Shown one piece after another: positions 1 to 32,906 of a DNA stretch of 32,906 nucleotides; positions within the stretch are counted from its first letter, which is position 1; the number at the start of each line of letters is the position of its first letter. Source of the DNA: Actinomycetes bacterium. GTDB taxonomy: Bacteria; Actinomycetota; Thermoleophilia; Gaiellales; Gaiellaceae. The stretch covers positions 1-32,906 of the forward strand of contig JAHEXT010000008.1 in assembly GCA_023251945.1 (NCBI GenBank), in the 5' to 3' direction. The notes under the pieces are model-generated. The model made no database searches and had not been told where the DNA came from. It saw only the letters and a list, made by a program, of their open reading frames with translations. Position numbers and translations under genes: made by a program.

Positions 1-113
1 CGCGCGAGGCGCACGAGCACGCCGAGTCGCCGTCGCGTCTGCCTCCACGACCAGTCCTCGACCTTCGCGCCTCGCTGGTCCGTCAGGTGGCTGCCGGCCT
101 GCCAGACTCTCAT
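1..113 (-). CDS. N-terminal fragment of a probable ABC exporter half-transporter
   Basis: Partial gene running off the left edge; only the first 37 codons are visible. The ATG (111-113) overlaps the stop of the upstream 49-codon ORF as ATGA. The visible residues begin MRVWQAGSHL and end in a basic, amphipathic stretch (RQTRRRLGVLVRLAR) of the kind that precedes the first transmembrane helix of ABC half-exporters. The position directly downstream of a half-transporter with a degenerate ATPase site suggests this is the partner subunit with the intact catalytic glutamate. That identity is inferred from context and a short N-terminus; no conserved ABC motif lies inside the window. Confidence 0.55.
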   Translation of the reverse strand, partial: MRVWQAGSHLTDQRGAKVEDWSWRQTRRRLGVLVRLA

Positions 114-259
114 CGAGCGGCCCTCTCACGGGGCACCCCAGCCCACCACCCGCTCTCAGCGTAACGCGGCGGGCCGCACGGGTGGGACACGTCTTCGAGC
201 CGAGTGTGCGTCAACTGGCGGGCGGCCGAGTCCCCGGTCATCGGGACGTGCTCGGTCAT
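110..259 (-). CDS. 49-residue ORF coupled between two ABC transporter genes
   Basis: The ATG (257-259) overlaps the TGA of the upstream ABC gene, and its own TGA (110-112) overlaps the ATG of the next gene, so both junctions are ATGA. The product begins MTEHVPMTGD and ends GVPRERAAR. It is hydrophilic, with no membrane segment and no motif I recognise. It may be a genuine small protein, a translational coupling device that delivers ribosomes to the partner subunit, or the remnant of an N-terminal extension of that subunit joined by a frameshift. The perfect stop-start overlaps at both ends are the only positive evidence. Confidence 0.35.
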   Translation of the reverse strand: MTEHVPMTGDSAARQLTHTRLEDVSHPCGPPRYAESGWWAGVPRERAAR

Positions 260-2034
260 CCCGCCACCACCTGCTGGAGAAGCCCGTGCTCGTGGATCTC
301 GCGAAAGAGCGGACTCTCCACGAGCAGCTCGGCCTGGGTCCCCCGGGCTGTGATCCGTCCGCGATCCAGGACGACGATCTCGTCCGCCAAGGCAATCGTG
401 GACAGGCGATGCGCGATGATGATCGTCGTCCGCCCGCGCATCGCCTCGCGGAGCCCGCTCCTGATCTTGGCCTCGGTCGTCGCGTCGACGGAGGCGGTCG
501 CGTCGTCGAGGATCAGGATGCGCGGGTCGATCAGGAGGGCGCGGGCGATCGCGACCCGCTGCCGCTGCCCGCCGGAGAGCGTGATCCCGCGCTCGCCGAC
601 GATCGTGTCGTACCCCTGGGGGAGCTCGAGGATGAACTCGTGCGCCTGCGCCGCCTGCGCCGCAGCCTCGACCGCGTAGGAGGGCGCGTCGGGCATGCCG
701 AAGGCGATGTTGTCGCGGATCGAGGCCGAGAACAGGAACGGATCCTGTGAGATGACGCCGATCTCGCGGCGGAGTGACCGCCGCTGGAGATCTCGGACGT
801 CGATCCCGTCCACGAGCACGCGCCCGGCGGTCGCCTCGTAGAAACGAGGCACGAGTGCGGACAGGGTCGTCTTTCCAGACCCGGTGCGGCCGATGAGCGC
901 GACCGTCTGCCCTGCCTCGATCTCCACGTCGATGTCCTCGAGCACGATGCGCGTGGGCTCGTATCCGAACTCCACACCCTCGAAGGTGACGCGGCCGGGG
1001 CCGGGCGGGAGCGATCGCGCCCCCGGACGGTCGGCGATCTCCTCCGGCTCGTCGAGGATCTCGAAGATGCGCTCGCCCGCGGCGATCGCGCGCTGCGCCT
1101 GCCCGACCCACATGCCGAGCATGCGGAGCGGCAGGACCAGCATTGCGAGCAGGAGGTTGAAGGCGAAGAAGTCGCCGATACTGAGGGAGCCGGAGACGAC
1201 CATCCGCCCCGCGACGAGCAGCACTGCGGCCTGCGCGACGAGCGGCATGAACGTCAGCAGCGGGACGTAGAGCGCGCGCTGGCGATTCGCGAGCAGCGTA
1301 CGGTCGAAGACGGAGTCGGCTGCGGCTGCAAAACGCTCGCTGCGGCGGTCCTCCTGGGCGAACGACTTGACGACGTGCACGCCGACGATGCTCTCCTCGG
1401 CGACCGTGGCGACGTCGGCGAGCTTCTGCTGAACGTCTCGGAGGATCGGGTGGGAGACGCGGCTGTACCGGTATGCAACGAGCACGATCGCCGGTGTGAT
1501 CGCGAGTGCGATGAGCGCAAGCTGCCAGCTGTAGACGAAGAGCACGACCGTCACGACGGCGATGGTGACGACGTGCTGCGCGAAGAAGATCAGCCCGTAG
1601 CCGAGGAAGAAGCGGACGGACTGGAGGTCGATCGTCGCTCGCGACATGAGCTGGCCCGTCTGGCTGCGGTCGTAGAAGCCGAAAGAGAGACGGAGGAAGT
1701 GCGCGTACAGCTCGTCCCGGAGGTCGTACTCGACCGCGAGCGCCTGTCTCCCCGAGATGAGCCGGCGACCCACCATCAGGGCTCCACGCAGGACTCCGAG
1801 GGCGACGACGGCGGCGATCTCGAAGACGAGAAGCCGAGTGTCGGGATCGTCGGAGAGCTCGTTGATGACCAGGCCTGTCAGGACCGGGACGAGGATCCCT
1901 GCGACCTGGGACGCGATTGCGAGGAGCGATGAGACGATGAGCGAGGCGCGGTGCGGGCGAAGGAACGCGAGCAATCGGGCGAATGTGCGTCGACCGGAGC
2001 GTGGTCGGTTCGTGGCGTCCTCCTCGGCCCTCAC
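256..2034 (-). CDS. ABC exporter half-transporter (TMD-NBD fusion) with degenerate catalytic site
   Basis: 592 residues, GTG start. An N-terminal membrane domain (about residues 25-310, six predicted helices) is fused to an ATPase domain (about 350-585), the usual B-family exporter layout. Visible motifs: Walker A GRTGSGKTT, Q-loop ISQDPF, signature LSGGQRQR, Walker B ILILDDATAS and H-loop IIAHRLS. The residue after the Walker B aspartate is Asp instead of the catalytic Glu, as in the degenerate half of heterodimeric exporters such as TM287/288. The gene would then work with the partner starting at 113. The substrate cannot be told; lipid or drug efflux is typical of the family. A TACCCT -10-like element (revcomp of 2043-2048) lies 8 nt upstream of the GTG, so a nearly leaderless transcript is likely. 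Confidence 0.9.
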   Translation of the reverse strand: MRAEEDATNRPRSGRRTFARLLAFLRPHRASLIVSSLLAIASQVAGILVPVLTGLVINELSDDPDTRLLVFEIAAVVALGVLRGALMVGRRLISGRQALAVEYDLRDELYAHFLRLSFGFYDRSQTGQLMSRATIDLQSVRFFLGYGLIFFAQHVVTIAVVTVVLFVYSWQLALIALAITPAIVLVAYRYSRVSHPILRDVQQKLADVATVAEESIVGVHVVKSFAQEDRRSERFAAAADSVFDRTLLANRQRALYVPLLTFMPLVAQAAVLLVAGRMVVSGSLSIGDFFAFNLLLAMLVLPLRMLGMWVGQAQRAIAAGERIFEILDEPEEIADRPGARSLPPGPGRVTFEGVEFGYEPTRIVLEDIDVEIEAGQTVALIGRTGSGKTTLSALVPRFYEATAGRVLVDGIDVRDLQRRSLRREIGVISQDPFLFSASIRDNIAFGMPDAPSYAVEAAAQAAQAHEFILELPQGYDTIVGERGITLSGGQRQRVAIARALLIDPRILILDDATASVDATTEAKIRSGLREAMRGRTTIIIAHRLSTIALADEIVVLDRGRITARGTQAELLVESPLFREIHEHGLLQQVVAG

Positions 2035-2041
2035 GTGGTCG

Positions 2042-2048
2042 TAGGGTA
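2042..2048. promoter_or_regulatory. Shared divergent -10 element TAGGGTA
   Basis: On the plus strand TAGGGT (2042-2047) ends 7 nt before the ftcD GTG. On the minus strand TACCCT (2048-2043) ends 8 nt before the ABC GTG. Both match the TANNNT core of actinobacterial -10 elements, and only 20 bp separate the two start codons. No convincing -35 was found on either side. Confidence 0.5.
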
Positions 2049-2054
2049 CGGGTC

Positions 2055-2927
2055 GTGCTCCAGGCCGTGCCGAACGTGTCCGAGGGGCGGGACCCGGCGG
2101 CGATCGCGGCGATCGGCCGGGCGTTCTCCACGAGCGCGCGGCTGCTCGACGTGCACTCCGACCCGGACCACCACCGGGCGGTCTTCACGCTCGCCGCTGA
2201 CCGCGAGGACCTGACCGGCGCGCTCGTCGCCGGGATCGTCTGCGCGTGTGAGGTCATCGATCTACGCCGCCATGACGGCGTCCATCCGCGGGTCGGCGCC
2301 GCCGACGTCGTCCCGGTCGTGCCACTCGACCCGGAGGGCATGGAGATGGCGAAGGCCGCGGCGCTTGCCGTCGCGGACAGGGTCGGGCGCGAGCTCGGGC
2401 TGCCGGTGTTCCTGTACGGAGAGGTGGGTGGCGGACGGGTGCCCGCGTTCTTCCGCCGTGGCGGTGTCGGGGAGCTGACGCGGCGGGTCCGTGCCGGCGA
2501 GCTCGCTCCGGACCTCGGTCCGTCGGAGCTCGACGCGCGGTCCGGTGCGGTGCTCGTGGGGGCCCGCCGCCCGCTCGTCGCGTACAACGTCGACCTCGCG
2601 ACCGACGACGTCGATGCCGCCAGAGCGATCGCGGCCGCTGTGCGCGAGTCGAACGGAGGAATGCCCGGCGTGCAGGCGATCGGTTTGCGGTTGCCGCGTT
2701 CGGGCCGAGTCCAGGTCAGCATGAACGTCCTCGACCTCGAACGGTCCCCGCTCCACACGGTCGTCGAGCGCGTGCGTCAGGAGGCTGCGCTGCGCGGTCT
2801 CGGCATCAGCGGCGGCGAGCTCGTCGGCCTCGTGCCGGCCCGAGTGCTCGAGGCGGCCACGGCCGCGGGGGTGCGGATCCCGGGTGTCGACGAGTCGCGG
2901 GTGCTCGAACGGGTGCTCTCGCTCTAG
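2055..2927 (+). CDS. ftcD: Glutamate formimidoyltransferase (FtcD, transferase domain only)
   Basis: 290 residues from GTG 2055. It transfers the formimino group of N-formimino-L-glutamate to tetrahydrofolate, the last step of histidine breakdown, releasing glutamate. The N-terminus AVPNVSEGRD and the signature HDGVHPRVGAADVVPVVPL (including the histidine used in catalysis in this family) identify it, and the length covers both formiminotransferase subdomains. There is no C-terminal cyclodeaminase domain, unlike the bifunctional animal enzyme. The reading frame stays open upstream, but the leaderless-type -10 at 2042-2047 and the homologous N-terminus favour GTG 2055. It heads the hut cluster; hutH begins 9 nt after its stop. 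Confidence 0.92.
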   Translation: MLQAVPNVSEGRDPAAIAAIGRAFSTSARLLDVHSDPDHHRAVFTLAADREDLTGALVAGIVCACEVIDLRRHDGVHPRVGAADVVPVVPLDPEGMEMAKAAALAVADRVGRELGLPVFLYGEVGGGRVPAFFRRGGVGELTRRVRAGELAPDLGPSELDARSGAVLVGARRPLVAYNVDLATDDVDAARAIAAAVRESNGGMPGVQAIGLRLPRSGRVQVSMNVLDLERSPLHTVVERVRQEAALRGLGISGGELVGLVPARVLEAATAAGVRIPGVDESRVLERVLSL

Positions 2928-2930
2928 ACT
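2925..2930 (+). promoter_or_regulatory. -10 element TAGACT for leaderless hutH transcript
   Basis: TAGACT ends 6 nt before the hutH GTG (2937), placing the predicted transcription start at the start codon. Its first three bases are the ftcD stop codon. It would let hutHUI be transcribed independently of ftcD. Confidence 0.45.
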
Positions 2931-2936
2931 CGACTC

Positions 2937-4466
2937 GTGCCGCGCACGATCGACCTCACCGGGGAGGATCTGACCCTCGAGGACGTCTGGGACGTCGCCT
3001 TCCACGGGGCCGAGGCTTCGCTCACCGACCCGGCGCGGGCGCGAATGAGGGCTGCGCGAGCGCTCCTCGAGTCCATCCACGGCGAGCACACCTACGGGGT
3101 CAACACGGGCTTCGGCCGCTTCGTCTCGGCGCACATTCCGGACGAGCTCGCCGAGGAGCTCCAGCTCCGCCTGCTCCGCAGCCACGCCTGCGGCGTCGGC
3201 GACCTCTATCCCGACGAGGTCGTCCGCACCGCCATGCTGCTTCGCGCAAACGCGCTCGCGAAGGGCTATTCGGGTGCGCGGGTCGAGACGGTCGAGCTGC
3301 TCGTCGCGTGCCTGAACCGCGGAGTTCTCCCCGTCGTCCCCTCCCAGGGATCGGTCGGCGCAAGCGGCGATCTCGCGCCGCTCGCTCATCTTGCGCTGCC
3401 GCTCGTCGGAGAAGGCGAGGCTTGGGCCGAGGGAGAGCGGCTGGACGGCGCGGCTGCGCTCCGCCGCGTCGGGCTCGAGCCCATCCGCCTCGCGAGCAAG
3501 GAAGGACTTTCTCTCGTCAACGGGACCCAGTTCATGACCGCGATGGCGGCTCTGGGACTCGTGCGGGCCCGGCATCTCGCCGGTGCGGCCGACCTTGCGT
3601 GTGCGCTCTCGCTCGAGGCGCTGCAGGGCTCGCGAACGAGCTTCCAGCCCTCCATCCACCGCTCGCGGCCGCTCAAGGGGCAGCAGGAAGCCGCGGCGAA
3701 CGTGTGGCGCCTGCTCGAGGGCTCGGCGATCATCGAGTCGCACCGCTGGTGCGACAAGGTCCAGGACGCCTACTCGCTCCGCTGTGCGCCGCAGGTGCAC
3801 GGGGCGTGTCGCGACCTCCTCGACTACGTCGAGTCGACGGTCGCGGTGGAGCTCAACGCGGCCACGGACAATCCACTCGTCCTCCTGGAGGAACGCCAGA
3901 TCGTCTCGAACGGAAACTTCCACGGACAGCCGCTCGCCTTCGCCCTCGACGCGCTCGCGATGGCGGTGGCCGAGCTGGCGAGCATCTCCGAGCGGCGTGT
4001 CGAGCGGCTCGTCAACCCGAGCCTCTCCGACGGGCTTCCCCCGTTCCTCGTGGAGGAGGGAGGGCTGAACTCCGGATTCATGATCCCGCAGTACGTCGCG
4101 GCCGCGCTCGTGTCCGAGAACAAGGTCCTCGCCCACCCGGCGAGCGTCGACTCGATCCCGACGAGCGCCGGGCAGGAAGACCACGTCTCCATGGGGAACG
4201 CCGCCGGCCTGAAGGCGCTGCGCGTCCTCGACAACGCGGAGCGGACGCTCGCCATCGAGCTCCTGGCGGGCACGCAAGCCGTTGAGTTCCTCGCGCCGCT
4301 TCGGCCCGGGAACGGGGTCTGCGCCGTGCACGACGTCGTCCGGTCGCTCTCGGCGCGCCTCGATGAGGACCGCTCCCTGAGCGGCGACATCGAGCGGGTC
4401 GCCGCGGCAATCCGCTCCGGCGAGATTCTCGCGCCGGTCCAGGAAGAGATCGGAGCGCTGGCATGA
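2937..4466 (+). CDS. hutH: Histidine ammonia-lyase
   Basis: 509 residues, GTG start. It deaminates L-histidine to trans-urocanate, the first committed step of histidine degradation, in the cytoplasm without an external cofactor. The self-forming MIO electrophile triad Ala-Ser-Gly is at residues 142-144 within [13 protein letters not shown], the same numbering as the Pseudomonas putida enzyme. Other family signatures are YGVNTGFG near residue 55, NGTQFM near 200, a Q-rich active-site stretch ([14 protein letters not shown]) and AATDNPLV. Length is normal for the family. The stop overlaps the hutU start (ATGA, 4463-4466). All hallmark residues needed to distinguish the lyase family are present; the choice of histidine over phenylalanine or tyrosine rests on the hut neighbours. 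Confidence 0.96.
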
Positions 4467-6175
4467 CCGACGTCGCGTCGCTCGACGCCGCCGTGGAGGC
4501 GCTCTGCGGCGATCCGGCCCGGATCAGGGCGCCACGGGGCACGACGCTGAACGCGCGCTCGTGGCAGACCGAGGCGCCGCTGCGGATGCTCCTCAACAAC
4601 CTCGACCCGGAGGTTGCCGAGCATCCCGAGAGCCTCGTCGTGTACGGCGGCACCGGGAAGGCGGCGCGGAATCGCGAGGCTCTCCGCGCCATCGTCCGGA
4701 CGCTGCTTCGGCTGCGGGACGACGAGACGCTCCTCGTCCAGAGCGGGAAGCCGGTCGGGGTCTTCCGGACGACCGAGTGGGCACCCCGGGTGCTGATCGC
4801 GAACGCGCTGCTCGTGCCCCGGTGGGCGTCCTGGGACGAGTTCCGCCGGCTCGAGGCCGAGGGGCTGACGATGTTCGGTCAGATGACCGCCGGCAGCTGG
4901 ATCTACATCGGAACGCAGGGGATCCTGCAGGGCACCTACCAGACGTTCGCGGCCGCCGGGGAGAAGCACTTCGGGTCGCCGGACCTGGCCGGCAGGACGA
5001 TCCTCACCGCAGGACTCGGGGGAATGGGGGGCGCGCAGCCGCTCGCCGCGACCATGACCGGTGCCGCGATTCTGTGCGTCGAGGTGGATCCCTCGCGGAT
5101 CGAGCGGCGGCTCGAGACGCGCTACCTCGACGAGGCAGCCGACTCCCTGGACGACGCGCTGAGTCGCGTCCGTCGTGCGGCGGAGGAGGGCCGGCCGCTG
5201 TCGGTCGGCCTGCTCGCGAATGCGGCGGATGTCGTCCCCGCGCTCGCCGCGCGCGGCGAGCACTTCGACCTCATCACGGATCAGACCGCGGCGCACGACC
5301 CCCTGAACGGCTACGTGCCGCAGGGCCTCGACGTGGAGCAGGCCGCGGAGCTGCGAGCTCGGGACCCGGACGATTACCTCCGTCAAGCCGGCTCGTCGAT
5401 CGCCGCGCACGTGCAGGGCCTTCTCGAGTACGTCCGCAGGGGCTGCTACGTTTTCGACTATGGCAACAATCTGCGAGGGGAGGCGTATGAGGCCGGCGTA
5501 GCGGATGCGTTCACGTACCCGGGCTTCGTCCCGGCCTATATCCGGCCTCTCTTCTGTCGAGGCGTGGGGCCTTTCCGGTGGGCGGCGCTGTCGGGCGATC
5601 CGGCGGACATCGCGGAGATCGACCGGGAGCTCGGGGGACTCTTCCCGGACGACGCGCTCCTCCGGCGCTGGTTCGAGCTGGCACCCGAGCGGGTTGCGTT
5701 CCAGGGGCTTCCGGCCCGGATCTGCTGGCTCGGCTACGGGGACCGGGCCCGCGCCGGTATCGCGATCAACGAGCTTGTCCGCTCGGGTCGGGTCTCGGCA
5801 CCCGTCGTGATCGGGAGGGATCACCTCGACTCCGGCTCCGTCGCCTCGCCGTTCCGCGAGACCGAGGCGATGCGTGACGGATCGGACGCGATCGCCGACT
5901 GGCCGATCCTCAACGCGCTCGTGAACGTCGCAGCGGGAGCGACGTGGGTGAGCGTGCACCACGGCGGCGGGGTCGGCATCGGCAACTCGATCCACGCTGG
6001 GATGGTCGTCGTCGCGGACGGGACCGACATCGCCGCCGAGAAGCTCGAGCGCGTCCTCACGACCGATCCGGGCACCGGCGTCATGCGCCATGCCGACGCT
6101 GGGTACGCGGAGGCATTGGAGACGGCCCGCGAGCACGGGCTCGACCTTCCGTCGGTCCCGGGCGGCGGCGCGTGA
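4463..6175 (+). CDS. hutU: Urocanate hydratase (urocanase)
   Basis: 570 residues, ATG overlapping the hutH stop. It hydrates urocanate to 4-imidazolone-5-propionate using tightly bound NAD+ as an electrophile. The N-terminal region carries [10 protein letters not shown] and [12 protein letters not shown]; the NAD site [20 protein letters not shown] lies near residues 175-195; FDYGNNLR and [17 protein letters not shown] follow. The cysteine in QGLPARICW (about residue 421) matches by motif the catalytic Cys410 of the P. putida enzyme. The C-terminus has [18 protein letters not shown] and [13 protein letters not shown]. It is slightly longer than typical (about 555) because of the N-terminus. 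The stop overlaps hutI (GTGA). Confidence 0.97.
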
Positions 6176-7422
6176 CGTCGACCGACGCAGGGTCGCGCCG
6201 GCTCCTCATCCGAGACCTCGCCCAGCTCGTCAGCCCCGGGGGGCGCTCGGCACCGCTCCGCGGACGGGAGCTGGGAAGTGTCGACGTGATCTCCGACGCC
6301 TACGTCCTGTGCGAGAACGGGCGCATCGCCCGGGTCGGGCGCATGGACGACCTCCCGGCTCTCTCCGGCGATATCGAGGAGCTCGACGCGCGTGGCCTCT
6401 CGGCCGTCCCGGGCCTCGTCGACTGCCACACACATGCCTGCTTTGCGGGCGACCGGGTCGAGGAGTTCGCCCTTCGTGCGGCCGGGGCGACGTACGAGGA
6501 GCTCCACGCGGCCGGCGGAGGCATTCTGTCCACCGTCCGCGCGACCCGAGCGGCGGGTCAGGACGGGCTCGCTGGCGCCCTCGCGCGGCACGCGGAGTGG
6601 ATGACGCGGGCGGGGACGACGACGTTCGAGGCGAAGTCGGGCTACGGTCTCGACCGCGAGACCGAGCTCGCGCAGCTCCGGGCCATTCGCGCTGGCGGTG
6701 GCATCCCGACGTGGCTCGGCGCGCACGCTGTTCCACCCGAGTTCGAGGACGAGGGAGCCGACGCGTACCTCGAGTTCCTCATCGCAGACGTTCTCCCCGA
6801 GGCCGCAGCGGTCGCCGAGGCCGCCGACGTCTTCCTCGAGCGCGGCGCCTTCGACGTCGCGCAGGCACGGCGCTACCTGAGCGCGTGCCGTAAAGCCGGG
6901 CTCTCACTGCGGCTCCACGGCGACCAGTTCACGGAGGCGGGGGCGGTGCCGCTCGGCATCGAGCTCGGAGCTCGCTCCGTCGACCACCTCGAGGTCACGG
7001 GCGAGCGCGGGATCGCGCTGCTCGCCGGGAGCGACGTCGTCGCCGTCGTGCTGCCGGCAAGCGCCCTCTTTCTCGGCCGCCCCATGCCGCCGGCGCGGGC
7101 GCTCGTGGACGCCGGAGCGGCGCTCGCGCTCGCGACCGATTTCAACCCTGGAAGCGCCTTCTGCGAGAGCCTGCCGCTCGTGTGCGCGCTCGCCTGTACT
7201 CAGCTGGGCCTGACCCTCGAGGAGGCGCTCGCAGCATGCACCGTCAACGCCGCCCACGTCCTCGCTCGGGCCGATCGCAAGGGGCGGCTCTCCCCGGGCT
7301 TCGACGCGGATGTCCTCCTCCTCGCGTCGGACGACTGGCGCCACCTCGCGTACCACCTCGGCGGCCCCGTGGTCCACACCGTCGTCCGTAGCGGCCGGAT
7401 GGTGTGGGGCAGCCCGGCATAA
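6172..7422 (+). CDS. hutI: Imidazolonepropionase
   Basis: 416 residues from GTG 6172, which overlaps the hutU stop as GTGA. The frame is open further upstream inside hutU, but only the product starting here has the family length. It hydrolyses 4-imidazolone-5-propionate to N-formimino-L-glutamate. Amidohydrolase motifs in order: metal-binding [13 protein letters not shown] (His-x-His), the substrate-region GGGILSTV and [19 protein letters not shown], and ATDFNPGS with the metal-binding aspartate. Its product is the substrate of the ftcD enzyme at the head of the cluster, so the four genes complete histidine to glutamate plus formimino-THF. The stop codon TAA contributes to the -10 element of the next gene. 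Confidence 0.96.
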
Positions 7423-7423
7423 T
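7418..7423 (+). promoter_or_regulatory. -10 element CATAAT for the gene at 7430
   Basis: CATAAT (5 of 6 to TATAAT) ends 6 nt before the ATG at 7430 and overlaps the hutI stop TAA (7420-7422). The spacing predicts a leaderless transcript separating the downstream genes from hut. Confidence 0.45.
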
Positions 7424-7429
7424 CGCACC

Positions 7430-7825
7430 ATGGCGACACGCAAGCAGCGACGACGCCGCGAGAAGGAGTTCCGGCACGAGTACGTGTGGGAGGACGCGGA
7501 AGGGAACGAGCTCGAGCCCGACGAAGTCCCGGCGCACAAGGCCGGCGCCACGCCCCCAAAGCGTGCATCCGCCCCCGCTGGGCGCGAGCCGCAACCCCCG
7601 TCGTGGCGCCGGACGCTGAAGCGCGGGCTCATCTTCGCGCCCATCATGTTCGCGACCGTGTTGCTGCTCTCTCCGAAGCTGTCCATGTCGGCAAAGATCG
7701 GCCAGACCCTGTTCATCGTCGCCATCTTCGTGCCCTTCTCCTACCTGCTCGACGGCATCTTCTTCCGCTCTGCGAAGAAGCGGCAGGCTCGGCACGAGCA
7801 GTCGAACGGACGACGCGGGAGCTGA
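7430..7825 (+). CDS. Small basic two-helix membrane protein, function unknown
   Basis: 131 residues from ATG 7430, chosen over an open upstream frame because of the leaderless -10 at 7418-7423. The N-terminus is strongly basic (MATRKQRRRREKEF), followed by an acidic and proline-rich stretch (about 20-58). Two hydrophobic segments come next, RGLIFAPIMFATVLLL (near 66-82) and TLFIVAIFVPFSYLLDGIFF (near 90-112), then a basic tail. It is probably an inner-membrane protein with both ends cytoplasmic. I do not recognise a named family. It lies 14 nt upstream of the MBL hydrolase-hisS-aspS run and may be cotranscribed with it. Confidence 0.75.
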   Translation: MATRKQRRRREKEFRHEYVWEDAEGNELEPDEVPAHKAGATPPKRASAPAGREPQPPSWRRTLKRGLIFAPIMFATVLLLSPKLSMSAKIGQTLFIVAIFVPFSYLLDGIFFRSAKKRQARHEQSNGRRGS

Positions 7826-7839
7826 CGAAGGCTCCCGCG

Positions 7840-8487
7840 ATGACGCTCCGGGTCGAACAGCTATCGCTCGGACCGATCGGGACGAACTGCTACGTCGTCC
7901 GAGCCGATACGTCGGCACCCGAGGCGGCCGTCGTCGATCCGAGCGGCGATGCGACCGAGCTCCGGCTTACCCTGGCGGGCCTCGGCGCGCGCTGCGCCGG
8001 GATCCTCGTCACGCACGGGCACTGGGATCACCTCCTGGGTGTCGCCGACCTCGCGGAGGGGGCAGGCGCGGAGGTGTACATGGCGGAGGGCGAGCGGACC
8101 CTGCTCGAGACTCCGGAGCGGTTCACGCCGGCGGGTATCTCGCTTCGTCCCCACACACCGGACGTCCTCCTCCAAGGGGGTGAGACGATCGACGTGGCGG
8201 GCATCACGTTCGACGTTCTCGCCGTGCCCGGCCATTCACCCGCGCACCTCGCCTACTACGCCGACGGCTGCCTCTTCTCGGGCGACGTCCTGTTCGCGGG
8301 CTCGGTCGGGCGCACAGACCTCCCTGGAGCGAACTGGGACACGCTCATGGCTTCGATCCGGTCGCTGGTCCAGGAGTATCCACCCGAGACCGCCGTCTAT
8401 CCGGGCCACGGTCCGGTGACCACGCTGGGCGACGAGCTCGCTCAAAACCCGTTCCTCGCAGAGCTCCGCGCGGAGCGCACTGGGTGA
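7840..8487 (+). CDS. MBL-fold hydrolase, glyoxalase II-like (YcbL type)
   Basis: 215 residues from ATG 7840. It has the metallo-beta-lactamase signature THGHWDH (residues 58-64), VPGHSPAHLAYY with a metal-binding His, LFSGDVLFAGSVGRTDL with the bridging Asp, and a terminal YPGHGP. The pattern SGDxLFxxxxGRxD is that of short hydroxyacylglutathione hydrolase-like enzymes lacking the C-terminal glutathione domain, so the natural substrate is uncertain. The stop overlaps the hisS start (GTGA). An MBL hydrolase immediately before hisS is a common actinobacterial arrangement, which supports cotranscription without proving a translation role. Confidence 0.88.
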   Translation: MTLRVEQLSLGPIGTNCYVVRADTSAPEAAVVDPSGDATELRLTLAGLGARCAGILVTHGHWDHLLGVADLAEGAGAEVYMAEGERTLLETPERFTPAGISLRPHTPDVLLQGGETIDVAGITFDVLAVPGHSPAHLAYYADGCLFSGDVLFAGSVGRTDLPGANWDTLMASIRSLVQEYPPETAVYPGHGPVTTLGDELAQNPFLAELRAERTG

Positions 8488-9737
8488 GCCGCGGGCCGAG
8501 AATCGAGCGGCCCCGGGGTACGCACGATGTCGTCCCGGCCGACCAGCCCCTCTGGCGGCGCGTCGTCGTTGAAGCCGAGCGGCTCTGCGCGCTCTCCGGG
8601 TACCTGCCCATCGCCACGCCGGTTTTCGAGGAGACGGCCCTCTTCGAGCGGACGTCGGGTGCCGGCTCCGACGTCGTGCAGAAGGAGATGTACACGTTCC
8701 AGGATCGAGGCGGCCGGTCGCTCACGCTGCGTCCCGAAGGTACGGCACCGATCTGCAGGGCGTACGTCGAGCACGGGATGCACCGAGAGCCCCAGCCGGT
8801 GAAGCTCTACACGGTCGGGCCGATGTACCGGTACTCCGCGCCACAGCGTGGCCGCTTCCGGGAGCACTGGCAGCTCTCGGTCGAGGCCATCGGCTCCGAC
8901 GATCCCGCGGTGGACGCGGAGGTGATCCAGCTCTACCACGCGCTCCTGGAGCGGCTTGGCGTCTCGGAGTTCGAGCTGGCTCTCAACTCGATCGGCTGCC
9001 GCGAGTGCCGGCCTGCATATCTCGAGCTCCTGGACGAGTGGCTCGCGGTGAACCTCGACCGCCTCGACCGGCCGACGCGCGAGAAAGCCGCGGCCAACCC
9101 GCTCCGAGTCTTCGACAACTTCGACGCGAAGCCGGCGCCCGTCCAGGCGGCTCTGCGCGAGGCGCCGACCATCGGGGAGTCGCTGTGCGATGCGTGCAGC
9201 GAGCACTTCGACGCCGTCCAGCGCGACCTCGACGCGTACGGCGTCTCCTACGAGCTCGTCCCGACGCTCGTCCGCGGGCTCGACTACTACACGCGCACGA
9301 CGTGGGAGTTCGCCGGCCCCGAGAAGGGAGCGCAGAGCGCGCTCTCCGGCGGCGGGCGCTACGACGGGCTCATCGAGCAGATCGGCGGTCCGTCCACTCC
9401 GGGAGTGGGGTTCGGCGCCGGAGTCGAGCGGCTCGTGCTCGCGCTCGAGCACGCGAAGGTCTCTGCAAGCCCGCCGTCGGTCGACGTCTTCTTCGCACTC
9501 GCCGCCGGTGCTCCGCACGAGCGTGTGGTCGGGTGGCTGAGAGAGCTCCGCGCACGTGGTGTCGCCTGCGACACGGACTACGCCGGACGCTCGCTCAAGG
9601 GTCAGCTGACGCACGCCGCGCGGCTCGGAGCTGTCGCCACGGTGGTCGTGGGGCCCGACGGCGCGTCGATCCGACGGGCCGGACGGGCGGATGAGGACGT
9701 CCTCCTCGACGACGTGCTAGAGCGGGTGTCGCCATGA
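8484..9737 (+). CDS. hisS: Histidyl-tRNA synthetase
   Basis: 417 residues, GTG start overlapping the upstream stop. Class II synthetase charging tRNA-His. Begins RGPRIERPRGTHDVVPAD, the usual N-terminal signature. Motif 2 region is YTVGPMYRYSAPQRGRFREH; the histidine-specific motif GLDYYTRTTWEF lies near residue 265; motif 3 is GVGFGAGVERLVLAL. The last 90 or so residues form the anticodon-binding domain. Length is typical (about 420). Its stop overlaps the aspS ATG (ATGA, 9734-9737), so the two synthetases are translationally coupled. Confidence 0.97.
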   Translation: MSRGPRIERPRGTHDVVPADQPLWRRVVVEAERLCALSGYLPIATPVFEETALFERTSGAGSDVVQKEMYTFQDRGGRSLTLRPEGTAPICRAYVEHGMHREPQPVKLYTVGPMYRYSAPQRGRFREHWQLSVEAIGSDDPAVDAEVIQLYHALLERLGVSEFELALNSIGCRECRPAYLELLDEWLAVNLDRLDRPTREKAAANPLRVFDNFDAKPAPVQAALREAPTIGESLCDACSEHFDAVQRDLDAYGVSYELVPTLVRGLDYYTRTTWEFAGPEKGAQSALSGGGRYDGLIEQIGGPSTPGVGFGAGVERLVLALEHAKVSASPPSVDVFFALAAGAPHERVVGWLRELRARGVACDTDYAGRSLKGQLTHAARLGAVATVVVGPDGASIRRAGRADEDVLLDDVLERVSP

Positions 9738-11473
9738 CCTGGCGCGACCTCATGTGCGGCGAGCCGCGCACCGAGCATGTCGGGCAGACGCTCGCGCTCG
9801 CAGGCTGGGCGGCGCGGCGTCGAGACCACGGCGGGCTCGTCTTCGTCGACCTCCGTGACCGCACGGGACTGATGCAGCTCGTGATCAACCCGGAGCGCTC
9901 TCCCGCAGCGGCCGAGCTCGCGAAGGAGATCCGGAACGAGTTCGTGCTCCAGGCAACCGGAGACGTCGTCGCCCGCTCTCCCGAGACCGTGAACCCGAAG
10001 ATGGCCACGGGGGAGGTCGAGCTTCACGTCGACGAGCTCACGATCATCTCACGCTCGACACCGCTCCCGTTCCAGCTCGACGAGGAGGGCGTGGACGAGA
10101 CGCTGCGCCTGCGCTACCGCTGGCTCGACCTTCGCAGCGAGCGCATGCAGCGCAACCTGCGCCTGTCGGCCATCGCGGTCTCGGCGATCCGGCGGCGCAT
10201 GGAGGAGCTCGGGTTCATCGATCTCTGGACGCCGAGCCTGACCAGAGCCACGCCGGAAGGGGCGCGCGACTTCCTCGTGCCGGTACGTCTGCAGCCGGGA
10301 ACGTTCTTTGCACTTCCTCAGTCGCCGCAGCTTTTCAAGCAGCTGTTCATGATCGCCGGCTTCGACCGCTACTACCAGATCGCGACGTGCTTCCGCGACG
10401 AGGATCTGCGGGCAGACCGCCAGTTCGAATTCCGTCAACTCGATGTCGAGATGGCGTTTGCCCAGCGCGAGGACGTGCTGGATGTGCTGGAAGAGGCTGT
10501 ACGCGCTGCCTTCGAGGCGCTCGATCGCGAGCCTCCGCCAGCACCGTTCGCGCGCGTGCCGTGGAGTGATGTCATGGCGCGCTACGGCTCCGACAAGCCC
10601 GATCTCCGCTTCGGGCTCGAGATCCGGGAGGCGACCGCCGTCACGCGGGACTCGGAGTTCGGCGTGTTCGCGAACGCGCCCTGCGTGCGATTCCTTGTCG
10701 CGCCCAAGGCGTTCTCACGTGCGGAGCTCACGCGCCTCGAGGAGCTTGCCAGGGAGTGGGGGGCGAAGGGGCTGGCGTACCTGATCGTCGACGAATCCGG
10801 CGAGGTGCGCTCGCCGATCGCCAAGTTCTTGTCGGATCGAGAGCTCGCGGCGTTCCGTGCCGAGCCCGGTTCGACCGTCCTCTTCGGCGCCGCCGAACCC
10901 GGTGCGGTGGCGCGTGTGCTCGGCCTGCTACGCCTGCACCTCGGCCGAGAGCTCGAGCTCATCGACGAGGATCGTGACGAGTTTCTCTGGGTCGTCGACT
11001 TCCCGCTGTTCGAGCTGGACGAGGAGACGGGTGGGTGGACGTTCAGCCACCATCCGTTCACGGGGGTCGCGCCGGGGCACGAGGAGCTGATCGAGAGCGA
11101 CCCGGGGGCGGCCCTGAGCCAGGCTTACGATCTCGTCTGGAACGGCTGGGAGCTCGGGTCCGGCTCGATCAGGATCCATCGCCAGGACGTGCAGCAGCGT
11201 GTCTTCCGCGCGCTCGGGCTGACCGAGCAAGCTGCGAAGGAGAAGTTCGGGTTCCTGCTCGAGGCGCTGGAGATGGGACCTCCCCCACACGGAGGGTTTG
11301 CGCTGGGCCTCGACCGCTTCATCGCGCTGCTCGCTGCAGAACCCAACATCCGCGAGGTGACGGCGTTTCCGAAGCTCTCGAGCGGCTCCGACCCGCTGAC
11401 CGGGGCTCCGGCGAGGGTTCCGGCGGAGCAGCTCGAGGAGCTCGGGATCCGGCTCCTCGAGGAACCCTCCTAG
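9734..11473 (+). CDS. aspS: Aspartyl-tRNA synthetase (bacterial type)
   Basis: 579 residues. Class IIb synthetase with an N-terminal OB-fold anticodon-binding domain (about 1-105), a catalytic core with motif 2 FRDEDLRADRQFEFRQLDVEM, an inserted GAD domain (about 280-420) typical of bacterial AspRS, and motif 3 GFALGLDRFIALLA near the C-terminus. The sequence does not by itself say whether the enzyme is discriminating or also charges tRNA-Asn. The TAG stop (11471-11473) overlaps the stop codon of the convergent gene within a CTAG palindrome. Confidence 0.97.
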   Translation: MTWRDLMCGEPRTEHVGQTLALAGWAARRRDHGGLVFVDLRDRTGLMQLVINPERSPAAAELAKEIRNEFVLQATGDVVARSPETVNPKMATGEVELHVDELTIISRSTPLPFQLDEEGVDETLRLRYRWLDLRSERMQRNLRLSAIAVSAIRRRMEELGFIDLWTPSLTRATPEGARDFLVPVRLQPGTFFALPQSPQLFKQLFMIAGFDRYYQIATCFRDEDLRADRQFEFRQLDVEMAFAQREDVLDVLEEAVRAAFEALDREPPPAPFARVPWSDVMARYGSDKPDLRFGLEIREATAVTRDSEFGVFANAPCVRFLVAPKAFSRAELTRLEELAREWGAKGLAYLIVDESGEVRSPIAKFLSDRELAAFRAEPGSTVLFGAAEPGAVARVLGLLRLHLGRELELIDEDRDEFLWVVDFPLFELDEETGGWTFSHHPFTGVAPGHEELIESDPGAALSQAYDLVWNGWELGSGSIRIHRQDVQQRVFRALGLTEQAAKEKFGFLLEALEMGPPPHGGFALGLDRFIALLAAEPNIREVTAFPKLSSGSDPLTGAPARVPAEQLEELGIRLLEEPS

Positions 11474-14400
11474 GCTGAGGGGCCCGGCGTTCCGCGCTCG
11501 GCGAGAGCGCTTCGAAGCTTGTCGGCGGATACGACGTTGCCCTTGCGCTCGAAGAGTTCGAGCGCCCGCTCCAGGAGCGAGACGGCCTCGGCTTCGCGGC
11601 CGGCGCTCCGAACGATCTCCGCGAGAGCGACGAGGACGCGGCCCTGCCGGTTGAGGTCATCCGTCCGCTCCACGGTGCGTACGGCATCGCGGGCGAGGGC
11701 CTCTGCGGACTCGAGCTCACCCTGTCCGGCGAGGCTCGCCGCTCGGACGATCTGCCACGAGATCTGAGCCGCAACGTCCTGCGGACGAGCGAGCTCCTCG
11801 GTCACCCGGGTGAGCCGCTCGGCCTCCTCGTACCGCCCCTGCGCGCAGACGGCGGACGCCAGCTCGGAGGCGACCGTCGCGAGCAGCCCTCGCTCACGCA
11901 TTGCCCCGAGCGCCTCGGAGCCGCGCCGCAGCTCGCGCTCGGCAGCCGCAGGGTCGTCCGCGAGCATCTCGATGTCGCCGGCGAGGAGCGAGAACCCGGC
12001 GACCCAGACGCGGAACCCGAGCTCGTCCGAGATCGCTCTGCCCTGGGCGAGGAGGCGGCGCGCCTCTTCGAAGTCCCCCGCCAGCGCATGGAGACCCGCA
12101 AGGCAGACGAGCGCCGTCGTCTGCACGACCCTGGAGCTCTGGGCGCGCTCCAAGAGCTCCTCGGCCCGGGCCATCGCCTCCGTGACAGGCATGGGCCCGT
12201 AGTAGAAGGCCATCGGCATCCGCATGAGCGCTCCCGCCGCCTCGCGGGCGTCGCCGGCCCGTTGGGCGTGCTCGAGCGCACGCTCGAGCGCCTGTGCCTG
12301 CTCGCTCCACCGATTCGCCATCCACTGGACGTCGGCGATCCGCCGCCAGGCCTTGGCGAGGCCGAGCTCGTCGCCGAGCTCGTCGAGCTCAGGAAGGGCC
12401 TGCTCGACGATCCGGCGCAGCTCCTCGACGCCCTCGGGATCCCTGAGAGCGCGCAGGAACACCCGCTCCAGTACGGCGTGAAGCTCGAGGCGGCGGTTGC
12501 CCGACGTGGCGCCCGCCTCGATGGCCTCGGTCAGAACGGCGTCGGCCTCGACGAGCTCTCCCGCGAGGACGAGCGAAGACCCCAGCGCCCCGAGAAGATC
12601 CGCTCGAGCGGAAACGTCGCCCGGGAGGAGCGCGGCGGCGCGGCGCAGGAGCTTGGCGGCCGCGGTGGCGTCGCCCCGGGCGAGCGCACGCCGGCCGGGA
12701 GCCGCAAGCCGCTCCGCCGCCATGCCGGCTAGCCTTCGCGCATGCTCGTCCACCGGGCCGAGCTCGGCCCGGTAGCGGAATGCCTGCTCCAGGTGGTAGC
12801 CGAGGATCTCCTCGACCTCGACGACGCCGGTGCCCGCCGTTTCGTCGATCAGCCGAGCGAAGCGCTCGTGCAGGTCGGAGCGAGCCTGCTTCGGGATTGC
12901 GCCATACGCGGCGTCGCGGATCAGGAGGTGGTGGAACCGGTACCCGTCCTGGCCCGGAACGAGCGAGCGGTCGGGGCCGATGAGCTCCTTGCGTACCAGG
13001 AGTTGCAGGCACTCCACGACCTTGCCTCTAGCGCCCTCGTCGAGCAGCCCCTCTACAGCGGCCGTCCAGAAGCGCTTGCCGATGACGGCCGCCCGCTCGA
13101 TGACCGCGCGCTCCTCCGCGCTCAGGCGGTCGAGCCGGGCGGCGAGCAGGGCCTGGATCGTGGGTGGGACCTCGACCTCGGCCACTGAGCCTCCCTCGGC
13201 GACCATGGCGACCATCTGCTCGACGAAGAGGGGGTTGCCGTCGGCGGCCTCGGCGATCTTCGTGCGCGCGGCCACGGGGAGTGCGACCGCGCCCTGCAGA
13301 TGGTCGATGAGGACCCCCGACTCCGTGTCCGTCAGCGGCCTGAGGAGAACAGACGTCGAGCCGAGGTTGCCTCCGGCCCACGAGGGTCGTATCTCGAGCA
13401 GCTCTGGACGGGACAGGCACAGGAGGAAGATGGGTGCGTCGTGCGACCACTCGGCGACGTGCTCGACCAGGTCCAGGAAGGTCGGCTCCCCCCAGTGAAC
13501 GTCCTCGAGCACGACAACGAGAGGGCGCTCCTGGGCAAGCACCTCGAACAGCTTGCGGACGGCCCAAAACGTCTCCTCGGCAGACGCGGCCTCGTGAGAA
13601 CGGCCGAGCGCAACGGCGATCCGCTCGGCGATGGCGCCGGCCGCCTCCTCGCCCGCGACGAGGCGCGCGATCGCCGGCCGGGGGTCCTCGTCCTCACCCA
13701 CGAGCTCGCGGACGATCTCGAAGAGCGGCCAAAACGTGATTCCGTCCCCGTACGGAAGGCAGCGGCCGGTGAGGACGCGGGCGACGTCCTCCGGGAGCGA
13801 CGCACCCAGCTCCGACGCCAGCCGCGACTTCCCGATCCCGGCGGGTCCGAGCACCGTGAACAGGTACGCCGTCCGCTCCTGCACGGTGTGCTCGAACGCC
13901 TCCCGCACCTGCGTCAGCTCAGCTTGGCGTCCCACGAGGGGGGAGTCCAGCCTGCGCGCGAACGCCGGCGCCTCGGCGAGCACCTCGAGCAGGCGCCACG
14001 AGAGGACGCCGTCCTCCTTGCCCTTGAGGGAGATGGGCCCGATCAGCTCGACTCTGACGGCGTTGTGCACGAGACGCCGTGTCGCCTCGCCGATGATGAT
14101 CTCGCCGGGCGCCGCGGCCTGCTCGAGACGGGCGGCGACGTTCACCGTGTCGCCGGTGACGAGCGTGTGCCCGTCCGCCGGGTCGCCCGCCACCACCTCG
14201 CCTGTGTTGACTCCCATGCGGAGCCGGAGCTGCACGCCCCGCTCCCGCTCGAGCTCGCGGTTCAGCACCTCGACGGCGTCACGCAGCTCGATGACTGCTC
14301 GGACCGCACGCAGCGCGTCGTCCTCGTGAACGGAGGGGATCCCGAACACGGCCATGACGGCGTCGCCGATGAACTTCTCGACGGTTCCCCCGTGCCGCTC

Positions 14401-14601
14401 GAGGGCCCGAGAGGCGGTCTCGAAGTAGCGCGACATGACGCGGCGGACGGCCTCGGGATCGATTTCCGCGCCGAGCTTCGTCGACTCCGCGACGTCCGAG
14501 AAGACGACGGTTACGGTTTTTCGCGCTTCAGCCGGAGTCGATCTCGCTCCTGGCAAGTGACCCTCCGCACCGGAGGCCCCCACCTCGTCGGATTCTGACA
14601 C
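11470..14601 (-). CDS. Class III adenylate/guanylate cyclase fused to AAA-type ATPase and TPR region
   Basis: About 1043 residues from GTG 14601 (an in-frame GTG at 14637 would add 12). Residues 29-160 form a class III cyclase domain with metal ligands Asp36 (VVFSDVAES) and Asp80 (KFIGD), purine-selecting Lys76 and Asp151, and transition-state Asn154 and Arg158 (TVNVAARL). All expected catalytic residues are present, so activity and ATP preference are plausible. A STAND/AAA-like ATPase follows, with Walker A GPAGIGKS at 252-259 and Walker B VVVLEDVHW. The C-terminal half is helical and rich in Leu-Ala-Glu repeats, resembling tetratricopeptide repeats. No DNA-binding or membrane segment is seen. 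It probably senses a ligand or partner and signals through cAMP. I chose 14601 because a TAGACT element lies just upstream of it and downstream of 14637. Confidence 0.88.
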   Translation of the reverse strand: MSESDEVGASGAEGHLPGARSTPAEARKTVTVVFSDVAESTKLGAEIDPEAVRRVMSRYFETASRALERHGGTVEKFIGDAVMAVFGIPSVHEDDALRAVRAVIELRDAVEVLNRELERERGVQLRLRMGVNTGEVVAGDPADGHTLVTGDTVNVAARLEQAAAPGEIIIGEATRRLVHNAVRVELIGPISLKGKEDGVLSWRLLEVLAEAPAFARRLDSPLVGRQAELTQVREAFEHTVQERTAYLFTVLGPAGIGKSRLASELGASLPEDVARVLTGRCLPYGDGITFWPLFEIVRELVGEDEDPRPAIARLVAGEEAAGAIAERIAVALGRSHEAASAEETFWAVRKLFEVLAQERPLVVVLEDVHWGEPTFLDLVEHVAEWSHDAPIFLLCLSRPELLEIRPSWAGGNLGSTSVLLRPLTDTESGVLIDHLQGAVALPVAARTKIAEAADGNPLFVEQMVAMVAEGGSVAEVEVPPTIQALLAARLDRLSAEERAVIERAAVIGKRFWTAAVEGLLDEGARGKVVECLQLLVRKELIGPDRSLVPGQDGYRFHHLLIRDAAYGAIPKQARSDLHERFARLIDETAGTGVVEVEEILGYHLEQAFRYRAELGPVDEHARRLAGMAAERLAAPGRRALARGDATAAAKLLRRAAALLPGDVSARADLLGALGSSLVLAGELVEADAVLTEAIEAGATSGNRRLELHAVLERVFLRALRDPEGVEELRRIVEQALPELDELGDELGLAKAWRRIADVQWMANRWSEQAQALERALEHAQRAGDAREAAGALMRMPMAFYYGPMPVTEAMARAEELLERAQSSRVVQTTALVCLAGLHALAGDFEEARRLLAQGRAISDELGFRVWVAGFSLLAGDIEMLADDPAAAERELRRGSEALGAMRERGLLATVASELASAVCAQGRYEEAERLTRVTEELARPQDVAAQISWQIVRAASLAGQGELESAEALARDAVRTVERTDDLNRQGRVLVALAEIVRSAGREAEAVSLLERALELFERKGNVVSADKLRSALAERGTPGPSA

Positions 14602-14615
14602 GTTCGTTGGAGACG

Positions 14616-14621
14616 AGTCTA
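14616..14621 (-). promoter_or_regulatory. -10 element TAGACT for the cyclase-ATPase gene
   Basis: On the minus strand TAGACT lies 14 nt before GTG 14601, giving a predicted 5' leader of about 7 nt. It sits in the 54 bp gap after the MBL-fold gene and argues against the alternative start at 14637. Confidence 0.35.
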
Positions 14622-14655
14622 CGGAGGCCGGCCACACGCGCGCACTTGCCGGGGT

Positions 14656-15348
14656 TCAGAGGAGGCTGTCCACACGCTCTGCCGCGCGCTCCGTGATCGG
14701 ATCGCCGTGCCCGACGCCGACGGCCGCGGGGTGCAGAGCGGCCATGAGGCGGAGCGACTCCCGCCGCTGGCGTTCGTTGAGCGTGAAGGAATCCCAGCCG
14801 GCGGCGAACTCGGGCCACGTCGTGATCGCGTCGCCCGAGAGCAGCACCTTGTGCTTCTCAGCCCAGAACGCGAGGTGGCCGGGCGTGTGGCCAGGCGTGT
14901 GGAGCACCCTCAGGCCGCCTTCCTCGTGCTCGTGCGTCAGGACGCCGTCCACCGGGCACGGCGGATGATCCCCGAGCCCCAGCGCGAGACCGATCTGGAA
15001 GGGGTAGTACGCACGGAGCGGACGCTTCGGCACGATGGAAACCCGCTGCGCCTTGCGGTCTCCCGAGACGATGTCCGCCTCCCACTCGTGCGAGCAGACC
15101 TTCGCACCGGTGAGCTGTCTCAGCTCGGCGACGCCGCAGAGGTGGGAGAAGTGCGCGTGCGTCAGCCAGATCCGCTTCAGGTCCGAGAGCGAGCGGCCCA
15201 TGTGTCGGATCTCCGCCAGGATGGCGTGGGGGTGCGTGTCGCCGAGAGTGTCCACGAGCGTCAGGTCCTTGCCGTCAGCGACGAGGAACGCCCGCACGTA
15301 GCCGCGCGTCCGGTCTCCGATACTGACGATCCCCGGCGCAAGATCCAC
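14656..15348 (-). CDS. MBL-fold protein with HxHxSH in place of HxHxDH
   Basis: 230 residues from GTG 15348. An in-frame ATG at 15429 would overlap the divergent gene starting at 15417, so the shorter form is preferred; it also begins at the conserved part (DLAPGIVSIGDR). The fold is clear: VDTLGD, then THAHFSHLCG (63-72), HTPGHTPGHLAFW, LLSGDAI and GVGHGDPI. In the first motif Ser68 replaces the aspartate that normally binds the second metal ion, while the two preceding histidines and the last histidine are kept. The enzyme may use one metal or have a changed reaction. It lies upstream of the cyclase gene on the same strand and may be cotranscribed. Confidence 0.8.
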   Translation of the reverse strand: MDLAPGIVSIGDRTRGYVRAFLVADGKDLTLVDTLGDTHPHAILAEIRHMGRSLSDLKRIWLTHAHFSHLCGVAELRQLTGAKVCSHEWEADIVSGDRKAQRVSIVPKRPLRAYYPFQIGLALGLGDHPPCPVDGVLTHEHEEGGLRVLHTPGHTPGHLAFWAEKHKVLLSGDAITTWPEFAAGWDSFTLNERQRRESLRLMAALHPAAVGVGHGDPITERAAERVDSLL

Positions 15349-15366
15349 GAGAGGAAGTCTCCCAGC

Positions 15367-15396
15367 TTGACGGCCGTCTTGGAAGCGTGTTTTGAT
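15367..15396 (+). promoter_or_regulatory. Promoter for the haem oxygenase gene (TTGACG-18-TTTGAT)
   Basis: -35 TTGACG (15367-15372), 18 nt spacer, -10 TTTGAT (15391-15396). Predicted start near 15403 gives a short leader containing AAGGGAG (15399-15405), a possible ribosome binding site 11 nt before the ATG. Confidence 0.4.
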
Positions 15397-15416
15397 CGAA
15401 GGGAGCTTCGGCCCCC

Positions 15417-17186
15417 ATGGGCGCTTCACGGATCCTCATCGCACTCTCATCGCGACTCGACCGGACGATCGGGTGGGACCGTCTGCCGCGCCCGCTCGGC
15501 CTCCTGACGCTGATCGGGCTCCGCGACCAGCTCCGCGAGCGCAACCTCTACGACACCGGGCTCGTGAAGCCCCCGCCGGCGCAGCCGACCGATCTCATAA
15601 GGCGCACCCTCGACGGCAGCTGGAACGACCTGCACAGGCCCGCGATGGGAAGCCTCGGCACCCGCTTCGGCCGCAACGTGCCGCTCGATCGAGCGTACCC
15701 CGAGCCGGCGCCGGACCTCCTCGACCCAAGCCCGCGTCTCGTGAGCCGTACGCTCCTCGCTCGCGAGCAGTTCATTCCCGCGCCGACGATCAACGTCCTG
15801 GCCGCCGCGTGGATCCAGTTCGAGGTCCACGACTGGGTGAGCCACGACACGGACGCGTCGAGACCGATCCGCGTTCCGCTCGAGAAGGACGACCCCTGGC
15901 CCGAGCCGCCGATGGAGATCGCCCGCACGGTTCAGGATCCGTCCGCGAGCGGCGACGGCGCGCCGCCGCCGTTCTGCACCTCTGACACCCACTGGTGGGA
16001 CGGCTCGCAGGTCTACGGGAACGTGCAGGACTTCCAGGGCGTGGTACGCACCGGCGTGGGCGGCGAGCTGGCATTCGACCAGCAGGGGCTCCCTCCGCCT
16101 GCGCTCGACCCCTTCCTCGACCCCGTGGGCCCTCGCGGGAACTTCTGGCTCGGCCTCGCGCTCCTCCACACGCTGTTCATGCGGGAGCACAACGCGATCT
16201 GCAAGACGCTTCGGGAGAACGAGCCCGGCGACTGGAGCGACGACAAGCTGCACGACACGGCGCGGCTCATCAACGCCGCCGTCATGGCGAAGATCCACAC
16301 GGTCGAGTGGACGCCGGCGATCATCGCTCACCCGACGACCGAATGGGGCATGAACGCCAACTGGTACGGCCTCCTCGGAGAGCGGTTTCGAAAGCGGGTC
16401 GGGCGCGTCGGTCGCAGCGACGTCCTGAGCGGCATCCTGGGCTCGCCGACCGATCACCACGGGGTTCCCTACTCCCTGACGGAGGAGTTCGTCGCCGTCT
16501 ACCGCATGCACCCGCTCATCCCCGACACGTACACGTTCCGGGCCGTCAAGGACGACGGGTTTCTGAGCGAGCGTGATTTCCTCGAGCTCGGGCCGGGGGG
16601 CAAGTGGCGCAAGGCGCTCGGGGAGATCGGGCTCGCCGACGCGCTCTACTCCTTCGGGACCGCCAACCCCGGGGCGATCGCGCTCCACAACTACCCTGCC
16701 TCGCTGCGAGCGTTCAGGCCGGACGCGCAGGGGCCGCTCGTAGACCTCGCGACGATCGACATCCTCCGCGATCGCGAGCGCGGAGTCCCGCGGTACAACG
16801 AGTTCCGGACCCTCATGCACCGCAAGCCCGTCTCGTCGTTCGAAGATCTGACCCGAGACTCCCGGACGGCTGCCGAGCTCCGCGACGTCTACGGTCACGT
16901 CGACCGGCTCGACACGATGGTCGGCCTCTACGCGGAGCCGCGCCCACAGGGGTTCGCCTTCGGCGACACGACGTTTCGCGTCTTCCTCCTCATGGCCTCC
17001 CGGCGGCTGAAGAGCGACCGCTTCTTCACGACCGACTACACGCCCAAGACGTACACGCGAACGGGCCTTCAGTGGATCAACGACGCGACGATGTCGAAGA
17101 TCCTGCTCCGGCACTACCCCGAGCTCGAGCCCGCCCTGCGTGGCGTGGACAACGCCTTCAAGCCCTGGCACCGCGTCAGCGGCTGA
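15417..17186 (+). CDS. Haem fatty-acid oxygenase-like protein (alpha-dioxygenase/cyclooxygenase type)
   Basis: 589 residues, ATG 15417. Member of the animal haem peroxidase superfamily. The distal histidine lies in IQFEVHDWVSHD (His138), which resembles the HDW-x-DH motif of plant alpha-dioxygenases. HTLFMREHNAIC is the classic helix of the superfamily. The proximal haem ligand His365 lies in VYRMHPLIPDTY, with Tyr362 three residues before it, the spacing of the catalytic radical tyrosine in cyclooxygenase and alpha-dioxygenase. This suggests oxygenation of fatty acids more than simple peroxidation. No signal peptide is evident. It stands alone, with its own promoter, convergent with the GNAT gene. 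Substrate unknown. Confidence 0.87.
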   Translation: MGASRILIALSSRLDRTIGWDRLPRPLGLLTLIGLRDQLRERNLYDTGLVKPPPAQPTDLIRRTLDGSWNDLHRPAMGSLGTRFGRNVPLDRAYPEPAPDLLDPSPRLVSRTLLAREQFIPAPTINVLAAAWIQFEVHDWVSHDTDASRPIRVPLEKDDPWPEPPMEIARTVQDPSASGDGAPPPFCTSDTHWWDGSQVYGNVQDFQGVVRTGVGGELAFDQQGLPPPALDPFLDPVGPRGNFWLGLALLHTLFMREHNAICKTLRENEPGDWSDDKLHDTARLINAAVMAKIHTVEWTPAIIAHPTTEWGMNANWYGLLGERFRKRVGRVGRSDVLSGILGSPTDHHGVPYSLTEEFVAVYRMHPLIPDTYTFRAVKDDGFLSERDFLELGPGGKWRKALGEIGLADALYSFGTANPGAIALHNYPASLRAFRPDAQGPLVDLATIDILRDRERGVPRYNEFRTLMHRKPVSSFEDLTRDSRTAAELRDVYGHVDRLDTMVGLYAEPRPQGFAFGDTTFRVFLLMASRRLKSDRFFTTDYTPKTYTRTGLQWINDATMSKILLRHYPELEPALRGVDNAFKPWHRVSG

Positions 17187-17228
17187 GAAGCGGGCGCTGC
17201 TCTCAGGCCGTCGGGACCACCCGCGGAA

Positions 17229-17633
17229 CTACTCGGCGAGTGTGTTCCGGTCGCGGAGCAGCATCCCGACCCCTCGCACCATCCCGAAGCGCTCGTAAAA
17301 GGGCACGAGATCCTCGTCGCAGGCGAGGTCGATCATGTAGTGGCCCTCGAGCAGCTCGAAGAGCCGCCGGACGAGCTCGGTACCGACTCCCCGGCTCTGG
17401 TAGGCGGGCAGCACCTCGAGCAAGGGAATGTACGCGCTGAGGACGCCGTCGCCGTGCGCGCTCACGAACCCCACGATCCGGCCCGACTCCGAGTCGCGCG
17501 CGACGATGACGTAGTCGCTCCCGCGGAGGAGCGCGAGGTGCCGATCCGGCGACGGTGCGATTGGCCAGCCGACGAAGAATCCGACGAGATCCTCAGCGCG
17601 GACACCGGAGACGTCGGTCTCGTACGCGATCAC
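17229..17633 (-). CDS. GNAT-family N-acetyltransferase
   Basis: 134 residues from GTG 17633, chosen because the -10 element TACGGT (17646-17641 on this strand) ends 7 nt upstream. The acetyl-CoA loop is visible as YQSRGVGTELV (pattern Q/R-x-x-G-x-G), preceded by a strand ending IPLLEVLPA and followed by a C-terminal LVPFYERFGM, both typical of the fold. The acceptor is unknown. It is a compact single-domain protein, divergently arranged with the gene at 17674 from a shared 40 bp region. Confidence 0.85.
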   Translation of the reverse strand: MIAYETDVSGVRAEDLVGFFVGWPIAPSPDRHLALLRGSDYVIVARDSESGRIVGFVSAHGDGVLSAYIPLLEVLPAYQSRGVGTELVRRLFELLEGHYMIDLACDEDLVPFYERFGMVRGVGMLLRDRNTLAE

Positions 17634-17640
17634 GCACCGC

Positions 17641-17646
17641 ACCGTA
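17641..17646 (-). promoter_or_regulatory. -10 element TACGGT for the GNAT gene
   Basis: Minus-strand TACGGT ends 7 nt before GTG 17633, so a leaderless transcript is predicted. It lies in the 40 bp divergent region shared with the gene at 17674. Confidence 0.4.
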
Positions 17647-17673
17647 GCCGCTCCGTGGGCCACACTTCGGCAC

Positions 17674-18102
17674 GTGACGCCGTCGTTCCCGGAGCGCCTG
17701 GTCGTCCTTGCCGCGGTCGCCCTGCTCGGCGCCGTGGCCGCCCTCGCCGTCGTCGAGCGTAGCGAGCAGGCCGCGAGCACCGCGCCGCTCGTGAGCGCAG
17801 CTGCGCCGGCCGGCTGGAACAGCGCCTTCGCAGGATCACGCGGCCCGGTGGGAGATGCCCAGCGGACGACATGCGGGCAGGTGCTCGCACCGGAGTCGCT
17901 CGGCGTGACACACCCCGTCCTTCCCTGCGGCGCCAAGATCGTCCTCCGGCTTGGGGGGACGCAGGTCCTGACCGAGGTGATCGACAACGAGCTCGTGGAG
18001 CCGGGTCGCCAGCTCGAGGTCACGGAGGGGCTCGCGCGCATTCTTCACCTCGAGGACACAACGGAGATCGATTGGCGCTTCGCCACCGAGGCGGGCGGTT
18101 AG
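17674..18102 (+). CDS. Secreted or membrane-anchored double-psi beta-barrel (RlpA-like) protein
   Basis: 142 residues, GTG start. One hydrophobic segment near residues 9-27 (VVLAAVALLGAVAALAVV) acts as signal anchor or signal peptide. The rest resembles the double-psi beta-barrel of RlpA-type septal wall proteins: SLGVTHPVLPCGAKIVLR, VLTEVIDNELVEPGR, LEVTEGLARIL. The usual DRGP loop after the central Asp reads DNEL here, so lytic transglycosylase activity is doubtful. Two cysteines flank the barrel start (TTCGQ and LPCG) and could form a disulfide. The TAG stop also forms part of a -10 element (18100-18105). RlpA-like assignment is by motif resemblance only. Confidence 0.68.
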   Translation: MTPSFPERLVVLAAVALLGAVAALAVVERSEQAASTAPLVSAAAPAGWNSAFAGSRGPVGDAQRTTCGQVLAPESLGVTHPVLPCGAKIVLRLGGTQVLTEVIDNELVEPGRQLEVTEGLARILHLEDTTEIDWRFATEAGG

Positions 18103-18105
18103 GAT
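18100..18105 (+). promoter_or_regulatory. -10 element TAGGAT upstream of candidate RNA
   Basis: TAGGAT overlaps the stop codon TAG of the preceding gene. With the spacing seen elsewhere in the window, transcription would start at G18112, which is the first paired base of the RNA structure described at 18112-18262. Confidence 0.4.
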
Positions 18106-18111
18106 AAGAGC

Positions 18112-18262
18112 GCTCGACCCTGTGCGTGGCACCGGCTCTAACGTGAACCAACACACAAGCGAAGGGAGCCGGCGTCGGGGATAGGCGTTGCCGACGCCCC
18201 GCACGGTGCCCACCTGGCAAGCCAGGTTCGCAACGGCCGGAGCTTCACCGGCAGGGTGGAGC
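18112..18262 (+). ncRNA. Candidate structured RNA, about 151 nt, family unknown
   Basis: Non-coding gap between the DPBB gene and mnmA. The ends pair: GCTCGACCCTG (18112-18122) with CAGGGTGGAGC (18252-18262), ten pairs and one G-G mismatch. Inside lie GGCACCG (18128-18134) with CGGTGCC (18204-18210), GGCGTCGG (18171-18178) with CCGACGCC (18191-18198), the hairpin ACCTGG-CAAG-CCAGGT (18212-18227), and CCGG (18237-18240) with CCGG (18248-18251). A competing hairpin CCGGCTC/GAGCCGG also exists. The 5' end coincides with the start predicted from TAGGAT. It does not show the conserved motifs of SRP RNA, tmRNA, RNase P or the common riboswitches I know. A 6S-like RNA or the leader of mnmA is possible. 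No U-rich terminator is seen. Confidence 0.45.
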
Positions 18263-18284
18263 ACGTCCGAGGACACCGATCATC

Positions 18285-18290
18285 TAGCCT
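18285..18290 (+). promoter_or_regulatory. -10 element TAGCCT for leaderless mnmA
   Basis: TAGCCT ends 6 nt before the GTG at 18297. No Shine-Dalgarno sequence precedes that start. Confidence 0.45.
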
Positions 18291-18296
18291 GACCCG

Positions 18297-19556
18297 GTGG
18301 CAACTGTCGAGGTCCTGGGCGACGCGACGCGCGGCGGGGAGTGGGCAGCCGTGCGCCTTCTCGTAAACCACGACCGGATCGTCGAGGCCGACGCTGACGG
18401 CCTCGATCGCGCTCTCGTCGGACTGACCCTGCTCGAGGCGGCGGCCGTCGGGGGCGATCCGCTCGCGGTCGAGGCGCTCGCGTCGGCGCTCGGCCAGGTG
18501 TTCAGGGCCGACCCGGACCCCGCCCGCGTCGCGGTCGCGATGAGCGGGGGAGTGGACAGCGCGGTCGCGCTCCTTCGAGCGCTCCCGAACGCGCTCGGAG
18601 TCACGCTCCGTCTGTGGCAGGACCCGGCCGGGCCGTCGGCCGAGCGCGCCTGCTGCTCGCCGGCGGCCGTGTCCGCGGCAAGAGAGACGTGTCACGCGCT
18701 CGGACTCCCGCACGTGACCCTCGACCTCCGCGAGGAGTTCCGGCAGGCGGTCGTAGACCCCTTCGTGGCCGGCTACGCGGCGGGAGACACGCCCAACCCG
18801 TGTACCCGTTGCAACGGCGCCTTCCGTTTCGACGCGCTCCTCGCCTTTGCCGCTCGCGCCGGCGCCGCCCGCCTCTCTACCGGCCATTACGCACGAGTCG
18901 TCGCGCGGAAGGGAACACGTCTCCTCGGCCGCGCAGCCGACGCCGAGAAGGATCAGTCCTACATGCTCGCGACGCTCGACCCGAGCCTTCTCGAGCAGAT
19001 CGAGTTCCCGCTCGGAAGCCAGTCGAAGGACGACACGCGGGCCGAGGCCGCCCGGGCCGGCCTCGCGGCCGCTTCCCGTGCGGAAAGCCAGGAAGCTTGC
19101 TTCCTCGCAGGCGGCGACTATCGTCGCTTCCTCGAGCGTGAGGGCCTCATCGGCGCCGACGGCGAGATCGTCGACGAGCACGGACGGGCACTGGGCCGGC
19201 ACAGCGGCTACTGGCGCTTCACGCCCGGACAGCGCCGTGGGCTCGGGGTCGCCGCGGGTCGACCTCTCTACGTTCTGCGCACGGACCGCTCGACGAACGC
19301 GGTCGTCGTCGGGCCCTCCGAGGCGCTCGCCGTGACGACGGTCGAGGCGCGGGGTCGCCTCTACGTGCCGGTCGAGCACGCGGAGGTGAAGCTGCGGTAC
19401 CGCTCGGCCCCGGTCTCGGCGTGCGTCGCGTCGTCGAACGGAGGCTTCTCACTCGATCTCGAGGCACCTGTGCGCGCGGTCGCGACAGGTCAGGTCGCGG
19501 CGCTGTACGACGGCGACGCCGTCGTGGGCGCGGGTGTCGTCACCCGCGTTGCCTGA
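18297..19556 (+). CDS. mnmA: tRNA 2-thiouridylase MnmA with N-terminal extension
   Basis: 419 residues, GTG start. It thiolates U34 of tRNAs for Lys, Glu and Gln using ATP and sulfur relayed from a cysteine desulfurase. PP-loop AMSGGVDSAVA lies near residue 80. The two catalytic cysteines are in NPCTRCN and SQEACFLAGGDY, and the STGHYAR and EKDQSYML motifs are intact. The first 75 or so residues are absent from typical MnmA (about 360 residues). They (LLVNHDRIVEADADGLDRAL and LLEAAAVGGDPLA) loosely resemble the NifU/IscU scaffold fold without its cysteine ligands; that comparison is tentative. The leaderless -10 at 18285 supports translation of the extension. Confidence 0.9.
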   Translation: MATVEVLGDATRGGEWAAVRLLVNHDRIVEADADGLDRALVGLTLLEAAAVGGDPLAVEALASALGQVFRADPDPARVAVAMSGGVDSAVALLRALPNALGVTLRLWQDPAGPSAERACCSPAAVSAARETCHALGLPHVTLDLREEFRQAVVDPFVAGYAAGDTPNPCTRCNGAFRFDALLAFAARAGAARLSTGHYARVVARKGTRLLGRAADAEKDQSYMLATLDPSLLEQIEFPLGSQSKDDTRAEAARAGLAAASRAESQEACFLAGGDYRRFLEREGLIGADGEIVDEHGRALGRHSGYWRFTPGQRRGLGVAAGRPLYVLRTDRSTNAVVVGPSEALAVTTVEARGRLYVPVEHAEVKLRYRSAPVSACVASSNGGFSLDLEAPVRAVATGQVAALYDGDAVVGAGVVTRVA

Positions 19557-19566
19557 ACGGAGCGTC

Positions 19567-19572
19567 TAGGAT
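19567..19572 (+). promoter_or_regulatory. -10 element TAGGAT for the gene at 19580
   Basis: TAGGAT ends 7 nt before ATG 19580, predicting a leaderless transcript and supporting this start over the open frame upstream. Confidence 0.45.
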
Positions 19573-19579
19573 CATCCGT

Positions 19580-20065
19580 ATGACGCTGGCCTCTACCTCG
19601 GGCGACATCCTCAACTACGCACTCGCCGCGTTCTTCGTCGGGACCGGCGCGTTCCTCTCGTACATGCTCCTCCGGCTCGGAGGGACGTTCGCGCGACTCT
19701 CCTCGTTCATCAAGGGCTCGGAGCGTGATCTCCTGCCGGTGATCGTGAAGGCGGGAGGGACGGTCGACCGCGTGAACGACCAGCTCGACAAGCTCGACAC
19801 CGTGACCGACAGCGCGGTCTCGATGGCCGACAGCGCCGATACGGCGGTCCGGGCGGTGTCGACGGCGATCACGACACCCGTGAAGAAGGTGACCGGGCTC
19901 GCGGCAGGGATCTCGCACGGCATTGCAGCCTTCCGGGCTCGCCACGATGTCGGCGACGCCTTCGACGTCGCGAAGGAAGCCGCCGCCCGGCGGGAGGACG
20001 AGCTCGACGAGGAGCTGCGCAGTGCCGGCCGCTCCTCCTCCGACGGAGCACCGCCGGAAGCGTAG
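19580..20065 (+). CDS. DUF948-like single-pass membrane protein
   Basis: 161 residues from ATG 19580. One transmembrane segment near residues 10-32 (LNYALAAFFVGTGAFLSYMLLRLG) is followed by a long, probably coiled-coil helical region with heptad-like repeats of DRVNDQLDKLDTVTDSAVSM and a charged, acidic tail. This layout is that of DUF948-type proteins, often found next to alaS in actinobacteria, as here. Function is not established; a scaffold or envelope role is only a guess. The similar architecture of several proteins at 26391-28156 is worth noting. Confidence 0.75.
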   Translation: MTLASTSGDILNYALAAFFVGTGAFLSYMLLRLGGTFARLSSFIKGSERDLLPVIVKAGGTVDRVNDQLDKLDTVTDSAVSMADSADTAVRAVSTAITTPVKKVTGLAAGISHGIAAFRARHDVGDAFDVAKEAAARREDELDEELRSAGRSSSDGAPPEA

Positions 20066-20102
20066 GCGCCGCCGGCCGTCGGGTCCCCGCACGGCCCGCT
20101 CG

Positions 20103-20108
20103 TAGAAT
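20103..20108 (+). promoter_or_regulatory. -10 element TAGAAT for leaderless alaS
   Basis: TAGAAT (5 of 6 to TATAAT) ends 6 nt before the alaS ATG at 20115. It is the strongest of the leaderless-type -10 elements in the window. Confidence 0.5.
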
Positions 20109-20114
20109 CCAGGC

Positions 20115-22649
20115 ATGCGGACGTCAGCCGAGCTGCGCGAGGGATTCCTCGCCTTCTTCGAGGAGAAGGGCCACCTGCGCGTGCCCTCAGCGTCGCTCGT
20201 GCCGCGCGCAGACGATCACTCGACGCTGCTCACGAGCGCCGGGATGCAGCCGCAGATGCCCTACTTCCTCGGACGCGAGCCACCGCCCGCGCCCCTGGCG
20301 GCCACGGTGCAGAAGGTCTTTCGCACGCCCGACATCGACGAGGTCGGCCTCGACACATACCACCTCACCTTCTTCGAGATGCTCGGCAACTTCTCGTTCG
20401 GCCAGTACTTCAAGGAAGGCGCCATCGACCTCGCGACCGAGTTCGTGCGCGAGCGGCTGCGGCTCGACTGGGATCGGGTCTGGGTCACCGTGCACGCAGG
20501 AGACCCGCAGCTCAAGCTCGGGCCGGACGAGCTCACGATCGAGCTCTGGGAGAAGGTCGGGGTGCCCGCAGAGCGGATCGTCCCACTGCCCACCTCGGAG
20601 AACTTCTGGTCGGTCGGCGGGCCGGGGCCGTGCGGGCAAGACTCGGAGCTGTACTACGACTGGGGCGAGGAGGTCGGCTGTGGCCAGCCGGACTGTGCGC
20701 CGGCGTGTACGCGCTGCGAGCGCTTCCTCGAATTCTGGAACCTGGTCTTCATGGACTTCGAGCTGCACCCCGACGGGACGCTGACCCCGCTGCCGACGCA
20801 GAACATCGATACGGGCCTCGGGCTCGAGCGGACTGCGCGGATCCTCCAGAACGTCCCTTCCGTGTACGAGACCGACGGCTTCCAGCACATCATGGAGTGG
20901 GTCGCAGCCGAGTCCGGCGTTGCCTACGGCGACTCGCCGGCGGCGACGAAAGCTCACCGCGTCCTCGCCGACCACGGGCGGGGGATGACGTTCCTCGTCG
21001 GGGACGGCGTGACCCCTTCGAACGAGGGCCGTGGCTACATCCTGCGGCGGATCATCCGGCGCGCGGTGCAACAGGCACAGCGCATCGGCCTCCACGACGT
21101 GTACCGGCTACCCGCCGTGGTCGTCGAGCAGATGGGCGGCGCGTACCCGGAGATCCGCGAGCACGCCGGCGAGATCGAGAGGGTCGTGAAGGCCGAGGAG
21201 CAACGCTTCCTGGAGACGCTCGAGCGCGGCCTGACGCTGTTCGAGGAGCTCGCCGACCGTGAGGTGATCTCCGGGGAGGAGGCATTCACGCTCGCGGCGA
21301 CGTACGGCTTCCCGCTCGAGCTGACGGTGGAGCTCGCGGAGGAGCGGGGCCAGGCCGTCGACGTCGACGGTTACGGAGTGGAGATGGACCGCCACCGGGA
21401 GATCTCCAGAGCAGGAGGCGAGACAGAGGTGCAGCGCGCTGCCGACTTCGCCCGCGCAGCGGACTTCGAGACGGAGTTCGTCGGCTACCGCAAGACCGAT
21501 GTGCTCACGCAGATCGGGGCGCTCGAGGAGCGCGGCGACGGGCTCTTCCTCGCGAAGCTCCGCGAGTCGCCGTTCTACCCGGCGGGCGGCGGCCAGGTGA
21601 CCGACCAGGGGTACGTCGAGCTCGACGACGAGTCGAGGACGCGGGCCGAGCTCGTCGAGGCGTACCGGTTCGACGACGACCAGGCGCTCCTCCTGAGCGG
21701 ATCGGGATTCGCGGAGGGTGACCGCGTGCGGGCGGTCGTGCCTTGGAGCGTCCGCTTCCCGACGATGGCGAACCACACCGGGACGCACCTTCTGCACAAG
21801 GCGCTCCAGGAGGTCCTCGGCGACCACGTGCGGCAGGCGGGCTCGGCGGTGCGGCCGGACAAGCTGCGCTTCGACTTCACACACCCACAGGCGCTGACGC
21901 CCGAGGAGCGGGAACGCGTCGAGCGCATCGTCAACGAGAAGATCTTCGAGAACCTCCCGGTGCACGTCTTCGAGACGCCGATCGACGAGGCGCGCCGCCT
22001 GGGCGCGATGATGCTCTTCGGCGAGAAGTACGGCGGGATCGTGCGCGTCGTCGAGATCCCCGGCTTCTCGATCGAGCTCTGCGGAGGGACGCACGTGGGC
22101 TCGACCGCGGCGATCGGGGCGTTCGTGATCCTCTCCGAGGGGTCGGTCGGCGCCGGTGCGCGCCGGATCGAGGCGGTCACGTCCGGCGATGCGTGGGCCT
22201 ACCTCCACGGCCGCTCGCGCGAGCTGGACGAGCTTCGCGCCGAGCTCGAGAGGCTGCGCAAGGAGCGCAAGCGCAAGGACGTGGCCGTGCGCACGCCGGC
22301 GGCGGAGGCCAGGGCGAAGTCGGTCGCCGGGATCAACGTGATCGTGCAGGAGGTCGGGGATCACGATGCCGACGCGCTCCTTGAGCTGTCCGACCGCTTC
22401 AAGCAACGGCACGCGCCGGCGGCGGTGGTCCTCGGCTCGCAGGAGGACGGGAAGGTGCACCTCGTCGCCAACTTCGACGCGTCGGTCGCGGAGCGCGTCA
22501 GCGCCTCCGACGTCGTCAGGCAGGCGGCGGCGATCGTGGGCGGAGGAGGAGGCGGCCGGCCGACGATGGCGCGCGCCGGGGGAAACGATCCGGAGAAGCT
22601 GCCCGAGGCGCTCGCGGAGGCTGAGCGCCTCATCCTCGCCGCGCTGTGA
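20115..22649 (+). CDS. alaS: Alanyl-tRNA synthetase
   Basis: 844 residues. Class II synthetase with the catalytic core at the N-terminus (LREGFLAFFEEKGH, TSAGMQPQMPYFLG, FEMLGNFSFGQYFKE), the tRNA-recognition region (about 240-440), the editing domain with zinc ligands in MANHTGTHLLH and CGGTHVG, and a C-Ala/DHHA1 tail ending in a glycine-rich segment (VGGGGGGRPTMARAGG). Domain order and length are normal (about 850-890), so mischarged Ser and Gly should be edited. It heads the conserved alaS-ruvX-mltG run. Confidence 0.98.
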   Translation: MRTSAELREGFLAFFEEKGHLRVPSASLVPRADDHSTLLTSAGMQPQMPYFLGREPPPAPLAATVQKVFRTPDIDEVGLDTYHLTFFEMLGNFSFGQYFKEGAIDLATEFVRERLRLDWDRVWVTVHAGDPQLKLGPDELTIELWEKVGVPAERIVPLPTSENFWSVGGPGPCGQDSELYYDWGEEVGCGQPDCAPACTRCERFLEFWNLVFMDFELHPDGTLTPLPTQNIDTGLGLERTARILQNVPSVYETDGFQHIMEWVAAESGVAYGDSPAATKAHRVLADHGRGMTFLVGDGVTPSNEGRGYILRRIIRRAVQQAQRIGLHDVYRLPAVVVEQMGGAYPEIREHAGEIERVVKAEEQRFLETLERGLTLFEELADREVISGEEAFTLAATYGFPLELTVELAEERGQAVDVDGYGVEMDRHREISRAGGETEVQRAADFARAADFETEFVGYRKTDVLTQIGALEERGDGLFLAKLRESPFYPAGGGQVTDQGYVELDDESRTRAELVEAYRFDDDQALLLSGSGFAEGDRVRAVVPWSVRFPTMANHTGTHLLHKALQEVLGDHVRQAGSAVRPDKLRFDFTHPQALTPEERERVERIVNEKIFENLPVHVFETPIDEARRLGAMMLFGEKYGGIVRVVEIPGFSIELCGGTHVGSTAAIGAFVILSEGSVGAGARRIEAVTSGDAWAYLHGRSRELDELRAELERLRKERKRKDVAVRTPAAEARAKSVAGINVIVQEVGDHDADALLELSDRFKQRHAPAAVVLGSQEDGKVHLVANFDASVAERVSASDVVRQAAAIVGGGGGGRPTMARAGGNDPEKLPEALAEAERLILAAL

Positions 22650-22854
22650 CTCACGTCCCTGGACGCCTCCGACTCCCGCCTGGCAAAGCCGGGCTCCGCC
22701 GGAGGCTGACGCCGCTCGCGGCAGGATGCGTCGCGCTCGGCGCTTGTCCGTACCTCATGTACTGTCCTGCGCGCCTCGCGCTCGCCTCCTTTGCGAGGGT
22801 TTTGGGGGCCCCAGACAGTGCGAAGCACTTTCTGGGGTTGGGCGCCCCAGGAAC
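22650..22854 (+). repeat. Intergenic region with strong stem-loops between alaS and ruvX
   Basis: 205 nt without a gene. CCCCAGACAGTGC (22809-22821) pairs with GCACTTTCTGGGG (22825-22837) around a GAA loop, 12 pairs and one mismatch. GGGG (22804-22807) and CCCC (22845-22848) can close it further. Upstream, GCCTCCG and CGGAGGC also form a hairpin. It ends only 17 nt before the ruvX ATG and lacks a U-tract, so it is not a clear terminator. It looks like a REP-like palindromic element or an RNA processing site. Confidence 0.4.
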
Positions 22855-23250
22855 ATGAGAGTCATCGCTTTGGATTACGGCGCCGCCCGGACCGGCGTCG
22901 CCGTCTCGGACGCGACGGGAACGATCGCGCGGCCGCTCGAGGTGGTCGAGCGAGCGGCGACCCAGTCCGGTCTCGGGCGAATCCGGGAGATCGTGCGCGA
23001 CCAGGAAGCCGAACGCGTGGTGGTGGGCCTGCCGCTGACGCTCCGGGGCGAGCGAGGCCGGCAGGCGCGGGAGACCGACGAGTTCGTCCGCACGCTTCGG
23101 CAGGCTCTCGACGTTCCGGTGGAGACGTACGACGAGCGCTTCACGACGACGCTCGCGGCGAGCGGGCCGGGCGACGCGCCCGAGGACGCCCGCGCCGCGG
23201 CGCATCTCCTGGAGAGCTACCTCGCATGGACGAGCGCGCACCGGAAGTAG
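22855..23250 (+). CDS. ruvX: YqgF/RuvX-family nuclease (pre-16S rRNA or Holliday junction)
   Basis: 131 residues from ATG 22855. RNase H-like fold: ALDYGAARTGVAVSD with the first catalytic Asp, VVVGLPLTLRGE, ETYDERFTTTLA with the second acidic pair, and a C-terminal DARAAAHLLESYL with the last Asp. Normal length for the family. YqgF proteins mature 16S rRNA 5' ends in E. coli and have been proposed as Holliday junction resolvases; the sequence cannot distinguish the two. Only a weak AGGA lies close to the start; the frame is open upstream, but the family N-terminus begins here. The end overlaps mltG by 25 nt. Confidence 0.93.
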   Translation: MRVIALDYGAARTGVAVSDATGTIARPLEVVERAATQSGLGRIREIVRDQEAERVVVGLPLTLRGERGRQARETDEFVRTLRQALDVPVETYDERFTTTLAASGPGDAPEDARAAAHLLESYLAWTSAHRK

Positions 23251-24137
23251 CCCCGACTCCGCGCGGGCCGAGCCGTACGCACATCTGGGCGCGGCGGGCG
23301 GTCGCGGCCCTCGTCGCCGTCGGCGCGCTCGGAGTGGCCGTCTGGGCCGGCGCCTCGCTGGTCAGGGACGAGGACCCGCCGCCGCCGCCGACCGAGACCG
23401 TGCCGCCGCTCGCGCGGCTGCGCATCATCTTCCCCGAGGGATTCACGCGGCGTGAGATGGCAGACCGGGTCGCTGTAGTGCGTGAGATCGCGATCGACAG
23501 GCGCGGGGTCACGCCTCGTCTTACGCGCCAGGCGTACCTGCAGGCGACCTCGAGCGCGAAGCCGCCGGCCGAGTTCCGCAAGGACTGGGCAGGCCGGTCG
23601 ATCGAGGGGTTCCTCTTCCCGGCCACGTACGAGTTCAGCCAGTACACGTCGTCCGCGAAGCTCGTCCGCGACCAGCTTGCCGCCTTCCGGAAGCGGTGGA
23701 GGAAGGTCGACCTGCGGTACTCGAAGTCGAAGAACCTGACCCCGTACGACGTCCTGATCATCGCGTCGATGATCGAGAAGGAGATCGTTGCGCCAGAGGA
23801 GCGGCGGCTCGTCGCCGCGGTCGTCTACAACCGGCTACGGCGCGGGATGCCGCTCCAGATCGACGCGACGATCCGCTACGGGCGGAACGTGCCCGGGACG
23901 AAGCCGCTCAAGCAGTCGGACCTCGAGAGCAACGACCCGTACAACACGCGCAAGCGGCTCGGGCTGCCGCCGACCCCGATCGCGAACCCGGGGCTCGCGT
24001 CGAGCCAGGCGGCGGCGCATCCTGCGCGGGTCGACTACCTCTTCTTCGTCCGCAAGCCGGACGGGGTGCACCACTACTTCACGGCGAGCGAGTCGGAGTT
24101 CTTCCGCAAGAAGTGCGAGTACGGCTTCGGCTGCTGA
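23226..24137 (+). CDS. mltG: Endolytic murein transglycosylase MltG
   Basis: 303 residues from ATG 23226, overlapping the end of ruvX. A cytoplasmic N-terminus with one membrane helix (AVAALVAVGALGVAVWAGASL, about 20-40), a proline-rich linker, a LysM-like region and the YceG catalytic domain. The catalytic glutamate is in IIASMIEKE. Further motifs are AAVVYNRLRRGMPLQID, YNTRKRLGLPPTPIANPG and HYFTASESEF. It cleaves nascent glycan strands at the membrane and ends peptidoglycan polymerisation. aroE, which often follows mltG in actinobacteria, is absent here, and the order changes to non-coding DNA and unknown genes. Confidence 0.95.
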   Translation: MDERAPEVAPTPRGPSRTHIWARRAVAALVAVGALGVAVWAGASLVRDEDPPPPPTETVPPLARLRIIFPEGFTRREMADRVAVVREIAIDRRGVTPRLTRQAYLQATSSAKPPAEFRKDWAGRSIEGFLFPATYEFSQYTSSAKLVRDQLAAFRKRWRKVDLRYSKSKNLTPYDVLIIASMIEKEIVAPEERRLVAAVVYNRLRRGMPLQIDATIRYGRNVPGTKPLKQSDLESNDPYNTRKRLGLPPTPIANPGLASSQAAAHPARVDYLFFVRKPDGVHHYFTASESEFFRKKCEYGFGC

Positions 24138-24168
24138 CTTTCCTCCGGACACGTCCGAAAGAGCGCGT

Positions 24169-24196
24169 TTCGCACTCGCATCGACGCAACTACCGT
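24169..24196 (+). promoter_or_regulatory. Promoter of the tRNA-like gene (TTCGCA-16-TACCGT)
   Basis: -35-like TTCGCA (24169-24174) and -10 TACCGT (24191-24196) with a 16 nt spacer; predicted start near 24203, three bases before the first acceptor base of the tRNA-like structure. Confidence 0.4.
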
Positions 24197-24246
24197 CGCG
24201 GGTGCGGAGAGTGAAGGCGCGTGGTGCGCCACCCGATTGACAGTCG
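24195..24246. repeat. Inverted repeat, left arm (within tRNA-like gene)
   Basis: 24232-24246 (CCCGATTGACAGTCG) is the exact reverse complement of 24398-24412, and 24195-24210 (GTCGCGGGTGCGGAGA) matches the reverse complement of 24430-24445 in 14 of 16 positions, in the same order. The two arms thus form an imperfect inverted pair of about 50 bp spaced by about 150 bp. Confidence 0.75.
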
Positions 24247-24292
24247 AGGTGTCCGGTTGCCACCGGATCCGGTTCGAGTCCGGCGCCCTCCG
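24206..24292 (+). tRNA. Class II tRNA-like gene, 8/4 acceptor branch, anticodon loop reads GAC
   Basis: The B-box GGTTCGAGTCC (24271-24281) is perfect. Acceptor GGAGAGTG (24206-24213) pairs with CGCCCTCC (24284-24291), seven of eight positions with one A-C mismatch and one G-U; discriminator G24292; CCA not encoded. D-arm GGCGC-GTGGT-GCGCC (24216-24230), anticodon arm ACCCGA-TTGACAG-TCGAGGT (24231-24250, one bulged A), long variable arm TCCGG-TTGCCA-CCGGA (24252-24267), and a four-pair T stem CCGG/CCGG (24269-24272, 24280-24283). The long variable arm, G73 and GGAGAG end are serine/selenocysteine-like, but the loop TTGACAG gives anticodon GAC, a valine anticodon never found on class II tRNAs. 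It may be a Sec-like or allo-tRNA-like species, or a tRNA-derived element. Confidence 0.5.
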
Positions 24293-24362
24293 CCCAGGCA
24301 TCGCGTCGGCCTTGAGGGTCACGGTGTGGCGACCTGCTGTCAGGCCTTCAGAGCCGGCGCGG

Positions 24363-24392
24363 TTGCCGTCCGCAGGTTGAGTGGGCTATGGT
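24363..24392 (+). promoter_or_regulatory. Possible promoter TTGCCG-18-TATGGT
   Basis: -35-like TTGCCG (24363-24368) and -10 TATGGT (24387-24392). The predicted start near 24399 would give an RNA whose first 14 nt are the complement of the tRNA-like anticodon arm. Confidence 0.4.
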
Positions 24393-24397
24393 GAGAG

Positions 24398-24445
24398 CGA
24401 CTGTCAATCGGGCGCAAGCGGGGTGGCTTTCCCCGCACTCGCGAC
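24398..24445. repeat. Inverted repeat, right arm
   Basis: Partner of 24195-24246. Blocks CGACTGTCAATCGGG (24398-24412) and TCCCCGCACTCGCGAC (24430-24445) are separated by 17 nt here and 21 nt in the left arm; each spacer includes part of a local hairpin. In RNA the two arms could pair over long range and would compete with the tRNA-like fold. Confidence 0.75.
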
Positions 24446-24480
24446 TTCACCTCAGTCGGCCCGCTTCGGCGGGCCGTCGC
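24399..24480 (+). ncRNA. Candidate small RNA of about 80 nt antisense to the tRNA-like anticodon arm
   Basis: Bounded by the TATGGT promoter and the terminator-like hairpin at 24457-24476. The 5' end GACTGTCAATCGGG complements 24232-24245. An internal hairpin GCGGGG/CCCCGC (24418-24423, 24431-24436) follows. CGACTG (24398-24403) can also pair with CAGTCG (24453-24458). No convincing reading frame with a ribosome binding site is seen. The alternative is that this is the 3' half of one longer RNA beginning near 24203. Confidence 0.35.
24457..24476 (+). terminator. Terminator-like hairpin with TTCG tetraloop
   Basis: CGGCCCGC (24457-24464), loop TTCG, GCGGGCCG (24469-24476): eight GC pairs and a stable tetraloop. 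The following TCGCTTGT has only a few T residues, so intrinsic termination is plausible but not certain. Confidence 0.5.
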
Positions 24481-24518
24481 TTGTCGGTGGTAACCGCGTG
24501 ACGTTCGCGTCCTGGGAC

Positions 24519-24546
24519 TTGATTCTCTTGCCTCCGGTGTTAGGGT
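24519..24546 (+). promoter_or_regulatory. Promoter of the membrane-protein operon (TTGATT-16-TAGGGT)
   Basis: -35 TTGATT (24519-24524), 16 nt spacer, -10 TAGGGT (24541-24546), in a locally AT-richer stretch. Predicted start near 24553 gives a leader of about 180 nt, unlike the leaderless genes elsewhere in the window. The leader holds an 11-codon ATG frame (24564-24599) and a GGCCGG/CCGGCC hairpin near 24606-24630, so post-transcriptional control is possible. Confidence 0.5.
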
Positions 24547-24731
24547 CGGCCCGACAGAACGAGATGGGCTCAGTCTGGGTCGAGCTGCCGATCCTGTAGC
24601 CCTCGGCCGGTTCATCGCGTTAGCCGGCCCGAGCAAGCAGGTGCGCCGCAACGATCGCAGCCTGAACGCCTCGCGCTCCAGAGACTGCCTCGACGACTTC
24701 CGCCGGCAACCAGCGTGTGAGGAGGTTCTTC

Positions 24732-26297
24732 ATGCAAGGCAAGAGCGGGAGCCGGTCCGGAGTCCTGCAGTGGGTCGTCGTGCTCGTGGTCGGCGTCTTG
24801 GTCGTGACCGTCGTCCTCGGCCTGAATCTGATTCCACGCCTGAACGACGGCCAGAACGTCCTGGACGCGGCCAGGCCGGCGTTCGCTCCTGAGCGTGTCG
24901 CAGGCGCCCGAGCCGGCATCGACATCATCTCGGCCGACGTCGACGTCGCGGATCCGATCGGTACCTCATCGGGCACGGGTGCAACCGAGGTGCCGAAGCT
25001 GATCGCGTTCGTCTCACAGCAGACCGGGCTTTCTGAGGCCGAGGTCGTCGCCGCGCTGCAGGAGAACTTCCCGCACACGACCGCGCTCCTGCAGACGATC
25101 CCGCTGTCATCCGTGACGGCGGAGCTGCCCGGCCTGCTCGCGTTCCTCGAAAAGACACTCGATGTGTCGGAGCCCGAGCTGCTCGCGGCGCTCCAGGCGA
25201 ACTTCCCGCGGCTCACCCAGTCGATCGTCAACCTGCCGACGGTCACCAACGGGTGGGACAACATCCAGTCGATCGAAGGGGCCTCGCGCTTCGACGGCAC
25301 GCCCATCAAGACCGTGCCAGACCTGAGGACGTACTTCAGCTCGGATCTGATCCCCATCTTGGAGACCCAACAGAGCAACTTCGCCAGTCTCGACGGGACA
25401 TCTACCGTGAACTGGATCGCACCCCTCCTGTTGATCGTCGGGCTGGTCGTGATCCTGTTCGCGGCGCTGATGATCGCGCTGAATCTCAGGGGACCGGTAT
25501 CGCGCGGGCTTGCCATCGCGAGCGCGTCGGTCGTCCTTGTCGTCGGTGTGGGAGTCGTGGCACTGGTTCTCGCGGTGTCGCTGGTCCCGCGGGTCGACAA
25601 CGGACAGACGCTGCTCGACGCCCTACGTCCTGCCAACGACCCCGCACGGGTCGAGGGCGACCGCGACGGGATCACCATGGTCTCCGCGATCGTCGACATG
25701 GAGGACCCGATCATGACCTCGCAGGGCGGGGCCGCGGCCGAGGTGCCGAAGCTGATCGCGTTCGTCTCACAGAAAACCGGGCTTTCGCAGGCCGAGGTCG
25801 TCGCCGCGCTGCAGGAGAACTTCCCGCACACGACGGCGCTCCTGCTGGCGATCCCGCTGTCGTCGGTGACGGCTGAGCTGCCCGGCCTGCTCGCGTTCCT
25901 CGAGAAGACGCTCGATGTGTCGGAGACCGAGCTGCTGGCGGCGCTGAGCGCGAACTTCCCGGGGCTCGCGCAGTCGATCGTCAACCTGCCGACGGTCACC
26001 AACGGTTGGAACAACGTCCAGTCGATCGGCGGGGCTACGCGCTTCGACGGCACGCCCGTCAAAACCGTGCCCGACGTCCGTACGTACTTCGCCTCGGACG
26101 TGATCCCTGTGCTAGAGACCCAGCGAGGCAACTACGAGAACCTCGTTTCGACCTCGAACATCGACTTCATCGGGCCTCTGGTGCTGATCGTCGGGATCAT
26201 CGTGATCATCTACGGGCTGCTCATGGTGCTCCTGGCATGGCGTCTGGAGCCCAGCACGAGCGGGGCCACCAGACCCTCACCGATACCGGCGACGTAG
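24732..26297 (+). CDS. Tandemly duplicated membrane protein, function unknown
   Basis: 521 residues from ATG 24732, with a strong GGAGG (24721-24725) 6 nt upstream. The protein is two copies of a 251-residue unit. Each begins with a transmembrane helix followed by LVPR-x-DNGQ or LIPRLNDGQ, continues with a 180-residue domain that is probably extracytoplasmic, and ends with a second helix (LLLIVGLVVILFAALMIAL; LVLIVGIIVIIYGLLMVLL). Each domain itself holds two 37-residue motifs (LSEAEVVAALQENFP-x6-IPLSSVT and VSEPELLAALQANFP-x6-LPTVT), giving four in all. No family is recognised. The repeated AALxxNFP helices suggest a binding or assembly surface. It is the first gene of a six-gene membrane operon. 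Confidence 0.88.
   Translation: MQGKSGSRSGVLQWVVVLVVGVLVVTVVLGLNLIPRLNDGQNVLDAARPAFAPERVAGARAGIDIISADVDVADPIGTSSGTGATEVPKLIAFVSQQTGLSEAEVVAALQENFPHTTALLQTIPLSSVTAELPGLLAFLEKTLDVSEPELLAALQANFPRLTQSIVNLPTVTNGWDNIQSIEGASRFDGTPIKTVPDLRTYFSSDLIPILETQQSNFASLDGTSTVNWIAPLLLIVGLVVILFAALMIALNLRGPVSRGLAIASASVVLVVGVGVVALVLAVSLVPRVDNGQTLLDALRPANDPARVEGDRDGITMVSAIVDMEDPIMTSQGGAAAEVPKLIAFVSQKTGLSQAEVVAALQENFPHTTALLLAIPLSSVTAELPGLLAFLEKTLDVSETELLAALSANFPGLAQSIVNLPTVTNGWNNVQSIGGATRFDGTPVKTVPDVRTYFASDVIPVLETQRGNYENLVSTSNIDFIGPLVLIVGIIVIIYGLLMVLLAWRLEPSTSGATRPSPIPAT
24747..25499 (+). repeat. Copy 1 of a 753 bp in-frame tandem duplication
   Basis: Unit length is set by identical landmarks: GAGGTGCCGAAG begins at 24987 here and at 25740 in copy 2. 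The block 24987-25330 is nearly the same in DNA, whereas the membrane-segment parts have diverged. Boundaries are approximate. Confidence 0.85.
25500..26252 (+). repeat. Copy 2 of the 753 bp in-frame tandem duplication
   Basis: Same period as copy 1. By eye, about 22 of 134 residues differ across the conserved block (25740 onward), mostly conservative Ile/Val or Ser/Thr exchanges. Boundaries are approximate. Confidence 0.85.
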
Positions 26298-26340
26298 TTC
26301 CACCAGCAAACGCAACAACGAGACTTGGAAGGGACGCGAG

Positions 26341-26403
26341 ATGACCAGACGGGTTGAGGCTCCCACAGCTTTCCAACAGCACGTTGTCGCATGCTCACGC
26401 TGA
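26341..26403 (+). CDS. 20-codon leader-like ORF overlapping the next gene
   Basis: ATG 26341 preceded by GGAAGGG about 8 nt upstream; product begins MTRRVEAPTA and stops at 26401-26403, inside the gene starting at ATG 26391 in another frame. The downstream ATG has no ribosome binding site of its own, so this short frame may supply ribosomes by coupling. Small enough to be chance. Confidence 0.35.
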   Translation: MTRRVEAPTAFQQHVVACSR

Positions 26404-26654
26404 TCGCGTCATCAGGCTGGTGGCAGGTCGGGATCGCGCTCGAGATCGCGGTGATCGCGGTGGCCGCGGTGATCGTGATCGTGATCGTCTGGCTGGCGAT
26501 CAGGATCGCCAAGCAGGCCTCCACGGCCGAGCAGGCGGTCGAGGTGGTGCGCCAGCAGACCGCCGAGCTCGGCGGCATCGCGCGGATCAACGACTCGGGG
26601 GTGAGGATCCTGCACGCCGCCCGGTCCCTTCGAAAGGTGGCGGTCGGAAAATGA
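26391..26654 (+). CDS. Small single-pass membrane protein 1 of the operon
   Basis: 87 residues. One long hydrophobic helix (about 10-36, VGIALEIAVIAVAAVIVIVIVWLAI) followed by a charged, helical tail of about 50 residues with heptad-like spacing (STAEQAVEVVRQQTAELGGIARI). No cysteine, no signal cleavage site and no known family. The stop overlaps the next start (ATGA, 26651-26654). The shape, one helix plus a short amphipathic tail, is shared by the following genes, suggesting that they assemble together at the membrane. Confidence 0.75.
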   Translation: MLTLIASSGWWQVGIALEIAVIAVAAVIVIVIVWLAIRIAKQASTAEQAVEVVRQQTAELGGIARINDSGVRILHAARSLRKVAVGK

Positions 26655-26944
26655 CAGCCCCACTTGCTGCACTGTCCTTCAACGAGTATTGGGCGATAGC
26701 CCTGAGCATCGCCTTCGGCTCGGCGGTGATCGTCGCGATCCTGCTGACGGTGCTCCTGGAGGCCGTCGGGAGCATCGAGAGGTCGGTCGACGGCTTGCTG
26801 GAGATCGCGGGCCAGGTCGGCTCGAACACGGCAAACATTCCGCAACTCGAGGCGACGGCGCCCGTGCTGGCACTGATCGTGGAGGAAGCTGTGGTCCAGG
26901 ACGGCTACATGAACGCGCTCACCGACGGGTTCGGTGGAAGATGA
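26651..26944 (+). CDS. Small single-pass membrane protein 2 of the operon
   Basis: 97 residues. A transmembrane helix (about 14-36, IALSIAFGSAVIVAILLTVLLEAV) precedes IERSVDGLLEIAGQVGSNTANIPQL, an amphipathic stretch like those of the DUF948-type proteins, and a mildly acidic C-terminus. ATGA overlaps at both ends bind it tightly to its neighbours and imply coordinated stoichiometry. No recognised family. Confidence 0.75.
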   Translation: MTAPLAALSFNEYWAIALSIAFGSAVIVAILLTVLLEAVGSIERSVDGLLEIAGQVGSNTANIPQLEATAPVLALIVEEAVVQDGYMNALTDGFGGR

Positions 26945-27219
26945 GCAGCACCCACGCACTCGTTCTCCTGTCCGTCGTGCTGGCGGCAGGCGTCGTGCTT
27001 GTGCTGGCCGTCGCGCTGATCGAGGTGCGCAGGGGCCTGACGAGGATCTCGGAAGGGCTCGCGACGCTGTCATCCGCGCTGCAGGGCGTCGAGTCCGAGC
27101 ACCTGCGCCCGCTCGAGGGCGCGGTCAAAGCGATCAACGGGCAGTTCGACATCATCCTCGGCGCGCTGCCGGGGATCGCCAGCAAGGCGGCGGTCGTCGC
27201 CGAGAGGAGGCCGCGATGA
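26941..27219 (+). CDS. Small single-pass membrane protein 3 of the operon
   Basis: 92 residues. Helix near 7-28 (LVLLSVVLAAGVVLVLAVALI), then EVRRGLTRISEGLATLSSALQGV, a predicted coiled coil, and AVKAINGQFDIILGALPGIA, which resembles the NDVVTTINQQLDAGVDLLEG segment of the last protein in the operon. This suggests the small proteins are distant paralogues. ATGA overlaps at both ends. Confidence 0.75.
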   Translation: MSSTHALVLLSVVLAAGVVLVLAVALIEVRRGLTRISEGLATLSSALQGVESEHLRPLEGAVKAINGQFDIILGALPGIASKAAVVAERRPR

Positions 27220-27473
27220 TCCTCTGGTGGATTGGAGACCTTGTTCTGCTCGCGGTGGTCCTTCCGGTCGTCGTGCACCTGCTCCGCGGTGTGCTGGGCG
27301 CCGCCAAGAGCATCGTCCCCAGCGTGCAGGAGATCGCGAAGGCGGCGGCCGCGGGGTCGAAGGACCTCGATGCCGCCGCGCTGCTCGAGACGACGCAGGA
27401 CCAAGTGACCAAGACCGTTGCGGGAGTCGCGAACTACGGCGGCTCCCTCGACGTGATCCTCGACGACGCCTGA
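27216..27473 (+). CDS. Small single-pass membrane protein 4 of the operon
   Basis: 85 residues, ATG overlapping the preceding stop and preceded by GAGAGGAGG (27202-27210), one of the best ribosome binding sites in the window. Helix near 2-24 (ILWWIGDLVLLAVVLPVVVHLL), then SIVPSVQEIAKAAAAGSKDLDAAALLETTQDQVTK in parts, a helical region, and an acidic end VILDDA. No family recognised. Confidence 0.75.
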   Translation: MILWWIGDLVLLAVVLPVVVHLLRGVLGAAKSIVPSVQEIAKAAAAGSKDLDAAALLETTQDQVTKTVAGVANYGGSLDVILDDA

Positions 27474-27484
27474 TGGGAGGAACC

Positions 27485-28156
27485 ATGGCACCGGTGTTGG
27501 CATTCGCGGCAGCGGGCGCGGTCACGATCCTCGCCGTCGTGCTGATCGTCGTCGCCCTCGTCTTCTACCTCGTCTCGGTGATCGCGCAACTTCGAAAGAT
27601 CACGACTGGCCTGGACGAGACCATCGCCAGCGTGGGCGAGATCGTGCAGAAGAGCGCGCCGGTCAACGACGTCGTGACGACGATCAATCAGCAGCTCGAC
27701 GCAGGCGTCGATCTGCTCGAGGGCCTGCTCGTGAAGAAGGCCGGTATGAGAGATGCCGTTGGCCTCGTCGACGGCTTGTACGCAGGCGCGGCCGCCGCCG
27801 GGTTCAGGAACTTTCCGGAGAGCCCCACGACCAAGGCGCCGCGCATCGGCGAGGTCTACACGAGAGGCACGCTCACGCTCGCACGGCTCGGCCGGGAGGC
27901 GCCGATAGCCGCCGGGAACCCGGCAGGTCCTGCCCTCCGGGACGTCGAGCGAGGAAGCCTTGCGGCGCGGCAGCTGTACCCGGAGATTCGTCAGACGAAG
28001 CCGAAGTCCCTGGCCAGGTCTCCGGTCATCGGCACCGACGCGCCCGTGCAGTACGAGCAGCGGGAAGACATCGGGGCACCGCGCAAGCGGCTCCCCGGCC
28101 GCGTGGCGACCGCGGGGCCGGGAACGGCCTCGTCCAAACAGCCCCGCGATGACTGA
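27485..28156 (+). CDS. Single-pass membrane protein with long basic tail, last gene of the operon
   Basis: 223 residues from ATG 27485, favoured over ATG 27473 by GGGAGG at 27475-27480. A helix near 5-33 (FAAAGAVTILAVVLIVVALVFYLV) is followed by a DUF948-like coiled coil (LRKITTGLDETIASVGEIVQ, VNDVVTTINQQLDAGVDLLE) to about residue 95, then a proline- and arginine-rich, probably disordered C-terminal half. It shares the helix-coil layout with the four preceding small proteins and with the protein at 19580. Function unknown; the basic tail could bind nucleic acid or acidic lipids. Confidence 0.8.
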   Translation: MAPVLAFAAAGAVTILAVVLIVVALVFYLVSVIAQLRKITTGLDETIASVGEIVQKSAPVNDVVTTINQQLDAGVDLLEGLLVKKAGMRDAVGLVDGLYAGAAAAGFRNFPESPTTKAPRIGEVYTRGTLTLARLGREAPIAAGNPAGPALRDVERGSLAARQLYPEIRQTKPKSLARSPVIGTDAPVQYEQREDIGAPRKRLPGRVATAGPGTASSKQPRDD

Positions 28157-28186
28157 TCAAAGCTGACCGCGCCGGTCCGAATGCGC

Positions 28187-28549
28187 TCAGTCAACCGAGA
28201 ACTGCCGCGGGTCAGAGTCGTCGACGGAGACGATGCACGACGGAGGACAGCCGACCGGCAGCTGCAACTGGCCGCTGGCCCACCACCAGCTCTGGACTTC
28301 GACGACCGCGGAGTCCGGCACATCCAGTTCGATGACGACACAGGCATCTGCACCAAGCGTCATCGCCCTGTGCCATGCGTACTCGCCCGCCAGCGCGTGG
28401 CTCCGTGTGACAAACGATCGCGGCCGCAGCCCTTCTCGACGGATCGAGTCCAGGCAGTCGACGGTTGTTCCGTGGAAGATGATCACGTCTCGACCCGCAG
28501 GAAGACAGCTTGCCACCTCGGGCTGCGCCCGTTGGCCCGGACCCGTCAC
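28187..28549 (-). CDS. Small protein resembling the ADP-ribosyltransferase fold
   Basis: 120 residues, GTG start (start uncertain, another GTG lies 12 codons in). The core reads VIIFHGTTVDCLDSIRREGL, then RSFVTRSHALAGEYAWHRAM and ACVVIELDVPD. A His-Gly-Thr followed by a helix ending in EGL, then a Thr/Ser-containing strand before an Ala-rich helix, is the arrangement of ART-like folds (PARP, Tpt1/KptA, DarT). A final catalytic Glu cannot be assigned with certainty. It is the only minus-strand gene between the membrane operon and cox, and it shares no promoter with either. It could be a stand-alone toxin-like or tRNA/nucleic-acid modifying enzyme; no antitoxin partner is visible. Confidence 0.5.
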   Translation of the reverse strand: MTGPGQRAQPEVASCLPAGRDVIIFHGTTVDCLDSIRREGLRPRSFVTRSHALAGEYAWHRAMTLGADACVVIELDVPDSAVVEVQSWWWASGQLQLPVGCPPSCIVSVDDSDPRQFSVD

Positions 28550-28604
28550 GGGAGAGTGACCGGTCCCCCTCTGTGTGCAACGATGTTTGCCGCTTCCTGA
28601 TACG

Positions 28605-28611
28605 AAAGGAG
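28605..28611 (+). promoter_or_regulatory. Ribosome binding site AAAGGAG deciding the coxM start
   Basis: AAAGGAG ends 4 nt before the GTG at 28616. The 66 nt upstream gap (28550-28615) must hold the cox promoter if it is separate from the membrane operon, but no clear -35/-10 pair was found. Confidence 0.5.
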
Positions 28612-28615
28612 CCCT

Positions 28616-29491
28616 GTGCAGACCCCTGCGTCATTCGAGTACGAGCGCGCGACCAGTGTCGAGGGCGCGATCGCATCGCTTCAGAGGCTTGGCTCGGGGG
28701 CGCGCATCATCGCGGGCGGGCACAGCCTGCTTCCGATGATGAAGCTCCGACTTGCGAACCCAGAGCACCTGATCGACATCAACGATCTCGCGGAGCTCTC
28801 CTACATCCGCGAGCAGGGCGACGAGCTCTCGATCGGGGCGCTGACCCGACACGTGGAGCTCGAGAAGTCCGAGCTGCTGGCCCGCCACTTTCCGCTGTTT
28901 CGCGACGCCGAGAACGTGATCGCCGACCCGGTCGTGCGCAACCGCGGCACGATCGGCGGCTCGCTGTGCCAGGCGGACGCGGCCGAGGACCTCTCGGCCG
29001 TCTGCTCGGCGGTCAAGGCGAAAGCCGTGATCCGCGGCGCGGGCGGCGAGCGCGTGGTCGGGATGGAGGACTTTCACATCGGGCCCTATGTGACCGCGGT
29101 GGGCGAAGGCGAGATGCTCACCGAGGTCCGGATTCCGTTGCGTCCGGGCGGCGGCAGCGCGCACGAGAAGGTCGAGCGCCGTGCCGGCGACTGGGCGATC
29201 GCCGCCGCGTCGGCGGCCGTTTGGATCGAGGGCGGCAAGATCGCCGACGTGGGCGTCGCGCTCGGCGCGGTCGGGCCTACGACGATCCACCTCTCGCGAG
29301 CCGAGGAGCTTCTGCGAGGGAAGGCTCCGTCGGAGGGACTATTTGCGCAGGCAGGCGAGATCGCCTCGGCAGACTGCTCTCCGAGCGCGGACGGTCGTGG
29401 GCCGATCGACTACAAGCGCCATCTCGCGAGCGTCCTCACGACACGCGCCCTGAGCCGCGCGACCGCACGCGCCCTGCACCAGGAGGCCTGA
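28616..29491 (+). CDS. coxM: CO dehydrogenase medium (FAD-binding) subunit
   Basis: 291 residues, GTG start. Binds FAD and passes electrons from the iron-sulfur subunit to the quinone pool. FAD motifs are AGGHSLLPMMKLRLA (near 32-46) and TIGGSLCQADAAEDLSAV (near 110-127), as in CODH and xanthine dehydrogenase medium subunits; the C-terminal CODH FAD domain is complete. The order medium-small-large is that of form I cox operons. It is separated from coxS by 2 nt. Confidence 0.92.
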   Translation: MQTPASFEYERATSVEGAIASLQRLGSGARIIAGGHSLLPMMKLRLANPEHLIDINDLAELSYIREQGDELSIGALTRHVELEKSELLARHFPLFRDAENVIADPVVRNRGTIGGSLCQADAAEDLSAVCSAVKAKAVIRGAGGERVVGMEDFHIGPYVTAVGEGEMLTEVRIPLRPGGGSAHEKVERRAGDWAIAAASAAVWIEGGKIADVGVALGAVGPTTIHLSRAEELLRGKAPSEGLFAQAGEIASADCSPSADGRGPIDYKRHLASVLTTRALSRATARALHQEA

Positions 29492-29493
29492 TC

Positions 29494-29973
29494 ATGCACG
29501 TCTCGATATCGGTAAACGGCGAACAGGTCTCCCGTGAGATCGAGCCGCGTCAGTTGCTCGTTCACTTCATTCGCGAGACGCCCGACCTGACCGGCACGCA
29601 TTGGGGCTGCGATACGTCCAACTGCGGCGCCTGCGTGGTGCAGATGGACGGCCAGCCGGTCAAGTCGTGCACGATCCTGGCGGCGATGTGCGAGGGTCAT
29701 GAGATCCGCACGGTCGAGTCGCTCGAGGTCGACGGCCAGTTGGACCCGATCCAGATGGGCTTCCACGAGCAGCACGCCCTCCAGTGCGGATTCTGCACGC
29801 CGGGGATGTTGATGACGGCTCGCGCCCTGCTGGATGAGAACCCGAATCCAACCGACCTCGAGATCCGTACGGCTATCTCAGGGGGCATCTGCCGCTGTAC
29901 GGGATACAAGAACATCGTCAGCGCCGTGCGCTGGGCCGCTGAGTACGAAGCCGCCGCAAAACAGGAGGTATGA
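29494..29973 (+). CDS. coxS: CO dehydrogenase small (iron-sulfur) subunit
   Basis: 159 residues, ATG 29494, preceded by AGGAGG. Carries two [2Fe-2S] clusters: the ferredoxin-type one in GCDTSNCGACVV plus KSC (fourth ligand), and the second in CGFCTPGM and CRCTGY. It relays electrons from the molybdenum-copper site to FAD. All eight ligand cysteines are present and length is normal. The stop overlaps the first possible coxL ATG. Confidence 0.96.
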   Translation: MHVSISVNGEQVSREIEPRQLLVHFIRETPDLTGTHWGCDTSNCGACVVQMDGQPVKSCTILAAMCEGHEIRTVESLEVDGQLDPIQMGFHEQHALQCGFCTPGMLMTARALLDENPNPTDLEIRTAISGGICRCTGYKNIVSAVRWAAEYEAAAKQEV

Positions 29974-29975
29974 GC

Positions 29976-32356
<2,381 letters not shown>

Positions 32357-32360
<4 letters not shown>

Positions 32361-32906
32361 CCGCCGGCGCTGTGTCGCCGCTAGCGCAGGAGCTCGCCGG
32401 ACAGGGCACGGCGTTCGTGATCGCTACGGTTGTGCGCGCACAGCGCCCGACGAGCGTGCAGGCGGGGAACGTCGCGCTCGTGCTCGACGACGGCACAATC
32501 GAGGGGTTCGTGGGCGGCGTGTGTGTGCAGCACAGCGTGCGCGTGTACTCGATGACCGCGATCGAGACCGGCGAGGCGGTGTTGCTGCGAATTCTTCCCG
32601 ACGGATCAGTCGGCGAGGGCGACGGCGACGACCAGGAGGTTTCGAGCGAGGAGGGAGCCGTGACGGTCCAGAATACGTGCCTGTCGGGCGGCGCAATCGA
32701 GGTATTCCTCGAGCCGGTGCTCCCGGCGCCGCGCGTCCTGGTCGTAGGCGACACGCCGATCGCGGCCGCGGTCCTGTCGCTCGGCGCGGAGCTCGGGCTC
32801 GACCTCGTGGCCGTGGAGGGAGGGGCGCCCGATCCGTCTCCCGACGATCTCGCACTCGTCGTCGCGTCGCACGGGCGGGACGAGCTGCACACGCTGCGCC
32901 GCGGGC
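32357..32906 (+). CDS. XdhC/CoxF-family maturation protein (3' end outside window)
   Basis: The ATG overlaps the coxL stop (ATGA), and the frame stays open to the window edge (183 codons seen). The N-terminal XdhC/CoxI domain shows TAFVIATVVRAQRPTSVQAG and GFVGGVCVQHSVR, and a Rossmann-type segment begins at RVLVVGDTPIAAAVLSLGAE near residue 130. Proteins of this family load or modify the molybdenum cofactor (sulfur and, in CODH, copper assembly) and are not part of the mature enzyme. CoxF or CoxI naming cannot be settled from the part present. Confidence 0.85.

Follow-up and report, generated by a model that had tools for sequence, protein, structure and literature searches.

Antisense control by cognate RNA pairs is familiar from type I toxin-antitoxin (TA) systems and plasmid copy-control pairs of the RNAI/RNAII type, which are marked by cognate specificity, loop–loop contacts and fast co-diversification. 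In T-box riboswitches, stem I is an RNA that reads the anticodon loop of a tRNA by base pairing. To our knowledge, no description exists of a natural system in which a dedicated tRNA has its anticodon masked by a small RNA devoted to it, with both partners co-evolving. Among TA systems, type VIII pairs consist of two RNAs (PMC10767807). Allo-tRNAs with 8/4 and 9/3 layouts (Mukai et al. 2017) include 8/4 molecules from soil bacteria according to a review (PMC7609411), which further reports that, in E. coli, published allo-tRNAs of the 8/4 build placed serine at a leucine codon and that a TA or transposon function has been suggested for a related group.

Here, we analyzed a 32,906-nt stretch of actinobacterial DNA (the window) carrying a tRNA gene and, downstream of it, an inverted copy of its anticodon arm. 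Like allo-tRNAs, this tRNA comes from soil bacteria and has an 8-bp acceptor, a 4-bp T stem, a long variable arm, G73 and a non-serine anticodon. In contrast to the allo-tRNAs in the review's account, which come from Clostridia, Proteobacteria and Acidobacteria, those described here belong to Actinomycetota and carry G34 anticodons only. They also have a covarying antisense partner, which goes unmentioned in what the review (PMC7609411) says of allo-tRNAs; a literature search for allo-tRNAs and antisense, covering Mukai et al. 2017 via that review, found no description of one.

The arrangement resembles type VIII TA pairs (SdsR-RyeA, CreTA), with a small RNA as putative toxin, a second RNA as putative antitoxin and adjacent genes, whereas here the putative toxin is a tRNA, the antitoxin pairs with its anticodon arm and no Cas proteins take part. 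The feature by which type VIII is recognized, neighboring RNAs that base-pair in a cognate manner, is present; the module would act like such a pair, although, its toxicity being putative, we do not file it as a member. Cognate antisense specificity, loop–loop contacts and fast co-diversification recall type I TA and RNAI/RNAII pairs, but the target is a structured tRNA instead of an mRNA or primer, and the antisense gene lies downstream on the same strand without overlap. As in T-box stem I, an anticodon loop is read by pairing, here also by a trailer stem-loop; unlike in a T-box, no downstream gene is controlled, the whole anticodon arm is covered and each RNA has one dedicated tRNA.

A tRNA gene of 8/4 build in the mltG neighborhood

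The element at 24203-24295 fits an 8/4 allo-tRNA in its acceptor branch, variable arm, G73 and non-serine anticodon. The sequence-only reading that drew attention to the locus had spoken of a tRNA-like core; the tRNA assignment holds, while the element is more than a core, namely a near-complete 8/4 allo-tRNA. ARAGORN called tRNA-Val(gac) at 24206-24294, and our covariance model R1 scored the gene at 100.8 bits. The 12-bp acceptor branch (8-bp acceptor plus 4-bp T stem) is conserved in alignment A4, and the long serine-type variable arm and G73 in alignments A2 and A4. About ten members, all from other families, encode CCA after G73. The features of the tRNA side are as follows:

24191..24196, + strand: putative -10 box TACCGT of the allo-tRNA, following the TA...T box pattern of the family
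24203..24295, + strand: 8/4 allo-tRNA (tRNA-Sec/Ser-like), from ARAGORN, Rfam and model R1
24206-24213 with 24284-24291, + strand: acceptor, 8 bp, read from the sequence, with one A-C mismatch in the window
24211..24216, + strand: acceptor/D junction GUGAAG, complementary to small-RNA CUUCAC, with compensations in a subset only (L011, L018, L044, L055)
24216-24230, + strand: D arm, from tRNA anatomy
24232..24246, + strand: anticodon-arm segment (nt 27-41) predicted to lie under the small RNA, from the 15-nt exact complement and covariation over 27 loci
24237-24243, + strand: anticodon loop, with anticodon GAC at 24239-24241, from tRNA anatomy
24259..24264, + strand: variable-arm loop segment GCCACC, complementary to GGUGGC of the small-RNA hairpin, with loop–loop complementarity across loci
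24269-24283, + strand: T arm, with a 4-bp T stem (24269-24272/24280-24283)
24292, + strand: discriminator G73, from tRNA anatomy
24296..24386, + strand: tRNA 3' trailer with a long stem-loop, from the trailer anti-loop test
24336-24343, + strand: trailer anti-loop GCUGUCAG, a second complement of the anticodon loop

Of 35 listed tRNA-like loci, 21 have a TA...T box 10-16 nt ahead of the tRNA start, and transcription of the allo-tRNA is predicted to start at about 24203, the tRNA's own 5' end. The best Rfam match, tRNA-Sec (RF01852), shares the long variable arm and extended acceptor, but reached 37.1 bits against a gathering threshold of 47, and the anticodon is GAC, not UCA. We rejected a tRNA-Sec identity on these grounds and on the presence of SelA above cut-off in only 10 of 22 carrier genomes. 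Relatives have true tRNA-Sec genes elsewhere, separate from the allo-tRNA loci, and members also occur in genomes without detected SelA.

The gene sits between mltG and an unrelated gene. Most relatives whose mltG neighborhood was read (by eye) have an aroE-like gene after mltG, and in the window this neighborhood is interrupted (24138-24716) exactly at the allo-tRNA pair. The MltG proteins of the genus (window 22791-24137; L083-L087, L089) terminate in a Cys-rich tail that is conserved as CEYGFGC or closely similar variants. An in-frame TGA in relatives' mltG turned out to be the gene's stop codon.

The inverted anticodon arm exceeds chance

The segment CCCGATTGACAGTCG (24232-24246) recurs as its exact 15-nt reverse complement at 24398-24412. 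As a chance control, we shuffled the intergenic sequence 24138-24500 60 times with dinucleotides preserved; the longest exact inverted repeat averaged 8 nt and never exceeded 13, placing the 15-nt repeat beyond chance, as the sequence-only reading had supposed. That reading had added a second repeat in register with the first, GTCGCGGGTGCGGAGA (24195-24210) against the reverse complement of 24430-24445. Its 14/16 matches are there, but the two repeats are mutually offset by 4 nt, and the second is weak on its own because an inverted match of 14/16 arises in 10% of the shuffles. Nor is it conserved, with 8-11/16 matches in 25 of 26 related loci and 13 in the remaining one. The first repeat thus carries the signal, and the second is window-specific, incidental and outside the system.

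A patchy family of tRNA-like loci

A DNA search of 61 genomes recovered paralogous tRNA-likes, among them a second copy in the genome from which the window comes. Model R1 was built from the tRNA part alone, leaving the downstream region unused, and a second covariance model, R2, confirmed its members. The resulting 32 members, mostly from metagenome-assembled genomes, fall into five families of one actinobacterial class. Carriers are patchily distributed, at 23 of 399 genomes of the class (E <= 1e-6), and some genomes hold three or four copies (G303, G004). Scanning 397 genomes of the phylum outside the class with R2 yielded no member, the best matches being ordinary tRNA-Ser(GCU). Plasmid and phage collections held no match to the module, and viral-contig scans returned ordinary phage tRNAs only (ARAGORN annotation), apart from L104:10791-10881, a viral-contig locus with 57 bits and, read by eye, no anti-arm. 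Flanking genes, where identifiable, are diverse and mostly housekeeping, with no shared neighbor gene; no transposase or integrase was seen in the flanks tested.

Several loci depart from this layout. At L019, positions 1242-1314 hold a decayed allo-tRNA (3' acceptor strand lost) and a decayed small RNA directly upstream of an intact pair, whose downstream neighbor is a PemK/MazF-type toxin gene. On contig C48 of the window's own genome (L009, ~1700-1780), another small-RNA unit comes after the first terminator, with a -10 box TACACT, anti-arm GGGTGTCAGCCGGTC, hairpin and terminator; it is an orphan antisense RNA, having no partner tRNA among the matches in this 63%-complete genome. Shorter tRNA-likes of 76-77 nt at L021 1501-1577 (G069) and L022 1501-1576 (G015) scored 50-54 bits with R1, were not called by ARAGORN and have a -10-like box in front and no anti-arm; they are possibly a different relic.

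The anti-arm follows the anticodon arm of its own tRNA

Among the 32 members, 27 carry a complement (10-20 nt) of their own anticodon arm 12-140 nt downstream. Since the members were found with a tRNA-only model, this complement is independent evidence. The score of each member's own complement averaged 11.9, whereas 20000 permutations that exchanged downstream regions among members reached 8.5 at most, and 0 of 57 canonical tRNA genes of the same bacterial group reached 10.5. In the 27 duplexes, 93.1% of cells are paired (shuffled 67.0, slid 26-41), 13 of 15 duplex pairs are altered on both sides across loci, and double-change cells number 110 (shuffles 35.5 +/- 5.2). The covariation score of the duplex is 0.773, as opposed to 0.243 +/- 0.023 for shuffled and 0.05-0.21 for slid controls, and none of 500 shuffles attained it. 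The duplex register was chosen for maximum pairing, which tilts the slide control towards structure, a bias from which the permutation and canonical-tRNA tests are free. Two of the checks named in advance, covariance of the duplex and persistence of complementarity in relatives, came out in favor of pairing.

Nucleotide 27 finds a pairing partner in the small RNA at 26 of 27 loci, while only 13 of 32 members form the cloverleaf pair 27:43, indicating that this base is kept for the small RNA and not for the tRNA. Two orthologous sets document the process at individual loci. In set A (L013/L016/L017), which shares kilobases of common flanks, the anticodons are GAU, GAU and GAC (Ile/Val); in set B (L048/L052/L069), likewise with kilobases of common flanks, they are GAA, GAG and GAA (Phe/Leu). 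In both, the anti-arm is altered to match the switched anticodon, which, on this comparison, is compensatory change at fixed loci and not recombination of a mobile end. An anticodon-masking RNA is strongly supported.

The small RNA is unrecognizable in five of the 32 members (L019:1242, L045, L061, L060, L068). L045 and L061 kept the trailer stem-loop without the small RNA, and it is missing in L060 and L068, whose acceptors nevertheless look intact; these four allo-tRNAs are possibly orphans or otherwise regulated. Looking through G303 for a partner that L045 might have in trans gave 2-mismatch matches only.

A putative promoter and further contacts of the small RNA

The anti-arm opens a candidate small-RNA gene with the following features:

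~24397-24480, + strand: small RNA gene, ~100 nt downstream of the tRNA, behind an extended -10-like box
24387..24392, + strand: putative -10 box TATGGT, with GGC before it, following the family box pattern
24398..24412, + strand: anti-arm, exactly complementary to the anticodon arm and predicted to form the small RNA's 5' end
24418..24436, + strand: small-RNA hairpin GCGGGG-UGGCUUU-CCCCGC, a predicted fold with a similar hairpin in most members
24445..24451, + strand: CUUCACC segment, candidate second tRNA contact, from the window cofold and compensations in a subset of relatives
24457..24476, + strand: GC-rich terminator-like hairpin CGGCCCGC-UUCG-GCGGGCCG, from its fold, with a weak T tail in the window

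In 25 of 27 loci, a TA...T box precedes the partner base of nt 38 by 10-17 nt (against a background of 0.0044 per position), and the two positions ahead of the box show the extended -10 pattern (G in 21 and C in 17 of 26). Given the position of this box, transcription of the small RNA would start at the anti-arm. T-rich tails follow the terminator-like hairpin in L014, L048, L052 and L069; on the family pattern, we infer a separate promoter, start and terminator for the small RNA. Within the window, a sigma-70 consensus promoter scan scored nothing, a strict terminator scan found none and Rfam gave no match at gathering threshold. A Yfr1 match at 24418-24477 (19.1 bits, gathering 38) was set aside as a resemblance of two hairpins. 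Together, covariation over 27 loci and promoter-like boxes before the anti-arm lend strong support to the earlier proposal that the anticodon arm is sequestered by pairing, in cis or by a small RNA in trans.

Further contacts support tRNA/small-RNA pairing. In many members, the loop of the variable arm is complementary to that of the small-RNA hairpin (permutation p 2e-5, loops read by hand), with loop pairs such as AAUCA/UGAUU (L014), AGUCA/UGACU (L046) and UAGUG/CACUA (L070), and with sides exchanged between UGGU/ACCA (L051) and ACCA/UGGU (L048). The acceptor/D junction GGUGAA pairs with UUCACC, and L011, L018, L044 and L055 hold compensations. Permutation tests of this second contact and, in unrestricted (unsupervised) form, of the third were not significant, since both sides are conserved; the compensatory cases and hand-read loops are what speaks for these contacts. 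In addition, a long 3' trailer stem-loop in many tRNAs repeats the anti-loop and sometimes the hairpin too (anti-loop test, permutation p 4.5e-4, 23 loci), and it changes along in set B.

Surplus tRNAs for frequent codons

All 32 members have G34, A37 and U or C33, with anticodons GAU, GAC, GAG, GAA or GCC, and their anticodon stems often comprise only 3-4 pairs, which may weaken decoding. The cognate codons GUC, CUC, AUC, UUC and GGC all rank within the 11 commonest of five window genes. For a serine-type tRNA with such anticodons, masking would be an obvious need. These tRNAs are surplus, because G004, with four tRNA-likes, already possesses every canonical tRNA, those for Val-GAC, Ile-GAU and Leu-GAG among them. 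Across the five pairs tested, the small RNA scored 11-16.3 against its own tRNA and at most 9.1 against any canonical tRNA; in the near-complete genome of G004, canonical tRNAs were not supported as targets.

Proposed mechanism and alternatives

The tRNA and small RNA probably form an undescribed, TA-like RNA–RNA control pair. In the mechanism we favor, with a probability of roughly 0.6, a toxic, mis-charged and mistranslating allo-tRNA would be held by a cognate antisense small RNA in a two-RNA module. RNA 1 would be a surplus 8/4 allo-tRNA of serine-type build with another amino acid's anticodon (here GAC, for valine codons). RNA 2 would be a small RNA from its own promoter just downstream, with the anti-arm at its 5' end, a hairpin loop that kisses the tRNA variable loop in many members, a UUCACC-type segment that contacts the acceptor/D junction in a subset and a GC-rich hairpin as its end. 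Binding of RNA 2 would hide the anticodon from the ribosome, and in many members the 3' trailer stem-loop could provide a further cis complement to the anticodon loop. Toxicity would come from misincorporation (of serine, by analogy) at codons used very frequently, with the small RNA as cognate antitoxin, the tRNA being stable and the antisense RNA short-lived.

Sequence comparison supports the anatomy, pairing, covariation, anticodon switching and dispersed multi-copy occurrence. Transcription starts, aminoacylation, toxicity and relative stability we infer, and serine charging and translational activity are presumed by analogy to published allo-tRNAs.

Regulated recoding, with the tRNA serving usefully as a conditional mistranslator or suppressor (induced by stress and acting at common codons) and the small RNA setting its dose without addiction, would have the same anatomy, and is in line with the intact U/C33, G34 and A37, the ARAGORN-recognized cloverleaf of several members and the ability of allo-tRNAs to function in translation (PMC7609411). 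We nevertheless regard it as unlikely: orthologs switch freely between GAU and GAC or GAA and GAG, so that no particular substitution is preserved, which argues instead for an antagonistic pair with drifting or diversifying specificity, and the patchiness (23/399 class genomes) and decayed copies better fit a selfish or antagonistic module.

Still less likely is a non-decoding regulator, that is, a tRNA-like decoy, sponge or processing scaffold titrating a small RNA that has another target. Weak anticodon stems would suit such a role, as would the failure of E. coli enzymes to charge some related acidobacterial allo-tRNAs (PMC7609411), but the anti-arm misfits the canonical tRNAs of the near-complete relative G004, no common neighbor gene exists, and the Y33, G34, A37 loop geometry persists in 32/32 members while stems vary.

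Improbable, too, is one long RNA toggling in cis between cloverleaf and extended hairpin, akin to the switch between two folds envisaged from the sequence. Such a switch could operate where read-through RNA holds both elements, the anti-arm following only 12-25 nt after the tRNA in L009, L018 and L055, and the second anti-loop in trailer stem-loops points the same way; however, spacing ranges over 12-140 nt, and the -10-like box right before the anti-arm in 25/27 loci, needless for a purely cis device, makes two separately promoted RNAs the better model.

Terminal inverted repeats of a mobile element, the main alternative in the sequence-only reading, or a chance palindrome would account for inverted arms, multiple copies and the mltG-aroE synteny break, yet the transposon-end reading is contradicted and excluded by arms that differ among loci and covary, a 5' arm always within a tRNA, diverse flanks without transposase or integrase where tested, orthologs of sets A and B that stay in place, and plasmid, phage and viral collections matching ordinary tRNAs only.

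Returning to the toxic allo-tRNA and its antisense RNA, we consider it about an even bet that these pairs represent a class of RNA-only antagonistic modules: fast-diversifying mis-decoding tRNAs, each silenced by its own co-evolving antisense, with paralogous pairs mutually specific and a possible use in addiction or abortive infection via deliberate mistranslation. Should the tRNA prove toxic, tRNA-driven mistranslation would be a new principle of toxin action and would explain the purpose of some surplus allo-tRNAs, a question open ever since soil sequence data first revealed them. Should it prove non-toxic, the pair would still switch decoding on and off in a tRNA-specific manner and supply orthogonal tRNA/antisense pairs ready for use.

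Follow-up and report, generated by a model that had tools for sequence, protein, structure and literature searches.

A five-gene set of single-helix membrane proteins linked to CO dehydrogenase in Thermoleophilia and homologous to the HylTM proteins of [NiFe] hydrogenases

Upstream of the CO dehydrogenase (CODH) genes coxMSL in a genome of the class Thermoleophilia lie five small genes, here called s1 to s5. Comparisons of gene neighborhoods and of sequence profiles establish them as a set of fixed order that is linked to CODH and homologous to HylTM1-5, the short transmembrane (TM) proteins of group 1l [NiFe] hydrogenases. The reading that we favor, with somewhat better than even confidence, is that s1-s5 assemble into a hetero-oligomeric base in the membrane, on which a soluble gas-oxidizing dehydrogenase docks and through which it reaches quinone. 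The DNA that we analyzed (the window) is a stretch of 32,906 nucleotides, for which a preliminary description had been made from the letters and open reading frames.

The preliminary description listed six genes in one cluster, and all six open reading frames were confirmed as genes. The first of them, A (24732..26297, +), begins 213 bases downstream of position 24519, where the operon had been said to start. It encodes a 521-aa protein composed of two units of helix, helical domain, and helix; its halves are 71% identical over 222 residues, in keeping with the duplication claimed for it. A is followed on the same strand by genes for five single-TM proteins: s1 (26391..26654, +; 87 aa), s2 (26651..26944, +; 97 aa), s3 (26941..27219, +; 92 aa), s4 (27216..27473, +; 85 aa), and s5 (27485..28156, +; 223 aa), the last with a conserved C-terminal tail of ∼120 residues. 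The five genes span 26391-28156. As had been noted, s1/s2, s2/s3, and s3/s4 are joined by ATGA overlaps of 4 bases each; the gap between s4 and s5 is 11 bases. The strong ribosome binding sites attributed to the cluster were found for A, s4, and s5 and not for s1. The single promoter attributed to it was not borne out by a scan for sigma-70-like sites (0 found versus 0.3 expected), a scan that is weak for such GC-rich genomes, and scanning the locus for promoters and terminators returned no site. Between the window and locus L056, dN/dS was 0.12 to 0.22 for s3-s5 and 0.43 to 0.65 for s1-s2, the latter values coming from very few synonymous changes.

The CODH genes start 459 bases after s5 and encode the FAD subunit (coxM, 28616..29491, +), the iron-sulfur subunit (coxS, 29494..29973, +), and CoxL (coxL, 29970..32360, +). 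The closest solved relative of the latter is the CoxL of 8uem (1215 bits), and its motif VAYRCSFR, which matches the signature AYxCSFR, places it in form I. An open reading frame of 120 aa (28187-28549, −; ..IFHGTTVDCLDSIRREGLRP..) lies on the opposite strand between s5 and coxM. By eye it is ADP-ribosyltransferase-like, and it had no Pfam match. Unlike the window with this opposite-strand frame, most other loci of the class have an s5-coxM gap of <200 bases. On the other side of the cluster, the tRNA-like RNA of the preliminary description (24205-24294, +) is called by ARAGORN as an 89-nt tRNA-Val with anticodon GAC. Its sole tRNA match in Rfam is tRNA-Sec, which at 37.1 bits falls below the cut-off of 47. 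The RNA thus combines a valine anticodon with a tRNA body that is selenocysteine-like and is possibly an allo-tRNA.

Each of s1-s5 has one strongly hydrophobic helix near the N terminus followed by a soluble tail, the architecture that had been ascribed to them. The tails had also been called amphipathic and DUF948-like. Their amphipathicity is present but modest (mean z of 0.9 to 1.9 over shuffled sequences), and the likeness to DUF948 is weak, with s5 scoring 11.7 bits against a Pfam cut-off of 37.2 and s1-s4 giving no match. Searches of Pfam and NCBIfam with A and s1-s5 revealed no match above cut-off, including to secretion and transport families, in line with the description of the set as unrecognized membrane proteins. 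Among solved chains, s1 and s5 had no sequence match. The candidates that Pfam, NCBIfam, and PADLOC did offer were only subthreshold or unsupported matches and were rejected. One of these, the identification of s1 as Cmr1 (PADLOC, E 1.4e-4), rested on a short match that its context does not support.

Net charge on the C-terminal side of the TM helix exceeds that on the N-terminal side in each of the five families, s2 having no positive C-flank. This difference predicts an outside N terminus and cytoplasmic tails, on the side of the membrane where CODH and these hydrogenases would be found. The alignments of s1-s5 contained no conserved cysteine and, by eye, no conserved charge inside the membrane helices other than an Asp/Asn near the outer end of that of s4. 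The tails of s1 and s3 contain conserved histidines; hydrogenase-linked relatives lack the one in s1. Protein s5 is predicted to form one continuous helix (residues 4 to 86) followed by a tail with no confident fold when modeled alone. Many residues of this tail are nevertheless invariant, a combination to be expected of a segment that would fold on a partner.

Can the five genes be tied to CODH? The preliminary description held that nothing in the sequence proves such a link; comparative genomics shows a linkage. Searching 399 whole genomes of the class with s5 gave matches in 35, with 25 of them above 100 bits. In all 25 of these strong loci, a count whose members are not phylogenetically independent, coxM follows s5 on the same strand, with coxS and coxL next wherever the contig continues. 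Upstream of s5, 24 of the 25 have s1-s4 in this order, and in the remaining one the contig begins at s5. Because this fixed order recurs in 24 of 25 class loci, the five-gene set is beyond chance. The gap between s5 and coxM is <100 bases in most strong loci and ∼4 to 6 kb in one genus (five genomes). Eight more CODH loci were found in other families of the phylum (f21, f33, f46, and f70), where coxMSL is followed downstream by s4-s5-s1-s2-s3. The form I motif is present in those of the eight that were tested, and in one that was read gene by gene (L146), coxG lies immediately before s4.

Among the matches in the class, a CoxL ≥78% identical to that of the window has the module adjacent wherever the contig allows. 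No module was found upstream in class loci with a more distant CoxL (20 loci, upstream sides only, some cut short). CODH can work without the module, since in the class the majority of the remaining form I CODH loci lack it upstream. In three loci (L069, L070, and L071), the module lies between two sets of coxMS or coxMSL genes, so that CODH clusters occur in tandem in some genomes. We found no published description of small TM proteins in cox clusters in a literature coverage that is incomplete. As far as the papers covered go, the CODH link of the module is new, and HylTM1-5 have already been described.

HMMs built from CODH-linked s1-s5 and searched against the class and other families of the phylum revealed relatives in both, often in the order s1-s2-s3-s4-s5, beside the genes hydSL of high-affinity [NiFe] hydrogenases. 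About 30 such hydrogenase loci lie outside the 25 strong CODH loci. The two hydrogenases compared with solved structures were closest to 5aa5, a group 1h enzyme according to PMC9561532. Profile-profile comparison of the CODH-linked and hydrogenase-linked sets gave 99.2 to 99.7% on the diagonal, which is partly built in because the hydrogenase-linked set was gathered with CODH-derived HMMs; reversed controls stayed at <17%. An independent test used the open reading frames between hydS and hydL of six loci, chosen by position and TM helix only (five per locus), the loci being called group 1l from this gene order. Positions 1, 2, and 4 matched best to s1 (97.2%), s2 (98.5%), and s4 (96.9%), respectively, and reversed controls reached ≤20.5%. 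Position 3 matched s5 at 92.8% and s3 at 46.7%, and position 5 matched s5 at 95.8% and s3 at 94.4%; these two positions do not tell s3 and s5 apart. Thus, s5 matches position 5, and s3 is collinear with position 3 with a profile closer to position 5. The paralogous origin proposed for the small proteins agrees with the profile-profile groups {s1,s2,s4} and {s3,s5}, and the same grouping ({1,2,4} and {3,5}) is common to the CODH-linked and hydS-hydL sets.

HylTM1-5 have been reported as five short TM proteins between the subunits of group 1l hydrogenases, with no function stated (PMC9561532, citing earlier work). Like s1-s5, they make up a single block of five short proteins with one TM helix each; the two sets are homologous by profile-profile comparison, and positions 1, 2, and 4 are collinear. 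HylTM1-5 sit between hydrogenase subunits, whereas s1-s5 precede the coxMSL of a molybdenum CODH, and s5 of the window extends into a long conserved tail that is missing from most of the hydrogenase-linked relatives examined. On homology and linkage together, s1-s5 are therefore a CODH-linked HylTM module: by profile, they are relatives of HylTM1-5 in a new setting and not the HylTM set in the published sense. The preliminary description had said that clear homology to a known system would count against it, and such homology was found in part, namely, to HylTM1-5 of group 1l [NiFe] hydrogenases. Of the searches it proposed, profile-profile comparison recovered these relatives, and Foldseek on A gave no convincing solved relative.

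Group 1m hydrogenase clusters have been described with DUF1059 and two single-TM proteins (PMC9561532). Three clusters that are 1m-like in look, with DUF1059 and TPR genes (L084, L086, and L090), have relatives of s1, s2, and s3/s5 beside hydSL; they contain at least three or four small TM open reading frames, not two as reported for 1m, and no CODH. In L080 (8595-12100), L073 (3746-5500), and L170 (5124-7533), larger proteins of about 140 to 350 aa, again with a single TM helix, form a second set next to the five small ones, and some of them match the same profiles weakly.

In a tree of concatenated s1-s3 from 63 loci, 24 CODH modules of the class formed one clade (99/97), and the other CODH modules formed a second group among the hydrogenase-linked modules. 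Neither enzyme was present in the stretch read for the modules of L078, L082, L135, L141, and L150; some rows labeled hydrogenase in the tree are modules of this kind and were excluded from the AU test. Two separate origins of the CODH link were considered on the basis of the two groups and were not adopted, as the test does not reject one clade for all CODH modules (AU P = 0.24). Transfer of the module between enzymes, in one or more events, is therefore plausible. In a Chloroflexota locus (L171, 8643-11879), the small-TM block and a full-length A lie near genes for a GlcD-like FAD-oxidase, a GlcF-like protein, malate synthase, and lactate permease. From this locus, glycolate oxidase is a possible third dehydrogenase using the module.

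Protein A had been counted as a full member of the set, and here only the five-gene core stood: only 4 of the 25 loci (the window, L014, L016, and L056) have A next to s1-s5. Relatives of A occur sporadically, in 10 of 249 genomes. A strong A match was found in nine genomes of the class, seven of which also have the module, four of these being from one genus. A full-length A is again beside the module in the Chloroflexota locus above, and in a Chloroflexi locus (L025) a relative with just one unit is found 2.3 kb upstream of hydS. Given this sporadic distribution and partial co-occurrence, A is a facultative partner. It is predicted to be all-helical (AlphaFold2 mean pLDDT of 77.9). The best Foldseek match, human TTYH1 (E 0.014; TM-score of 0.14), was rejected as its fold, as were the VIA-align candidates (Z ≤ 9.1 with long helices), which did not score above unrelated helical proteins.

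Two known proteins bear on what the module may do. CoxG is a menaquinone-binding protein of CODH proposed to hand over quinone (PMC13240472). Like the module, it is linked to coxMSL and membrane associated, with a proposed part in the quinone step (PMC13240472); unlike s1-s5, it belongs to a different, larger single-domain family. Of the 35 genomes searched, the majority of them with the module, 33 contain CoxG (PF06240), often on the module's contig. Replacement of CoxG by the module is thereby ruled out, and CoxG would therefore work beside it. HucM, the stalk of Huc, is a helical, membrane-associated subunit proposed to bring menaquinone to the cytoplasmic gas-oxidizing enzyme Huc (PMC10017518). 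It is a single 188-aa protein that forms a homotetramer with peripheral membrane contact, whereas s1-s5 are five single-TM proteins. Among solved chains, HucM gave no match to s1 or s5, only part of HucM being modeled in the structure. By analogy, HucM would be the closest functional parallel of s1-s5; we do not claim relatedness.

How might the module act? In the explanation that we favor, s1-s5 would have arisen by duplication of an ancestral protein with a single TM helix plus a cytoplasmic amphipathic helix. Their products probably assemble into one complex, as the preliminary description had proposed. The tails, including the long s5 tail of the CODH version, would dock CoxMSL on the cytoplasmic side, and the helix bundle would open (mena)quinone to the enzyme, feeding electrons from trace CO into the respiratory chain, with CoxG acting together with the module. 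The homologous module would play the same role for cytoplasmic [NiFe] hydrogenases, both as HylTM1-5 of group 1l and in the clusters beside 1h/1m-like enzymes. Complex formation, docking, and quinone access are what we infer; in their favor, the module is common to two unrelated soluble enzymes that feed quinone, CODH and [NiFe] hydrogenase. Weighing against this reading are the modest amphipathicity of the tails, the C-flank of s2, the form I CODH loci of the class that lack an upstream module, the quinone role already proposed for CoxG, and the modules seen near neither enzyme or near glycolate oxidase genes.

A simpler role as a mere membrane anchor or scaffold near the electron acceptor, with no conduit and the quinone step wholly that of CoxG, is a weaker candidate, which we regard as doubtful. 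Single TM helices without conserved cofactor ligands would suit an anchor, as would the wide occurrence of coxG, often on the contig of the module and adjoining it in L146. However, five different subunits, each conserved in its own right, are hardly what a plain anchor would require, and no CoxG is known to work with the hydrogenases that carry this module. It is unlikely that s1-s5 serve solely in the assembly or maturation of the enzyme. Although the hydrogenase modules lie near a maturation protease and CooC-, HypC-, and MoxR-like genes, CODH and [NiFe] hydrogenase share the module despite unrelated cofactors and maturation routes, and Pfam and NCBIfam reveal no enzyme domain in s1-s5.

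The linkage in all 25 strong loci, in eight CODH loci of other families, and in about 30 hydrogenase loci elsewhere makes it very improbable that a general envelope system (DUF948-like or stress related) sits beside cox by chance, a reading to which the weak resemblance of s5 to DUF948 (PF06103; E 0.31) and the few modules that stand alone would lend themselves. An ion- or proton-translocating module conserving energy from CO or H2 oxidation would account for several TM subunits per enzyme, but the lack of conserved charge within the membrane helices, save the Asp/Asn of s4, leaves us giving this almost no credence. Beyond the docking and quinone-access base that we favor for CODH, we tentatively raise the broader idea, which we hold to be somewhat less probable than its converse, that s1-s5/HylTM serve as a general plug-in for quinone access that evolution has passed among soluble dehydrogenases of unrelated kinds (for CO, for H2, and perhaps for glycolate).

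These data suggest one adaptor by which two unrelated enzymes for atmospheric gases are held at the bacterial membrane. For the step in which soluble CO- and H2-oxidizing enzymes pass electrons to membrane quinone, Huc offers a structural model and a single mycobacterial CODH a proposal. The presence of homologous five-protein modules next to enzymes of either kind points toward a shared solution in many uncultured bacteria that may clear CO and H2 from the air, and it singles out five candidate genes. If the plug-in idea is true, the module would be a shared electron port for trace-gas respiration.
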